From NCBI RefSeq assembly GCF_000023065.1, contig NC_012691.1:1098501-1162500 (forward strand): a stretch of DNA of 64,000 nucleotides, written 5' to 3'. Each line of letters begins with the position of its first letter. Position 1 is the stretch's first letter. Below, in pieces: positions 1 to 64,000 of this stretch. The notes below the pieces were generated by a model, which worked only from the letters and a program-made list of their open reading frames with translations, made no database searches and was not told the origin of the DNA. Both the position numbers and the translations under genes were made by a program. The DNA comes from Tolumonas auensis DSM 9187 (GTDB lineage: Bacteria > Pseudomonadota > Gammaproteobacteria > Enterobacterales > Aeromonadaceae).

Positions 1-1
1 G

Positions 2-709
2 GGAACCATCAAGGCATTCATTCCGCATGTGCTCTCGCTGGAGAATTACCGCGAGATCTGGGGCGATCCGAATCAGCCGTTTGCCCGCTACCTGTTTAAT
101 ACATTGCTCATCGTCTTTACCACGGTATTTATGTCGATTGTAGTGAACTCCTCGGCAGCCTTTGCGCTGGCGTGGGGGCAGGGTGGGTATCGCAAAATCG
201 TGATTGGTGTCGTGGTCGCACTGCTGGCGATTCCAGGAGAAAGTCTGGCGCTGCCGCAACTGCTGATGGTGAGCAAGATGGGCATCATCGACAGTTATGA
301 AGTGCAGATCCTGCCGTTTATCGGCAATGCCATGTCACTGTTCCTGTTCTATCAGTTCTTCACCAAGATCCCGAAAGATCTGATTGATGCAGCCAAGGTC
401 GATGGCGTCAGCCTGTTCAAAACCTATCTGCATATTGGTTTGCCTCTTTCCAAACCCGTGATTGCAACCGTGGCTATTCTGCAATTCCTCGAGTTCTGGA
501 ACAGCTACCTGTGGCCGGTCATGGTTACCCGCGGACCGGAATATCGTCCGCTGTCGGTGGCGATGTCAGCCTACTTCGGCAGTAATCAGGCCTACTGGGG
601 CAACATCATGGCGTTTGCGGTGTCGATGGCGATACCGGTCATTATCTTCTTCTTATTTATTCAGCGGCATTTTGTCCAGAGTATTACTGGCAGTGCGGTG
701 AAAGGTTAA
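2..709 (+). CDS. ABC sugar transporter permease, MalG type (5' end missing)
   Basis: Inner-membrane permease of a carbohydrate ABC importer. The frame is open from base 2, so the true start lies upstream of the window. The GTG at 29 is only an internal codon. Several hydrophobic segments are visible, and the EAA loop that docks the ATPase is present (DAAKVDGVSLFKTYLHIGLP, about residue 120 of the visible part). The C-terminal part through FFLFIQRHFVQSITGSAVKG is typical of MalG-type proteins. It is followed 19 bp later by a GH32 hydrolase and then by the ATPase, so the importer probably brings in sucrose or fructo-oligosaccharides. The substrate is inferred from the neighbours only. Confidence 0.9.
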   Translation, partial: GTIKAFIPHVLSLENYREIWGDPNQPFARYLFNTLLIVFTTVFMSIVVNSSAAFALAWGQGGYRKIVIGVVVALLAIPGESLALPQLLMVSKMGIIDSYEVQILPFIGNAMSLFLFYQFFTKIPKDLIDAAKVDGVSLFKTYLHIGLPLSKPVIATVAILQFLEFWNSYLWPVMVTRGPEYRPLSVAMSAYFGSNQAYWGNIMAFAVSMAIPVIIFFLFIQRHFVQSITGSAVKG

Positions 710-728
710 GTCTTTATCAGGAGTTGTT

Positions 729-2183
729 ATGTTAGCGGAAAAATATTATCGCCCACTGGTTCACTTTACCCCACCTTTTGGCTGGCTGAATGATCCGAAT
801 GGCCTGGTTTACAAAGACGGTGAGTATCACCTGTTTTATCAATATCATCCGACCGATAGCGTCTGGGGTCCGATGCACTGGGGACATGCCGTAAGCCGGG
901 ATCTGTTGGCGTGGACGCACCTGCCGATTGCGCTGGCACCTGATGCGCTGGGTGTCTGCTTTTCCGGCACGGCGATGGTGGATAAAGGTGATAAATCCGG
1001 GATGTTTGATGGTAAGGATGGCTTGCTGGCGTACTACACCATTACGGCCGATAACGTCCCGTTTAATCAGAGTCAGGGTCTGGCTTACAGTCAGGACAAT
1101 GGCCGTCACTGGACTAAATACGCGGGCAATCCGGTTGTCGCGAATCCGGGCTTTGAGGATTTTCGTGATCCGAAAGTGTTCTGGCACGAAAAAACGCAAG
1201 CCTGGATCATGCTGACCACCGTCGGTCAGCAGATCGCAATTTACCGCTCCGCTGATGCGAAAACCTGGCTGTTCAGTTCTTTCTTTGGCGAAGAACATGG
1301 CGCACATGATGAGCGGGCGTGGGAATGCCCGGATCTGTTCGAAATCAGCATCGAGGGCAGCAAGAAAACCCGTTGGGTTCTGATTGTTGGGGTTCAGCGC
1401 GGTGCCTACTCCGGTGGCTCTGGCACACAGTATTTTGTCGGCCAGTTTGATGGCGAGCAATTCATCAATGAAAACACCCCTGACACGGTGCTTTGGTTGG
1501 ATTATGGCCGCGATTTTTACGCCACCCAGACCTGGTCTGATATTCCGGCTGCCGATGGTCGCCGGATCGGAATCAGCTGGATGAGCAACTGGCTTTACGC
1601 CAATCAAGTGCCAACCCAAAGCTGGCGTTCAGCGATGAGCATGCCGCAGGAATTAGCCCTGAAAGTAACGCCGGACGGACTCCGGTTGTGTCATGCGTTT
1701 ATCCGTGAACTAGAAGCGCTTTGTCAGCATCAGGTGACGGCTGCAGATAAAACACAGGCAACACCGGGGGCGGTATTTAATTTTGACTGGTCTGAAGCCC
1801 ATCGTTTGCAGTTCTCGCTGGAGCTGAAAGATAACAGCACACTGGTTTTACAGCCGATGAATGAACTTGAGTTTACTTTCACGGTGCAGAAAGGGCAGCT
1901 GACACTGCGTTGCCAGCGTCACGGACAAATCGGCGTTGCGGAATTTGATGAGCACTTTCCACATGATTTTACTGTCGCATTAGGCGCAAACCGCCCTCTG
2001 AGTGCCGATCTGTTGCTGGATCGTTCTTCTGCGGAATTGCTTCTGGATAGCGGACGTTATGCCATCACTAATCTGGTATTCCCGAAAGAAGGGCCGACGC
2101 AGCAATGTGTCGCAGCGCTGCGCTCCGGTGAAGTAATTATCCGCGATCTTCACAGACATGATCTGGCTAAAGTGACTGCATAA
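729..2183 (+). CDS. Glycoside hydrolase family 32 (beta-fructosidase / sucrose hydrolase)
   Basis: 484-aa enzyme that cleaves beta-fructosyl bonds (sucrose, fructo-oligosaccharides, or their phosphates). The three GH32 catalytic boxes are present: WLNDPNG with the nucleophile Asp22, FRDPK with the transition-state Asp147, and WECPDLF with the acid/base Glu199. The five-bladed propeller region is followed by a C-terminal beta-sandwich from about residue 330. There is no signal peptide, so it acts in the cytoplasm on sugar brought in by the adjoining ABC importer. It has its own AGGAG ribosome site (719-723) and is the second visible gene of the operon. Because uptake here is by ABC transporter and not PTS, unphosphorylated substrate is more likely than sucrose-6-phosphate (inference). 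Confidence 0.93.
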   Translation: MLAEKYYRPLVHFTPPFGWLNDPNGLVYKDGEYHLFYQYHPTDSVWGPMHWGHAVSRDLLAWTHLPIALAPDALGVCFSGTAMVDKGDKSGMFDGKDGLLAYYTITADNVPFNQSQGLAYSQDNGRHWTKYAGNPVVANPGFEDFRDPKVFWHEKTQAWIMLTTVGQQIAIYRSADAKTWLFSSFFGEEHGAHDERAWECPDLFEISIEGSKKTRWVLIVGVQRGAYSGGSGTQYFVGQFDGEQFINENTPDTVLWLDYGRDFYATQTWSDIPAADGRRIGISWMSNWLYANQVPTQSWRSAMSMPQELALKVTPDGLRLCHAFIRELEALCQHQVTAADKTQATPGAVFNFDWSEAHRLQFSLELKDNSTLVLQPMNELEFTFTVQKGQLTLRCQRHGQIGVAEFDEHFPHDFTVALGANRPLSADLLLDRSSAELLLDSGRYAITNLVFPKEGPTQQCVAALRSGEVIIRDLHRHDLAKVTA

Positions 2184-2194
2184 GGAATTTATAA

Positions 2195-3322
2195 ATGGCT
2201 GATTTAAAACTGAATAAAGTCGTTAAGCGTTTTGGCGAAGTACAGACTATCCATGGCGTGGATCTGGATATCAAACATGGTGAGTTTGTGGTGTTCGTCG
2301 GCCCGTCCGGCTGTGGTAAATCAACGCTGCTACGCATGATTGCCGGGTTGGAAACCATCTCTGACGGGGAAGTGGTGATTGATGAGCAGACCGTAAATGA
2401 CGTGTCTCCTTCTGATCGTGGTATCGCCATGGTGTTTCAATCCTATGCGCTCTATCCGCACATGACGGTGCGGGAAAACATGAGTTTTGGTTTGCGTCTG
2501 GCGAAGAAAAGCAAAGCCGAGATTGAACAACGCGTGGGCGAAGCATCCCGCATCCTGAAACTGGATCACCTGCTGGATCGTTTGCCGAAGCAGCTTTCCG
2601 GTGGTCAGCGTCAGCGTGTTGCAATTGGCCGGACCATTGTGCGTAACCCGAAAGTTTTCCTGTTTGATGAACCGCTGTCGAATCTGGATGCGGAACTGCG
2701 TGTGCAGATGCGGGTCGAAATTTCCAAACTGCATGAGCAGCTCGGTAACACCATGGTTTATGTGACACACGATCAGGTCGAGGCGATGACCATGGCCGAT
2801 AAGATTGTCGTGTTACGTGATGGCCGTGTCGAACAGGTGGGAGCACCGCTGGAGCTGTACCATAATCCACAAAATCAGTTTGTGGCTGGCTTCATCGGTT
2901 CCCCGCGTATGAACTTCCTGAATGCCGAAGTGTTGAAGGCCGAAGGGAATACAGCATGGCTGAAACTATCTGGTGGTGAAGAGTTTTGCATGCTGACAGA
3001 TCGTCCGGTTGTCGCCGGTGATGTGTTGTTGCTTGGTATTCGCCCTGAACATCTGCTGGTAGGGACGTCAGGGGATGTTGATATTTCCCTGAAAGTCGAT
3101 GTGGTTGAAGCGCTGGGAGGAACCACCTTTGCCTATACCCAATATGCCGATGAAGATCAGGTTGTTGTTGTGACAGACGGCGGGCACATCATCCCACGTG
3201 GTAAAACCATGCCGGTCAGCTTCCAGTTGGAGCATGTGCATCTGTTTGATACCAAGACTGGTGTAAGTTTATTACAACAGAAAAAGTCGCCTCAGGTAGA
3301 GAAAATGCTGGCAACAATGTGA
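2195..3322 (+). CDS. Sugar ABC transporter ATPase, MalK/UgpC family
   Basis: 375-aa ATP-binding subunit of the importer. Visible motifs are Walker A GPSGCGKST (residues 36-44), signature LSGGQRQRVAIGR, Walker B VFLFDEPLSNLD and the H-loop THD. A C-terminal regulatory OB-type domain (about 235-350) is typical of the MalK group, whose members often serve several sugar importers. It follows the GH32 gene by 11 bp, so it is co-transcribed. Its only visible membrane partner is the permease at the left edge; the binding protein and second permease should lie upstream of the window. Confidence 0.95.
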   Translation: MADLKLNKVVKRFGEVQTIHGVDLDIKHGEFVVFVGPSGCGKSTLLRMIAGLETISDGEVVIDEQTVNDVSPSDRGIAMVFQSYALYPHMTVRENMSFGLRLAKKSKAEIEQRVGEASRILKLDHLLDRLPKQLSGGQRQRVAIGRTIVRNPKVFLFDEPLSNLDAELRVQMRVEISKLHEQLGNTMVYVTHDQVEAMTMADKIVVLRDGRVEQVGAPLELYHNPQNQFVAGFIGSPRMNFLNAEVLKAEGNTAWLKLSGGEEFCMLTDRPVVAGDVLLLGIRPEHLLVGTSGDVDISLKVDVVEALGGTTFAYTQYADEDQVVVVTDGGHIIPRGKTMPVSFQLEHVHLFDTKTGVSLLQQKKSPQVEKMLATM

Positions 3323-3328
3323 TCCCAC

Positions 3329-3389
3329 AGTACGTAATATGTTGATAAAACGAAGAAACGAGTGACGTTGGTTTGGCATATTACGTACT
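3329..3389. promoter_or_regulatory. 13-bp perfect inverted repeat before the LacI-type gene
   Basis: AGTACGTAATATG at 3329-3341 and its exact reverse complement CATATTACGTACT at 3377-3389 are 35 bp apart, between the ATPase stop and the LacI start at 3419. Each arm is itself nearly symmetric around TACGTA with a central CG, the geometry of LacI-family operators. The pair could be two operators for autoregulation or the arms of a long-loop hairpin. There is no T-run after the second arm, so a terminator is less likely. Confidence 0.5.
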
Positions 3390-3418
3390 ATCAGATAAAA
3401 CATCAGTGGCACCGAATT

Positions 3419-4435
3419 ATGACGACGATAAGAGATGTTGCAGAGCTGGCGGGTGTATCTATCGCCACCATTTCCAGAGTTCTGAATAACAAAGGCAAGG
3501 TTTCAGAAGAAACGGCAGAACGTGTCCGCGCGATAGTCAAAGAGCTGGGGTATGTTTATGTGCAACAGCCGCTGAAACGTCGTCAGGTTGTTACTAAGCC
3601 ACAGGGTGTCTTTGCCATTATTCTGCCTACCTTGTCGAATCCTTATTTTGCTGAATTGCTGGATATAGTCGAACAGGAAGTGCAATACCTCGGCCGTTCG
3701 TTGCTGGTATATAACTCGCGGGGTGATGTACAACGTGAACTGGGTCTGCTCAATATCTGCAAGCAACAAAAGATCGATGGTCTGTTTATTGTTCCGAGCT
3801 CGAATAAACCGGACTATATCGCCACGCTGAATCAGCAGCCATTCCCTGTGGTATCACTGACACAGCTTCATCCTGAACTAACCAGCGTTGCGGTTGATCA
3901 TGCTGAAGGTGGGGCGCAAGTTGCCGAACATCTGGCCAGCATGGGGCATACCCAAATAGGGTATCTGGGCCCGGCTGATGAAGCTGAACAAAAATTCACG
4001 GGTTTCCGTAACAAACTATCCGATTTACGTATCCCGTTACCGGCAGAACGAATTATTGATACGCCGGATGTATCCGCCCCTGAATTATCAGCCCGGTTTA
4101 GCACTTATCTCGATCAGCATGCGGTATTACCATTTTCTGCTATTTTCGTTTTTAACGACGTTTCTGCTCAGTTAGTCATTGAGGTATTACAGTCGCGTGG
4201 TTATCGCGTGCCGGAAAATGTGCTGGTGGTGGGGTTTGATAACACGCTGATTGCACAGGTCATGAATATCAGCAGTGTGGCGCAGCCAATCCGGGAAATC
4301 GGTCGTCTGGGTTTTCAGGAAATGATGCGCTTAACCGGACAGAATGAAACGGATACTGACATCCATCATCTGATTTTGTCGCCGCGTCTGGTTTTGCGCA
4401 ACAGCTCAGTAAGAGTGATCAAAAAAGTATTATAA
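3419..4435 (+). CDS. LacI-family transcriptional regulator of the fructoside operon
   Basis: 338-aa repressor-type protein. The N-terminal helix-turn-helix reads TTIRDVAELAGVSIATISRV and is followed by a hinge and a periplasmic-binding-protein-like sensor domain (about residues 60-335). The start at 3419 puts the HTH at the extreme N terminus, as in the family; the upstream GTG at 3362 would add 19 residues with no known counterpart. No strong ribosome site is visible. It lies 96 bp after the ATPase gene on the same strand and probably controls the sugar operon in response to an imported sugar. The effector is unknown. Confidence 0.92.
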   Translation: MTTIRDVAELAGVSIATISRVLNNKGKVSEETAERVRAIVKELGYVYVQQPLKRRQVVTKPQGVFAIILPTLSNPYFAELLDIVEQEVQYLGRSLLVYNSRGDVQRELGLLNICKQQKIDGLFIVPSSNKPDYIATLNQQPFPVVSLTQLHPELTSVAVDHAEGGAQVAEHLASMGHTQIGYLGPADEAEQKFTGFRNKLSDLRIPLPAERIIDTPDVSAPELSARFSTYLDQHAVLPFSAIFVFNDVSAQLVIEVLQSRGYRVPENVLVVGFDNTLIAQVMNISSVAQPIREIGRLGFQEMMRLTGQNETDTDIHHLILSPRLVLRNSSVRVIKKVL

Positions 4436-4497
4436 TACGATGCCAATATCAGGATGTTTTCAGGCTACATCCATCTGTATATAAGGACGTGTACTTT

Positions 4498-4746
4498 ATG
4501 AAAGCAAAATTGTTGTTATGGCTGGCAGGTGTTCTCCTGCTCGGCAGTGTTTTACCTGCTCAGGCGAATAGTTGTGGTTCTGATTGTGTTAACCAATGTT
4601 CCGGTAGTAGTGGGGGGGAGGAACAGGTGTATCGGGATTGTCTGGACAGCTGTGTAGCGGGTTGTCTGGAAGATGAGCCTGATGTACCGGATGTTCCGCC
4701 ACCAACACCTGTTGAACCTGATGAATCAACTGAACCAGATGCGTAA
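4498..4746 (+). CDS. Small secreted cysteine-rich protein with acidic Pro-rich tail
   Basis: 82-aa protein that I do not recognise. ATG 4498 is chosen because AAGGA (4483-4487) lies 10 nt upstream; the GTG at 4489 would be too close to it. Residues 1-23 form a signal peptide (Lys-rich start, hydrophobic core, cleavage probably after PAQA). The mature part has two C-x3-C-x3-C clusters (CGSDCVNQC and CLDSCVAGC) about 15 residues apart, then a tail of Asp, Glu, Val and Pro. Six cysteines outside the cytoplasm suggest a disulfide-linked helical hairpin. It lies 62 bp after the LacI-type gene and ends at a perfect palindrome shared with pykA. Confidence 0.75.
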   Translation: MKAKLLLWLAGVLLLGSVLPAQANSCGSDCVNQCSGSSGGEEQVYRDCLDSCVAGCLEDEPDVPDVPPPTPVEPDESTEPDA

Positions 4747-4772
4747 CCGCATCGCATAAAAGCAATATAACA

Positions 4773-4798
4773 ATAACGCCGGCATATGCCGGCGTTAT
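4773..4798. terminator. 26-bp perfect palindrome between convergent genes
   Basis: ATAACGCCGGCAT followed directly by its reverse complement. It lies 26 bp after the small secreted protein (+) and 19 bp after the end of pykA (-). It is GC-rich in the middle with A/T flanks, so it probably ends transcription from both sides. Confidence 0.7.
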
Positions 4799-4817
4799 CA
4801 GATCCAGGTCGCAGCGA

Positions 4818-6257
4818 TTATTCTACGATCATCATCTTGCAGGTGTTGGTACCACCGATACTTTCAATTTTGTCACCATAAGTCATCAGAATCAGATCGC
4901 CTGATTTCAGATAGCCACGGCTTTTCAGCTCGGAAATCGCATCACGGCAGTTCTGGATAACCGGCTGTGATTCATCTGCATCAAAGTATACCGGAGTAAC
5001 ACCACGGTACAGAGAACACCAGTTCAGCGTCTGTTGATGACGTGACAGTGCGAAAATTGGCAGACCTGAGCTTAAACGGGACATCAGCAGCGGCGTGGTG
5101 CCTGACTCAGTCATCGCGATAATGCCTTTTACACCTTGCATGTGGTTAGCTGCATACATGGTGCTCATAGCAACTGTTTCTTCAACAGTATCAAAAGTAT
5201 GAGTCATACGGTGGTTAGACACGTTCACGCTTGGGTGTTTTTCGGCACCCAGACAAACGTTAGCCATCGCGGTAACAGTTTCAATCGGGAAATCACCGGC
5301 AGCAGTTTCAGCTGACAGCATGACCGCATCCGTACCATCCAGAACCGCGTTAGCTACGTCCATAACTTCAGCACGGGTTGGCATCGGTGCTTTGATCATC
5401 GATTCCATCATCTGAGTTGCAGTGATAACAACACGGTTCAGTTTACGTGCGGAACGGATCAGTTTTTTCTGAACGCCCATCAGCTCGGAGTCGCCGATTT
5501 CAACGCCCAGATCACCACGCGCTACCATCACCACATCAGAAGCCAGAATGATATCTTCCATCGCTTCGTCGGTAGCAACAGTTTCAGCACGTTCTACTTT
5601 GGCCACGATTTTGGCGTTGCAGCCGGCTTCACGCGCCAGTTCACGGGCATAGTTCAGGTCAGCACCATTACGCGGGAAAGATACTGCCAGATAATCAACC
5701 TGCATCAGCGCTGCAGTTTTGATGTCGGCTTTATCTTTTTCAGTCAGCGCCGGAGCAGACAGACCACCGCCTTTTTTGTTGATACCTTTGTTGTTAGACA
5801 GCGGGCCACCAACGGTCACGGTAGTGAAAATTTTGCTGCCTTCAACACTGTCTACTTTCAGCTGCACACGGCCATCGTCCAGTAACAAAATGTCACCGGC
5901 AACGACATCTTCAGGTAGTTTTTTATAGTCGATACCGACTTGTTCCTGAGTACCATCACCTTTACCCAAGTTCGCATCCAGCAGAAATTTGTCGCCCACT
6001 TTCAACATAATTTTGTTGTCTTTGAACGTAGATACGCGGATTTTCGGGCCTTGCAGGTCACCCAGAATCGCTACTGATTTACCCAGACGGGCAGCCAGTG
6101 CGCGGATCTCTTTGGCACGGGCAATATGATCTTCAGCCGTACCGTGAGAGAAGTTCATGCGCACCATGTTGGCACCGGCTTCCAGAATCCCTTCCAGCAC
6201 GCCTTCGCGGTCAGTTGCCGGACCTAATGTGGTCACGATTTTGGTTCTTCTTAACAT
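4818..6257 (-). CDS. pykA: Pyruvate kinase II
   Basis: 479-aa glycolytic enzyme converting phosphoenolpyruvate and ADP to pyruvate and ATP. Near-colinear with E. coli PykA: N-terminal [16 protein letters not shown], active-site [16 protein letters not shown], and the pyruvate kinase signature IVAKVERAE. The start at 6257 (MLRRTK) is preferred because GGAG lies 6 nt upstream of it. The in-frame ATG at 6269 would place that GGAG inside the gene and has no ribosome site of its own. A HexR-like dyad lies about 100 bp upstream and hexR follows upstream in the same orientation; PykA is a known HexR target in gammaproteobacteria. Confidence 0.97.
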
Positions 6258-6354
6258 CTTCAGCTCCATGAGTTAGTTATAAATATAGTCAATAACAGAA
6301 AACGGAAATTAATATGAAAAAAGTGACCTGCAATAAATGTGCGAGAATGTAAGT

Positions 6355-6369
6355 TGTAGGAACATTACA
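6355..6369. promoter_or_regulatory. HexR-like operator upstream of pykA
   Basis: TGTAGGAACATTACA is a 15-bp dyad (TGTAG-N5-TTACA) between hexR and pykA. It fits the form TGTARTNNNATTACA remembered for HexR sites with one mismatch. A second half, TGTAA at 6348-6352, adjoins it. Confidence 0.5.
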
Positions 6370-6451
6370 GGCCAGTTGTGTCATTTCGATGATACGAAAC
6401 GACACATTTTGATACATGATGAGGGCATGATGCGGGATATAGGAGATGATT

Positions 6452-7303
6452 TCACTGATGCAGTGATTCAAAGCGGGAATCTTTTATCCCTTCTTTGACC
6501 TTCTTCAAATTTTCGCGAAATTTTACGCCTCGGCGTAATGTAAATCCGGTCGCTAAGACATCAATTAATGCCAGTTGTGCGATACGCGAAGCCATTGGCA
6601 GATAGACATCAGTGTCTTCCGGCACATCCATTGATAACACCAGATTACATTGGGCGGCTAATGGGGAATCCTGTGCCGTAATACCTATCACCGTTGCATC
6701 ATTGTGGCGCGCCAGTGCTGCAATTTCGACCAGTGCTTTGGTGCGGCCGGTATGCGAGATCACGACAACGACATCACCGTCACTGCTATTAATACAGCTC
6801 ATCCGCATCATGACGATGTCATCAAAACAGACAACAGGAATGTTAAAACGGAAGAATTTATTCAAGGCATCATGGGCTACGGCTGATGATGCCCCCAGAC
6901 CAAAAAACGATATTTTTTTTGCCTGCGTGAGTAAATCAACACACCGGTTAACTGCGGTGGTATCCAGGCTGTTTTTGGCTACTTCCAGACAGGCAATTGT
7001 CGATTCAAATATCTTCGCGGTATATTCGTCCGGCGTGTCATGTTCTTCGACATGCAGATTCACATACGGCGTGCCATTAGCGAGGCTCTGTGCCAGATGC
7101 AGCTTGAAATCGGGGAAGCCTTTTGTGTCGAGACGACGACAAAACCGGTTAACTGTTGGTTCACTGACATCCGCCATTTTGGCGAGCGTAGCAATGCTGG
7201 AATGAATCGCGACTTGAGGCGAATGTAGAATCACTTCGGCGACTTTACGCTCTGATTTACTGAAATGTTCCAGATGTTTAGTGATTTTTTCCAGTGTATT
7301 CAT
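6452..7303 (-). CDS. hexR: HexR, RpiR-family regulator of glucose catabolism
   Basis: 283-aa regulator. The N-terminal RpiR helix-turn-helix (residues 1-77, with VSEPTVNRFCRRLDTKGFPD) is followed by a SIS sugar-phosphate binding domain (about 125-260, with ISHTGRTKALVEIA). Closely matches E. coli HexR throughout. HexR senses 2-keto-3-deoxy-6-phosphogluconate and controls central carbon genes including glk, pykA, zwf and gapA. Two of these, pykA and glk, flank it here, with candidate operators on both sides. Confidence 0.95.
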   Translation of the reverse strand: MNTLEKITKHLEHFSKSERKVAEVILHSPQVAIHSSIATLAKMADVSEPTVNRFCRRLDTKGFPDFKLHLAQSLANGTPYVNLHVEEHDTPDEYTAKIFESTIACLEVAKNSLDTTAVNRCVDLLTQAKKISFFGLGASSAVAHDALNKFFRFNIPVVCFDDIVMMRMSCINSSDGDVVVVISHTGRTKALVEIAALARHNDATVIGITAQDSPLAAQCNLVLSMDVPEDTDVYLPMASRIAQLALIDVLATGFTLRRGVKFRENLKKVKEGIKDSRFESLHQ

Positions 7304-7390
7304 GCTTAGTGATCCAGCTCGCAGCGAAGAATGTTGGTTAGTTGTTATTAATGTTAAAGGTAACAGATAACATCAGCATACACAGCAAAA

Positions 7391-7408
7391 TGTAGGAAAA
7401 AAACTACA
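7391..7408. promoter_or_regulatory. Candidate HexR operator in the hexR-glk divergent region
   Basis: TGTAGGAAAAAAACTACA has perfect 5-bp arms (TGTAG / CTACA) around an A-rich spacer of 8. It lies 88 bp before hexR and about 140 bp before glk. The spacer is longer than in the pykA dyad, so the assignment to HexR is tentative. Confidence 0.45.
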
Positions 7409-7545
7409 TTTATTGATCAAAACCCTGATGCTGTGATCCGTCTGGTGTTTTCCGGGTCTGACAATATGTAGACTAGTGATCATTGAAAGTAATCTATTGT
7501 AACTATATCTATATTCCGACATTGGTGATTTTTGGGGAGATTATG

Positions 7546-8511
7546 ATGGCTGAACAAGTTCTGGTGGGCGATGTTGGTGGTACAAATGCTCGTCTGGCGT
7601 TGTGTAGTTTGCAGGATGGTAGCTTATCGCACATCAAAAACTATTCCGGTGCGGAATATCCGTCACTTGAGGCGGTGATCCGGGTTTATCTGGAAGAAAC
7701 GGCTGCTAAAGTTTCCAGTGCATGTATCGCGATTGCCTGCCCGATTACAGGTGACTGGGTGGCGATGACTAACCATACCTGGGCATTCTCTCAAAGCGAA
7801 ATGCAGCAAAATCTGGGGCTGCAACACCTTTCTATCATCAATGATTTCACCGCTATCTCTATGGCTATCCCGGCGCTGAAAGATGAAGACAAAATTCAGT
7901 TCGGTGGTGAGGCTGCACAGGCCGGTAAGCCTATCGCTGTCTACGGTGCCGGTACTGGCCTGGGCGTAGCGCATCTGGTTCATAGCGGAGAAGCCTGGAT
8001 GAGCTTGCCGGGCGAGGGTGGTCATGTCGATTTTGCACCTAACAGCACTGAAGAAGTCATGGTGCTGGAAGCATTGCGTGAAGAACTGGGCCATGTGTCT
8101 GCTGAACGTCTGTTATCGGGTCCGGGTCTGGTCAATATCTATCGTGGCTTGGTTCTGTCAGATGACCGTGTACCGGAAAATCTGCAGCCGAAAGATGTGA
8201 CTGAGCGTGCACTGGCGGATGAAGATATCGACTGTCGTCGTGCGCTGAGCCTGTTCTGTGTGCTGATGGGCCGTTTCGGCGGTAACCTGGCGCTGAACCT
8301 GGGCACCTTCGGTGGTGTCTATATCGCCGGTGGTATCGTACCGCGCTTCCTGGAATTCTTTAAAGCATCCGGCTTCCGCGTTGCGTTTGAAGATAAAGGC
8401 CGTTTCCACTCTTATCTGGAACCGATCCCGGTATTTTTGATCACGCATGAACAACCGGGCCTGCTGGGTTCTGGTGCTTACTTACGTCAGAAACTGGGTT
8501 ACAAACTCTGA
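7546..8511 (+). CDS. glk: Glucokinase
   Basis: 321-aa kinase phosphorylating free cytoplasmic glucose to glucose-6-phosphate. Visible motifs: [12 protein letters not shown] phosphate loop at the N terminus, the catalytic INDFTA, GAGTGLG, and [14 protein letters not shown] 7546 is chosen because GGGGAG (7534-7539) lies 6 nt upstream; ATG 7543 is also possible. It is divergent from hexR with a HexR-like dyad between them. In this genome it could also take the glucose released in the cytoplasm by the GH32 and GH78 enzymes (inference). Confidence 0.96.
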
Positions 8512-8535
8512 TTCGGATAAGTAAGCCGCTAATAA

Positions 8536-8557
8536 AACGCCCCGGTTCCGGGGCGTT
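8536..8557 (+). terminator. Terminator of glk
   Basis: Perfect 10-bp stem AACGCCCCGG / CCGGGGCGTT with a TT loop, 24 bp after the glk stop. The T-run is weak (TTCTGCTTTTC). It may also serve the convergent gene that ends at 8585. Confidence 0.75.
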
Positions 8558-8584
8558 CTGCTTTTCAGTCATAACAAATGTGGA

Positions 8585-10315
8585 TCATGCGCTGGCAGCA
8601 GGTGTGGTATCGGCATGCGGAAGGTGACAGTCAATATAGCGCTGGCGCTTGTTCTGTTTCATCTTATGTACATCGACCAGTACCAGACCATCAACGCAGT
8701 TACCAAAATCAGGATCGATACCGAAATCCAGGAACTGCACGCCACCCGGTTCGCATAATTCGGAATACTGCTTATATAGAGTAGGGATACCGCAACCCAG
8801 ATTATCCAGCATGGATTTCAGTATGCCTAAATCCTGCTGATAATCCTGTCCGATGAACTGACCTGCAATTTCCAGCGAACCATTCGCATAAGGCTGGCGT
8901 GAACGAGCCAGTGGCCAGCGCGGACTGAAATGCAGTTTGTAAAATGCAACCAGCAGATCACGCGCCGGTGCCGGCAGACTGGCAGACATCGATACCGGTC
9001 CGAACAGATAACGGTATTGCGGATTTTGCGCCAGGAATGCGCCGATACCCTGCCACAGATAATCCAGACTGCGTTTGCCCCAGTAGCGTGGCTGAATAAA
9101 ACTGCGTCCGAGTTCAATGCCCTGATCAAGAATATGCGCCATCGCGGTGTCGTAATGAAACAGGCTGTAGCTGTACAACCCACGGTGTCCTTTCCGCTCC
9201 AGCTGTTCGCGGGTTGGCATAAAACGATAGGCACCGACAATTTCCAGCTCTTTGTTATCCCAAAGCAACAAATGATAGTAATCATCATCATACCCATCGA
9301 GATCCCGGCGCTGTCCGGTACCTTCCCCCACGGCCCGGAAAGCAATTTCCCGCAACCGTCCCAGCTCTTTCAGAATAACCGAGGAAGGTGACTGTTCACG
9401 GCGATACAGACAGATATGTTTTCCATCCGGTGTTGTTCCCAAAGGCTGACACTCTTCGACTGCTTTTTTCAGTTTGACCCGGTCTTCAGGTAATGCAATC
9501 GGCGCTTCAGTCGTCAGAATGCCGGATTTCCCTTTTCCCAGACGGTAAAGATGTTTTCGGAATAGTTTGGCCAGTGCCTTTCCGGTCACTGGTAATTTAG
9601 ACCACTCACTGAAAGGGATCCGGGCACCGATACGCACCTTTATATGTCCCTTGCGCTGATACATCATTTCACGTACCAGCAGTAACGTTGACAGCGGCTT
9701 GCATACTAAAGATGCACCGTAGAATAGCCATGAGTTATGACCGGAGATATGAATCGGGACAATGGGTGCCCGGTGCTGGGTTGCTAACCGGAGGAATCCA
9801 TTATTCCACCTGCCGTCGCGGACACCGTGCAGATGCAGCCGTGAAACTTCACCTGCCGGGAATACGATCAACGCTTTGCCTTTACCCAGATGATCATGAA
9901 TCGCTGCGATCTGCTGACGCTGCGTATTGCCATTCATGTTATCAACCGGCAGTAACAACTCTTCCAGCGGTTTGATTTGATTCAGTAATTGGTTGGCGAT
10001 GATTTTGACATCACTGCGGACACGGGAAATGATCTGTAATAACGCCAGACCATCCAGCGAACCAATCGGGTGATTAGCAACAATGACTACCGGACCCTGC
10101 GCCGGAATATGTTCCAGTTCATCTTCACAGACATCGCAGGCAAAGGATAAGTAGCGCAGCCCCTGTTCGATAAAATCCAGTCCGTGCAAGTTCGGATAAC
10201 GTTCTCCGAAACGCTGAAACTCTTTCTCACACAGCAGATAGCGCAGGAAGGGCTTGTACCAGCGCGGAACTGGTTTGGAAATGTGGGTCGAGAGTAATTC
10301 GTCGACAGTAAACAT
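8585..10315 (-). CDS. olsF: Two-domain acyltransferase, OlsF-like (ornithine-lipid synthesis)
   Basis: 576-aa cytoplasmic or membrane-associated protein. Residues about 75-260 form a PlsC/LPLAT-type O-acyltransferase domain with ANHPIGSLDG, followed by FPAGEVSR. Residues about 290-540 form a GNAT-like N-acyltransferase domain of the old 'hemolysin' family (COG3176). This order matches OlsF, the bifunctional enzyme that makes ornithine lipid from ornithine in two acylations. The acyltransferase box is H-x5-D, not the classical H-x4-D; my memory of the family is that this spacing is normal there. The gene is monocistronic and convergent with glk. The substrate is inferred. Confidence 0.75.
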   Translation of the reverse strand: MFTVDELLSTHISKPVPRWYKPFLRYLLCEKEFQRFGERYPNLHGLDFIEQGLRYLSFACDVCEDELEHIPAQGPVVIVANHPIGSLDGLALLQIISRVRSDVKIIANQLLNQIKPLEELLLPVDNMNGNTQRQQIAAIHDHLGKGKALIVFPAGEVSRLHLHGVRDGRWNNGFLRLATQHRAPIVPIHISGHNSWLFYGASLVCKPLSTLLLVREMMYQRKGHIKVRIGARIPFSEWSKLPVTGKALAKLFRKHLYRLGKGKSGILTTEAPIALPEDRVKLKKAVEECQPLGTTPDGKHICLYRREQSPSSVILKELGRLREIAFRAVGEGTGQRRDLDGYDDDYYHLLLWDNKELEIVGAYRFMPTREQLERKGHRGLYSYSLFHYDTAMAHILDQGIELGRSFIQPRYWGKRSLDYLWQGIGAFLAQNPQYRYLFGPVSMSASLPAPARDLLVAFYKLHFSPRWPLARSRQPYANGSLEIAGQFIGQDYQQDLGILKSMLDNLGCGIPTLYKQYSELCEPGGVQFLDFGIDPDFGNCVDGLVLVDVHKMKQNKRQRYIDCHLPHADTTPAASA

Positions 10316-10517
10316 CAGGCAAACTCCATTTAATCCGGATTACCTCAGTTTTTACCGGCGCAATGAAGCTTCTGTGGCGGTTCCTTGACGTTTTAATGAC
10401 AGCGGTAATAGCGGACTGAAATTATCTTTTGCCAGTCTCTGTGAAGGTGTTGTGTTATACCGCCGATGCTCTAAGATTTACACGATTTTACCAATCCTGT
10501 GTGAGTTCGGGGCTTAT

Positions 10518-11321
10518 ATGAAAAAACGATGGGTTTCTGCTGTTGCACTTTGTTTACTGACTGCCTGTGCTGTTTCTCCAACCGGGCGTAAACAATTGTT
10601 GTTAATGGGAAATAATGATATTTCGCAAATGGGGCTCTCTTCCTTTCAGCAAATAAAACAAAAAGAAAAAGTCTCGACTGATCCGCGACTAAATCAATAT
10701 GTGCAATGTGTCGCTCAGGCGGTCACCCGGGTCATTCCGGCACAGTATGCAGCCAATAATCCGGGGCAGTGGGAAGTCGTCGTATTTGATTCTGACGATG
10801 TGAACGCATTTGCATTACCTGGCGGGCGCATCGGTGTTTATACCGGCTTGCTGAAAGTGGCAAAAAATCAGGATCAGCTGGCCGCGGTTATCAGCCATGA
10901 AGTATCACATGTGCTGGCGCAGCACTCCAACGAACGACTGTCACAAAGTCAGGTCGCTAATATCGGGATGGCTGCCGCCGATCAGGTTCTGCAAAACACG
11001 ACGACCAGAGCGCCGGCGATGGCGGCATTAGGTCTGGGAGTTCAGTATGGGGTATTAATGCCATACAGCCGGGCACATGAAACCGAGGCGGATGTGCTGG
11101 GTATGCAACTGATGGCAATGGCCGGATTTAATCCGCAGGAGTCGGTTAATCTCTGGTACAGCATGGCAGCGAACGGCAAGGGTAAGCAGTCTCTCGAGAT
11201 ATTATCAACGCATCCGTCAGACCAGACCCGTATCAAGCAGCTGAATGCAATACTCCCTCAGGTTCAGCCGGTATATGAGCAGGCAAAAGCGGCCGGAGTT
11301 CATCCGCAATGTGCCGGATAG
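10518..11321 (+). CDS. loiP: M48-family metalloprotease lipoprotein, LoiP/YggG-like
   Basis: 267-aa envelope zinc protease. ATG 10518 gives a proper lipoprotein signal (MKKRWVSAVALCLLTAC) with the lipidated Cys at 17; the longer frame from 10452 would bury it. Zinc motif HEVSH is at residues 127-131 and the third ligand is in HETEAD about 60 residues later. In E. coli, LoiP is an outer-membrane protease induced at low osmolarity. It is followed 60 bp later by fklB on the same strand. Confidence 0.88.
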   Translation: MKKRWVSAVALCLLTACAVSPTGRKQLLLMGNNDISQMGLSSFQQIKQKEKVSTDPRLNQYVQCVAQAVTRVIPAQYAANNPGQWEVVVFDSDDVNAFALPGGRIGVYTGLLKVAKNQDQLAAVISHEVSHVLAQHSNERLSQSQVANIGMAAADQVLQNTTTRAPAMAALGLGVQYGVLMPYSRAHETEADVLGMQLMAMAGFNPQESVNLWYSMAANGKGKQSLEILSTHPSDQTRIKQLNAILPQVQPVYEQAKAAGVHPQCAG

Positions 11322-11381
11322 GGTTCAGTAAAAGTAACGGGTCTGTTAACATGCGGGCTTTGTGATAATCGCGGAGTGTTT

Positions 11382-11996
11382 ATGTCTAAGTTTCAAACAA
11401 CCGAACAGCAAGCCTGTTACGGTATTGGCCGTCAGATCGGTCAGCAATTAACTGAGCAGTCTTTTGATGGCTTCGATCTGTCTGCTGTGCAGCAAGGTAT
11501 TGAAGATGCAATCAACAATGCACCTTTTGCTGTGGATCATGAGCAGATCGGTGAAGCATTCCGCATTCTGAACGAAAGAATGGCTACTGAAGAAGCTGCA
11601 CGCGCTGAAACCATGAAAGCGGGTGGTGTTGCTTTCCTGGCTGAAAATGCAAAACGCCCTGAAGTTAAAGTAACTGCATCAGGTCTGCAATACGAAGTAC
11701 TGGTTGCTGGTTCAGGCAAACAGCCTTCACCTGCTGACAAAGTGCGTGTGCATTACCACGGTACTTTCACCGACGGTAAAGTGTTCGACAGCTCTGTTCA
11801 GCGTGGTCAGCCTGCTGAATTCCCGGTTGGCGGCGTGATCGCTGGTTGGGTTGAAGCTCTGCCTATGATGTCAGAAGGCGCGAAATGGAAACTGTTCATT
11901 CCGCACGATCTGGCCTATGGCGAACGTGGTGCTGGTTCAATTCCACCGTTCTCAACGCTGGTTTTTGAAGTAGAATTACTGAACGTATTGGCGTAA
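11382..11996 (+). CDS. fklB: FKBP-type peptidyl-prolyl cis-trans isomerase, 22 kDa
   Basis: 204-aa isomerase assisting folding around proline bonds. The N-terminal helical dimerisation part (about 1-95) is followed by the FKBP domain (VRVHYHGTFTDGKVFDSS, AEFPVGGVIAGWVEAL, YGERGAGSIPPFSTLVFEVEL). Colinear with E. coli FklB. There is no signal peptide, unlike FkpA, so a cytoplasmic location is expected. ATG 11382 has GGAG (11373-11376) 5 nt upstream. Confidence 0.95.
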   Translation: MSKFQTTEQQACYGIGRQIGQQLTEQSFDGFDLSAVQQGIEDAINNAPFAVDHEQIGEAFRILNERMATEEAARAETMKAGGVAFLAENAKRPEVKVTASGLQYEVLVAGSGKQPSPADKVRVHYHGTFTDGKVFDSSVQRGQPAEFPVGGVIAGWVEALPMMSEGAKWKLFIPHDLAYGERGAGSIPPFSTLVFEVELLNVLA

Positions 11997-12001
11997 GCCG
12001 G

Positions 12002-12028
12002 AAAAAGGCCAGTCATCTGGCCTTTTTT
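12002..12028 (+). terminator. Terminator of fklB
   Basis: Perfect 11-bp stem AAAAAGGCCAG / CTGGCCTTTTT with loop TCAT and a run of six T, starting 6 bp after the fklB stop. Confidence 0.9.
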
Positions 12029-12060
12029 GTATCTGAAAAACCATATCTGCTGATAAATAA

Positions 12061-12901
<841 letters not shown>

Positions 12902-12903
<2 letters not shown>

Positions 12904-12927
12904 AACCGCCGCCGGCGGTTTTATTTT
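12902..12927 (+). terminator. Terminator of dapB
   Basis: AAAACCGCC / GGCGGTTTT stem with loop GCC, followed by ATTTT. It overlaps the dapB stop codon. Confidence 0.85.
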
Positions 12928-13080
12928 GCCATTTACTTTGTAAGGTTTGTTTTTATCAAGTCCTTTAATTGCTGGGCTTTTGTTGTATTTTTTCTTTTTA
13001 TTGGCGTTTAGCTCTATTTTTTCGCTAAGACTCTTATTTTATGACCTCATTTTTTCATAAATGTCGCTGTTTTCATTTTT

Positions 13081-13119
13081 AGTGATATTTTATGCTTATC
13101 GTATGCATTATTTTTCATT
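13081..13119. promoter_or_regulatory. Tandem ArgR boxes upstream of carA
   Basis: TATGCATTATTTTTCATT (13102-13119) matches the 18-bp ARG box WNTGAATWWWWATTCANW at all but two positions. A weaker box lies at 13081-13098, with exactly the 3-bp gap at which the ArgR hexamer binds paired boxes. carAB is a known ArgR target because carbamoyl phosphate feeds arginine synthesis. Confidence 0.55.
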
Positions 13120-13135
13120 CTGTTTTTTCCTGATG

Positions 13136-13164
13136 TTGGCTTCTCAATTTATTTCAGGTAGAAT
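13136..13164 (+). promoter_or_regulatory. carAB sigma-70 promoter
   Basis: TTGGCT (13136-13141), 17-bp spacer, TAGAAT (13159-13164). Transcription should begin near 13171, about 135 bp before the carA start. It lies 16 bp downstream of the ArgR-like boxes. Confidence 0.6.
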
Positions 13165-13305
13165 GCCGTCAATTTGCCTGAGGTTAGTTTGTAAAACGGC
13201 GTTTTTAGCCAGACAACGAACCACAGGGAATAAAATCACCCCTTCAGTGTGCAGGAAATATACTGATCGGGGTACAAGCATAAATTTAATGACTTGGAGG
13301 TCGTC

Positions 13306-14436
13306 TTGACTCATTCTGCCCTGTTAGTGTTGGAAGATGGGACGGTGTTTAAGGGTGTGTCGATTGGTGCTGAAGGCTGTTCAGTCGGGGAAGTTGTTTT
13401 TAATACTTCAATGACGGGATACCAGGAAATTCTGACCGATCCTTCTTATTGCCGCCAAATAGTAACACTGACTTATCCCCACATTGGTAACACTGGTACC
13501 AATTCTGAAGACGAAGAATCCCCCAATATTCATGCTCAAGGCCTCATCATTCGTGATCTGCCATTAGTTGCTTCTAACTTCCGTAATCAGGCTACTCTGT
13601 CTGACTATCTGAAAAAGCATAATGTTGTTGGTATAGCCGAAATTGATACTCGTAAACTGACGCGTATCCTGCGTGAAAAAGGCGCACAGGCTGGCTGTAT
13701 CATCGCTGGTGGTGATCTGGACGAAGCGAAAGCACTGGCAGCAACCAAAGCCTTCCCTGGCCTGAAAGGCATGGATCTGGCGAAAGTGGTTAGCTGTACT
13801 GAAGCATACGAATGGACCGAAGGTTCATGGAAGCTGGGTCAGGGTCATACCAAGCCAGCTGAATATCCATTCCATGTCGTTGCTTACGATTTCGGTGTGA
13901 AACGTAATATTCTGCGTATGCTGGTGGATCGTGGTTGCCGCGTGACAGTCGTTCCGGCACAGACTCCGGCTGAAACCGTGCTGGCGATGAATCCGGACGG
14001 TGTATTCCTGTCAAACGGCCCTGGTGACCCTGAACCATGTGATTACGCAATCAGCGCAATCAAATCCTTCCTGGAAACTGATTTGCCGGTATTTGGTATC
14101 TGTTTAGGTCACCAGTTGCTGGCTCTGGCTTCCGGTGCGAAAACCATGAAAATGAAATTCGGCCACCATGGTGCCAACCATCCGGTTAAAGATCTGGATC
14201 GTAATGTCGTGATGATCACCAGCCAGAACCACGGTTTTGCAGCAGATGATACCGACATGCCAGCTAACCTGCGTGTGACGCATAAATCACTGTTCGACGG
14301 TTCTCTGCAGGGTATCCATCGCACGGACAAACCGGCATTCAGCTTCCAGGGTCACCCTGAAGCGAGCCCTGGTCCGCACGATGCAGCTCCGCTGTTCGAC
14401 CATTTCATCGACTTGATCAAACAATACCGCGCATAA
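13306..14436 (+). CDS. carA: Carbamoyl-phosphate synthase small (glutaminase) subunit
   Basis: 376-aa glutamine amidotransferase subunit that releases ammonia from glutamine for CarB, at the start of pyrimidine and arginine synthesis. The N-terminal domain has [10 protein letters not shown]; the C-terminal class I GATase domain has nucleophile Cys in [12 protein letters not shown] and the catalytic His in [10 protein letters not shown]. The start is the TTG at 13306: GGAGG (13296-13300) lies 5 nt upstream and the protein then aligns from residue 1 with E. coli CarA, which also starts at UUG. The TTG at 13294 would overlap the ribosome site. Confidence 0.97.
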
Positions 14437-14454
14437 CAGGAATAGGTAAGCGAC

Positions 14455-17400
14455 ATGCCAAAACGTACCGACTTAAAAAGTATTCTGATCCTGGGTGCAG
14501 GCCCAATTGTGATCGGTCAGGCTTGTGAATTCGACTATTCCGGTGCACAAGCTTGTAAAGCACTGCGTGAAGAGGGTTTCCGCGTCATTCTGGTGAACTC
14601 TAACCCTGCCACGATCATGACTGATCCTGAAATGGCCGATGCCACTTATATCGAGCCAATCACCTGGGAAGTAGTGCGTAAAATTATTGAAAAAGAGCGT
14701 CCGGATGCTGTTCTGCCTACCATGGGTGGTCAGACTGCACTGAACTGTGCACTGGATCTGGAACGTCACGGCGTACTGGCCGAGTTCGGCGTAGAAATGA
14801 TCGGTGCGACTGCTGACGCAATTGATAAAGCAGAAGACCGTCGCCGTTTCGATCTGGCGATGCGTTCTATCGGTCTGGAATGTCCTCGTGCCGGTATCGC
14901 GCACAACATGGACGAAGCGTGGGACGTTCAGAAGACCGTTGGTTTCCCATGTATTATCCGTCCATCTTTCACCATGGGTGGTTCAGGCGGCGGTATCGCC
15001 TACAACCCGGAAGAGTTCGTTGAGATCTGTGAGCGTGGTCTGGATCTGTCTCCGACCAAAGAACTGCTGATCGACGAATCTCTGATCGGTTGGAAAGAGT
15101 ACGAGATGGAAGTGGTGCGTGATCGTAACGATAACTGCATCATCGTTTGTTCCATCGAAAACTTTGACCCGATGGGTGTGCACACCGGTGACTCAATCAC
15201 TGTTGCACCAGCTCAGACACTGACTGATAAAGAATATCAGCTGATGCGTAACGCCTCGATGGCGGTACTGCGTGAGATCGGTGTTGAAACCGGTGGTTCA
15301 AACGTACAGTTCGGTATCAACCCGGATGATGGCCGCATGGTAATCATCGAGATGAACCCGCGTGTATCCCGTTCATCAGCACTGGCATCTAAAGCGACCG
15401 GTTTCCCGATTGCAAAAATTGCTGCCAAGCTGGCGATTGGTTACACCCTGGATGAGCTGATGAACGACATCACTGGTGGTAAAACTCCAGCGTCTTTCGA
15501 ACCATCTATCGACTACGTAGTAACCAAAGTTCCACGCTTCAACTTCGAGAAGTTTGCCGGTGCTAACGACCGTCTGACTACCCAGATGAAATCTGTGGGT
15601 GAAGTAATGGCGATTGGCCGTACCTTCCAGGAATCGCTGCAGAAAGCAATGCGTGGTCTGGAAATCGGCAGAACAGGTTTTGACCCGGTGATCGACGCTG
15701 ATGCGGATGATGTGAAAGCAACTATCCGTCATGAACTGCAGAATCCGGGTGCGGATCGTCTGTGGTATGTGGCTGACGCATTCCGTGCCGGTATGTCACT
15801 GGAAGAGATTTTCAACGATACCAAGATTGATCCATGGTTCCTGATCCAGATTGAAGAACTGCTGAATCTGGAAGCTCAGGTTGCCGCTACCGGTCTGACT
15901 GGTATTGATGCAGACTTCATGCGTAAGCTGAAACGTAAAGGTTTCGCTGATGCACGTCTGGCAAAACTGCTGAACGTGAAAGAAGCTCAGGTTCGTGAAC
16001 TGCGTTATCAGCACAAAGTGCTGCCGGTTTACAAACGTGTGGATACCTGTGCCGCGGAATTCTCGACCAACACTGCCTACATGTACTCTACCTATGAGGA
16101 AGAGTGTGAAGCAGCACCAACCAACAAAGACAAAATCATTGTTCTGGGTGGTGGTCCGAACCGTATCGGTCAGGGTATCGAATTCGATTATTGCTGTGTT
16201 CATGCGGCACTGGCGCTGCGCGAAGACGGTTATGAAACCATCATGGTTAACTGTAACCCTGAAACTGTTTCTACCGACTATGACACTTCCGATCGTCTGT
16301 ATTTCGAACCAGTGACACTGGAAGACGTGCTGGAAATCGTACGCATTGAGAAGCCAAAAGGCGTGATCGTGCAGTACGGTGGTCAGACTCCGCTGAAATT
16401 GTCCCGTGCACTGGAAGCTGCCGGCGTACCAATCATTGGTACCAGCCCGGATGCGATTGACCGTGCCGAAGACCGTGAGCGTTTCCAGCAGGCGGTTGAA
16501 CGTCTGGGCCTGAAACAGCCACAGAACACCACTGTGACTGCGATGGAACAAGCGGTTGAGAAAGCGAAAGAAATCGGTTATCCGCTGGTAGTTCGTCCGT
16601 CCTATGTACTGGGTGGCCGCGCAATGGAAATCGTTTCTGACGAAATCGACCTGCGTCGTTATTTCAACGAAGCAGTCAGCGTTTCTAACGAATCGCCGGT
16701 ATTGCTGGATCACTTCCTGGATAACGCAATTGAACTGGACGTAGATGCAATCTGCGACGGCGAAGTTGTCGTGATCGGTGGTGTGATGGAACACATTGAA
16801 CAATGTGGTATCCACTCCGGTGACTCAGGCTGTTCATTGCCACCTTACTCGCTGAAAGCCGATGTTCTGGCTGAGATCCGCGAACAGGTTCGCAAGCTGG
16901 CCATGGAACTGAAAGTCGTTGGTCTGATGAACGTACAGTTCGCAGTTAAAGACGATGTTATTTACCTGATTGAGGTAAATCCGCGTGCTGCACGTACTGT
17001 ACCGTTCGTATCGAAAGCGACCGGTGCGCCACTGGCGAAGATTGCTGCCCGTGTCATGGCGGGTCAGTCTCTGGCTCAGCAAGGTTTCACTAAAGAAATC
17101 ATTCCACCTTACTTCTCTGTAAAAGAAGTAGTGCTGCCATTCAACAAGTTCCCGGGTGTTGACCCGCTGCTTGGCCCTGAAATGCGCTCTACCGGTGAAG
17201 TAATGGGTGTGGGTGATACTTTCGCTGAAGCGTATGCCAAAGCACAGCTGGGTACTGGTAAAGGCTTGCCGAAATCAGGTCGTGCACTGCTGTCTGTCCG
17301 TGGCGGCGACAAGCAACGCGCTGTGGAACTGGCGGCTGCACTGATCAAGGCTGGTTTTGAGCTGGATGCGACATCAGGTACTTCTGATGCGCTGACCGCA

Positions 17401-17682
17401 GCAGGCATTGTTAACCGTAAGGTAAACAAAGTGTCTGAAGGCCGTCCGCACATTCTGGATCGTATCAAGAATGGCGAATACACCTTTATCGTGAACACTG
17501 TTGAAGGTCGTGTGGCGATTGCTGACTCTAAACAACTGCGTCGCGGCGCACTGCAGCACAAAGTGTCTTACACTACGACACTGAACGCCGGTTTTGCTTC
17601 TTGTCTGGGTATGGCGATTGATGAAACCGCCAACGTAAGTTCAGTACAAGAGCTGCATAAACGCGTTAAAGAAAGCATGTAA
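14455..17682 (+). CDS. carB: Carbamoyl-phosphate synthase large subunit
   Basis: 1075-aa ATP-consuming subunit that joins bicarbonate and ammonia to carbamoyl phosphate. Two homologous ATP-grasp halves are visible (first about 1-400, second about 550-935, each with a [10 protein letters not shown] or [10 protein letters not shown]-type N-terminal loop), an oligomerisation part between them and a C-terminal allosteric MGS domain (about 936-1075). Length equals the E. coli protein within a few residues. It starts 18 bp after carA with its own GGAA-type site and is translated from the same transcript. Confidence 0.98.
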
Positions 17683-17709
17683 TTCTGCTGTAACTGCTTA
17701 ATAATAGAG

Positions 17710-17735
17710 GCCCGCACTATGCGGGCTTTTTTTTT
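17710..17735 (+). terminator. Terminator of carAB
   Basis: 7-bp stem GCCCGCA / TGCGGGC with loop CTA and nine T. rhtA begins only 11 bp after the T-run, so any rhtA transcript from carAB would be readthrough. Confidence 0.92.
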
Positions 17736-17746
17736 AAGGTTTTTTG

Positions 17747-18610
17747 ATGTCTTCCTCGTCTGATCGTTCATCAGTTCTGCTGCCTGTCTTTTTGATCATC
17801 ATTGCAATGATTTCGGTGCAAAGCGGGGCATCGATGGCAAAAATGCTGTTTCCGCTGGTCGGTGCGGAAGGCGCAACATCGTTACGCTTAATGATTGGGG
17901 CGATCGCTCTTGCACTGTTTTATAAACCCTGGCGTACGCGGCTTGTTCCGGGCAATATCGGGCCTCTGCTGATTTATGGCGTTGTGCTGGGCGGCATGAA
18001 CTATCTGTTCTATCAGTCTATCCGGACATTGCCACTTGGCGTGGCAGTCGCATTTGAATTCACTGGCCCCCTGGCGGTTGCGATCTTTTCATCCCGGCGG
18101 GCTGTCGATTTTCTATGGATAGTTTTAGCCATGTCGGGTCTGGCTCTGCTGCTGCCGATCGGTCATTCGATGTCGGATATTGATATTCCCGGTGCGTTAT
18201 ACGCGCTGGCTGCAGGCGGTTGCTGGGCGCTGTATATCATCTTTGGTAAAAAATCAGGGATGAAAAACGGGCCAACCACGGTGGCACTGGGTGTTGGTAT
18301 TGCCACTGTCTGTTTTGCGCCGATCGGTGTTTGGCAGAATGGAATGGCGTTGCTGTCGCCGGATGTATTACCACTGGCGCTGGGGGTTGGCATCTTATCG
18401 ACCGCGTTACCGTTTTCACTCGAAATGATGGCGCTGACCAGGATTCCCGCACGTACATTTGGCACGTTGATGAGTCTGGAACCTGCCGTCGGCGCACTCT
18501 CTGGCATGATCATTCTTGGTGAGCGGCTGACGTTGTTAGAATGGGGTGCATTGGGTGCGGTTGTGGTTGCGTCGGCAGGGGCGACATTAACCATTAAGAC
18601 GAACAAATAA
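17747..18610 (+). CDS. rhtA: Threonine/homoserine exporter RhtA (EamA/DMT family)
   Basis: 287-aa inner-membrane exporter of threonine and homoserine. About ten hydrophobic segments in two EamA repeats. Very similar to E. coli RhtA across the whole length (GGMNYLFYQSIRTLPLGVAVAFEFTGPLAVAIFSSRR region; STALPFSLEMMALTRIPARTFGTLMSLEPA region). ATG 17747 has AAGG (17736-17739) 7 nt upstream. It follows the carAB terminator immediately and lies convergent to the CigR-like gene. Confidence 0.92.
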   Translation: MSSSSDRSSVLLPVFLIIIAMISVQSGASMAKMLFPLVGAEGATSLRLMIGAIALALFYKPWRTRLVPGNIGPLLIYGVVLGGMNYLFYQSIRTLPLGVAVAFEFTGPLAVAIFSSRRAVDFLWIVLAMSGLALLLPIGHSMSDIDIPGALYALAAGGCWALYIIFGKKSGMKNGPTTVALGVGIATVCFAPIGVWQNGMALLSPDVLPLALGVGILSTALPFSLEMMALTRIPARTFGTLMSLEPAVGALSGMIILGERLTLLEWGALGAVVVASAGATLTIKTNK

Positions 18611-18635
18611 TAAAGCCTGCGCATGCAGGCTTTAT
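18610..18635. terminator. Terminator between rhtA and the CigR-like gene
   Basis: Perfect 11-bp stem ATAAAGCCTGC / GCAGGCTTTAT with loop GCAT. A/T tracts on both arms suit termination in both directions. Confidence 0.8.
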
Positions 18636-18651
18636 CGTTTATCCGGTTTAC

Positions 18652-19236
18652 TTACAGATTATTCAGATCCTGAATTGCATCAAGTACCAGTCCTGTTCCG
18701 ACGGCAATCAGCAGTATGTCACTGGCGACCCGGACGTATTTCTGACCTTCCGGCGGGATACCCAGGCTGATAACAACCTGCGGTGGCAAATCATAATAGA
18801 TCACGTCACTTGGCAGCGGATGGCCGTAACGCCATTTTTTCGCTTGTCCGGGAGGCTGACAGCCATTGTTCTTTTTGGCTAAACCGGGCGGGCAGTGTCC
18901 GGAGTGGTAGCTGTCACTATAATATTGCCGGATCACATCGCGGTGATGGTCTCCAAAATAGATACTGATACGGGGATCATAAGTCTGTGACGTTTGCACA
19001 TGCTTAGTCTGAACATTTTGGGTTTGTACCCTGTGTGTTTCTTTGGCAGGCGATTGTTTTTTGTTCACTTCCTGTGATTGCTTTCTGTTCACTTCCTGCG
19101 TTTTTTGTGGCTTACCGCTACCTTGACCATTGCCGTTATCTTTCCATTCCGGCTTTTCAGCAAAGGCCGGATTAGCAACGAAGATCCCGGCGACAAGCAT
19201 AGAGAGGATCGTTTTTCTATTCAGGGAGTATCGCAT
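18652..19236 (-). CDS. CigR/RcnB-family periplasmic protein
   Basis: 194-aa exported protein. Residues 1-26 form a signal peptide ending NPAFA. A low-complexity region rich in Gln, Lys and Thr follows (about 35-90, with repeated QEVN-K-KQS and VQT units). The C-terminal domain (about 110-194) has PPGLAKK, PPGQAKK, DVIYYDLPPQVV and YVRVASDILLIAVGTGLVLDAI, the pattern of the RcnB/CigR family. RcnB works in nickel/cobalt homeostasis and CigR is an antivirulence factor in Salmonella; the hydrophobic end resembles CigR more. The function here is unknown. Confidence 0.75.
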   Translation of the reverse strand: MRYSLNRKTILSMLVAGIFVANPAFAEKPEWKDNGNGQGSGKPQKTQEVNRKQSQEVNKKQSPAKETHRVQTQNVQTKHVQTSQTYDPRISIYFGDHHRDVIRQYYSDSYHSGHCPPGLAKKNNGCQPPGQAKKWRYGHPLPSDVIYYDLPPQVVISLGIPPEGQKYVRVASDILLIAVGTGLVLDAIQDLNNL

Positions 19237-19365
19237 CTACTTATCTCCAATCATCAGAATTGTTAGCTATCCTGCGCGTTATTATTCCATCTGAACTCAA
19301 AGAGCTGCATGCCGATAATATCGACTGTCACTAATTTAATATAGTTGATTATGAGGTAAACATGG

Positions 19366-19971
19366 CTACGGCTGATAAGCCCGTAAAAAGACAGTTATTG
19401 CCCGTGACACAATGGCGATTAGCTGGCTTTCATCGGGTGGAGCGATGACGCCTAAGGCATACGGTTCAACCAATTCTGCTTCCAGTAACGCTTTCAGATG
19501 CATGGCGCAGATCCCGGCATCGCAGGTGCTCAGGTTGTGCTGATCGATTTGTTTCTGGAGATAATTACTTATCAACTCCCAGCCTTTTTTGGGGCCATTT
19601 TCATAAAAGTGACGGCCAATATCAGAGCGATCAGCTTCATTAAGGGCCATTTTACGGATGGCCATGATATCTGGCGCGAGAATAGAATGCAGGTAATGCA
19701 TACCAAAATTAGTCAATGTGGTGCGGATGTCGTCGGAGTCTTCCAGGATTTTGAAGGCATTTGCAATTTTCTCTGTGGCAGAAGACTCCATCACAGCAGC
19801 AAAGATCTCTTCTTTGGAACTGAAATAGTTATATAGCGTTGCCTTTGACCCGCCAACCCGGCTGGCTATCTCTGACATGGACGTGTTTTCAAATCCTTGT
19901 CTGATAAAAGCATCTTTCGCAACCTCAATAATTGCCTGACGCCGAGCTTCACTTTTTACCCGCATACACAT
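19366..19971 (-). CDS. TetR/AcrR-family regulator of the efflux operon
   Basis: 201-aa regulator. TetR helix-turn-helix at residues about 10-56 (RRQAIIEVAKDAFIRQGFENTSMSEIASRVGGSKATLYNYFSSKEEIF), then a helical ligand-binding domain. The start could be at 19971 or two codons later at 19965. Divergent from the three-gene efflux operon, with a 15-bp operator-like palindrome between them, so it most likely represses the pump and its own gene. Confidence 0.9.
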   Translation of the reverse strand: MCMRVKSEARRQAIIEVAKDAFIRQGFENTSMSEIASRVGGSKATLYNYFSSKEEIFAAVMESSATEKIANAFKILEDSDDIRTTLTNFGMHYLHSILAPDIMAIRKMALNEADRSDIGRHFYENGPKKGWELISNYLQKQIDQHNLSTCDAGICAMHLKALLEAELVEPYALGVIAPPDESQLIAIVSRAITVFLRAYQP

Positions 19972-20003
19972 TTACCACTAATGAATTTCCCATTCAGTTT
20001 TAC

Positions 20004-20046
20004 TTGACGAAAGACGTCTGTCAAGAGTATAACCGTACTGTACGGT
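20004..20046 (+). promoter_or_regulatory. Promoter with TetR-type operator for the efflux operon
   Basis: TTGACG (20004-20009), 18-bp spacer, TATAAC (20028-20033). The perfect palindrome ACCGTAC-T-GTACGGT (20032-20046) overlaps the end of the -10 box and the start site. A repressor bound there would block transcription. Confidence 0.7.
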
Positions 20047-20065
20047 ATAGTTATGAGGTTTGAGA

Positions 20066-21517
20066 GTGAAAATACAACACGCTTCACGATTACTCAGTGT
20101 GGAAAGTTGGCGTCAGTTTTCTTTGCTACCCATCAGTGTTCTGGTGTTGAGTGCTTGTGCTCAGGCTCCGGATCAGAATTTAGCAGCACCTAAGCAGGCT
20201 GCTGCTTATGCATCCGCCAATTCATTTGACGTGGGCAATAAAGTCAGCTGGCCGGAAAACAAGTGGTGGCTGCGATACAACGATGCTCAGTTAAATGCGT
20301 TGGTTGATGAGGCGATTCATGATTCACCTTCCTTAAAAGCGGCGGCGGCCAGATTGAAAAGTGCAGAAGGTCTGGCACAACAAGCGGGCGCGAGTCGTTA
20401 CATTCAGGCAGGCATGGCACTGTCGGCCTCTGAATCTAAGGTCAGTTATCAGTATCAGGCCTATGCGCCACCTAAGAACTGGAACGATTACGGTTCTGCC
20501 ACGCTGAACTTCAGTTATGACTTCGATTTCTGGGGTAAAAACAAAGCAGCAGTCGCGGCGGCAACGTCTGACTTCGCTGCGGCACAGGCTGAAAGTGCCA
20601 CTGCAAATTTAATGATCTCCACTTCGCTGGTTCAGAGCTATGCCGAACTGGCGCGCTTATATGCCAACCGTGATACCGCGGTCACTGCCTTAGATATTCG
20701 TAAGAAAACCGTTTCGCTGCTGCAACAGCGTTTCAGCAATGGGCTGGAAACGCAGGGTGCGGTTCGTCAGGCAGAAGCGTTACGTGCCAATGCGGAAGCT
20801 GAATTGCTGAGTATTGATGAATCCATCGCGTTACAAAAAAATGCGCTGGCGGCTTTGCTGGGGAAGGGGCCGGATCGCGGTCTGTCGATTGCACGGCCAG
20901 GGGTGAAACTTCAGCAGTCGTTTGGTTTACCTAAAGAAGCCGGTGTTGGTTTGCTGGGGCATCGTCCGGATGTGACGGCATCACGCTGGCGCGCTGAGTC
21001 TGCAGCAAAACGGATCGGGATCGCCAAAGCGCAGTTTTATCCTGATGTCAGTCTTTCCGCTTTTATTGGTTATCAGGCTTTTGGTCTGGATAACTTAACC
21101 AGATCAGGTAACGACGCCGGTAGTATCGGCCCAGCACTCTATTTACCACTCTTTACCGGTGGTCGTCTGCAAGGTCAGCTGACAACCGCTGAAGCCTCTT
21201 ATGAAGAAGCGGTAGCGAATTACAACAACACGGTGACACAGGCTTTCCATGATGTTGCGGATGTGGTCACCAGCTCTAAAGCCTTGACCGCGCGTTTGCA
21301 GAAAACACAGGAAGCGGTCGATGCCGCACAGGATGCGTATCAGATCGCGAACAACCGTTATCGCGGTGGCTTAGCAACCTATCTGGATGTGCTCACTGCC
21401 GAAGATGCGTTGCTGGGCAGTCAGCGTGCGCTGGTGAATTTGCAGTCCCGTTCATTCTCACTTGATGTTGCTCTGGTCCACGCTCTTGGCGGTGGTTATC
21501 AGGCTCCCCGTTCTTGA
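20066..21517 (+). CDS. Outer membrane factor lipoprotein (OprM/NodT family) of a tripartite pump
   Basis: 483-aa outer-membrane channel. The GTG at 20066 is preferred: GAGG (20055-20058) lies 7 nt upstream, while the TTG at 20060 is too close. The N terminus carries a lipoprotein signal with lipobox LSAC around residue 30. Two OEP repeats follow (about 60-260 and 285-475), with FSYDFDFWGKNKA and YLPLFTGGRL, as in NodT-type channels. First gene of an operon with membrane-fusion and MFS subunits. Confidence 0.92.
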   Translation: MKIQHASRLLSVESWRQFSLLPISVLVLSACAQAPDQNLAAPKQAAAYASANSFDVGNKVSWPENKWWLRYNDAQLNALVDEAIHDSPSLKAAAARLKSAEGLAQQAGASRYIQAGMALSASESKVSYQYQAYAPPKNWNDYGSATLNFSYDFDFWGKNKAAVAAATSDFAAAQAESATANLMISTSLVQSYAELARLYANRDTAVTALDIRKKTVSLLQQRFSNGLETQGAVRQAEALRANAEAELLSIDESIALQKNALAALLGKGPDRGLSIARPGVKLQQSFGLPKEAGVGLLGHRPDVTASRWRAESAAKRIGIAKAQFYPDVSLSAFIGYQAFGLDNLTRSGNDAGSIGPALYLPLFTGGRLQGQLTTAEASYEEAVANYNNTVTQAFHDVADVVTSSKALTARLQKTQEAVDAAQDAYQIANNRYRGGLATYLDVLTAEDALLGSQRALVNLQSRSFSLDVALVHALGGGYQAPRS

Positions 21518-21538
21518 TTTCAATACAGGATTAGAAAA

Positions 21539-22747
21539 ATGACTCAGATGAATTCAGATATAACCATTGACCAGTTTGATGATGAATTTGATGCGCCCCG
21601 GGCAGCAGCTTCCCGCAAGAAAGGCTTTATGGGCCTGGCGGCTGCCATAGTCATAGCGGGCGTTGGTTATGGTTCTTACTGGTATCTTGTCGCATCACGC
21701 TATGTCACTACCGATAACGCTTATACCGCAGTCGAACTGGCTGAAGTCACTCCGGCGGTTGGCGGTATTGTTAAAGCAGTGAATGTAGTAGACACCCAGC
21801 AGGTCAGGATGGGGGATGTGCTGGTTGTACTGGACGATACCGATGCCCGTCTGGCACTGGCGCAGGCTGAAGCGGATCTGGGGCTGGCGCGACGTCGTGT
21901 GCACAGCTATCTGGCCAATGATGAAGGTCTGGCCGCGCAGGTGAAGGCGCGTGAAGCGGATGAAAAACGGGCTCAGGCACAGCTGGCTGCGGCACAGGCC
22001 GATCTGGCGCGGGCGCAGGTTGATATGCAACGCCGTCAGGCATTACTGGCTTCTGGTTCGGTTTCCGGTGAGGAGCTGACTAATGCTAAAAATGCACTGG
22101 CTCAGGCGGAAGCGAATCTGACTTCGGCAAAAGCAGCCGCAGCACAAAGCGTGGCAAACCGTATGTCTACCATTGGCTCGAAGAAGGCGAATGCAGCATT
22201 AACAGTTGATTCTACAGTGGAAACCAACCCTGAAGTGTTACTGGCAAAAGCGCGTTATGAACAGGCAAAAGTCGATCTGGAACGTACCGTTATCAAAGCA
22301 CCGGTGGATGGCACTATTGCCAAACGTCAGGTACAGGTTGGTCGTCGTGTACAGATTGGCGCACCGTTGCTGAGTGTTGTGCCGACCCAGAATATTCACG
22401 TGGATGCCAACTTCAAAGAAGTCGAATTACGTGATGTAAAAATCGGCCAGCCGGTTGAAGTTACCGCCGATATTTATGGCGACAAAGTGGTTTATCGCGG
22501 CGTGGTAAGCGGTTTGTCGGGCGGTACCGGCTCTGCGTTTTCGATGATTCCGGCTCAGAATGCCACCGGTAACTGGATCAAGGTGGTTCAGCGTCTGCCG
22601 GTGCGTATTACGCTGGATGCAAATGAGATGAAACATCGTCCTCTGCAGGTTGGTCTGTCCATGGAAGCAACGATTGATACTTCGGCTCCGGTGATTCATG
22701 AAGCGGTTGCGGAACATGCATCGTATTCTGCTGATCGTCAGGGTTAG
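21539..22747 (+). CDS. EmrA/HlyD-type membrane fusion protein
   Basis: 402-aa periplasmic adaptor. One N-terminal membrane anchor (about residues 29-50) follows a 28-residue cytoplasmic head. The barrel-sandwich half RYVTTDNAYTAVELAEVTPAVGGIV is followed by an Ala-rich coiled-coil hairpin (about 100-215) and then the second lipoyl half and beta-barrel. The order OMF, adaptor, DHA2 transporter matches EmrAB-TolC-like pumps with a dedicated outer-membrane channel. Confidence 0.93.
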   Translation: MTQMNSDITIDQFDDEFDAPRAAASRKKGFMGLAAAIVIAGVGYGSYWYLVASRYVTTDNAYTAVELAEVTPAVGGIVKAVNVVDTQQVRMGDVLVVLDDTDARLALAQAEADLGLARRRVHSYLANDEGLAAQVKAREADEKRAQAQLAAAQADLARAQVDMQRRQALLASGSVSGEELTNAKNALAQAEANLTSAKAAAAQSVANRMSTIGSKKANAALTVDSTVETNPEVLLAKARYEQAKVDLERTVIKAPVDGTIAKRQVQVGRRVQIGAPLLSVVPTQNIHVDANFKEVELRDVKIGQPVEVTADIYGDKVVYRGVVSGLSGGTGSAFSMIPAQNATGNWIKVVQRLPVRITLDANEMKHRPLQVGLSMEATIDTSAPVIHEAVAEHASYSADRQG

Positions 22748-22757
22748 GCGGTGAATG

Positions 22758-24296
22758 ATGAGTAGTTCATCATTAAATAATTTTCCGCAGCCTCTTTCCG
22801 GCGGAAAACTGGTACTGGGAACAATTTGTCTGGCAATGGCTAACTTTCTGGCCATTCTTGATACGACCATTGCGAACGTATCGGTTTCTAATATTGCCGG
22901 AAGTCTGGGTACCTCGACCAGTCAGGGGACGTATGTCATTACCTCGTATGCGGTTGCGGAAGCGATTTCTGTACCGCTTACGGGCTGGCTGGCCTCACGG
23001 TTTGGGGCGATACGGGTATTTATTACCTGCCTGATCCTGTTTGGTGTTTTTTCGGCACTGTGTGGTATGGCAACAAGCATGAATATGCTGGTGTTGTTCC
23101 GCGTATTTCTGGGATTTGCCGGTGGCCCGTTGATGCCGTTATCGCAGACGCTGATGATCCGTATTTTCCCGAAAGAGAAAAGCCATGCTGCTATCGGTAT
23201 CTGGAGCATGACCACGCTGGTGGCACCGATCATGGGGCCGATCCTTGGCGGCGTATTATGTGACCAGTTAAGCTGGCCGTATATCTTCTTTGTGAAAACG
23301 CCATTTGCGATCATTGCGGGCTTAATGTGCTGGAAGTTACTGCAGCAATTTGAAACCAAAACAGCCAAATCCCGTATCGATGTTGTTGGACTCGGGTTGC
23401 TGGTTGTCTGGGTTGCCGCTTTACAGCTTATGTTGGATGAAGGCAAAGATCTTGACTGGTTTGAGTCAAACCATATTGTGATTTTAGGTATTGTGGCCCT
23501 GATAGGTTTTGTCGCTTTCCTCATATGGGAACTGACAGCGCGTAATCCGGTGGTTGATCTGAAGGTGTTCCGTCACCGGGGGTACACGACCAGTATGCTG
23601 ACGCTATCGCTGGGATTTGGTGCCTTCTTCGGTATTACCGTACTGACGCCGCTCTGGCTGCAAATCTACATGGGATATACCGCGACGATTGCTGGTTATT
23701 CCACCGCAATGATGGGGGTGCTGGCTATCTTCCTCGCTCCGGCGATTGCGAATCTGGCAACCAAAGTTGATCCAAGACCGCTGGTATTTATCGGTGTGCT
23801 CTGGCTGGGTATCTGGACCTTGTATCGCAGTAGCGCCAACATGGACATGACCTTCTGGCAGGTTAGTCTGCCGATGTTATTTCAGGGGATCGGGATGCCG
23901 TTGTTCTTTGTGCCGCTAACGGCCATCGCATTAGGATGTGTGTCGGATCGGGAGATGGATTCTGCTGCCGGGCTGATGAACTTCATCCGTACGCTGTCCG
24001 GTGCATTTGCAACTTCGATGGTGAATACCTCGTGGGAAAATCAGACGAGGTATGTCAAAGCTGAGCTGGTTGGTCTGACTGATCAATCCGGTGCGGCAGC
24101 CGGGGCAATGGCGAATGCCGGAATGGGTGAGGAACAAACCAGAGGCATTATGGATTGGATGCTGCAGGGGCAGAGCGTTATGGTCGCGACCAACCAGATC
24201 TTTATGGTAATAGCCGTTATTTTTGCGGTGGCGGCCTTTGTGATCTGGCTGGCACCAAGGCCAACCCGGGCAGTCGATCCGTCTGCGGTACATTAA
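22758..24296 (+). CDS. EmrB-type drug efflux MFS transporter (DHA2 family)
   Basis: 512-aa inner-membrane proton antiporter with about 14 hydrophobic segments. Motifs: LDTTIANVSVSNIAGSLG near segment 1, GWLASRFGAIRVF (motif A), and GPILGGVLCD. ATG 22758 has AGGCGG (22746-22751) 6 nt upstream; ATG 22755 is the alternative. It exports small hydrophobic compounds through the adaptor and channel encoded just upstream. The substrate cannot be read from the sequence. Confidence 0.93.
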   Translation: MSSSSLNNFPQPLSGGKLVLGTICLAMANFLAILDTTIANVSVSNIAGSLGTSTSQGTYVITSYAVAEAISVPLTGWLASRFGAIRVFITCLILFGVFSALCGMATSMNMLVLFRVFLGFAGGPLMPLSQTLMIRIFPKEKSHAAIGIWSMTTLVAPIMGPILGGVLCDQLSWPYIFFVKTPFAIIAGLMCWKLLQQFETKTAKSRIDVVGLGLLVVWVAALQLMLDEGKDLDWFESNHIVILGIVALIGFVAFLIWELTARNPVVDLKVFRHRGYTTSMLTLSLGFGAFFGITVLTPLWLQIYMGYTATIAGYSTAMMGVLAIFLAPAIANLATKVDPRPLVFIGVLWLGIWTLYRSSANMDMTFWQVSLPMLFQGIGMPLFFVPLTAIALGCVSDREMDSAAGLMNFIRTLSGAFATSMVNTSWENQTRYVKAELVGLTDQSGAAAGAMANAGMGEEQTRGIMDWMLQGQSVMVATNQIFMVIAVIFAVAAFVIWLAPRPTRAVDPSAVH

Positions 24297-24335
24297 TTTT
24301 TCGTCTCATTCGTTTTCCTTGTTGGTGATGGTTTT

Positions 24336-24362
24336 CCGGCTTCATTCTGAAGCCGGTTTTTT
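24336..24362 (+). terminator. Terminator of the efflux operon
   Basis: Perfect 9-bp stem CCGGCTTCA / TGAAGCCGG with loop TTC and six T, 39 bp after the transporter stop. Confidence 0.92.
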
Positions 24363-24419
24363 CTTTTCTGCGATTTAATTTCCGTCCGTTTTCTTCCTGA
24401 ATGCCTTCCTTGGAAATAC

Positions 24420-24444
24420 TGCCATCTGCTGTCGATTTTTGGCC
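24420..24444. promoter_or_regulatory. Rhamnose-locus dyad upstream of rhaD
   Basis: TGCCA, 15 bp, TGGCC; 121 bp before the rhaD start. Same arms and exact spacing as the sites before the GPH transporter, rhaB and the lactaldehyde-reductase-like gene. Confidence 0.55.
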
Positions 24445-24564
24445 AATAGCTGAAGGTGAATGATCTGCCGCACCGCTAGACTGATTTCATATCCGGAACT
24501 GGAATTGACGGACGTAGTTTTGTGAATTCCGGGAAATAAATCAGACACTATGTTGAGGTAGCAG

Positions 24565-25392
24565 ATGAGTAAGGTAGAACTGAATGCCGCCGTTATGGCA
24601 GAAATAGAGAAAGTAACCGAAGTTGCTACCTATTTGTGGCAACGGGAATGGGCTGAGCGCAATGGCGGAAATATCTCGGTTGATGTAACGGAAATATTTG
24701 GTGAAGTTCCTGCATCAATGGAAGGGTTTCCTCACTGTCCATTAAGCATGGTCGGTGGCAAGGCCGCTTTCCCTGCAGACAGCGCGGGCCATATTTTCTT
24801 TGTTAAAGGCACTGGTGAACGTATCCGTGAATTACGTGATCCGGAACTGGCGGGTTGTGTTTTACGTATCGATGATCATGCTGCCGGTTACCACATTCTG
24901 TGGGGCGGTCGTGGCAAAGCAGATTACAAACCGACCAGCGAATTTATCTCTCACGTAGAGATCGTGATGGATAAACAACGCGCGGGTTCAAACCACCGTT
25001 GTGTGGTGCATACTCATCCGCTGGAACTGATTGCGCTGTCTCATCATCCGAAATATGCCCATGATGAAACCGCCTACACCAATGCTTGCTGGAAAATGCT
25101 GCCGGAAGTGCGCGCGTTTGTACCAAAAGGTATCGGTATGGTGCCGTATTGCATGCCAGGCAGCAAAGTTATGGCTGACAGCACGACCGCCAAACTGCGT
25201 CAGTTTGATGTCGCGATCTGGGAAAAACACGGTGCAGTCGCTACCGGTTCTGATGCACTGGAAGCGTATGACTTTGTCGATGTAGCCAATAAAGGTGCGA
25301 AATTACACCTGATGTGTCTGGCCAGTGGTTTTGAGCCGGAAGGGGTGAGCGACAAGGATATGCAGGAACTGAAAGAGACGTTTAATCTGTAA
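24565..25392 (+). CDS. rhaD: L-rhamnulose-1-phosphate aldolase
   Basis: 275-aa class II zinc aldolase splitting L-rhamnulose-1-phosphate into dihydroxyacetone phosphate and L-lactaldehyde. Phosphate-binding ERNGGNIS, the central HHRCVVHTHPLELIAL with zinc histidines, and the late WEKHGAVATG His fit the RhaD/FucA fold; GYHILWG matches E. coli RhaD. It stands alone, 9 kb away from rhaBA, but has the shared upstream dyad. GAGGTAG (24555-24561) is the ribosome site. Confidence 0.92.
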   Translation: MSKVELNAAVMAEIEKVTEVATYLWQREWAERNGGNISVDVTEIFGEVPASMEGFPHCPLSMVGGKAAFPADSAGHIFFVKGTGERIRELRDPELAGCVLRIDDHAAGYHILWGGRGKADYKPTSEFISHVEIVMDKQRAGSNHRCVVHTHPLELIALSHHPKYAHDETAYTNACWKMLPEVRAFVPKGIGMVPYCMPGSKVMADSTTAKLRQFDVAIWEKHGAVATGSDALEAYDFVDVANKGAKLHLMCLASGFEPEGVSDKDMQELKETFNL

Positions 25393-25419
25393 TCGTTTTT
25401 CTTACCTTGTTTATCTGTC

Positions 25420-25449
25420 ACAAAAGCCATGATTTTTCATGGCTTTTGT
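25420..25449. terminator. Terminator between rhaD and glgX
   Basis: Perfect 13-bp stem ACAAAAGCCATGA / TCATGGCTTTTGT with a TTTT loop. It lies between two convergent genes and has A/T tracts in both arms. Confidence 0.85.
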
Positions 25450-25474
25450 TTGTGTGGTTTTACTGTGAATTGGT

Positions 25475-27547
25475 TTATTGCGAATGGTTCTGGCAGATCA
25501 GTACTACAACCGATCTCGATGCGGTTTTATATTCAGATGAAAGGATTTCTGCATAGTCACACCCTAACGGGGTTATGTCCGCGGGAGGTAATAGCCCGGT
25601 ATCGCAGACCCGTTTCCAGTGTCCGTGGGGCGAATGTGCGGGCGGAGGTAACGTCACCGTAAGTGGTTCCCACCAGGCGTTAAAGAAAGCGTAAACATCG
25701 ACATCATGGGTCGGATCATAAGCAGATAAACCCAATACATGTGAATTTTCACTCCAGTCTGGCTGAAAGGGTTGAACGCCATGCCAATCTATCGTCGCAT
25801 TCTCAAGCGCTTGTTCCAGAGAAAAAAATGACCGGGGTTCTTCTTTTAATACCGCCCGATATCGCAACAGCTCGGTGACAAACCGCAGCATTTCCCGGCC
25901 ATACAACTCCGGCTGCCAGTTTAACCAGCTGATTGGATTATCCTGACAATACACATTGTTATTCCCTCTTTGCGTTCGCAATGTTTCATCACCCATCTGA
26001 ATCATGGGGGTTCCGACAGACATCAGATTGATCACAAAGAAATTTTTAGCCTGACGTAAGCGCAGCGCATTGATTTTAGCATCGCCGGTCGGCCCTTCCA
26101 CGCCGTGGTTCCAGCTGTAATTATCATTGCTGCCATCACGGTTATCCTCGCCATTGGCCTCGTTATGCTTCCGGTTGTAACTGACCAGATCCCACAACGT
26201 GAAGCCATCATGACAGGCGATGAAATTGAGACTTTTATACGGATCAGAATATTCAGGATGATAGATATCCGGGCTGCCAATCAGACGGGTAGCAAAGGCG
26301 GAAACCATGCCGTTGTCGCCTTTGATGAAGCGGCGTACGTCATCCCGGAACCGGCCATTCCATTCGCGCCAGCGATCGCCCACCATCCGTCCGACTAAAT
26401 ATAACCCGCCGGCATCCCACGCTTCGGCAAACAACTTGGTATCAGCCAGCGAGTAGTCACCATCAATCGTGCGGATTGTGGGCGGATCATTCATGGGCTG
26501 ACCATAACCATCGCGGGATAAAATCGCGGCCAGATCAAACCGGAAACCATCGACATGCATCTCTTCCCGCCAGAAACGCAGGCTATCCGTGATCATTTTT
26601 TTGGTCATCGGATGTGAGGCATCCAGTGTATTACCGCAGCCTGAATAATTGGTGCTGTGATAATTTTCATCCAGCGTATAAAACGCGTCGTTGTCTAACC
26701 CGCGGAAACATAAAACCGGGCCATCATCTCCGCCTTCAGCCGTATGGTTGTATACGACATCCAGAATGACCTCGATATTCGCTTTGTGCAGTGCTTTGAC
26801 CATGTCCCGGAATTCATCCAGTACCCCCAGATGAGAACCGACGCTCGCATATTCTGCATGGGGCGCAAAAAAGCCTATCGGGCTGTATCCCCAATAGTTA
26901 CTTTTGCCGGGTCTGGCATCCTGCGGGTCAAACTGAAATATCGGCAATAACTCAACGGCGGTAATACCTAATTCCTGCAGATAAGGGATTTTTTCGATCA
27001 CGCCGGCATAGGTGCCACGCAAATAATCGGGTAAACCGGATGACGGATCTTGAGTGAATCCGCGCACATGCATTTCATAAATCACGGAGCGGGAAAGCGG
27101 GTGCCGGGGATAATGGTCGTCTTCCCAGTCATAGTGTCGCAGATCGGTGACCACATTTTTCGCGCAACAATGAAGATTGCTGCCGCTTTTAGCAGATAAC
27201 TGGCGATCATAATTTTCCGATAAAACAATGCGCCTTCCGTAAGGATCAAGCAGCGCTTTTTCCGGATCAAAATGAGTACCGGGTCGGTTTGAGAGTGCCT
27301 CTTTTACTCGCCATGCGTATAACTGGCCGGCATTTACGCCACTCACATGGACATGCCAGTAATAGCCGGAGTGATATTCCTGTTCCTTCAGCAGGATCAC
27401 CTCAGGATGTTCATCTTTTTCGGAGCTGAACAGTAACAACTCCATGGACTTGGCCAGCCGTCCCCAGATGGCGAAGTTGGTGCCATGGCCTTCAGGTGTT
27501 GCACCTAATTGACGACAGTGTCCGGCAGAGAGTTTTCTGGTTGTCAT
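25475..27547 (-). CDS. glgX: Glycogen debranching enzyme
   Basis: 690-aa isoamylase-type enzyme that hydrolyses alpha-1,6 branches of phosphorylase-limited glycogen. An N-terminal CBM48 domain (about 10-110) is followed by a GH13 barrel with DVVYNHTAEGG, the nucleophile Asp in DGFRFDLA, the acid Glu in LFAEAWD and the FIACHDGFTL box. A small C-terminal beta domain follows. It interrupts the rhamnose locus and is not with other glg genes; glgP lies 23 kb away. It would act together with glgP in glycogen breakdown. Confidence 0.93.
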   Translation of the reverse strand: MTTRKLSAGHCRQLGATPEGHGTNFAIWGRLAKSMELLLFSSEKDEHPEVILLKEQEYHSGYYWHVHVSGVNAGQLYAWRVKEALSNRPGTHFDPEKALLDPYGRRIVLSENYDRQLSAKSGSNLHCCAKNVVTDLRHYDWEDDHYPRHPLSRSVIYEMHVRGFTQDPSSGLPDYLRGTYAGVIEKIPYLQELGITAVELLPIFQFDPQDARPGKSNYWGYSPIGFFAPHAEYASVGSHLGVLDEFRDMVKALHKANIEVILDVVYNHTAEGGDDGPVLCFRGLDNDAFYTLDENYHSTNYSGCGNTLDASHPMTKKMITDSLRFWREEMHVDGFRFDLAAILSRDGYGQPMNDPPTIRTIDGDYSLADTKLFAEAWDAGGLYLVGRMVGDRWREWNGRFRDDVRRFIKGDNGMVSAFATRLIGSPDIYHPEYSDPYKSLNFIACHDGFTLWDLVSYNRKHNEANGEDNRDGSNDNYSWNHGVEGPTGDAKINALRLRQAKNFFVINLMSVGTPMIQMGDETLRTQRGNNNVYCQDNPISWLNWQPELYGREMLRFVTELLRYRAVLKEEPRSFFSLEQALENATIDWHGVQPFQPDWSENSHVLGLSAYDPTHDVDVYAFFNAWWEPLTVTLPPPAHSPHGHWKRVCDTGLLPPADITPLGCDYAEILSSEYKTASRSVVVLICQNHSQ

Positions 27548-27625
27548 TTTTCTCTCAGAGCAAAGTGACTCTGATAGAAAGTATAGAAGAGGCGCTAGTC
27601 AGGCTTGTTTCATTTCTTAATAAAA

Positions 27626-27656
27626 AACCAGATGGAAAACAACATACCATCTGGTT
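27626..27656 (-). terminator. Terminator of the PtsG-like gene
   Basis: Perfect 10-bp stem AACCAGATGG / CCATCTGGTT with an 11-nt loop. On the minus strand it is followed by TTTTATTAAG. It starts 31 bp after the stop. Confidence 0.88.
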
Positions 27657-27687
27657 TCATCAAAATGGTGAGCGACAAATAATAAGG

Positions 27688-29094
27688 TTATGCCATCAAC
27701 AACCCCATTTGGGTTTTCAACCGATCCGATTTGGTACCAAAAATAGCCTGCACGCCGGCTCCGGCTATCACCACACCGTTTGCTCCAAGCTGCTTGAGTC
27801 TTTCCTTATCGACTAACTGCGGATCTTTGACAGTAATTCGTAAACGGGTAATACAGGCATTCAGATGCACAATATTGTCTTGCCCGCCAAATGCACTAAT
27901 GAGCTGTGGTGCGAGTTCGTCTTCATTGATTTCCGGTTTGGTTGCCGCAGATGTTTCACTTCGGCCCGGTGTTTTCAGATCTAATGCGACGATCAGCACA
28001 CGGAATACGCTGAAATAAATCAGGCTATAGAGAATACCGACTACCGGAATCAGCCCGGCTCGTGTGGATTGCGGGAACAGCACCAGATAATCAAATAAGC
28101 CTTGCGAAAATGAGGTCGAATGGTGGACACCTAATAATTCCATCACGACATAACCACTTCCGGCCAGCAGTGCGTGCACTGCATAGAGAATGGGCGCGGC
28201 AAACAAAAAGGCAAACTCGATAGGCTCAGTAATGCCGGATACAAACGCAGTTACCGCGGCAATTCCCATCGCAGCGCCAACGCGTTTTCGTTGTTGCGGT
28301 GCTGCCGTTCGCCAGATCGCGATGGCAGCGCCCGGTAAACCGAACATCTTGAACAGATAACCACCGGCCAGATGCCCGGCGGTTGGGTCGCCAGCCATAT
28401 AACGGGCGATTTCACCGTGTACAGTAATGCCATCGGCGGTTGTGAATTCGCCAAGTTGCATCATGAACGGTGCGTTCCAGATATGGTGCAAGCCGAAGGG
28501 AATGAGTGCCCGTTCGACCAGTCCGTAGACACCAAATGCGATAGCCGAATGATCGTAAATCAGCTGTTCAGTAATGGCTTTGGTCAGATGTTGTAACGCT
28601 GGCCAGACAAAGCTGAACATCAGTGCTGCCACGACAGTGACAAACCCGGTTGCTACCGGCACAAAGCGTTTACCGGCAAAAAAGCCGAGATATTCGGGCA
28701 GGCTAAAATCTTTAAAGGCGTTAAACATCCACGCGGTAATGAAACCACTGAACAGGCCACAAAGAATGCCAGGATGCGGTGTAGCTGCATTCAACGAACC
28801 GAGAGAAATAAACAGCTCGGTGGTTTGTGAGAACAGAAAATAACTGAAAATACCGCAAATAATACCGATCGGGTCATTGTGGGTATATTCCATGGCAATG
28901 CCGACGGATACAAACAATGGGATCAGCGACAAAATGAGTTCGGCGGAATGAGTTAATACCGCCAATTGCTGCAGTGGAAACCACGTTACTGATAAATGGC
29001 TGATAAACATCAGCAGCGCGGCAAATGGCATCGCGCACAGAGGAACGACCAACGATTTACCAAATCGCTGTAAATGAGGGAATAATGTTTTCAT
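27688..29094 (-). CDS. PTS glucose-family EIICB permease (PtsG-like)
   Basis: 468-aa membrane permease that phosphorylates its sugar during uptake. EIIC (about 1-375) has ten or so hydrophobic segments and the family motif [10 protein letters not shown]; a linker leads to EIIB with phosphorylated Cys414 in [11 protein letters not shown]. Length is close to E. coli PtsG (477). There is no EIIA domain, so it depends on a separate Crr. It lies downstream of the rhamnosidase behind that gene's terminator. It could be a glucose or other hexose/glucoside permease; its place in a rhamnose locus is unusual. Confidence 0.85.
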
Positions 29095-29124
29095 ACGTCT
29101 AAGCCTGAATCCATAGCCAAAAAA

Positions 29125-29152
29125 GAGCCATTACTCCGGTGAATAATGGCTC
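29125..29152 (-). terminator. Terminator of the rhamnosidase gene
   Basis: 9-bp stem GAGCCATTA / TAATGGCTC, 10-nt loop, followed on the minus strand by TTTTTTGG. It begins 8 bp after the stop. Confidence 0.9.
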
Positions 29153-29160
29153 AGAGGGGA

Positions 29161-30741
29161 TTAATACATTTTGTATTTGCGGATGAAGTAAGTCGGGGTG
29201 CAGCTCCACGCGTGGCAGTAGCTGTTAATCAAACTGTTGCCATACGGTGAGAAATTTTTGTTTTTCGGATCATAGGCTTCCCAGAAGGTATCGGCGCCAT
29301 CTTCGATCATTTCTCCCCAGTACTCTTTCATCACTTGTCGTGCGACATCACGCTCGTCCACCATGATGAGTGCGTCGATTAAATGGTGATACATATAGGG
29401 CGTCACCGGGCCGATGGCGGGGCGTTCGGTTAACAACATATCGATGAGCTGGCTTGATTTTTCGATGTCGAACACCTCAGCCAGGACCATCCAGACCTGA
29501 CTGGCCCATGACACCTGACGTTCCGCGCCACTGACAAAGAATTGCTGTTTCTCGTCCCACAGATATTCCACCGCGGCTTTTTTCATCTGTTTGATTTTGT
29601 TGTCGAGGAAAGCGGCCCGTTTTTCATCATCGACCGCACGGGCTAATCCCAACGCCCGTTTCATGGCATAAATCAGAATGGCATGCGCGGCGGCCTGTTT
29701 ATTCAGATCTTTATGCCAGTCAATAAAGGCCCACCAAGCCCCGCTGGTGTCATCCATCACCAGATGATTTTCATTAACCCGTTCCAGCGCCAGTTCGATC
29801 TGACGATAGGCGGTTGGCCATAATTCCTTGGCTGTTTCCAGATCTTCCGTGGCCACAAAATAGTCGTAGAGAGTGACTGGAAAAAACGAGGAGTAATCGA
29901 ACAGATAGGTGTCGTCAGGAATGAGATTGGGTGCGACAAACACGTTGGAGGAGACCTGCCCGTTTTCATCTGTCACGGCGGCGAACAGATATAAACAGCG
30001 TTTGACCAGATCGTAATTTTTGAAGGTTTCATAGTTCGCCAAGGCTTGCAGCCGCAGATCACCTAACCATAAACGGCGATCGCGTTTCGGGCCATCTTCA
30101 AAAATATCCTGCATACAATCTTGCAAGGTTTTGATGCTGATACGATCCATTTCTGCCAGCAGTGGATCAGCCGTCGTGATTGGGCTGAGTTTTCTAGTGT
30201 CAGCAGAGGTCACGGTTTCGCAGTAAATTTCATCAAACGCGACGGCGTATTTCGGCGAGGCATCTAACACTTCAATTTTCAGATAACGGAAGCTGTAACG
30301 ACGTGGCATCTGTAAGACATGCGGCAGCACATCGATGTGCATGGTTTCCTGCTGCAACCAGGAACTGCTGACCCAGCCGTCATAGGTGGCAAAATCTTCA
30401 CCCATCTCAATCGGCATTTCGCCGAAGGTTAAACGCAGATGCAGCGGCGCATCTGGCGGGCTGCCGACCGGACGAATCTTCATCACCAGATAACCCACCT
30501 GATGATCACCAAAATCCACAATCAGCGATTCGCCTTTGCCATAGGCTTTATCATCCAGACTGTCGATATCAGCAACTTTTTTGCACTTCCAGCCATGCAC
30601 GGCATTCGGATCAGTTTGAACGGTCACTAAACCTGTCGGTTCTTCTTTTTTTACGATGAGTTTTTTCTTCAGACCTTCAGCCTTCATGACAAAAGCATGA
30701 TTGGTCATATAAAAATGATTTTCTTTCTTTTGAATTTCCAT
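29161..30741 (-). CDS. Alpha-L-rhamnosidase, GH78 family, cytoplasmic
   Basis: 526-aa hydrolase releasing L-rhamnose from rhamnosides. The N-terminal beta-sandwich (about 60-190) has DFGDHQVGYLVM and FRYLKIEV; the (alpha/alpha)6 barrel starts near residue 200 with DCMQDIFEDGPKRDRRLWLG, the GH78 Asp/Glu-rich catalytic region. ATG 30741 has AGG 7 nt upstream; the TTG at 30762 has no such site. No signal peptide is seen, so rhamnosides must be imported first, presumably by the GPH transporter encoded just upstream. Shorter than many GH78 enzymes, which carry extra beta domains. Confidence 0.82.
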   Translation of the reverse strand: MEIQKKENHFYMTNHAFVMKAEGLKKKLIVKKEEPTGLVTVQTDPNAVHGWKCKKVADIDSLDDKAYGKGESLIVDFGDHQVGYLVMKIRPVGSPPDAPLHLRLTFGEMPIEMGEDFATYDGWVSSSWLQQETMHIDVLPHVLQMPRRYSFRYLKIEVLDASPKYAVAFDEIYCETVTSADTRKLSPITTADPLLAEMDRISIKTLQDCMQDIFEDGPKRDRRLWLGDLRLQALANYETFKNYDLVKRCLYLFAAVTDENGQVSSNVFVAPNLIPDDTYLFDYSSFFPVTLYDYFVATEDLETAKELWPTAYRQIELALERVNENHLVMDDTSGAWWAFIDWHKDLNKQAAAHAILIYAMKRALGLARAVDDEKRAAFLDNKIKQMKKAAVEYLWDEKQQFFVSGAERQVSWASQVWMVLAEVFDIEKSSQLIDMLLTERPAIGPVTPYMYHHLIDALIMVDERDVARQVMKEYWGEMIEDGADTFWEAYDPKNKNFSPYGNSLINSYCHAWSCTPTYFIRKYKMY

Positions 30742-30780
30742 GTGAAAACCTATCGATATCAATTCAAATTTAAAATAAAG

Positions 30781-30799
30781 GGGGAGGCCAGGCCTCCCC
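30781..30799 (-). terminator. GC-rich hairpin between transporter and rhamnosidase
   Basis: GGGGAGGCC / GGCCTCCCC around a single A. On the minus strand it is followed by CTTTATTTTAAATT. It probably attenuates or stabilises the transporter mRNA more than it fully separates the two genes. Confidence 0.6.
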
Positions 30800-30805
30800 G
30801 TTTTA

Positions 30806-32206
30806 TCAGGCTAAAGACTCAGATACTGGTGCTGGCGTTGCAGCAGACTCAGCTGCTCTTTTCTTAGCCGCCGCGGCGTTGCGTTGATCTAATTCAGCGC
30901 GAATTTGAGGGAAGATATAATCAAGTTTGTACATGGTTTTCATGATGAACATGGACAGTATGATCAAGCCAATCGGAATGATGAAGTAGCACATTTTGAT
31001 AGCTTCTAACGCTTCAGGCGTCTGTTGCTGATCAGGCACATAACCACCTGCTGACAGCAGATAACCTGCGGCGGCACCAGCACCGGCGAAGGCGATTTTG
31101 CCGATGAAGCCGTTGACTGCGGATAGCAGACCAGCAGCATTGATACCGGATTTCCATTCACCAAAGTCAATCGGATCAGCTTGCATAGAGAAGTAGATAC
31201 TTGTACGCAGTCCCATGCCCAGACCCAGAATAATGGCTCCGCTAATCAGGCCGACAGTGCTGTTTCCTACCAGCAACATCATGACAGTGCCGCCCAGAAC
31301 AATGGTACTTGCAAGCATGAATACATTGATTTTCTTCATGCGTTTGGAAAAGAACGGTGTCGACAAGGTACCAATCATCGGAACAAAGGCACCGATACCG
31401 GCAATAACACTGACGAGTTCAGGTCTGGCCAGGTTATAGGTTACGTAGTAAATCAGTGCGCCACCCTGGAAGAACACCGCACCCCACATAACAACAATAT
31501 TCAGTGCAAACACAAACCATGGTGTGTTGCCTTGCAGCGCTTTAAATGCGGTCAGGAAACCAATTTTTTCCTGCTGGACAAGCACTTTTTCTTCTACGTT
31601 TTTGAAGGTGAACAGGAACAGTAATGTAGCAACTACAGCCCAGATAGACATGGTCAAGAAATAGCCATGTGCTTTGTCACCACCACCCAGCTTATCAATC
31701 ATTGGCATAGCCACAACGCTGATCGCTGTCGCACCAAGGAAGGAGAAAACCATGCGGGTTGTAGCCAGTACGGTGCGTTCATGCGCATCACTGGTTAACG
31801 CAGGCAAGATAGAGGCGAGTGGAATATTAACCACGGTATAAAGTAATGAAAGGCCCAGATAAGTGGTATATGCCCAGATCAACTTACCGGTTGGTCCGAA
31901 ATCAGGAACATAGAAAGTTAATACGGCAAAAATGCCGAATGGTATGGCTCCCCAAAGGAAGTAAGGACGTGATTTACCCCATTTGGTATTGGTGTTGTCG
32001 ATCAGTATCCCCATCAGAACGTCAGCGACGCCATCCACTAAACGAGTAACCAGGAACATTATCCCAACGTATGTTGCTGGTAATCCCATTACGTCGGTGT
32101 AAAAAAACATCAGGTATAGCGTGATCATCTGCCATACCAGGTTACATGCAGTATCGGCTACACCATACCCGATACGCTGTTTCCAGAGACCTGTTGTTGC
32201 TGTCAT
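30806..32206 (-). CDS. GPH-family glycoside/sugar:cation symporter
   Basis: 466-aa inner-membrane transporter, about 12 hydrophobic segments. The GPH hallmarks are present: a TRLVDGVADVLMGILIDNTNTKWGKSRPYFLWG region in the first half (cation-site Asp residues and the RWGxxRP-like loop). A short C-terminal tail is rich in Ala, Lys and Glu. It lies upstream of the cytoplasmic rhamnosidase and behind a rhamnose-locus dyad. It most likely imports a rhamnose-containing glycoside, for instance a rhamnosyl-glucose; this is inference from context. Confidence 0.88.
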   Translation of the reverse strand: MTATTGLWKQRIGYGVADTACNLVWQMITLYLMFFYTDVMGLPATYVGIMFLVTRLVDGVADVLMGILIDNTNTKWGKSRPYFLWGAIPFGIFAVLTFYVPDFGPTGKLIWAYTTYLGLSLLYTVVNIPLASILPALTSDAHERTVLATTRMVFSFLGATAISVVAMPMIDKLGGGDKAHGYFLTMSIWAVVATLLFLFTFKNVEEKVLVQQEKIGFLTAFKALQGNTPWFVFALNIVVMWGAVFFQGGALIYYVTYNLARPELVSVIAGIGAFVPMIGTLSTPFFSKRMKKINVFMLASTIVLGGTVMMLLVGNSTVGLISGAIILGLGMGLRTSIYFSMQADPIDFGEWKSGINAAGLLSAVNGFIGKIAFAGAGAAAGYLLSAGGYVPDQQQTPEALEAIKMCYFIIPIGLIILSMFIMKTMYKLDYIFPQIRAELDQRNAAAAKKRAAESAATPAPVSESLA

Positions 32207-32322
32207 AGATATTCCTTTGATTAGATTTTTGCAGTCCTCAGAATGACTCCTGACTGAACTGACCTGATGGTTCAGTTGGTGTAAATAATAGGAGGAATAT
32301 ATTCATCAGACTTTCGTCTCTA

Positions 32323-32347
32323 TGCCATGGTCATGGCCTGACTGGCG
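32323..32347. promoter_or_regulatory. Rhamnose-locus dyad upstream of the GPH transporter
   Basis: TGCCA, 15 bp, TGGCG; 117 bp before the transporter start. It overlaps a second palindrome, GCCATG-GT-CATGGC (32324-32337). Confidence 0.5.
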
Positions 32348-32416
32348 TTTTCAGGGAGATCGGAAAGCAGCAGATCACAAATATGAAAACAGACTCATTT
32401 TTGAATATTATGTTGG

Positions 32417-33250
32417 TTATGCCGAATGAGAATAATTGGTTCGTTCGGTGCTCGGCGTGATACCAAATACGCTTTTATAGGCAGTGGCAAAATGGTTGCT
32501 GTTTGAAAACCCGCAATCAAAAGCAATATTGGTAATGGATATATCCGTTTCTCTGATCTTTTTCCGGGCGGAAATTAAACGCAGTCGTTTCAGGTAATTA
32601 TCCGGCGTCATTCCTGTCTTTTCTTTTAAATGACGAAATAGTGTTCTTAACGGAACCCCGAATTGTTCAGACAAGTCGTGCCAGTTAATATCTGAAAAGC
32701 AATCAGTCTGAACGTATTTCAATATCTTGTTGATTTTATGTTCGGTATTGTCACTGTCGGTGTGTTTATATTCAAGAATCAGTGTGATCAGCTGCAGAAA
32801 CAGAGCTTCCTGTTCCAGTTTGTTTCCACCGGCATCATGATTTTTGCTTTTATGATCAAACAGATGTCTGGCTATCTCTGTTGCTTTCGACAACCCGGCA
32901 GAGTCAAGCCAGGCATACTCATCCAGCGAATCGGACGTGAGTTTGCGTAATAAAGGCTCGATGTTTTTTATGAAAAAGAAATCAGCATCCGGATTAATCA
33001 GGATATTGATGAGTTTGAGTGTGCCCAGTTCGTCGTAAAAATGATATTCATTGTTTTTAACGTAGAAGACATCACCTGTTTTTATAAAAAGAGGTTGTCC
33101 GTTAATAACATGCAGACCATGCCCGCTTTTTACGATCACAAGCTCATCAAACTCATGACAATGTTCTTTATTATTGTCTTCCGGATCACTTGAATAAATA
33201 GCGAGCTTATCAGTGATGGCATGGAAATAAGTTTGTGTCTCTAAGCGCAT
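32417..33250 (-). CDS. AraC-family regulator, RhaR/RhaS-like
   Basis: 277-aa activator. An N-terminal cupin-type sensor (HCHEFDELVIVKSGHGLHVINGQP) resembles RhaS and RhaR of E. coli, and the C-terminal pair of helix-turn-helix units (about 175-270) ends with DCGFSNSNHFATAYKSVFG. It lies directly upstream of the transporter and rhamnosidase genes on the same strand. It may respond to rhamnose or to a rhamnoside; the second such protein at 38088 is closer to RhaS. Its DNA is AT-rich compared with the neighbouring rha genes. Confidence 0.85.
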   Translation of the reverse strand: MRLETQTYFHAITDKLAIYSSDPEDNNKEHCHEFDELVIVKSGHGLHVINGQPLFIKTGDVFYVKNNEYHFYDELGTLKLINILINPDADFFFIKNIEPLLRKLTSDSLDEYAWLDSAGLSKATEIARHLFDHKSKNHDAGGNKLEQEALFLQLITLILEYKHTDSDNTEHKINKILKYVQTDCFSDINWHDLSEQFGVPLRTLFRHLKEKTGMTPDNYLKRLRLISARKKIRETDISITNIAFDCGFSNSNHFATAYKSVFGITPSTERTNYSHSA

Positions 33251-33358
33251 AGTACAACCTGCTCTATTTGTTTAGGCGGGATTGTAAAGCAGAATCAGAT
33301 ATACGTTGTATATTTGCGTACGGTTTTGTGATCAGGCGCATTGACAGGTTAGTGTTTC

Positions 33359-33443
33359 TGCCAGATTAAAAAAACAGTGGCAGTATCAAAATAGCGTATA
33401 TAAACAAACAGCGTATTATATAAACCATCTTGTAACTGCCACT
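33359..33443. promoter_or_regulatory. Overlapping TGCCA/TGGCA dyads between rhaM and the AraC gene
   Basis: TGCCA-N14-TGGCA (33359-33382) is one base shorter in spacing than the other rha dyads. Overlapping it, AGTGGCAGT (33376-33384) pairs perfectly with ACTGCCACT (33435-33443). Read on the minus strand, the second arm of that pair is followed by GTTTTTTTAAT, so the region may also end the rhaTM transcript through a long-loop hairpin. Confidence 0.45.
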
Positions 33444-33463
33444 ATCAGGGATAAGCTGAAAAA

Positions 33464-33778
33464 CTATGCCAGATAAAACACCGATGTTAATTCGAGACTA
33501 ACCGGGCTGTTATCCGGATTGGACGGCATAATATCTTTCATATATGCCCACCATTCCTTGCAGATTTCAGTGTCTGCGACCGCATTCCAGCGCTCTTCGC
33601 TCTCGATTTCAACATAAGCAAATAACTGACTTGTTTCCGGATTCAGGAAAATATTGTAGTTATGCGCTCCGTGTTTTTTCAGTGTGTCTGCCAGCTCAGG
33701 CCAGATCTCGTCATGACGGCGTTTGTATTCGGCATGGGCTTCCGGTTTCACTGACATTAAAAATGCTTTACGGATCAT
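33464..33778 (-). CDS. rhaM: L-rhamnose mutarotase
   Basis: 104-aa enzyme interconverting alpha and beta anomers of L-rhamnose so that the isomerase gets its preferred form. Matches E. coli RhaM in length and sequence (ending in the [16 protein letters not shown] region). Follows rhaT by 15 bp in the same orientation. Confidence 0.95.
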
Positions 33779-33793
33779 GAGTCGCTCCTTTTA

Positions 33794-34828
33794 TCAGGCG
33801 TTTGCCATACCCAGGCCAACCAGGTTAGCTGCACCAACGATAACCAGCATACCAATACACAGAATGCGCACCGGACGGGAACCAACACCTTTCCATTCAG
33901 CCAGCAGCAGACCGACAACACCACCGCACAGTACATAACCACTCATATGCAGCATCCAGTTTGCAAAAGACAGATGCTCAGGAATGCTGGCTTCGCCCCA
34001 TGCATAGAAGAAGAACTGCAGATACCACATGATACCGCCCAGTGCTGCCAATGAACCATTGATCAACAGGCCAGTCATCGGTTGTGATAAGTCATTCCGA
34101 ATTGACAGATCTGGTTTTATGGCCAGACGGATAAAGCAGTAGCTTAAGTTAACCAGCGCACCGCCACCCATGATAATGCCGTAGCTTGGCAACATGGCAT
34201 ACAGTGGATTAATACCCAGAGCCAGAGAGGCGTCTTTAATCGGTGTGGCCGCTTCCAGACCAAAGGCAAAACCGGCTGAGAAAATGCCGCACATTACTGC
34301 GAGGAACAGACCCTTTTTCAGGTTAAATTCTTGCGCTGTGGTGCCTAAGGCAATTTCTTTCTGATGTCCGGCATAGGTCACAATCGCGATGCCAGCCAGT
34401 GCGACTAAAATACCGCCCATGGTGATCTGGCCGCTGGTGGTAGTGATCAGTGTACCGAATGTGCCGTTAATGATTGGTGGCATCAGCGTGCCTACGACTA
34501 GCGTAACCCCGATGGCAATACCAATCCCCAGCGACATACCGAGATAACGCATGGTCAGACCGTAGTTAACGTTACCGACCCCCCACATGGCACCGAACAG
34601 AAACATGCCCCAGAAGGCTTTGCTATCGACCACGCTATAAAATGAGGCAAAGTCATCAATCAGAAATGAGGTGACGACCCAGGGTAATAAGATCCAGGAG
34701 AACAGACCCGCGAATGCCCAGGTGGTTTCCCATGACCAGCTTTTTACTTTACTGATCGGCGCATAGAAAGAGGCGGCGGATGCGGCACCGACAATATGCC
34801 AACCGATACCAGAGATAATTGCAGACAT
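33794..34828 (-). CDS. rhaT: L-rhamnose-proton symporter
   Basis: 344-aa inner-membrane symporter with about ten hydrophobic segments, clearly Rha[37 protein letters not shown] at the N terminus and [21 protein letters not shown] in the middle. It imports free L-rhamnose, which complements rhamnoside uptake by the GPH transporter. Transcribed with rhaM, about 210 bp downstream of rhaA. Confidence 0.96.
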
Positions 34829-34862
34829 AATTATATTTCCTTCGTGTGTGCTGTTTTATTTA

Positions 34863-34891
34863 CCTCGTGATCGTGTTGTTGTATCACGAGG
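34863..34891. terminator. Hairpin between rhaA and rhaT
   Basis: Perfect 9-bp stem CCTCGTGAT / ATCACGAGG with an 11-nt loop. On the minus strand it is followed by TAAATAAAAC with no T-run, so it may be an RNA-processing or stability hairpin in a rhaBATM transcript and not a strong terminator. Confidence 0.5.
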
Positions 34892-35040
34892 TTTCCTTTA
34901 CTGCGGCGAACTAATCCATCGCGGGTGAAGTTACTGTGACCTCATACCGCAGAGTGTCAGTAATGAGTCCGCACCTTCCGGAAAAACCATCAGCCGAACT
35001 GTTGATTCTTCCCACAAGCTGCGGCTCACCACTGCCTGAA

Positions 35041-36300
35041 TTATTTCCGGGTTGCTAATACTTCGGTTTCATAGTTTTTAACGGTTGCCAGCCAGTCAGC
35101 ACCGACAGCAACACCATTGCGGGCACAAACGTAATCCCACACGGCCTGCCATGGCATGCTCTTGGTTTCTTCCATCAGTGCCAGACGGCTGGAGAAATCC
35201 CATTTCGCTTCGGCATCACGCAGTGCCTGAGTTGGTTCCAGCAGGGCACGCAGCAGCGCTTTTTTCATGTTGCGGGTACCGATCACCCAGGCTGCAATGC
35301 GGTTGATGGAGGCATCAAAGAAGTCCAGACCGATATGCACGCGATCCAGCAGGTCATTGCGGATGATTTCAGTCGCAATAGCCTGAGTTTCGTCATCCAG
35401 CAGCACCACGTGGTCGCTGTCCCAGCGAACCGGACGGCTTACGTGCAGCAGCAGGTGTTTGACATACAGAGAAGCCGCAGAGATCTTGTCGCTGATCACT
35501 TCAGTCGGGTGGAAGTGACCGGCATCCAGACACAACGCCACGTTACGTGATGCGGCGTAGCCCATGTAGAACTCGTTAGAACCGACGGTGTAGGATTCCG
35601 CGCCGATACCGAACAGTTTGCTTTCTACGGCATCAATGTGATGCGCTTCGTCGAATTTCTCGCTGATCACTTCATCCAGTGCGGCCAGCAGACGTTGGCG
35701 CGGAGCCAGACGATCAGCAGGCAAATCTTTCATGCCATCCGGGATCCAGATGTTCATGACAGAAGCAGTACCCAGTTCTTTACCGAAGTAAGCAGAGATG
35801 CGACGGCTGGCTTTGCAGTGGTCGATCCAGAACTGACGGATTTTGGCATCCGGATGTGACAGCGTCAGACCGTCAGCACTCAGCGGATGAGAGAAGCAGC
35901 TTGGGTTAAAATCCAGGCCGATGTTCATTTTTTTCGCCCATTTCACCCAGTTGGCAAAGTGCTCAGGCTGGATTTGATCACGCGCTACCGGCTGTTCAGA
36001 TTCCAGATAGATCGCATGCAGGTTCAGACGTTTGGCGCCTGGGATCAGCGTCATGGCCAGTTCCAGATCCTGACGTAATTCCTGCGCATTACGCGCTTTG
36101 CCCGGGTAGTTACCGGTCGCCTGAATGCCACCGGTCAGTGCACCAGCACTTGCTTCAAAACCAGTAACATCATCACCCTGCCAGCAATGCATGGAGACCG
36201 GGATGTTATCCAGCGCAGCAATCGCTGCATCGACATCAACACCTTGTGCGGCATATTGTTGTTTCGCCAGAGCGTAGGCAGTTTCAATATTTGGGTTCAT
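35041..36300 (-). CDS. rhaA: L-rhamnose isomerase
   Basis: 419-aa metal-dependent isomerase converting L-rhamnose to L-rhamnulose. Full-length match to the RhaA family, with metal-site regions around [10 protein letters not shown] and [11 protein letters not shown]. Its ATG overlaps the rhaB stop by 4 bp (ATGA), so translation is coupled. Many rare-position Asp and His residues of the family are intact. Confidence 0.97.
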
Positions 36301-37787
36301 GCTACTTCCTTTGTTTTTTCAGATTGTGGTGATGTTTTTTTAGCGCAGAGCTTTAAAAAACGTTGCCAGTGAACTTCGAGTTGTGGGACGGATTCCGGTG
36401 TCAGGTGCTCACCGATAAAGTTGTGTTTGATAATGGCCCGCACGGCTTTTAAATCCGGCAGCACGTTCAGACCTTTCAGTTGGTAGCCGATATTGCCCAG
36501 CGCAGACGCTTCGGTCGGACCGGTGACAATTTCACGCTGACAGATATCGGCGCACAGACGGTTGAGCAGCTGGTTTTTAGAGCCACCACCGACGATATGG
36601 ATAGTTTCAACCGGACGACCGGTAACCTCTTCCAGCTCATCAATCACGACGCGGTAATACAGCGCCAGACTGTCGAGAATGCAGCGGGCCAGTTCGCTGG
36701 GCAGAGTAGGGCAGCCCTGTCTGGTTTCTTCGCAATAAGCCTGTATCTCTTTTTGCATTGAAGGCGGATTCAGGAAGCGCTCATCATTCGGATTGATCAG
36801 AAACTGGAATGCCGGCGCGTCTTCAGCCAGCGAGGTCAGATCCGCAAAACTCAGATTGCTCAGTTCTTTCTGTAAGCCTTGTAGCAGCCACAGACCCATC
36901 ACGTTTTTCAGGATGCGGTAAGTGTGTTCCACACCACCTTCATTGGTCAGGTTGGCGGTCAGTGCTTCAACAGAAGTGACCGGGTAATGGCTTTCCATAC
37001 CAACCAGTGACCAGGTGCCGGAGCTGATATAAGCCGACTTGGAACTGTTCAGCGGTGTAGCAACAATGGCTGAACCCGTGTCATGCGTTGCTGGTGGAAT
37101 AACTTTTACGGCATGGCCGGACGGGCTGATCCATTCACCGATCACGGTGCCGGGCTGAGTAATCGGTTGCAGCCAGTTCGCTGCGACGCCGATGACTTTT
37201 TCTAATTCAGGATCCCAGTCGCAGTTTTTGGCATTCAGAAGCTGGCTGGTGCTGGCGTTGGTATATTCACAACTGAATTTACCGCACAGGCGATAATGTA
37301 AATAATCCGGGATCAGCAGTAATTTATCGACTTTCGGTAACCAGGTTGGGTTTTCATTTAAAATAGCTTTAACCTGATACAGGGTATTGAATTTCTGAAA
37401 TTGAATACCGGTTCTTTTATAAATATCAGTACGGCTTATTTCCCGCATAACCTGTTCAGGAACATTATCAGTACGGCTGTCACGGTAAGCGACAGGTAAA
37501 CCCAGCATCTTTCCTTGTTTATCTAACAGAACAAAGTCAACACCCCAGGAATCAATTCCGATAGAATCTAACTTAATACCTTCTTCATCGATCTTATTCA
37601 GACCAAATTGAATGTTTTCAAAAATTGATTCAATATCCCAGCAATCATGGCCTTCTTTTTTAGTCATGCTGTTTGGGAAGCGGTGAACTTCTTTTAATTT
37701 CACCAGACGGGAGCTTTCATTATATTTGGCTAGCATGACGCGGCCACTTGAAGCTCCCAAATCAATAGCTGCAACATTTATTGACAT
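36297..37787 (-). CDS. rhaB: Rhamnulokinase
   Basis: 496-aa FGGY-family kinase phosphorylating L-rhamnulose at position 1. Start region [18 protein letters not shown] and later [25 protein letters not shown] and [14 protein letters not shown] are the family's ATP and sugar boxes. First gene of rhaBA, divergent from rhaS. The 300-bp divergent region carries a CRP-like site and the shared rhamnose dyad. Confidence 0.97.
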
Positions 37788-37855
37788 TGTGCTGACTCCG
37801 TAAATTTCGATGTTGCAACTTTAGAGTTACGGATGTCGATTAACCTTTTTTCCTA

Positions 37856-37880
37856 TGCCAAAAATTATTAATTCATGGCA
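37856..37880. promoter_or_regulatory. Rhamnose-locus dyad upstream of rhaB
   Basis: TGCCA, 15 bp, TGGCA; with flanks the arms are 7 bp (TATGCCA / TGGCATA). It is 69 bp before the rhaB start, a typical position for an AraC-type activator near the -35 box. Confidence 0.6.
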
Positions 37881-37914
37881 TAAAAACCAAGAAACCCTGT
37901 TTGATGCATGGAAT

Positions 37915-37930
37915 TGTGATAGAGCTCATA
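37915..37930. promoter_or_regulatory. CRP-like site in the rhaB-rhaS region
   Basis: TGTGATAGAGCTCATA matches TGTGA-N6-TCACA at nine of ten positions. It lies upstream of the rhaB-side dyad, as in the E. coli rhaSR-rhaBAD region, where CRP co-activates. Confidence 0.6.
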
Positions 37931-38087
37931 TTTATTGTTTGAGAGCAGATTGAACCTGTTTTAAAGAACTTAATTCTTTTAGTGAAAACGATCACAGCAT
38001 TATCTCTGATTTGTTGACATTGGGCACTGGTACGACCAATTTAGCGCCACCATCAGATAGCTGATGTTTGTGTGTCCCGGAGCCATC

Positions 38088-38915
38088 ATGTATAAGCTGA
38101 ATCACGCCGAGTTTTTTGACAATAACAAGGTAATCAATGTATTGCCCAGATTGCCTCAGGAGCCATTTCCTGAGCATTGTCATGATTTTCATGAGCTTGT
38201 ACTGGTGAAATCAGGGTGTGGTATTCATGTCTGTGATGGCCGGGCTATTCACGTGAGTCGTGGCAGTGTTATTTATCTGAAAGATGAAGATGTGCACTGC
38301 TTTGATCATATGGATAATTTATGTCTGACGAACGTATTATTTATGCCGGATGAGTTTCATTCATCACCGCATTTAACATCATTACTGACTGAAAGTTGTC
38401 GTTCTGATTCAGGACAAATGATGGTTTGTCCGCAAATTCAGCAACAGGCTGAGTTATTGCTTACACAGATCCACGATGAAAATGATCGGCAGGATGCTTA
38501 TTCTTCATTAATGGTGGAGACTTTATTTTCCCAGTTAGCTGTTCTTTTATGGCGTGACCGTCAGCTAAATAAAAAATATCGTTCGGAAGAGCAGGATAAT
38601 CTGATAAATCTGATTAACTATATCAATGAAAACTATCAGAATGAACTTAACTGGTCTGAACTCTCTGATAGTTTTAATATTCCCCTGCGTACTCTTAATC
38701 GTAAGTTGCAGGAACATACCGGATTAACGCCGAATAATTATCTGGGACGGGTCCGGTTATGTCATGCTTCTTATTTACTAAGTCATTCACAAGATGCTGT
38801 GACGGATATCGCATTTTCATGCGGATTTAACGATAGTAATTATTTTTCGTCTAAATTCCATCAGGCTTTTAATGTGACGCCGATGCAATATCGTAAACGT
38901 TATAGAAATTCTTGA
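38088..38915 (+). CDS. rhaS: AraC-family rhamnose activator RhaS-like
   Basis: 275-aa activator. The N-terminal cupin sensor has PEHCHDFHELVLVKSGCGIHV and LCLTNVLF, both almost as in E. coli RhaS; the C-terminal HTH pair has ELSDSFNIPLRTLNRKLQEHTGLTPNNYL and FSCGFNDSNYFSSKFHQ. ATG 38088 has GGAG (38079-38082) 5 nt upstream. Divergent from rhaBA, the usual place for the regulator. It is the best candidate to bind the TGCCA-N15-TGGCM sites. Confidence 0.88.
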   Translation: MYKLNHAEFFDNNKVINVLPRLPQEPFPEHCHDFHELVLVKSGCGIHVCDGRAIHVSRGSVIYLKDEDVHCFDHMDNLCLTNVLFMPDEFHSSPHLTSLLTESCRSDSGQMMVCPQIQQQAELLLTQIHDENDRQDAYSSLMVETLFSQLAVLLWRDRQLNKKYRSEEQDNLINLINYINENYQNELNWSELSDSFNIPLRTLNRKLQEHTGLTPNNYLGRVRLCHASYLLSHSQDAVTDIAFSCGFNDSNYFSSKFHQAFNVTPMQYRKRYRNS

Positions 38916-38921
38916 GAAAAA

Positions 38922-38946
38922 TGCCAGTATTTATATTTTATTGGCA
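38922..38946. promoter_or_regulatory. Rhamnose-locus dyad upstream of the dehydrogenase
   Basis: TGCCA, 15 bp, TGGCA; 74 bp before the start at 39020 and just after the rhaS stop. Confidence 0.6.
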
Positions 38947-39019
38947 GATTAATTAAGGTTTCCTCTCATATAGACAACTAGCATGGCCCTATTAATCACA
39001 TGGATATAGGATACATGCT

Positions 39020-40171
39020 ATGGCCTTTGCACTTTGTTTACCTCAAATCAGTCTGTCTGGTGAAAACGCGCTGGTTGATTTGGTCGCTCATTTACTGAAT
39101 AAATCAATTCGTCGCCCGTTAATCGTGACTGAACAGGCGCTGTTAAAAATCGGTCTGCTGGACGGATTTATCAGCTCATTACGCGATGCCGGATTTTCAC
39201 CGGTGATCTTTGATGGTGTATTAGCCAACCCGACGGATAAAGTTGCCGAAGCGGCATTCAGTGCGTTTCAGACCAGCAAATGTGACTCACTGATTGGTTT
39301 TGGTGGTGGCAGTGCGATGGATACCGCCAAAGCGGTACGTGCTATGGCAGCAAACCCGGACAAATCAATCTACTCCTTTGAAGGTATTGGTAAAGTAGGC
39401 AAGGTCGGGCCATTTATGGTTTGTGTCAGCACCACCTCTGGTACTGCGGCCGAAGTAACCAGCAACGCTGTAATTACCGACACCAACCGCAAAGTCAAAA
39501 TGGTAATCATCGACAGCGCGCTGATCCCGGATATTGCTGTGAACGATCCATCCCTGATGGTTGGTCTGCCTGCAGCTGTCACTGCTGCAACAGGTATGGA
39601 TGCCCTGACACATGCGATTGAAGCGTATGTCTCTGTTGGCGCGCATACCCTGACCGATCACTCTGCACTGGCTGCCATCAAGGTAATTGCTGAATATCTG
39701 CCGCAGGCAGTGGCGAACGGTAAAGATCTGAAAGCCCGTGAAATGATGGCCCATGGTCAGTTCCTGGCCGGTATGGCGTTTAACAGTGCCGGATTGGGTT
39801 ATGTGCATTCACTGGCTCATCAGCCTGGCGCAACACACAATCTGCCGCATGGCGTCTGTAATGCGATCATGTTGCCTGTAGTCTGTGAATTTAACCTGCC
39901 GGTTAAAGAAGCGCGTTTTGCGGATGTTGCTGCCGCGATGGGTGTTGATACCCGCAATATGACGACTCAAGCGGCAGCTACCGCAGCAATTAATGCTATC
40001 CGCTCTTTGTCAGAACAAGTTGGTATTCCGGCTGGCCTGAGTGCACTGGGTATTAAACAATCTGATTTGGCGGGCTGGGTTGAAGCTGCGCAGGCAGACC
40101 CATGTTCAGGCTGTGCACCACGCAAAGCATCAAACGAAGAGTTACTGGCGTTGTATCAGGCGGCATTCTGA
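39020..40171 (+). CDS. Iron-containing alcohol dehydrogenase, probable lactaldehyde reductase
   Basis: 383-aa family III dehydrogenase. NAD-binding GFGGGSAMDTAKA, STTSGTAAEVT, and the metal-ligand stretch YVHSLAHQPGATHNLPHGVCNAIMLP identify the FucO/YiaY/EutG group. In rhamnose fermentation FucO reduces L-lactaldehyde to 1,2-propanediol. The rha dyad upstream and its place beside rhaS support that role. By sequence it is about as close to YiaY-type enzymes as to FucO, so no symbol is given. Confidence 0.85.
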   Translation: MAFALCLPQISLSGENALVDLVAHLLNKSIRRPLIVTEQALLKIGLLDGFISSLRDAGFSPVIFDGVLANPTDKVAEAAFSAFQTSKCDSLIGFGGGSAMDTAKAVRAMAANPDKSIYSFEGIGKVGKVGPFMVCVSTTSGTAAEVTSNAVITDTNRKVKMVIIDSALIPDIAVNDPSLMVGLPAAVTAATGMDALTHAIEAYVSVGAHTLTDHSALAAIKVIAEYLPQAVANGKDLKAREMMAHGQFLAGMAFNSAGLGYVHSLAHQPGATHNLPHGVCNAIMLPVVCEFNLPVKEARFADVAAAMGVDTRNMTTQAAATAAINAIRSLSEQVGIPAGLSALGIKQSDLAGWVEAAQADPCSGCAPRKASNEELLALYQAAF

Positions 40172-40269
40172 TATTTGTTCTTGTTGGAGAGCGTTTCCCC
40201 ATCATGAGCTGAATACCCCCAAGCTGATACTGAGGTAGCCGTACCTGATTATTTGTATAAATTGATGGG

Positions 40270-40300
40270 AACCAGACAGTCATTTGCTGTCTGGTTTTTT
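40270..40300 (+). terminator. Terminator of the dehydrogenase gene
   Basis: Perfect 10-bp stem AACCAGACAG / CTGTCTGGTT with a 7-nt loop, then TTTT and ATTTT. It lies 98 bp after the stop. Confidence 0.88.
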
Positions 40301-40326
40301 ATTTTGCGGATACAGATTACAGAGAT

Positions 40327-40356
40327 AAAAAAGCCCGCAGAGTACATGCTGCGGGC
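40327..40356 (-). terminator. Terminator of the 63-aa gene
   Basis: Stem GCCCGCAG / CTGCGGGC with an 8-nt loop. On the minus strand it is followed by CTTTTTTAT. It starts 26 bp after the stop of the small gene. Confidence 0.85.
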
Positions 40357-40381
40357 GGGACAAATTTTGTAATTCCGGCTC

Positions 40382-40573
40382 TTAGATTTCAGGTAAGTTT
40401 TCACGCCAGCCGTGAAACTCACTGATGGCATTAGATACCATCTGTTCTTCCCGGATGCCAAACGGATAACCGTTTTGCACGCACATCTTTTTAGTTTCCT
40501 GGTAGGGTGAGTTATAGCCCTCGAGGGTTTCGAATACGTGGGATCTGATCCGGGTATAGTCAACTCTTTGCAT
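40382..40573 (-). CDS. 63-aa protein of unknown function
   Basis: I do not recognise this protein. A start at 40573 has a strong AAGGAG 7 nt upstream, and a clear terminator follows the stop, which together make it a convincing gene. The product begins MQRVDYTRIRSHVFETLEGY, is hydrophilic and without a membrane segment, with one Cys and a C-terminal FHGWRENLPEI. The longer frame beginning at 40684 lacks a ribosome site. Confidence 0.65.
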   Translation of the reverse strand: MQRVDYTRIRSHVFETLEGYNSPYQETKKMCVQNGYPFGIREEQMVSNAISEFHGWRENLPEI

Positions 40574-40769
40574 GGCATAGCTCCTTTGCAGTATGTACCG
40601 TTTAGTTAGACAGTACTTACTAGTGGAAAGTTCAAAAAACAAACAGAAAAAACAAGCTCCTGAAGCAGACACTGCCGTTAACAATACAGAGAATGGGGCA
40701 GCAGAAGGGAAATGATTGTCTATTTTGTGAGCTAAGCCGCAAGGAATATATTCTGATTTCAGGGGGGAA

Positions 40770-40795
40770 AGGCAGTGCTCTGATGAACACTGCCT
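40770..40795 (-). terminator. Terminator of the Lon-like gene
   Basis: Perfect 8-bp stem AGGCAGTG / CACTGCCT with a 10-nt loop. Only a short T-run (TTT) follows on the minus strand. Confidence 0.75.
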
Positions 40796-40803
40796 GATGG
40801 TTA

Positions 40804-43194
40804 TTACAGCGATGGGAACAGCAATTTTGCGATATCGCGGAAGTGGCTGGCAAAGTGGAAATTCACGCCTTCTTTGACATATTCAGGCAGTTCATCCACA
40901 TCCCCCCGGTTTGCTTCCGGCACAATGATCTGGTGAATACCAAGACGTTTAGCCGCAATGACCTTTTCCCGTACCCCACCGATGGCCAGGACATGGCCGG
41001 TCAGTGTCAGTTCACCGGTCATGGCAAACCCTTTCAGTGGTGCCCGGTTTAATGCCAGCGAGAGCAGGGCACTGGCCATGGTAACCCCCGCACTCGGGCC
41101 GTCTTTTGGTGTAGCCCCTTCAGGCACATGCAGATGGACTGCAGCCTTATCATAAAACTCTGCTCTGGCATTTAATTCGTGCAGATGACTGCTGACGAAG
41201 CTGTATGCCAGTTCGGCAGACTCTTTCATGACATCACCCAGCTGACCAGTCAGTTTAAAACTGCGGCCCTGCTGGTGTATTACACTGGCTTCTATGGGCA
41301 GTGTTGCGCCACCCAGTGATGTCCAGGCAAGCCCGGTGACAATACCCACGCCACTGAGGTTTTTCTCTTTCCGGAATTGCGGGCTGCCCAGATAATGCTC
41401 CAGACTGCTGGCCTTGACGGAAATATTTTTATCGCCCTCATTGAGCAGTTCGACCACCGATTTACGCACAATTTTGGCCAGCTGTTTTTCCAGATTACGC
41501 ACGCCAGCTTCGCGGGCATAGCCTTCAATGATGGTGCGGATGGCGCCGTCGGTGATCTTCAGTTTGTCTTTGGGCACACCGGCCCGCTCCAGCTGTCTTG
41601 GCCAGAGATGGTGGCGGGCAATCGCCATTTTTTCATCGGCCAGATAACCGGATAACCGGATCGTATCCATACGGTCTAATAACGGTGCCGGAATGGAATC
41701 CAGCGTATTCGCCGTACAGATAAACAGGCATTTGGAGAGATCGAGCCGCAGGTCGAGATAATGATCCAGAAAGTTAATGTTTTGCTCCGGATCGAGCGTT
41801 TCCAGCAGAGCGGAAGCGGGGTCCCCCTGATGGCTGATACCGAGTTTGTCGATTTCATCCAGCATGATCACCGGATTCATCACCTGACACTCTTTCAGTG
41901 CCTGCACTATTTTGCCGGGCATTGCCCCGATGTAGGTACGGCGATGGCCTTTGATTTCGGCTTCATCGCGCATCCCGCCAACACTGAAGCGGAAGAAGGG
42001 GAGATCCAGACTATTTGCGATGGAACGACCAATAGATGTTTTCCCGACACCCGGAGGGCCGACCAGCAGCATAATGGCGCCGCTGATCGCTTTTTTATAA
42101 GCACCGACAGCCAGAAACTCAATGATCCTGTCTTTTACATCATCCAGACCATCATGGTCTTTATCCAGAATTTTGCGCGCTCTTTTCAGATCGATACTTT
42201 GCTGTTTTTCGACCCCCCACGGCACCTGACTGATCCAGTCCAAATAGTTCCGGGTGACCGCATATTCCGGTGATCCGGTTTCCAGAATGCGCAGTTTTTT
42301 TAATTCTTCATTAAAGCGTCCCTGCACAATCTCCGGTACTTTCTTGTCTTTCATCCGGGCCTGAAAACTGTCGACTTCCGCCGTCTTATCATCCTTTTCC
42401 ATTCCCAGTTCTTTCTGGATCACTTTCAGCTGTTCATGCAGGAAGAACTCACGCTGCCGTTCACTGATTGTCTTATTGACCTCTTCGCGGATCTTCGTTT
42501 GCAGCTTGGCAACCTCAATCTCTTTTTTCAGGATCGCCAGTGACTTTTTCATGCGCGGGATCAGTCCGGAAGTATCCAGCACTTCCTGCAGCTCTTCCGG
42601 GCTGGCAGAGGTGATCGCCGCCGCCAGATCAGCGAGCGGGGAAGGATCATTCGGGCTGAAACGGTTCATATATTGTTTCAGCTCTTCGCTGTACAGCGGA
42701 TTGATAGGAAGCAGTTCTTTCAGTGCACCGATCAATGCCATGGCATACGCCTTGAGCTCGGTGTCAGACTCTTCCTTATCGTTTTCCATATATTTTACTT
42801 CGACCAGATAGGGCGGTTTGTCGGTCAGCCAGCTTACGATCTCCACCCGCTGCACCCCTTCGGCGACAAACTGGATCTCTCCTTCGCCGCTGCTGGCCTG
42901 CAGGATCCGCACCGCACAGCCGGTTTTCGGTACTATGCCTTTCAGAGGGATGGCGTCACTGATGTCATCCGCGATACGGAACAGCGCGACCATTTTATGG
43001 GTTGTTCTGGCAACCCGTTCAATGGTTTTTCCCCAGGGATTAGCCTGGATTTGCACGGGCAAAATCTGTGCGGGGAGGAATGGTCTGCCCTGGATCGGGA
43101 TGATATGAAGCTGAGCCGGCCTCTCCTGACCGGCCAGAATCAGCCCGGTTTTTGCGTTTTCTTCAAAGGTTGAATTTTCTTGCTCATTGCTCAT
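40804..43194 (-). CDS. Lon-family ATP-dependent protease, second type (AsrA-like)
   Basis: 796-aa protease with an N-terminal LON substrate domain (about 20-210), an AAA+ module (Walker A GPPGVGKTS, Walker B VIMLDEIDK) and the Ser-Lys protease domain (catalytic Ser in PKDGPSAG, Lys in VREKVIAAKRLG). The N terminus (HIIPIQGRPFLPAQILPVQI) differs from housekeeping Lon and resembles the second Lon of pseudomonads (PA0779/AsrA). ATG 43194 has GCAGG 8 nt upstream. A sigma-32-like promoter precedes it, and it stands beside the yeaG stress operon. Confidence 0.9.
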   Translation of the reverse strand: MSNEQENSTFEENAKTGLILAGQERPAQLHIIPIQGRPFLPAQILPVQIQANPWGKTIERVARTTHKMVALFRIADDISDAIPLKGIVPKTGCAVRILQASSGEGEIQFVAEGVQRVEIVSWLTDKPPYLVEVKYMENDKEESDTELKAYAMALIGALKELLPINPLYSEELKQYMNRFSPNDPSPLADLAAAITSASPEELQEVLDTSGLIPRMKKSLAILKKEIEVAKLQTKIREEVNKTISERQREFFLHEQLKVIQKELGMEKDDKTAEVDSFQARMKDKKVPEIVQGRFNEELKKLRILETGSPEYAVTRNYLDWISQVPWGVEKQQSIDLKRARKILDKDHDGLDDVKDRIIEFLAVGAYKKAISGAIMLLVGPPGVGKTSIGRSIANSLDLPFFRFSVGGMRDEAEIKGHRRTYIGAMPGKIVQALKECQVMNPVIMLDEIDKLGISHQGDPASALLETLDPEQNINFLDHYLDLRLDLSKCLFICTANTLDSIPAPLLDRMDTIRLSGYLADEKMAIARHHLWPRQLERAGVPKDKLKITDGAIRTIIEGYAREAGVRNLEKQLAKIVRKSVVELLNEGDKNISVKASSLEHYLGSPQFRKEKNLSGVGIVTGLAWTSLGGATLPIEASVIHQQGRSFKLTGQLGDVMKESAELAYSFVSSHLHELNARAEFYDKAAVHLHVPEGATPKDGPSAGVTMASALLSLALNRAPLKGFAMTGELTLTGHVLAIGGVREKVIAAKRLGIHQIIVPEANRGDVDELPEYVKEGVNFHFASHFRDIAKLLFPSL

Positions 43195-43229
43195 ATCACG
43201 CACCTGCTTCGGGAAATGATAAATTCAAA

Positions 43230-43255
43230 ATGGGGCCGGGAATGAGGTATTCAAG
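43230..43255 (-). promoter_or_regulatory. Sigma-32-like heat-shock promoter for the Lon-like gene
   Basis: Read on the minus strand: CTTGAA (43255-43250), 14-bp spacer, CCCCAT (43235-43230) followed by TTT. This fits CTTGAAA-N11-16-CCCCATNT. It lies 36 bp before the start codon. Confidence 0.7.
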
Positions 43256-43355
43256 ATAAGCATAGTCAAAAACTGTAACCCCGATACGGAGTTAGCCCAG
43301 AGTGTGACGAGAAACAGGCGTTGTTTTTTGTGCAGAGGCGGGAAAATTGAAAAAT

Positions 43356-43390
43356 GCCGTTCGTGGTTTGACTTATTTACCACGAACGGC
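43356..43390 (-). terminator. Terminator of the yeaG-yeaH-ycgB operon
   Basis: Perfect 11-bp stem GCCGTTCGTGG / CCACGAACGGC with a 13-nt loop, then ATTTTTC on the minus strand. It starts 6 bp after the ycgB stop. Confidence 0.88.
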
Positions 43391-43396
43391 TTTGGT

Positions 43397-44914
43397 TCAG
43401 ACAGTCGCCGGTTTTTTAGAAGTGGCTATCTGAAATACCTGCCCATCGGTGTTTTCCTGCTCCAGCACAACATCAAATTTCCAGATGTGCTGTAAGTGCT
43501 TCATGACCTGATGAGTGGTATCAGCCAGCGGGATACGGTTATTGGCGTAATAGCGCAGCGTCAGCGTGCGGTCGCCGCGCAGATCGACGTTATAAACCTG
43601 AATGTTAGGTTCATGTTCGCCCAGATTGTATTGCGCAGAAAGTTTCTGCCGTAGCTTGCGGTAACCCTCCTCGTTATGGATAGCAGCGACTTCGATATAG
43701 TTTTTCTGATCGTCATCTTCGATTGCAAACAGGTGGAAATCGCGCATTACTTTCGGACTCAAAAACTGACTGATGAAACTCTCATCCTTAAAGTTTTCCA
43801 TCGCATAATGCAGCGTATCCAGCCAGTTACTACCGGCATAATCCGGAAACCAGGCGCGATCCTCCTCTGTCGGATTTTCACAAATCCGCCGCAGATCCTG
43901 AAACATGGCAAACCCCAGCGCATAAGGATTAATGCCGGAGTAGTAGGGGCTGTTATACGGCGGTTGCGCAACCACATTGGTATGGTTGTGCAGAAACTCC
44001 ATCATAAACCGATCGGTTACTTTCCCTTCGTCATACAGATGATTCAGGATGGTGTAGTGCCAGAAGGTTGCCCAGCCTTCATTCATCACCTGTGTCTGTT
44101 TTTGCGGATAAAAATACTGACTTATTTTGCGCACGATACGGATGATTTCGCGTTGCCATAACTCCAGAATCGGGGCGTTCTTCTCCAGAAAATAGAGGAT
44201 ATTCTCCTCCGGTTCGACCGGATAGCGTTGGCCCAGCAGTGCATCATCTTCCTGCTGCCGGCGTTTTGGCAGGGTGCGCCACAGTTCGTTGACCTGACTT
44301 TGCAGATACTCTTCGCGCCGTTTCTGCCGGCGCCGCTCTTCAGACAATGACAGTTTTTGCGGACGTTTGTAGCGATCCACCCCGTAATTCATCAGCGCAT
44401 GACAGGCATCCAGCAAAGACTCCACCTCATCGATGCCGTATTTTTCTTCACAATGCGTAATGTAATGCCGGGCAAACACCAGATAATCGATAATCGAACT
44501 GGCATCCGTCCAGGTTTTGAACAGATAGTTATTTTTGAAAAACGAGTTATGCCCGTAACAGGCATGTGCCATCACCAGCGCCTGCATGGTGATGCTGTTT
44601 TCTTCCATCAGATAGGAAATACAGGGATCGGAGTTAATAACAATTTCATACGCCAATCCCATCTGACCACGCTTGTAGTGCTGCTCGGTGGAGATGAATT
44701 TTTTACCGAACGACCAGTGATGGTAACCAATCGGCATACCAACACTGGAGTAGGCATCCATCATCTGCTCAGCGGTAATGATCTCTATCTGATTCGGATA
44801 GGTGCTGAGCCGGTAATGTTTCGCAACCCGTTCGATTTCTTTCTGGTAGACATCCAGTAACTCGAATGTCCAGTCCGGCCCGTCGGGCAGGGCTGTTCTG
44901 CTGTCTTCGCTCAT
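43397..44914 (-). CDS. ycgB: SpoVR-family protein YcgB
   Basis: 505-aa cytoplasmic protein of the SpoVR family, named after a Bacillus spore-cortex protein and also common in non-spore formers. Full-length match to E. coli YcgB (510 aa), including HHWSFGKKF, the HACYGHNSFFKNNY region and NEGWATFWHYTILN. Many conserved His residues are seen but no known catalytic motif. Third gene of the operon, 11 bp after yeaH. E. coli keeps ycgB apart from yeaGH, whereas many other bacteria have the three together. Confidence 0.93.
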   Translation of the reverse strand: MSEDSRTALPDGPDWTFELLDVYQKEIERVAKHYRLSTYPNQIEIITAEQMMDAYSSVGMPIGYHHWSFGKKFISTEQHYKRGQMGLAYEIVINSDPCISYLMEENSITMQALVMAHACYGHNSFFKNNYLFKTWTDASSIIDYLVFARHYITHCEEKYGIDEVESLLDACHALMNYGVDRYKRPQKLSLSEERRRQKRREEYLQSQVNELWRTLPKRRQQEDDALLGQRYPVEPEENILYFLEKNAPILELWQREIIRIVRKISQYFYPQKQTQVMNEGWATFWHYTILNHLYDEGKVTDRFMMEFLHNHTNVVAQPPYNSPYYSGINPYALGFAMFQDLRRICENPTEEDRAWFPDYAGSNWLDTLHYAMENFKDESFISQFLSPKVMRDFHLFAIEDDDQKNYIEVAAIHNEEGYRKLRQKLSAQYNLGEHEPNIQVYNVDLRGDRTLTLRYYANNRIPLADTTHQVMKHLQHIWKFDVVLEQENTDGQVFQIATSKKPATV

Positions 44915-44925
44915 GCTCCCTCCTG

Positions 44926-46194
44926 TCAGGCGGCTTGTTTCTTAAACAGTTCGCGGAATACCGGATAGATATCTTCCTGTTTGCGAATATTCTCCATGGC
45001 AAAGTACGGGAACTGTTTCGCCAGCTCTTCATACTGGAACCACAAGCTTTGATGGGCGCGGGTAGTGATTTCTATATAAGAGAAATAACGTACCCACGGC
45101 AGGATCTGTTCTTCCAGAATCTTCCGGCAATGCGGTGAATCATCAGCCCAGTTATCGCCGTCAGAGGCCTGTGCTGCATAGATATTCCACTCACTGGCCG
45201 GATAACGGCTGTGCATGATCTCACTCATCAGCTCCAGTGCGCTGGACACGATGGTGCCGCCGGTTTCCTGTGAGTAGAAGAAATCGTGTTCGTTGACCTC
45301 TTTGGCCTGTGTGTGATGGCGGATAAACACCACCTCCACATTTTTATAGGTACGGGTTAAGAACAGATAGAGCAGGATATAGAAACGTTTTGCCATATCC
45401 TTGGTCGGTTGATCCATCGAACCGGAGACATCCATCAGACAAAACATGACGGCCTGACTGGAAGGAACCGGGCGTTTTATAAAGTTATTGAACCGCAAAT
45501 CAAAGGTGTCGATAAAGGGCACGGCATCAATCCGGCGTTTCAATTCTGCAATCTCTTTTTCCAGTAAGAGTCGCTCACTGGCATTGGCTTCATCATTTCC
45601 CAGCGTAACAAGCTGCGCTTCGAGTTCTGCCAGCAGGCGTTTTTTACCACTCTGCAGCACCACGCGGCGCGCCAGCGAATTCTGCAGTGAGCGCACAATA
45701 TTGATGTTGGTCGGTACCCCGTTGGAGGTGTAACCGGCTCGTACACTCTTGGTTTCCACCAATTTGGCGATCTGGTTCTTTTCCATATTGGGGAGTTCCA
45801 GATCATCAAACAGCAGATCGAGATATTCATCTTTGGAAATCTCAAACATGAAATCGTCTGCACCTTCACCGCTGTCACTGGCATCACCACTGCCGCTGCC
45901 ACCCTGACCACCACCGCCTTCCGGCCGGTCAATGTGCTCACCGGTCACAAAACGGTCATTACCGGGATGTACCATTTCCCGGTGGCCACCTTTCCCCTGA
46001 TGGAATACCGGTTCGGTAATGTCTTTGGTCGGAATCCGGATGCTTTCGCCGTTTTCGACATCCTGAATACTGCGTTTAGCCACAGCATCGGATACCGCTT
46101 TTTTGATCTGCGATTTATAGCGGCGGATGAACCGTTGCCGGTTCACCGCACTTTTGTTTTTACCATTCAATCGTCGATCAATGAAATGGACCAT
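44926..46194 (-). CDS. yeaH: UPF0229 protein YeaH (von Willebrand A domain)
   Basis: 422-aa protein with a C-terminal vWA-type domain carrying the metal motif in [11 protein letters not shown]. The middle has a Gly/Ser/Asp-rich flexible segment (about 90-120), then [17 protein letters not shown]. The start at 46194 ([15 protein letters not shown]) aligns with E. coli YeaH and has AGGAG 9 nt upstream; the longer frame from 46245 would overlap yeaG. It is co-transcribed and probably works with the YeaG kinase. Confidence 0.95.
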
Positions 46195-46214
46195 AACTTT
46201 GATCTCCTCATCCA

Positions 46215-48140
46215 CTAAGTGGATTTGCGAACTCGCAGATACCACTCGGAGAGCAGGCGAACTTGCTTACGGGTGTAACCTTTCTCCATCATACGTTCGA
46301 CGAAGTTTTCATGTTTCTTCATCTCATCCGCAGAGGTTTTCGCATTGAAGGAGATCACCGGCAGCAGGTCTTCGGTGTTGGAGAACATTTTCTTCTCGAT
46401 CACGGTGCGCAGTTTTTCGTAACTGGTCCAGTTCGGGTTACGACCGGCGTTGTTAGCGCGGGCACGCAGCACGAAATTGACGATCTCGTTACGAAAATCT
46501 TTCGGATTACTGATCCCCGCCGGTTTCTCGATTTTTTCCAGTTCACTGTTGAGCGAGCTGCGATCAAACAATTGACCGGTTTCAGGATCGCGGTATTCCT
46601 GATCCTGAATCCAGAAATCCGCATAGACGACATAGCGATCGAAAATGTTCTGACCATATTCGGAATAAGATTCCAGATAAGCGGTCTGGATCTCTTTACC
46701 GATAAATTCCACATAACGTGGTACCAGGAAACCTTTAATGAATTCCAGATAGCGATCATGTAATTCCTGCGGGAATTGTTCACGTTCGATCTGTTGTTCC
46801 AGCACATAGAATAAATGCACCGGATTAGCCGCTACCTCGGCGTGGTCAAAGTTGAACACGCGGGAGAGGATCTTAAAGGCAAACCGGGTAGAAAGACCGG
46901 ACATACCTTCATCGACACCGGCATAATCGCGGTATTCCTGATATGACTTGGCCTTCGGATCAGTATCTTTCAGGCTTTCACCGTTATAGACCCGCATTTT
47001 GGAGTAGATACTGGAGTTTTCCGGTTCTTTCAGACGTGACAGCACGCTGAACTGCGCCAGATATTCCAGTGTGCCGGGGGCGCATTTCGCCTGTACCAGT
47101 TCACTGTGTGCCAGCAGTTTTTCATAGATATGCATCTCTTCTGAAACGCGCAGGCAATAAGGCACTTTGACAATGTAAACACGGTCGAGGAATGCCTCAT
47201 TGTTTTTGTTATTGCGGAACTGTTGCCACTCAGATTCGTTAGAGTGCGCCAGAATAATGCCTTCAAACGGCAGGGCAGAGAGACCTTCGGTACCGTTATA
47301 GTTCCCTTCCTGCGTCGCAGTCAGCAGCGGATGCAGCACCTTGATTGGTGCCTTGAACATCTCGACGAATTCCATCAGGCCCTGATTGGTCAGGCACAAT
47401 GAACCGGAATAGGCATAGGCATCCGCATCATTCTGGGCAAAATGTTCCAGCTTCCGGATATCGACTTTACCAACCAGTGCGGAGATATCCTGATTGTTTT
47501 CATCGCCGGGTTCAGTCTTGGCAATCGCGATCTGATCCAGAATAGACGGATAAACCTTCTCGACTCTGAATTTACTGATGTCGCCGCCGAATTCATGCAG
47601 ACGTTTTACCACCCACGGTGACATGATCTTGTGCAGATAACGGGCAGGGATGCCGTATTCCTGCTCCAGAATTTTACCGTCTTCATTCACATCAAACAGG
47701 CAAAACGGGTGATCATTCACCGGAGAGCCTTTAATGCGGTAAATCGGTATTTTCTGCATCAGTGATTTGAGTTTTTCTGCCAGTGAGGATTTGCCGCCCC
47801 CAACCGGACCCAGCAGATAGAGGATTTGTTTCTTTTCTTCCAGACCCTGTGCGGCATGTTTCAGATAAGCCACGATTTGCTCAATGGCTTCTTCCATACC
47901 ATAGAAGTCGTCTTTGAAAGCCGGGTAACGAGGCATAATCCGGTTGGAAAAAATCCGGCTAAGGCGTGGTTCCAGAGCCGTATCGATCATTTCTGGTTCA
48001 CCAATAGCCAGCAGAAGGCGTTCGGATGCAGAGGCATAGCAGGAACGGTCAGTACGGCACATCTCCAGAAACTCCTGAAGTGTGTATTCCTCTTCCCTGG
48101 CTGCTTCATAACGGCGCTGGTAATGATCAAAAATACCCAT
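46215..48140 (-). CDS. yeaG: PrkA-type serine kinase YeaG
   Basis: 641-aa protein with an AAA+-like core (Walker [15 protein letters not shown], about residue 110) and a C-terminal PrkA kinase domain. Matches E. coli YeaG over its length. YeaG is needed under sustained nitrogen starvation and other stresses in E. coli. First gene of yeaG-yeaH-ycgB, with a sigma-54-like promoter about 180 bp upstream. Confidence 0.96.
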
Positions 48141-48447
48141 AGCTTTTCCCCCATACTGAGATGAGTCCCTTGCAAACCGGGGCTACATGCATCTGTTTCA
48201 TTTGTAAGCCTAGACGACATTTCGGCAAAGGTGTCAGAAAGTCTCAATAAATCCAGTAGTTGCTGACACCACTGCCGGGTTATCCGGCGAAAAAAAAATT
48301 TTGTTCTCCTATTTTCTATAGCTAATGTTGTGCCACTCAGGAGGATGAATGTCAAAAAATATACAAAAATTTAACGTATCCAATCTATTTACGGAAAATG
48401 TCTGCAACTTGCTCAGTAATAGTTATTTTTTTATTCATAAAATAAAA
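48141..48447 (-). other. yeaG leader region (no gene)
   Basis: No credible open frame. The part nearest yeaG would be a long 5' untranslated region of about 170 nt. The sigma-54-like promoter lies at 48320-48335. Beyond 48360 the DNA is AT-rich with no further dyad that I can support, up to the glgP terminator. Confidence 0.55.
48320..48335 (-). promoter_or_regulatory. Sigma-54-like promoter upstream of yeaG
   Basis: Minus strand TGGCACAACATTAGCT: GG and GC are exactly 10 nt apart, and the sequence fits TGGCACG-N4-TTGCW with two mismatches (A for G at position 7, A for T before GC). Transcription should start near 48308. Confidence 0.6.
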
Positions 48448-48473
48448 AAAGCCACCGCGGCAGCGATGGCTTT
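48448..48473 (-). terminator. Terminator of glgP
   Basis: Stem AAAGCCACCGC / GCGATGGCTTT (one mismatch-type pair) with loop GGCA. On the minus strand it is followed by TTTTATTTTATG. It lies 38 bp after the stop. Confidence 0.85.
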
Positions 48474-48510
48474 CATCAAAAATGACTAAGTTTGGTGCAG
48501 TCAGACAGAC

Positions 48511-50979
48511 TTATGAGATGTCACACTTATCCAGATGCCAGATTTGACGGACATAATCCTGAATCGAGCGGTCAGAGTTAAATTTGCCCACTGATGCAGC
48601 ATTAATGATCGCCATTTTGGCCCAGCGTGCTTTATCCCGGTACAAACTGTTGATACGTTGATGCGCCTCATCATAAGAAGCAAAATCAGCCAGAGTCAGA
48701 TAGGTGTCACCATAATCCAGCAGTGATTTTTTGATCGATTGCAGCTCGCCAGGGCGTCCAGGTGTGAAGTAATCGGTATCCAGCCAGTCGAGCGCAGATT
48801 TGATCTCGGCATTCGCATAGTAATAATCCCAAGGACTATAACCGCGGGCTTTCAGCTCTTTCACTTCTTCAACGGTCAGACCAAAGATAACGCAATTATC
48901 TTCGCCGACTTCTTCCGCAATTTCGATGTTCGCCCCATCAAGAGTACCGATCGTGATCGCACCATTCATCGCCAGCTTCATATTACCGGTACCGGAAGCT
49001 TCATAACCGGCAGTAGAAATCTGCTCAGATACATCGGCTGCCGGGATCAGTTTTTCCGCCAGACTGACGCGGTAGTTCGGCATGAACACCACTTTCAGTT
49101 TGCCTTTGATGCGTGGGTCATCATTAATGCGTTCGCCGACTTTGTTGATCGCATAAATAATGTCTTTGGCTACGCGGTAACCGGGCGCTGCTTTAGAACC
49201 GAAGATAAACACACGCGGGTGGATATCATATTCCGGATTCAGCAACAGACGACGGTAGAGCACCAGAATGTGCAACAGGTTCAGCTGCTGACGTTTGTAT
49301 TCATGCAACCTCTTGATTTGAATATCAAAAATAGCATCAGCACTGACATCGATACCGGTTTCCGCTTTGATCACTTTCACCAGTTTTTCTTTGTTGTGCA
49401 GCTTGATATCCATGAATTTTTTCTGGAATACCGGATCATCCGCATACTTGGCGAGTTCCCGCAGTGCATCCAGATTCAGCGGCCATTCTGTGCCTACTGT
49501 TTCAGTGAACAGATCGGCCAGTTCCTGGTTACAGGAAAGCAGCCAGCGACGTGGTGTGACACCGTTGGTGACGTTACAGAACTTATCCGGCCAGAGCTGA
49601 TTAAACTCGGGGAACAGATCTTCTTTGACCAGTTTAGAGTGAATCTCCGCCACACCGTTTACTTTGTGTGAGGTGATCACGCACAGGTTGGCCATACGTA
49701 CCCGACGCGGATTACTTTCATCAATGATGGAAAGTTTGCGTTTGATTTCGTTATTTGCCGGCCACTTTGCATCCACTTCATTTTTCAGGAAGTAGGCATT
49801 GATTTCATAAATGATCTCAAGATGACGTGGTAAGACCCTTTCAAACAGGTAGACCGGCCAGGTTTCCAGTGCTTCCGGCAACAAGGTGTGGTTGGTGTAA
49901 GAGAATACCTGCTTACAAATATTCCACGCCTCTGTCCATTCCAGTCCTTCTTCATCGATCAATTCACGCATCAGTTCAGGAATGGCGATGGTCGGATGTG
50001 TGTCGTTCAGCTGAACCGCAATCTGTGCGGCGAACTCTTTGAAATCCGTGTGCGTGCGTTTATAACGACGCATGATGTCTTTCAGTGAACAGGCGCAGAA
50101 GAAATATTGCTGAACCAGACGCAGTTCTTTACCTGCTTCAGTTTCATCATTCGGATACAGCACTTTGGAAATGGTTTCCGCTTCTGCTTTCTCTTTCTGT
50201 GAGTCGACATAACCACCATGGTTAAACACGTCCCAGTCAAAGAAATTAGATGCCCGTGATTCCCACAACCGCAGAATATTCACGGTTTGTGCACCAAAAC
50301 CAACGATCGGGATATCCCATGGTACGCCTTTGATGATGCGCCCCGGATGCCATACCTTACGGACCTGGCAATCCTCGCCGAAAACAGTTTCCACATAACC
50401 ATACAGGGGAATTTCCTGTACCGATTCAGGACGGCAGATTTCCCACGGGTTGCCATATTCACGCCATGAATCAGGACGCTCAACCTGACGGCCATCGCGG
50501 ATCTCCTGTCGGAACAGGCCGTGTTCATAGTGCAGGCCGTAGCCCAGCGCCGGATAACCCAGTGTGGCTAATGAATCAATGAAGCAGGCAGCCAGACGAC
50601 CTAAACCACCATTGCCCAGTGCCATATCCGGTTCTTGCTCGCACAGATCTGCCAGTTCCAGGTTCAGATCTTTCAGTGCTTCTTCACAGGTTTTATATAA
50701 TCCGAGATTGTGCAGGTTGTTGGCGGTCAGTCGTCCCATCAGGAATTCGGCTGAAAAATAATGTACTGCACGGGTGTCTTTTTGCAGGTGAGTTTGCTGG
50801 GTGCTGGTCAGGCGTTCGAAGAGCATTTGATTGATTGTGGCACAGGTGGCCATCCACCATGCCTGCTTGCTTGCTTTCTTCTCACTGGTGCCTAATGTTG
50901 TACGAAGATGGTGAACGATCTCTTGTTTAAACTCATCCTTGTCAAGTTCGAACAGCGGCTTTTCCATAGGATTCACCAT
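48511..50979 (-). CDS. glgP: Glycogen/maltodextrin phosphorylase
   Basis: 822-aa PLP enzyme releasing glucose-1-phosphate from alpha-1,4-glucans. N-terminal and C-terminal glycosyltransferase-B halves are intact; NGGLGRLAACFIDSLATL and the PLP region EASGTGNMKLAMNGAITIGTLDGANIEI are diagnostic. ATG 50979 has AGAGG 8 nt upstream. Similarity alone does not separate GlgP from MalP; the length and presence of glgX elsewhere favour glycogen. Not linked to other glg genes here. Confidence 0.92.
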   Translation of the reverse strand: MVNPMEKPLFELDKDEFKQEIVHHLRTTLGTSEKKASKQAWWMATCATINQMLFERLTSTQQTHLQKDTRAVHYFSAEFLMGRLTANNLHNLGLYKTCEEALKDLNLELADLCEQEPDMALGNGGLGRLAACFIDSLATLGYPALGYGLHYEHGLFRQEIRDGRQVERPDSWREYGNPWEICRPESVQEIPLYGYVETVFGEDCQVRKVWHPGRIIKGVPWDIPIVGFGAQTVNILRLWESRASNFFDWDVFNHGGYVDSQKEKAEAETISKVLYPNDETEAGKELRLVQQYFFCACSLKDIMRRYKRTHTDFKEFAAQIAVQLNDTHPTIAIPELMRELIDEEGLEWTEAWNICKQVFSYTNHTLLPEALETWPVYLFERVLPRHLEIIYEINAYFLKNEVDAKWPANNEIKRKLSIIDESNPRRVRMANLCVITSHKVNGVAEIHSKLVKEDLFPEFNQLWPDKFCNVTNGVTPRRWLLSCNQELADLFTETVGTEWPLNLDALRELAKYADDPVFQKKFMDIKLHNKEKLVKVIKAETGIDVSADAIFDIQIKRLHEYKRQQLNLLHILVLYRRLLLNPEYDIHPRVFIFGSKAAPGYRVAKDIIYAINKVGERINDDPRIKGKLKVVFMPNYRVSLAEKLIPAADVSEQISTAGYEASGTGNMKLAMNGAITIGTLDGANIEIAEEVGEDNCVIFGLTVEEVKELKARGYSPWDYYYANAEIKSALDWLDTDYFTPGRPGELQSIKKSLLDYGDTYLTLADFASYDEAHQRINSLYRDKARWAKMAIINAASVGKFNSDRSIQDYVRQIWHLDKCDIS

Positions 50980-51292
50980 AGCTATTACCTCTTTTAACTA
51001 TTAAGTCTTGACCACAAAACATCTTGGCCACAAAACATACAAGTAAACTACATTAATCTATTTTTGAGTCATGTTATACGTGTGCGAAACAAGATTCGCA
51101 CGATGTCGGTCTAATGTCCTGTGATGAATCGTGTCGGATGATTTAGTTGCTAGTCCTGTCACATATGTAATTTTCTGCTGTTGTTACATCCATGCGGGAT
51201 AGAGTTAACAGAGAAAAATGACTACCGGATGACCAGACACCAGAAGAAAGGGATCATTATGGAGCTGAAACACCCGGCATGTCAGGATGATT
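50980..51292. other. glgP-ribE intergenic region
   Basis: No gene seen. It holds a tandem 16-bp repeat (CTTGACCACAAAACAT at 51007-51022 and CTTGGCCACAAAACAT at 51023-51038) close to the glgP start. Further on is a hairpin GTGCGAA / TTCGCAC (51082-51101). Both may belong to the glgP control region. Confidence 0.5.
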
Positions 51293-52015
51293 TCAGTCCT
51301 TTTTTTCAGTGATCTGAGGGGGAGATGACGGGGAGGCGAGCGAGTTGATATCGACGCCGTTTTGTCTGAGCAATACTTCCAGAGCGGGCAGTAACGGGCC
51401 CAGTTTTTCTTCAAGCGTGGCTCTGACGGTATCAACCACTACCTGCGTGCCACGTTCAATTTCAACATTCAGTTCTGAACCGGCCTGTTTTGCCTCGAAC
51501 GTTGTCATGCGGCGTGTTTCCGGGATCAGCCAGACTTCAAACCAGTCTTCTTCTTTACTGACGTCGGAAATAGTCAGGCTGGTGCCGTTCAGTGCAATGT
51601 ATCCCTTGGGAAAGATGTATTTCATCCACTGATGCGGGACACCAATACGGATACAGTAGTTATTCTCCAGCTGTCTGACGGTAATAACGGTGGCACGGAA
51701 ATCCACATGACCGGAGAGGGGATGCCCGCCAATCTCGGCACCGTCTTTCGCGGCGCGCTCGGCATTAACCCGATCACCGGTCTGATAGGCGCTCAGCGTG
51801 GTGATCAGCAGGCTTTGCAGCATGACATCAAATTTAGCCCGGGTATCGCTGAGTATCTCTGTCACCGTGAGGCAAACGCCATCAATAGCGATGCTGGCGC
51901 CAATTTGTAAATCCGCGCAAAACCCGGCCGGAAACTCAATTTCAAAAGTCCGGATACCGTCGGCATCGCTGACAGCCGTAATGGTCGCAATTCCCTGAAC
52001 AATGCCTGTGAACAT
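51293..52015 (-). CDS. ribE: Riboflavin synthase, alpha subunit
   Basis: 240-aa enzyme dismutating two 6,7-dimethyl-8-ribityllumazine molecules to riboflavin. Two homologous barrels are visible: MFTGIVQG and DGVCLTV in the first, KYIFPKGYIALNGTSLTI in the second. The start at 52015 gives the canonical MFTGIV N terminus. The C-terminal tail after VDTVRATLEEKL is about 25 residues longer than usual and rich in Pro and Ser. No FMN riboswitch was recognised upstream. Confidence 0.94.
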   Translation of the reverse strand: MFTGIVQGIATITAVSDADGIRTFEIEFPAGFCADLQIGASIAIDGVCLTVTEILSDTRAKFDVMLQSLLITTLSAYQTGDRVNAERAAKDGAEIGGHPLSGHVDFRATVITVRQLENNYCIRIGVPHQWMKYIFPKGYIALNGTSLTISDVSKEEDWFEVWLIPETRRMTTFEAKQAGSELNVEIERGTQVVVDTVRATLEEKLGPLLPALEVLLRQNGVDINSLASPSSPPQITEKKD

Positions 52016-52220
52016 CTGCAATTCCTGTTAAATACATACTAAACGAAACTATAACGGTGGCTGGTGGTTGATGCCACATCACTTGTATGGTTTGTTGGTT
52101 GGTGAAGGCACTTAAATATCTCGGAAACGCAATTAGCAGGAATACGGTTCTCTCTGAGAGTCTTTAGGGTTTCGATGTTACAATAGGGCCGTCTTAATTT
52201 ATTGTAAGCGGTGTTTGTTT

Positions 52221-53471
52221 ATGAGTTTTTCCACCCTAGGTCTTCACTCGGATTTATTGGCTGTTATCGATACGCTTGGTTATCAAACGGCAACGCCGAT
52301 CCAAAAAGCGGCGATCCCAGAAGTTCTTGCCGGTCACGATGTTATGGCGGGGGCACAAACGGGGACGGGGAAAACTGCTGCATTTGCCTTGCCACTGATT
52401 CAACGTCACCTCGTTCGAGACACATCTGAAAAAGCCATCCGTGTGTTAGTGCTGACGCCAACGCGGGAACTGGCTCAACAAGTACATCAAAGCTTTGTGA
52501 AATACAGCCAAGGTTTGGGTCTCAACTCAGTCGTGGCTTACGGTGGAGCGAGTATCAACCCGCAGATTGATGCGCTCAACAAAGGCTGTGATGTCCTCGT
52601 GGCGACACCAGGCCGTTTGTTGGAGCTTGCTTTCAAAGAGTTGATCGACCTCAGCACAGTTGAAACACTGGTTCTTGATGAAGCGGATCGCATGCTGGAT
52701 ATGGGTTTTATTGTCGATATCGAGCGCATCCTAAAACGTCTCCCCGAAACGCGCCAAACCTTGTTCTTCTCCGCAACCTTCAACGATGACGTGTTTTCCT
52801 TAAGCAAAACCATTTTAAAGCAGCCAAAACTGATCGAAGTCGCCGAACGAAATGCGATGGCAGCAAAAATTGAACAACGCTTTTACGAAGTCGACAACCA
52901 ACGCAAAGCGGGTTTAGTGGCGTACCTGATAGGCTCTAAAAATTGGCAACAAGTGCTTATTTTCACTCGTACCAAACAAGCGGTGGATGAGCTTGCTAAA
53001 GAGCTTGAAAAAGATGGCATCAGTGCTGCTGCGGTTCATGGCGATAAATCCCAAGGCGCCCGCGATCGCGGCTTGGAAGAGTTTAAAACCGGCCAAGTGC
53101 GTGCGCTTGTCGCCACCGATGTGGCCGCGCGCGGGTTGGACATCCAGCAACTGCAATACGTGATCAATTATGAGCTGCCTTACAACGCCGAAGACTATAT
53201 TCACCGTATTGGTCGAACAGGCCGTGCAGGTCAAGCGGGCTTGGCCGTTTCGTTGGTCTCGAATAAAGAGAAATACCTACTCGAAGACGTAGAAAAACTC
53301 ACTGGCGAACATTTTATCCTGCAGTGGATGGAAGGCTTTGAGCCGAATCTAACGGCGCAAGAAGAGGCGAGCAGTACTAAGAGTAAATCGTCTAAGAAAA
53401 CCCTACGCGCTAAAGCGCTTGGGCAAAGCGGTAACAACAAAGCTAAAACAGGCAAACCGCGTCGTCGCTAG
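52221..53471 (+). CDS. DEAD-box RNA helicase, RhlE family
   Basis: 416-aa ATP-dependent RNA helicase. Motifs in order: Q motif (YQTATPIQKAAIP), AGAQTGTGKT, PTRELAQQV, VLDEADRMLDMGF, SAT, then domain 2 with ATDVAARGLDI and HRIGRTGRAGQ. The basic C-terminal tail (KSKSSKKTLRAKALG and GKPRRR) probably binds RNA. Glutamine is written mostly CAA here, whereas ribE, carB and other neighbours prefer CAG, so the gene looks acquired or from a different compositional background. It borders the first cassette site. Confidence 0.93.
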   Translation: MSFSTLGLHSDLLAVIDTLGYQTATPIQKAAIPEVLAGHDVMAGAQTGTGKTAAFALPLIQRHLVRDTSEKAIRVLVLTPTRELAQQVHQSFVKYSQGLGLNSVVAYGGASINPQIDALNKGCDVLVATPGRLLELAFKELIDLSTVETLVLDEADRMLDMGFIVDIERILKRLPETRQTLFFSATFNDDVFSLSKTILKQPKLIEVAERNAMAAKIEQRFYEVDNQRKAGLVAYLIGSKNWQQVLIFTRTKQAVDELAKELEKDGISAAAVHGDKSQGARDRGLEEFKTGQVRALVATDVAARGLDIQQLQYVINYELPYNAEDYIHRIGRTGRAGQAGLAVSLVSNKEKYLLEDVEKLTGEHFILQWMEGFEPNLTAQEEASSTKSKSSKKTLRAKALGQSGNNKAKTGKPRRR

Positions 53472-53542
53472 GTTTTTGTCGAAGTATTTGGAGAAAAGGG
53501 AAGAGCTATGGAACTAGAGATTCAAATAGATGAATGAGGAAA

Positions 53543-53611
53543 ATCTAACTTCTAATTAAACGGCGGCACGTAGTGCCGTTGATGCTCACATTCTAAATTG
53601 GTTTGTTAAAG
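53543..53611 (-). repeat. attC-like site A
   Basis: 69-bp imperfect palindrome. On the minus strand it ends in GTTAGAT, a perfect GTTRRRY box, and begins CTTTAAC, one base off RYYYAAC. The centre GGCGGCACGTAGTGCCG is shared with sites B, C and D. The cassette gene at 53593 ends inside it, as is usual for integron cassettes. Confidence 0.72.
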
Positions 53612-54006
53612 TCAATAAGTTTTGACATTAGAAAAGCAACTTTTATTGAGGGGAAAATAAAGTCGGTATTAACTTTATTGTTCAAATTATCAATTGAATT
53701 GTCAATTATTGCTTTAAGTTTTAAATATGCGGTATCTTCATCGATGCCATCAACTTCAATATAAAACCCAAGAGCTGTACTAACAAAAGGTGTAGCGAAC
53801 TCTTTGGTTTGCGCTTCGAGCTTTTTCACACTACAAAATAAGTTATAAATTATTTTTGCATTTACAGCTAATTGAATAAAGTCATCTTTTGTTGGATTTT
53901 GGTGAGCATTAATGAAATTGTTAATGTCTAGGATGCATTGTTCATACAGTGTTAGTATTTTTTGCTCATGTTCTCGTTGTGCTTTGCTTTTAAAGAAATT
54001 GAACAT
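53593..54006 (-). CDS. Cassette protein of unknown function (137 aa)
   Basis: Unrecognised soluble protein. The start at 54006 (MFNFFKSKAQREHEQK) has AAGGA 7 nt upstream; the longer frame to 54102 lacks a ribosome site. Composition is rich in Lys, Asn, Ile and Phe, AT-rich, and predicted mostly helical. It is second of two genes in the same cassette, and its stop lies within attC-like site A. Confidence 0.65.
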   Translation of the reverse strand: MFNFFKSKAQREHEQKILTLYEQCILDINNFINAHQNPTKDDFIQLAVNAKIIYNLFCSVKKLEAQTKEFATPFVSTALGFYIEVDGIDEDTAYLKLKAIIDNSIDNLNNKVNTDFIFPSIKVAFLMSKLIDFNKPI

Positions 54007-54031
54007 ATTTGTTTCCTTATAGCTAGAGTTG

Positions 54032-54241
54032 TTAATATTGTTGTGGTGCATCCTGTGATAAAGAGATTGATAGTATACGAATACTTCCAACTCCTTCGGC
54101 ACAGAATTTTATAGAATGTTGCATGGCTTGATTCAGAACTAATTGGTCAATCTGAGTGGGCTCGTTATCATTTTCTATCAAAAATGTATCCGTAAATTTT
54201 TGATTGTTTGTAATGCATTCATATGTAACATACCATTTCAT
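54032..54241 (-). CDS. Cassette protein of unknown function (69 aa)
   Basis: Unrecognised. ATG 54241 has GGAGG 5 nt upstream, an excellent ribosome site, 28 bp after the GTTAGCC end of attC-like site B. Begins MKWYVTYECITNNQKF, acidic, probably a small beta-rich soluble protein. It is first gene of a two-gene cassette, 25 bp before the 137-aa gene. Confidence 0.65.
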   Translation of the reverse strand: MKWYVTYECITNNQKFTDTFLIENDNEPTQIDQLVLNQAMQHSIKFCAEGVGSIRILSISLSQDAPQQY

Positions 54242-54268
54242 AATTACCTCCACCATATAGCCGAGACA

Positions 54269-54328
54269 GGCTAACTTTTACTCAAATGGCGGCACGCAGT
54301 GCCGTCCAGTTTCAAGTTTTTGTTAAGC
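54269..54328 (-). repeat. attC-like site B
   Basis: 60-bp imperfect palindrome. Minus strand begins GCTTAAC (perfect RYYYAAC) and ends GTTAGCC. Inner arms ACTTGAAACTGG and CCATTTGAGT pair with bulges, and the centre is GGCGGCACGCAGTGCCG. It separates the two-gene cassette from the split cassette gene, whose stop codon lies in the first box. Confidence 0.75.
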
Positions 54329-54650
54329 TTCTTTTCTCAAATTTTTATAATGTTCTTGTACTGCTTTCTCTACGGGGGCTCGCATCATGCCATCATAGCT
54401 CTCAGGAAATATAATATATTGCCACGCCATGAGATTTAGTGGATCCGTTTTAGTTGAGTGACATTTTTCATCTAAACTATGCTTAGCCATTATTTCAGAA
54501 TACGTTACATCATTATTGCCAATGCCAATGAATTTATTTGAAAACTCATAAAAGCACTCAATTAAATCAACATATATATCTTGAGCTAGCATAGGAATTT
54601 CATATGGATAGCCTAAATAACTGTTCCGAAATGTAGATCACTTGGTGGGA

Positions 54651-54716
54651 GTAACTCGGTTTTAGTTATGCGATCATATCGTCGCCAAACTAAACAATCG
54701 CCCAAAACCGAGTTAC
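54651..54716. repeat. 13-bp inverted repeat before the IS630 transposase start
   Basis: GTAACTCGGTTTT (54651-54663) and AAAACCGAGTTAC (54704-54716), perfect arms, 40-nt loop. The second arm ends 4 nt before the transposase ATG and would occlude its ribosome site in a readthrough RNA. Confidence 0.65.
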
Positions 54717-54720
54717 CGCT

Positions 54721-55740
54721 ATGTTACCAGTTTTATCTCGCGCCGAACGCAGACGCATCGAAAAAATCATTTATAAAACCAACGATAAAGAACATGCCCG
54801 GCGTCTGACTGCTATTCTCATGCTGCATCAGGGGCAGACTGTTTCGATGGTTCATCAACTGACTGCCGCTGCTCGTTCTTCTATTCAACGCTGGCTCAGC
54901 TGGTATCAGGAATGTGGTATTTCCGGTCTCGAAAGTAAACAACGCGGACGATTTTGTTCTTTGCCATACCAACAAATTCGACTCATTTTAGAGCTGCTTA
55001 TTCAGTTCTCGCCAGAAGATTTTGGTTATCAACGTTCACGTTGGAGTTCAGAGCTTTTTGCATCGCTTATTCATCGCATGTGTCCAGAACTCAACATTGC
55101 TGCCTCTACCATCCGCCGTTGGTTACCTAAAATGGGCATTGTTTGGCGTAGAGCTGCGCCGACACTCCATATTCGTGACCCACATCGTGATGAGAAAATG
55201 GCATTAATAAACAATGCATTACAAAGTCACTCTATTAATGAACCGGTTTTTTATGTCGATGAAGCAGATATCGACCTGAATCCTAAAATTGGTGCGGATT
55301 GGATGCGTCGTCATCAACAAAAACGAATACCCACACCAGGGAAAAACGAAAAACACTATGTTGCCGGTGCACTTAATAGTCAGACGGGCAAGGTAATTTA
55401 CACCACAGGGCTGAGTAAGGATTCAGACCTATTTATTCAACTACTGGAAAAGCTGAAACGGCATTACCGTCGGGCGAAGAAAATTATCCTGGTCCTTGAT
55501 AATTACGTGATCCACAAAAGCCAAAAGACGCAGGTATGGCTCAAGAACAATCCAAAATTTGAGTTACTGTTTCAACCTGTTTACTCACCGTGGGTCAATC
55601 GGATTGAACTACTCTGGCGCTCAATGCACGAGATGGTCACCAGAAACCACCGATGTCGGGCGATGTGGGAATTATTGCGAAAGGTGAAGTATTTTTTAGA
55701 TCATGTCAGCCCGTTTGCAATAGCAGCACAGAATAAATAG
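54721..55740 (+). CDS. IS630-family transposase
   Basis: 339-aa DDE transposase. The N-terminal helix-turn-helix part (about 1-120) is followed by the catalytic domain with Asp in FYVDEADID, Asp in ILVLDNYVIHKS and Glu in PWVNRIELLWRSMHE. The frame is intact, so the element may still be active. Confidence 0.92.
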   Translation: MLPVLSRAERRRIEKIIYKTNDKEHARRLTAILMLHQGQTVSMVHQLTAAARSSIQRWLSWYQECGISGLESKQRGRFCSLPYQQIRLILELLIQFSPEDFGYQRSRWSSELFASLIHRMCPELNIAASTIRRWLPKMGIVWRRAAPTLHIRDPHRDEKMALINNALQSHSINEPVFYVDEADIDLNPKIGADWMRRHQQKRIPTPGKNEKHYVAGALNSQTGKVIYTTGLSKDSDLFIQLLEKLKRHYRRAKKIILVLDNYVIHKSQKTQVWLKNNPKFELLFQPVYSPWVNRIELLWRSMHEMVTRNHRCRAMWELLRKVKYFLDHVSPFAIAAQNK

Positions 55741-56282
55741 GTGGAGCACAATTAGGATCAGTTATTTAGTTCTAACAAATGATAATAGACAATATGAGGA
55801 GGTTTCCAAGAGTTACTTGCTAACAAACGGATTTTATTGATTAAAATTCTAAATTCTGATGGTAAATAAATCGATAATTGCGTAATGCAATCTACCATTT
55901 GTCTATCAAGCTCAAGTCGATTTTTCTCAAAATCATCAGGTAATCCAGCTTTGTTAACGATGTATGAAACGTATGTGTTGAACATAAGCCAATGGTTATA
56001 AAAGTTCGAATTAAGTTTTTCAAGTGCTGGAAGTATTCTATTCAGCTTTAATATCTCAAATTCTGTTTGTTTCAAAATGAGATTTTTCTGAGTGTCTAAA
56101 GAATTAGTTATTTCAATTTTCTTAATTTCTAATCTATTTTTTGACCAATCTTCAAAAACCGACTTTAGAACATATTTCCATAATGTGAATACAGAAATAA
56201 TGATTAAGGCAAATATTGATGAATATGTCCCAAGTGCTTTAAGTAATTCGAATATTGTCGTCAACATATATTTCTCAAAGAA

Positions 56283-56324
56283 GCTTAACTATTACTTAAA
56301 TGGCGGCATATAGTGCCGTTGATG
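56283..56324 (-). repeat. attC-like site C, GTTRRRY half
   Basis: Minus strand ends in GTTAAGC, a perfect GTTRRRY box. The centre GGCGGCATATAGTGCCG is as in sites A and B. The other half is displaced by the IS3-family element. The split cassette gene begins 16 bp after the box. Confidence 0.65.
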
Positions 56325-56352
56325 TTCACCCGATAAAATGGACACGCGTTTA

Positions 56353-57237
56353 TTAAGCGGCATGTTCAAACTGTATCGGAGATACATAATTGAGGCTACT
56401 GTGCAGCCGCACCTTATTATAAAAATTCCGGATGTATCTGCTGATCTGATCTCTCAGTGCAGATACCGTCGGAAAATAATTTTCGTAAATCAGTTCAGAC
56501 TTTAACGTCTTAAAAAACGATTCAACTTCAGCGTTATCGGTGCACTGACCTGGCCGGTTCATACTATGTCGGATCCCAAATTTATTGAGCCAGATTTGCA
56601 TGGCTTGTGCTCTGAACTCAACGCCACGATCTGTATGTAGGATGAGACCCGGTTTTGGTTTCCGTTGTTTCAATGCTTGATATAAAGCAGCAACAGATAA
56701 TTCAGCATTGAGTTTCTCATGGAGCGCCCAGCCAATAATTTTCCGCGACCAGAGGTCAACAATGACCGCGAGGAAGACATGCCTGTGACCATGTCGGATA
56801 TAGGTGACATCGCTAGACCACTGTTGATTTGGTCCTGTTGGCTTGGGCGCCTGCAAGCGATGATTTGGCAGCACTTTTAATTCAGCCCGCATCTTACTCA
56901 ATCGTTTATAAACACGCTCAACGCGAGCTTTTAAGCCATTTTCTCGCATCAATCTGGCCACTCGTTTCTGACTAACGACAACACCTTGAGTCCGAAGTGC
57001 CTGATAAACTTTAGGACTGCCGTATCGTTCCGCCGATGCCTTGAAGACACGCTTAATGTGCGTCAGTAACACAGCATCCTGTTGCACATGAACACTGGGA
57101 GTGCGCTTTAGCCAGTCATAATAGCCACTACGTGAAACGCCAAGTCGTTGGCAAAGACGTTTCACAGAGAGGTGAGAAGCATGCTTTTTTATGAATTGGA
57201 ATGCTTCCGTCGTTCCTCGGCCAGAAAGCGTTGCCAC
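56353..57237 (-). CDS. IS3-family transposase OrfB
   Basis: 294-aa rve-type integrase core, residues from the GTG at 57237. HTH-like region with LCQRLGVSRSGYYDW, then DDE residues in QQWSSDVTYI, LHTDRGVEF and DNAEVESFFKTLK. Normally made as an OrfAB fusion by -1 frameshifting at the A6G run (57237-57243), which lies right at its first codons. Confidence 0.92.
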   Translation of the reverse strand: MATLSGRGTTEAFQFIKKHASHLSVKRLCQRLGVSRSGYYDWLKRTPSVHVQQDAVLLTHIKRVFKASAERYGSPKVYQALRTQGVVVSQKRVARLMRENGLKARVERVYKRLSKMRAELKVLPNHRLQAPKPTGPNQQWSSDVTYIRHGHRHVFLAVIVDLWSRKIIGWALHEKLNAELSVAALYQALKQRKPKPGLILHTDRGVEFRAQAMQIWLNKFGIRHSMNRPGQCTDNAEVESFFKTLKSELIYENYFPTVSALRDQISRYIRNFYNKVRLHSSLNYVSPIQFEHAA

Positions 57238-57533
57238 TTTTTTAGGATGTCGTTTTCCTCTTCAAGTTCAGCAATACGTTTTCTGAGTTTTTTAAGTTCA
57301 TCCTGCTCTTTGAGCTGGGCATTGGGCTTAGAAGGTTTGGTTGTGGGCTTCATCGGACCATATTTCCCTTCACGAAATTCTTTACGCCAACGAGACAACA
57401 TAAAGGGATGAATGTCCAGTGCAGCAGCGACATCCTTTACTGATCGCTGAGGGTCGAAACTCCATTGAACGGCTTTCATTTTGAACTCGTCAGAGTACTT
57501 AAAAATACGTTTAGCATTGGTATAAGCGGGCAT
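57189..57533 (-). CDS. IS3-family OrfA
   Basis: 114-aa DNA-binding protein: helix-turn-helix (VKDVAAALDIHPFMLSRWRKEF) and a C-terminal leucine-zipper-like helix (LKKLRKRIAELEEENDILKKW). Overlaps orfB by 49 bp; the slippery AAAAAAG lies at the ILKKW codons. Confidence 0.92.
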   Translation of the reverse strand: MPAYTNAKRIFKYSDEFKMKAVQWSFDPQRSVKDVAAALDIHPFMLSRWRKEFREGKYGPMKPTTKPSKPNAQLKEQDELKKLRKRIAELEEENDILKKWQRFLAEERRKHSNS

Positions 57534-57587
57534 TGATGACCTCTGGATTAGTTATCAATGCGTGTCCGAAAAAGTGGGTGAAGTCCA

Positions 57588-57613
57588 CGTCCAATTTCAA
57601 GTTTTTGTTAGAA
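57588..57613 (-). repeat. attC-like site C, RYYYAAC half
   Basis: On the plus strand, CGTCCAATTTCAAGTTTTTG then TTAGAA. It differs from the matching part of site B by one base in 23. Together with 56283-56324 it would rebuild a site of the same kind, cut at its centre by the IS3-family element. Confidence 0.6.
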
Positions 57614-57620
57614 AAAATTT

Positions 57621-58436
57621 TTAATCAGGGTTGGATATTCTTTTTTTAAATGATTTTCTCACTGATACTGATTTATTTAGCTTTTCGTATGAATCAAAAG
57701 AAAATTGCGTCGCAGAAACAATATCATCTTGCCTAATAGTTAAGTATATATCCTCATCGACATCATCATATTTAGTATTGAAAACTACTTTTAATGTGTC
57801 TTTGTCTCTGTAGCCACTCATAATTGGAATTATAGATATTTCTTGATCTGAGCCCTGAACTTCGTTGGGTTCGCCAAGAGAGATAACTTGACCAACATAA
57901 ACTTTTCTGTCTTTCAGTGACAACATAAGTGGACTATCATCTTTGTTTATTGATGACTTGAAAAGTAAGTTATCTAAAGGACTATCGGATAAAATATTTG
58001 CAATAACGAATAGTTTAGTATCTTTAAAAAACTTTGAGCCTTTGGCGTGGTGTTTAATGCATAGTCGTATGTAGGATAAGAAAGACCAAATTGGCGGAAT
58101 AAATAATGTTGAAATCGATATAACAATGACCCAAGTTAGAGTGTAAATATCATTGCTATTGTTTTTCTCTGCAGTTGTCGATTTTATCAATTCTTCTATA
58201 TATAAAGGAATATCTATATTAATTGCATGTGAGGCAATAAAAAATGAGGACGGAAAATACTTATTGATCAACAAGCAACTTGCTGATGCTATAAAAAGAC
58301 AAGTGATTCCCAGTGTTGCACATTTAAGATATAAATATTGACCTTCATATCTATGTAGTTTGTATTTATATATTGGATGTATGTGACAAAGAAAAAAGCC
58401 ACTAATCAAAATCGGAAGAGTTAGCAATAAAAACAT
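57621..58436 (-). CDS. Cassette membrane protein of unknown function (271 aa)
   Basis: Not recognised. Hydrophobic segments at about residues 1-18, 40-60 and 105-125, the last followed by a basic loop; the C-terminal 130 residues are soluble, with a possible beta-rich domain (KVYVGQVISLGEPNEV, ISIIPIMSGYRD). It starts 8 bp after the 68-aa gene and ends 7 bp before the half attC site, so the two form one cassette. Confidence 0.7.
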   Translation of the reverse strand: MFLLLTLPILISGFFLCHIHPIYKYKLHRYEGQYLYLKCATLGITCLFIASASCLLINKYFPSSFFIASHAINIDIPLYIEELIKSTTAEKNNSNDIYTLTWVIVISISTLFIPPIWSFLSYIRLCIKHHAKGSKFFKDTKLFVIANILSDSPLDNLLFKSSINKDDSPLMLSLKDRKVYVGQVISLGEPNEVQGSDQEISIIPIMSGYRDKDTLKVVFNTKYDDVDEDIYLTIRQDDIVSATQFSFDSYEKLNKSVSVRKSFKKRISNPD

Positions 58437-58444
58437 TTATACTT

Positions 58445-58651
58445 TTACTTATTTTCTATAACAATGTTGGCTGCTTTTTTGTAAAGCTCTTTGAATTTTG
58501 GATCTTGTCTGATTTGTTGTACATCAATCATGACGGTACCTCTACCAACCACCCTTGCTGATTGGGCTCTGTTGGAGCTATTCACTAGCTCAATAATACG
58601 TTGTTCATTCTCACTTGGAGCTAAGCCAAGCCATCTAAGCACATTAGTCAT
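58445..58651 (-). CDS. Cassette protein of unknown function (68 aa)
   Basis: Small, basic-to-neutral soluble protein starting MTNVLRWLGLAPSENEQRII. ATG 58651 has AGAGAGG 8 nt upstream. Not recognised. It precedes the 271-aa membrane protein by 8 bp and is probably co-translated; the pair may act together. Confidence 0.65.
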   Translation of the reverse strand: MTNVLRWLGLAPSENEQRIIELVNSSNRAQSARVVGRGTVMIDVQQIRQDPKFKELYKKAANIVIENK

Positions 58652-59051
58652 GCTGTGAACCTCTCTATTATGAATCTTCTACCTGATGATAGTTTGTTCG
58701 AGGCATCTGAGCAAGTTAAGCTTTTTTCTAACAATTTATTATCCCGCCTTATTCCGTATAACCCCCCAAATAAGCCACTTTCCCGGAATGTCTCCGCATT
58801 TCCCCTGCATATTTTTCATCAGGGCATAGCTACCGCAGGACCACAAAATGCGATCGGGGGGCCTGATATAACTATCAGGAGATAAATTTATCCTACGCCC
58901 GTTCAGGTCTGGTTTCAAATGAGAGTTTTGGTAAAGTTTGCTTCAGCACAGGCAAAGCGTGCAGGGTGTGAATGCAGTAAGCGGGGGAGTCGCAATCTGG
59001 CTAAATCCTGCCCGCACGGCGTGTGATACTAGGCGGAGAGCTGGATGACTG

Positions 59052-59129
59052 ATGTTGCGCCCGGTTTAAATCCGTCACCGCCAGCGCAATCACTTTTACG
59101 TGTTGCAAACCATGAGCAAGCATTGTCAT
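59052..59129 (-). pseudogene. Truncated copy of the glyoxalase-family gene
   Basis: The first 26 codons (MTMLAHGLQHVKVIALAV onwards) are identical to the gene at 62262-62636, including its ribosome site. The rest is replaced by the block that lies after that gene's stop, so the frame runs out after about 18 unrelated codons. Confidence 0.8.
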
Positions 59130-59151
59130 ACAATTTCTCCTGAATGGAGAC
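59052..59151. repeat. 100-bp exact direct repeat, copy 1
   Basis: Identical by eye to 62559-62658, same orientation, 3507 bp apart. It covers the start and ribosome site of the glyoxalase-family gene. Confidence 0.9.
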
Positions 59152-59177
59152 AGTGGACTATTTAGGTTTGTGCTATC

Positions 59178-59861
59178 TCATGTTGCTGGCACCAGGATAG
59201 ACTCAAGCTCTGATAATGATGAAACCTGATAGTGCGGTTTGATACCCGCTGGCTCGGGCTTATTGTCTGCATTGACCCAGCATGTATGCAGTCCGGCATT
59301 GAGACCACCCAAGATGTCCGAATCAGGATTATCACCCACCATGAGCACACGCTCGCGCGACGGATGCCCCATAGTAGAAAGCGCATGTTCAAAAATATCA
59401 GGATGGGGTTTGGCGACACCCACCTGTTCTGAAATGATCAGTACATCGAAATAGTCCCGGAACCCGGTGCGCTCAAGGCGAACCTGCTGAAGTTCAGTAA
59501 AACCATTCGTGATAATGCCGAGTTTTACCTTGCCTCGGAGTGTATTCAGTAAATTGGTGGCACCATCCAGCGGTGCACAGATATCAGCCATCGCTGACAG
59601 AAAGGCGCTATTTAATGCTTTCGGCGTTTCATCCAGTCGCTGTGCCCAGGTTTGAAAACGTTGATACTGGAGCTGCGTGGCGGATATTTTTCCATCCTGA
59701 TACTGAACCCAGAGCGGTTTGTTAACCTGTTGATATTCCGAGAAATCAGCATCAGAAAAATCGACGCCAAAACGCGAAAACATGAGTTTTAAACCACGGA
59801 AGGCGTCGAACTCAAAAAGTGTCTCGTCTGCATCGAACAATATCCATTCATAAGATGTCAT
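59178..59861 (-). CDS. yjjG: Pyrimidine 5'-nucleotidase YjjG (HAD family)
   Basis: 227-aa HAD hydrolase that dephosphorylates nucleoside monophosphates, including non-canonical pyrimidines. HAD motif I FDADETLF at residues 8-15, motif II ITNGF, motif III Lys in VAKPHPDIF, and motif [13 protein letters not shown]. Colinear with E. coli YjjG. A core-type gene in the middle of accessory DNA. Confidence 0.95.
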
Positions 59862-60074
59862 CTACTACCTCTGTAATCATGTCTTGTGGTTATGTCTGGA
59901 TGCCACGTCAAAGCAGCATATTGAAACATTGTCAGAAGTCGAAAGCGAATGGATGATGTTATCTTTTTGGTATGCACTTTTGATGAAATTCATCGACTAA
60001 CTCAATATCTACTATTCAGTAATCGGACAGCTTCATAACGGCTGAACTTTGCTTTGCTGATTTTGTTAAATTTT

Positions 60075-60584
60075 TCAGTTTAAACGTTCAACAATTGTAT
60101 GTTGCTGATTTTCTTTTACAAAACTTTCAGCGAAATCAGAATTATCAAATTCTAAAATATATTCCTTTGTGCTGAACTTAGTCTTATGTATTGGAATTTG
60201 TTTTCGAAGAAAGCGACTGAATAACACATAAGCGACAAAAATAACTAATATATAAGGAACGGATATATCGGAAAAACTATTATTAATTAGCTGCAACGGC
60301 AATGTTATAAGGAAAATGCTGAATAACGTAGTTGCAAAATAGGACACTAGACGTACTAAAGTCATTGTCCCACAGCTATCAACAGACAAGTTAGCCAGAG
60401 CCAGCCATTTTGCATGTTTTTCACAGACAAAGTATTCAAGCTGCGGATCAATTTTGGTTATCTTCGTTGTGAGTTTGTTTTCTAACGAGGTTACATTCTT
60501 CAGATGCTGAGTATCCCCGCACTTGGCACAGGCATGGGGCCAGGTGATTTCATAAATATTTGCAACTTTGACTTTTTTGCTCAT
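60075..60584 (-). CDS. Membrane protein of unknown function with Cys pairs (169 aa)
   Basis: Not recognised. The N-terminal soluble part has CAKCG and later CEKHAKW, a possible metal-binding knuckle. Two hydrophobic stretches at about residues 80-100 and 105-125, then a soluble C terminus. No clear ribosome site before ATG 60584. AT-rich like the cassette genes. The AT-rich end near 60065 has a GTTAAAT box but no attC-like centre. Confidence 0.6.
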   Translation of the reverse strand: MSKKVKVANIYEITWPHACAKCGDTQHLKNVTSLENKLTTKITKIDPQLEYFVCEKHAKWLALANLSVDSCGTMTLVRLVSYFATTLFSIFLITLPLQLINNSFSDISVPYILVIFVAYVLFSRFLRKQIPIHKTKFSTKEYILEFDNSDFAESFVKENQQHTIVERLN

Positions 60585-60698
60585 GATTTACAACGACTAG
60601 TGAAATTACATCGATTGTATCACTATGTGGAATACATTCGGTTATTGCTCCGCTGGAAAAGTGGCCGTTGTCAAACTCTCACCCAAAACCAGCCAATA

Positions 60699-60892
60699 TT
60701 ACAATTTATTGCTACTGAAGATAAGCTTTAAACCCAGTAAAGCCATCACGGAACCAGCCGTAGTATCAAAGAAGGCTTTGAACTTCAGATAGGTTTTTCT
60801 TGGTGCTTCAGACGACAGAACAAACGCAACAATCACATACCAGCCAGCATCAACGCACCAGTAATTGCTAACAACGACATATAGCTCTGCAT
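60699..60892 (-). pseudogene. Remnant of a LysE/RhtB-type exporter gene
   Basis: From ATG 60892 the frame reads MQSYMSLLAITGALMLA; one base is then missing, and the next frame continues WYVIVAFVLSSEAPRKTYLK through AGSVMALLGLKLIFSS to the stop at 60699. This is the C-terminal pattern of LysE-family amino-acid exporters (last two membrane segments). The front two-thirds is absent. The rest of 60585-60912 holds nothing else that I can support. Confidence 0.6.
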
Positions 60893-60912
60893 GGTTTATT
60901 TACCTCATTGAA

Positions 60913-61422
60913 TTATTGAGCAACAAAGATCAAATCCTGTGTGTTAAATCCAGCATCAGCCGCTTTTTGTATTAACTGCTTTTTAACCATATCTGAAAGC
61001 GATGGAGTTCGGGATAGGATCCAGAGATATGAATGATTAGGGCCAGATACAACAGCATATTGATAGTTGTCGTGGTCTAGTTCAAAGATCGCGTAGGTGC
61101 CATAAAAAGGCCGGAAGAATGAGACCTTGAGTAAACCATTGTTTGGCGAGTCAATGAAATAAGCAACCCCCGTCGCTTCTTGCCACTGTTTATCTTGTTC
61201 TGAATAGCCGCGATTGATGACTTTTACGCTGCCATTATCGTTTAATGAGTATTCAGCTGTTACTTTGTTTAAACCTCGTTCAAAAGAATGATCAAGTCGG
61301 GCGATTTCATACCATTTACCCAGATAACGGGTTAAATCGAAATTTTCGACTGGCTTCACCTTATCCGGGAGCTGCGTACAGCCAACACAAAGAAGCAACA
61401 TAGAAATGATTAAATTACGCAT
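60913..61422 (-). CDS. blc: Bacterial lipocalin, outer membrane lipoprotein
   Basis: 169-aa lipocalin. Signal with lipidated Cys15 (MRNLIISMLLLCVGC). GKWYEIARLDHSFERGL is lipocalin motif 1; GPNHSYLWILSRTP is also typical of Blc. Binds lysophospholipid or fatty acids in E. coli. V. cholerae carries a related lipocalin in its chromosomal integron (VlpA), which fits this cassette-like setting. Confidence 0.93.
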   Translation of the reverse strand: MRNLIISMLLLCVGCTQLPDKVKPVENFDLTRYLGKWYEIARLDHSFERGLNKVTAEYSLNDNGSVKVINRGYSEQDKQWQEATGVAYFIDSPNNGLLKVSFFRPFYGTYAIFELDHDNYQYAVVSGPNHSYLWILSRTPSLSDMVKKQLIQKAADAGFNTQDLIFVAQ

Positions 61423-61440
61423 AGGGCTTGTTTCCTGATG

Positions 61441-61516
61441 GCCTGATGTTTAATTAAACGGTAGCACATAGTGCCGTCCAGTGAGCGAATGCGAACGTGT
61501 CTGAATTATTTGTCAG
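61441..61516 (-). repeat. Degenerate attC-like site D
   Basis: The core GGTAGCACATAGTGCCG and the adjoining TTTAATTAAAC match site A, but the end boxes are degraded (CATCAGGC where GTTAGGC would be expected, TGACA where TAACA would be). It lies between the 61506-62030 gene and blc, as expected between cassettes. Confidence 0.5.
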
Positions 61517-62030
61517 ATTTCAGAGTGTTTACTTCAGAGGCATACCATTTGTTGTTGAAATCATCGAATTGAGCCTGTAATGACGCATCGGTATCTGTTG
61601 TTTGAGAATACGGATTTGCACCATCAAGATTTTGCACGTGAGCGATAAAGCTTTTGATTGTGGCTGATGGGTCACTTGGGTTTGAATTTGTTGCTAGTTT
61701 TTGAAAGTAATCACCGGGCAAAATAAACTTTGCATTGCCTTTGTAAGCAAGGATAACTTGCTGATATTTTTTGTCTTTATTTACTATTGCAAAATCAATC
61801 AGCACAGAAAAAACGTCTGAAGCACTGGCGTTTTCAACATTCATCACATCAAAAATAACTTTAGATGGAGCAATAAAGTTGTAGTAATACGAGTGAATCT
61901 GAATGCCTTGATAAGCTTCATTACGTTCTAAAACTTTGACAAGAGGGCCTTCAAGGTTGATGTAATTGTAGCCATAGATACCGGCCGGAATCAAAATTGC
62001 CAAAATCAAAAGTAATAATCTTTGCTTCAT
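61506..62030 (-). CDS. Exported protein of unknown function (174 aa)
   Basis: Not recognised. Residues 1-20 form a signal peptide or membrane anchor (MKQRLLLLILAILIPAGIYG). The rest is soluble with many Tyr, Asn and Asp residues, no Cys, and a helical C terminus. Its stop is within attC-like site D, so it may be a cassette gene. Confidence 0.65.
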   Translation of the reverse strand: MKQRLLLLILAILIPAGIYGYNYINLEGPLVKVLERNEAYQGIQIHSYYYNFIAPSKVIFDVMNVENASASDVFSVLIDFAIVNKDKKYQQVILAYKGNAKFILPGDYFQKLATNSNPSDPSATIKSFIAHVQNLDGANPYSQTTDTDASLQAQFDDFNNKWYASEVNTLKSDK

Positions 62031-62191
62031 ACAGAGTCCACGTTAAGTACTAAACCGACAGTCAGAGGTGCATTATAAGTAGAATAGGGCACGATGTTCG
62101 AGGCTAAAGACTTAACTTCTGCTGCATGAGGAAGCTCCTATCCGGTGTGCGCGCCCATGGGACGGGAAACAGAACCGTGACACATGCAGTT

Positions 62192-62255
62192 GAGCAGGCT
62201 TGTAAAGCCCGCTCTCACGGCGTGTGACAGTAGCCGGAGAGCAGGATAACTGATG
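62192..62255. repeat. Hairpin and 40-bp repeated block after the glyoxalase-family gene
   Basis: Hairpin GAGCAGGCTT-GTA-AAGCCCGCTC (one mismatch, 62192-62214), followed by a 40-bp block (62216-62255) repeated at 59015-59054 with 5 differences. It lies downstream of the gene and could act as its terminator. The wider stretch 62100-62215 is not recognised. Confidence 0.6.
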
Positions 62256-62261
62256 ATAAAA

Positions 62262-62636
62262 TTACTTCTCTGTCGGTGAGCAGAACCAGAGCTTATTACC
62301 TTCGCTGTCTAAAAAACTGCCGACGTAAAAACCCTCATCAACTTCTTCGACCGGATCGGCAATCGTGACACCGTGTGCTTTTAAAAAGGCTTCGGTATCC
62401 GGGGCATAAGCCGTTGCCAGTGTGATCCGGGGGTTAGGATCCGCCGTCGGGGAGCCATACCAGTTCTCTTTTAGCATAAGAACGATATCTCCGATTGAAT
62501 ACCCCCTCAGAACGTTTCCTTCATAAGCAGGAGGAAGACCGAGTATCTCGCCATAAAAATGTTGCGCCCGGTTTAAATCCGTCACCGCCAGCGCAATCAC
62601 TTTTACGTGTTGCAAACCATGAGCAAGCATTGTCAT
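62262..62636 (-). CDS. Glyoxalase/VOC-family protein
   Basis: 124-aa single vicinal-oxygen-chelate domain: HVKVIALAVTDLNRAQHFYGEILGLPP at the front, SFLDSEGNKLWFCSP at the end. Members include lyases, dioxygenases and drug-resistance proteins; the substrate is unknown. AGGAGA 6 nt before ATG 62636. A truncated second copy lies at 59052-59129. Confidence 0.88.
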   Translation of the reverse strand: MTMLAHGLQHVKVIALAVTDLNRAQHFYGEILGLPPAYEGNVLRGYSIGDIVLMLKENWYGSPTADPNPRITLATAYAPDTEAFLKAHGVTIADPVEEVDEGFYVGSFLDSEGNKLWFCSPTEK

Positions 62637-62658
62637 ACAATTTCTCCTGAATGGAGAC
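62559..62658. repeat. 100-bp exact direct repeat, copy 2
   Basis: Identical by eye to 59052-59151; covers the 5' end and ribosome site of the intact glyoxalase-family gene. Confidence 0.9.
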
Positions 62659-62820
62659 TGTGGGCTATTTAAGTATAATTCTTATTCGCACTTGCTCTGA
62701 TGATTTTTCGGGTTTAAAGAGGGGGGTTGCGGATGTAATAACGAAAAGTTGTGCAGGGGCCGGACACCGAACGGGATGTGGTACAATCGCCCATCATTTT
62801 TTTCGTGCCGGGATCCGCTG

Positions 62821-64000
62821 TTGAATAACGATTATTTTGCTGAAAACGGGCTGCTGGCCAAGGCGATCCCCGGATTTGCTCCGCGTCAGGCGCAGGTTCA
62901 CATGGCGGAGGCAGTCAGTAAGGCAATAGAAACTGCCGGTCGTTTGCTGGTAGAAGCAGGCACTGGTACGGGGAAAACCTTTGCCTATCTGGTTCCGGCA
63001 CTGGATAGCGGCAAGCGGGTGATCATCAGCACCGGCTCCAAAGCATTGCAGGATCAACTCTACGAACGGGATTTACCGACGCTGCTGCTGGCGATGCAAT
63101 ATGGCAAGCCCGTTGCCCAGCTGAAAGGGCGTTCTAACTATCTTTGTACTTACCGGCTTGCCCTGCTTGAACAGGAGATGCACTTTCTGGCGGCGGATGT
63201 GTTTGCCGATTTGCCTAAAGTGCGTCAATTCAAAGCCCGGACGGTCAGCGGTGATGTAGCGGATATTCCGGGTTTACAGGAACAGGCGCCGATCCTGCCA
63301 TTTGTGACCAGCACCAACGATAATTGCCTGGGGCGCGAATGCCCGGATTATGAAAACTGTTTTCTGGTCAAAGCCCGTCGTAAAGCACTCGATGCGCAGG
63401 TGGTGGTGATCAACCATCATCTGTTTTTTGCCGATATGTCAGTAAAAGACACCGGATTTGGCGAGTTGCTGCCGGATGCGGATGTTTATATCTTCGATGA
63501 AGCCCACCAGTTACCGGATATTGCCAGTCAGTATTTCGGAGAATCACTTTCCAGCCGTCAGCTGAGTGATGTTGCCGATGAATTGCGGCTGGCTTACCGG
63601 CTGGAAGCGAAGGATATGGCGCAACTGGGCAAGGCGGCGGATCGTCTGGTTCAGGATTGTCAGGCGATGCGTTTGGCATTCGGGGTGGATCCCTCCCGCG
63701 GTAATCTGCGTGATGTATTGGTGCAGCCCCAGATGCAACGTGAGCTGCAGCGCCTGAAAGAATCGATCAAGTTTTGTTATGACGTCTGCAAACTGGCGTT
63801 AGGGCGTGGTGAACAGATCAACAACTGTTTTGAGCGTCTGGCCGGTTTTCTGACCACGGTGGATCATGTCACGGCGATTACCGAAGCCGGGGCCGCATAC
63901 TGGTATGAAACCACCAAGCGTCATTTCACGCTGAATGTTACCCCGTTGTCGATTGCGGAACGTTTCGCACAGGAAGTGATGCGGGTTGGTTGCAGCTGGA
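62821..64000 (+). CDS. yoaA: YoaA, XPD/DinG-family DNA helicase (3' end outside window)
   Basis: First 393 codons of an iron-sulfur superfamily 2 helicase linked to DNA repair. Walker A AGTGTGKT at residues 46-53; four Fe-S cysteines at 109, 169, 174 and 180; DEAH box at 226-229. Closely follows E. coli YoaA (LAKAIPGFAPRQ, STGSKALQDQL, TSTNDNCLG). The start is a TTG at 62821, with GGGA 7 nt upstream and no ATG nearby in frame. Open to the window end. Confidence 0.95.
   Translation, partial: MNNDYFAENGLLAKAIPGFAPRQAQVHMAEAVSKAIETAGRLLVEAGTGTGKTFAYLVPALDSGKRVIISTGSKALQDQLYERDLPTLLLAMQYGKPVAQLKGRSNYLCTYRLALLEQEMHFLAADVFADLPKVRQFKARTVSGDVADIPGLQEQAPILPFVTSTNDNCLGRECPDYENCFLVKARRKALDAQVVVINHHLFFADMSVKDTGFGELLPDADVYIFDEAHQLPDIASQYFGESLSSRQLSDVADELRLAYRLEAKDMAQLGKAADRLVQDCQAMRLAFGVDPSRGNLRDVLVQPQMQRELQRLKESIKFCYDVCKLALGRGEQINNCFERLAGFLTTVDHVTAITEAGAAYWYETTKRHFTLNVTPLSIAERFAQEVMRVGCSW

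Follow-up and report, generated by a model that had tools for sequence, protein, structure and literature searches.

A cassette gene very probably split by an IS630-family insertion in an attC cluster of Tolumonas auensis

Insertion sequences of the IS630 family move by excision and reinsertion, and ISY100, a relative of IS630, cleaves two bases in from its 5′ ends (PMC2170065). ISY100, IS630 and the Tc1-mariner elements share a single DDE transposase, terminal inverted repeats and a duplicated TA target. Elements of the IS1111-attC group target the attC sites of integrons (PMC11187229), and IS1397 and ISKpn1, of the IS3 family, insert in REP palindromes (PMC1525189). Cassette clusters known as CALIN consist of open reading frames on one strand, parted by attC sites with R″ and R′ boxes and lying away from any integrase gene. 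The cluster described here belongs to Tolumonas auensis, almost certainly strain TA 4T (PMC3236046), a free-living bacterium of lake sediment, and lies in a window of 64,000 nucleotides, bases 1,098,501–1,162,500 of the 3,471,292-bp single-contig genome. It shares the features of a CALIN but is small, and one of its attC sites and one of its reading frames are interrupted by two different insertion sequences. The insertion of an IS into a cassette gene is an ordinary, common event; here it has hit an uncharacterised cassette family.

The IS630-family element and the joined reading frame

The IS630-family element occupies positions 54614–55768 of the window on the plus strand and is 1155 bp long, including a TA at each end (54614–54615 and 55767–55768). 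Its transposase of 339 aa (54721–55740, plus strand) scores 240 bits against NF033545, for which the cut-off is 100, and matches the DDE_3 domain PF13358 at 2e-26. The terminal repeats are imperfect, 19 of 22 positions matching when one flanking base is counted in. Since the genome contains three more copies with identical ends and TA on both sides, which differ from this one by 0, 0 and 2 of the 1155 bases, the borders of the element are certain. The DDE transposase, together with the terminal inverted repeats and TA duplication seen in all four copies, places it in the IS630 family, with no notable difference from its IS630 and Tc1-mariner relatives; the closest relatives on plasmids have about 64–65% DNA identity over about 60% of the element. 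The near-identity of the four copies suggests that the element was recently active.

The element is flanked by two short minus-strand reading frames, which the earlier note took for halves of one gene. When 54614–55766, that is, the IS and one TA, is left out, the minus strand reads TTA GAA CTA GGC TAT CCA, and a single frame of 263 residues and a stop runs from 56267 to 54323; on re-reading, the coordinates, the junction GAA CTA / GGC TAT CCA and the length of the frame all proved exact. The 5′ part (55767–56267, minus strand) supplies codons 1–167, and its frame at present runs into the IS630 element and stops at 55758 after 169 aa. The 3′ part (54323–54613, minus strand) supplies codons 168–263 and the stop, and appears in the mechanical list of open reading frames as an 89-aa ORF starting from an internal ATG at 54592. 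The remaining two frames of this downstream part are packed with stops; when the bases of its 96 codons were shuffled 20,000 times, the frame remained open in only 9.

The further statement that excision restores the frame is correct as arithmetic, the loss of the IS and one TA being in frame, but not as an account of real excision, which may leave extra bases; clean removal is not assured because ISY100 cuts inside its 5′ ends. This bears on the view that the element leaves frequently enough for the gene to be whole again in some of the cells, as a form of phase variation. Such a view draws on the excision and reinsertion of IS630 elements (PMC2170065) and on the in-frame loss just described, but the position of the ISY100 cuts means that repair need not be clean (PMC2170065), and the empty site is absent from all data examined: the searches brought up no strain whose TA site is empty, and no close relative in the collections searched carries the cassette. 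We therefore regard phase variation as very improbable.

Homologues of the joined protein

When plasmid records were searched by tblastn with the joined protein, the sole hit was the 760-kb replicon of Salinivibrio proteolyticus TGB10 (39% identity, residues 23–258, E 3e-56), in which the match is a single annotated hypothetical protein of 256 aa, WP_096631753.1. When the halves were compared with this protein separately by BLASTP, the first matched residues 17–153 (45%) and the second residues 162–252 (33%, E 7e-20), so that the two matches follow one another and do not overlap; the eight residues lying between them align gap-free. A first scan of genome contigs found nothing; a second, made with an alignment of the two sequences, returned an intact homologue of 259 aa in a Cellvibrio MAG (Cellvibrio sp. 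UBA7671), which is 56% identical to the Salinivibrio protein and 43% to the joined protein, as well as a decayed fragment in Desulfococcaceae HSG9. Thus two single full-length homologues cover both halves, and no complete protein corresponding to one half only was found, the one partial match, that of HSG9, being a decayed pseudogene. The intact homologues are few (n = 2) and 39–43% identical to the joined protein, and it is from their alignment that the ancestry of the exact junction is judged. Ten other Tolumonas genomes, searched with each half, contained no homologue; the family-level search with the joined protein gave chance-level matches only, profile searches at order and class level gave no convincing relative, and two scans of viral contigs and a phage collection contained no homologue.

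These matches bear on whether there is one gene or two. That two independent genes flank the IS, and that the joined open frame arose by chance, accords with the mechanical listing, in which each half is an ORF of its own; against it, a single protein in each of two genera is matched by both halves in succession, few shuffles remain open over 96 codons as the joined frame does, and this frame begins at an attC border and ends at the following one. We give this reading practically no credence. The earlier note was right to treat the two small genes as halves of one, both matching successive stretches of single intact proteins, and also in warning that separate annotation hides a family. One 263-residue cassette gene interrupted by an IS630 insertion is, on the DNA and protein comparisons, almost certainly the explanation of the whole.

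It may also be asked whether both halves are still made and act together as a split protein. The halves are free of stops and frameshifts, and the downstream one contains the internal ATG at 54592; but identity among three of the four IS copies makes the insertion look recent, in which case the halves should be intact even if nothing selects for them, and neither homologue is split. A functioning split protein is accordingly a very unlikely outcome, and the interrupted single gene is the reading followed below.

Searches of Pfam and NCBIfam with the three homologues gave weak, chance-level matches only, PADLOC gave no match for them and hence assigned them to no known anti-phage defence family, and a sequence search of the PDB gave no match. 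An AlphaFold2 model of the Cellvibrio homologue with the two window halves had a mean pLDDT of 51, too low to justify a fold search, and showed helices only, the N-terminal one being long. The intact protein, which has one N-terminal hydrophobic stretch, is probably anchored in a membrane and mostly helical. Because its neighbours in Salinivibrio are a restriction endonuclease and a toxin–antitoxin pair, phage defence is the leading guess at its role, albeit a tentative one that may well be wrong.

Cassette borders and integron setting

The downstream border of the split cassette is its attC, site C (54269–54328, minus strand), which reads GCTTAAC...GTTAGCC, has R″ and R′ boxes and a hairpin fold with z = −2.3 to −2.5, and is 80–94% identical to stretches in the large cassette arrays of sister species. 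The stop TAA (54323–54325) falls inside its R″ box, GCTTAAC (54322–54328), and the attC stands directly 3′ of the reading frame. On the upstream side, 22 bases separate the ATG at 56267 from the R′ box of attC site B (GTTAAGC at 56283–56289), and the R′ side of this site (56283–56319, minus strand) forms the preceding cassette border directly 5′ of the frame. Its R″ side (57588–57613, minus strand, with R″ at 57607–57613) has been split off by an IS3-family element; if 56320–57587 and one CGT are left out, a complete attC resembling site C is obtained. The claim that the joined gene exactly fills the space between sites C and B consequently stands for the start and stop, which lie at attC borders, and needs amending for site B, which is not whole. 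A search of Rfam gave no match in the split-gene region.

The two homologues occupy comparable positions. Around both, GTTAAGC immediately precedes the gene, GCTTAAC closely follows its end, and a box of the GTTAG type lies some 90 to 190 bases beyond. Like the joined protein, they are full-length, collinear and placed between attC-like boxes; they differ in being intact and in having attC sites of other, longer types. Since attC-like boxes bracket both of them too, this gene seems to move as a cassette in three families of Gammaproteobacteria, which differ in their attC types.

Next in the array is attC-like site A (53544–53612, minus strand), in which GCCGT is followed by TGATGCTCAC, where CCA is usual; in complete attC cores of sister species, CCA follows in 82 of 84. 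The sequence TGATGCTCACATTCTAAATTGG after GCCGT in site A (53579–53601) resembles the left end of the IS3-family element, TGATGTTCACCCGATAAAATGG, and is possibly the remnant of a like insertion. Beyond the cluster, at 61462–61477 of the window, there is half an attC-like motif, TAGCACATAGTGCCGTCC, with clear partner boxes absent.

The cluster lies between rhlE and yjjG. In three sister species yjjG adjoins the riboflavin synthase gene, and in T. auensis the two are separated by rhlE and the cassette cluster. The corresponding locus of a sister genome (G002) was considered as a cassette-free site and rejected, as yjjG adjoins other genes there. On one strand, four sister species have 40 to 67 attC cores, against six exact cores in T. 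auensis. The only recognisable intI of T. auensis is in broken pieces at genome positions 791,296–792,041 (L011; L023 about 6300–7040), about 360 kb from the cluster; no match to TIGR02249 over the cut-off was found in the T. auensis genome, and the array has no functional intI beside it of the kind that marks a complete integron. Because the sole recognisable intI is broken and so far off, the window cluster is classed as a CALIN and the gene in it as stranded. Several other Tolumonas genomes have intact copies of the integron integrase and large arrays. In the cassette region beside the broken integrase, a set of genes resembling a Type III-A retron (reverse transcriptase, winged-helix protein and PRTase, by PADLOC) lies on the minus strand at L023 3571–6038.

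What is observed comprises the insertion with its TA flanks, the open joined frame, the geometry of the attC sites and the intact homologues that span the junction; beyond this we infer a loss of function and an order of events. The ancestral cassette, of about 860 bp, would have consisted of a short leader, the ORF of 263 residues and attC C. The recently active IS630 element would then have entered the TA inside codon CTA (Leu167), duplicating the TA and splitting the gene. The upstream half would now yield a truncated product of 169 aa with terminal residues derived from the IS, while the downstream half, lacking the gene's own start, is most likely silent or non-functional. The split gene would thus be a pseudogene stranded in an attC cluster without an integrase.

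The same type of event has apparently taken place in a sister species. In the cassette array of one sister genome (G006), two IS630 copies, 92.6% identical, lie in TA sites (L057 9189–10343; L058 16401–17555), and when they are left out, open frames of 277 and 215 codons run across the junctions. The splitting of the T. auensis gene thus seems to be one instance of something that happens repeatedly.

The neighbouring IS3-family element and the meaning of the locus

The element in attC B (56320–57587, minus strand) is 1268 bp long, has TG...CA ends (TGATGTTCACCC / GGGTGAAGTCCA) and a 3-bp duplication, CGT, and scores 325 bits against NF033516. There are three complete copies in the T. auensis genome, including that of the window, two of them at the same attC position: the second (genome 787,295–788,562; L033/L023) occupies the matching stem position of an attC close to the broken intI and has the duplication CGT, and the third (genome 32,528–33,795; L032) lies outside any attC, with the duplication AGC. 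Plasmid pKAZ2 carries a 92%-identical copy (L051 2501–3768) at the same place in an attC-like site of different sequence, with the duplication GGT. E. coli genomes gave no DNA match to the element; viral contigs contained no relative of it, and the sister-species arrays examined had no copy.

Because three of the four complete copies seen lie at the same position in attC stems that differ in sequence, with 3-bp duplications, it is suggested that the element targets integron attC sites, directed by the hairpin, a proposal we lean towards only slightly. If this is true, it would be an IS3-type counterpart of the IS1111-attC group, comparable to IS1397 and ISKpn1 of the IS3 family with their REP palindrome targets. 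A literature search of limited extent found no IS3 element that targets attC, and the recurrence of this element at one attC position may be a more novel finding than the split gene.

The locus reveals a small family of cassette-borne proteins that appears to extend over three gammaproteobacterial families and that is hidden if the two halves are annotated separately. More generally, the insertion of an IS in cassette arrays leads to false small genes in annotation, and the same type of IS630 element has apparently repeated this in a sister species. With the neighbouring IS3-family element, the targeting of attC hairpins by an IS family can be put to the test.
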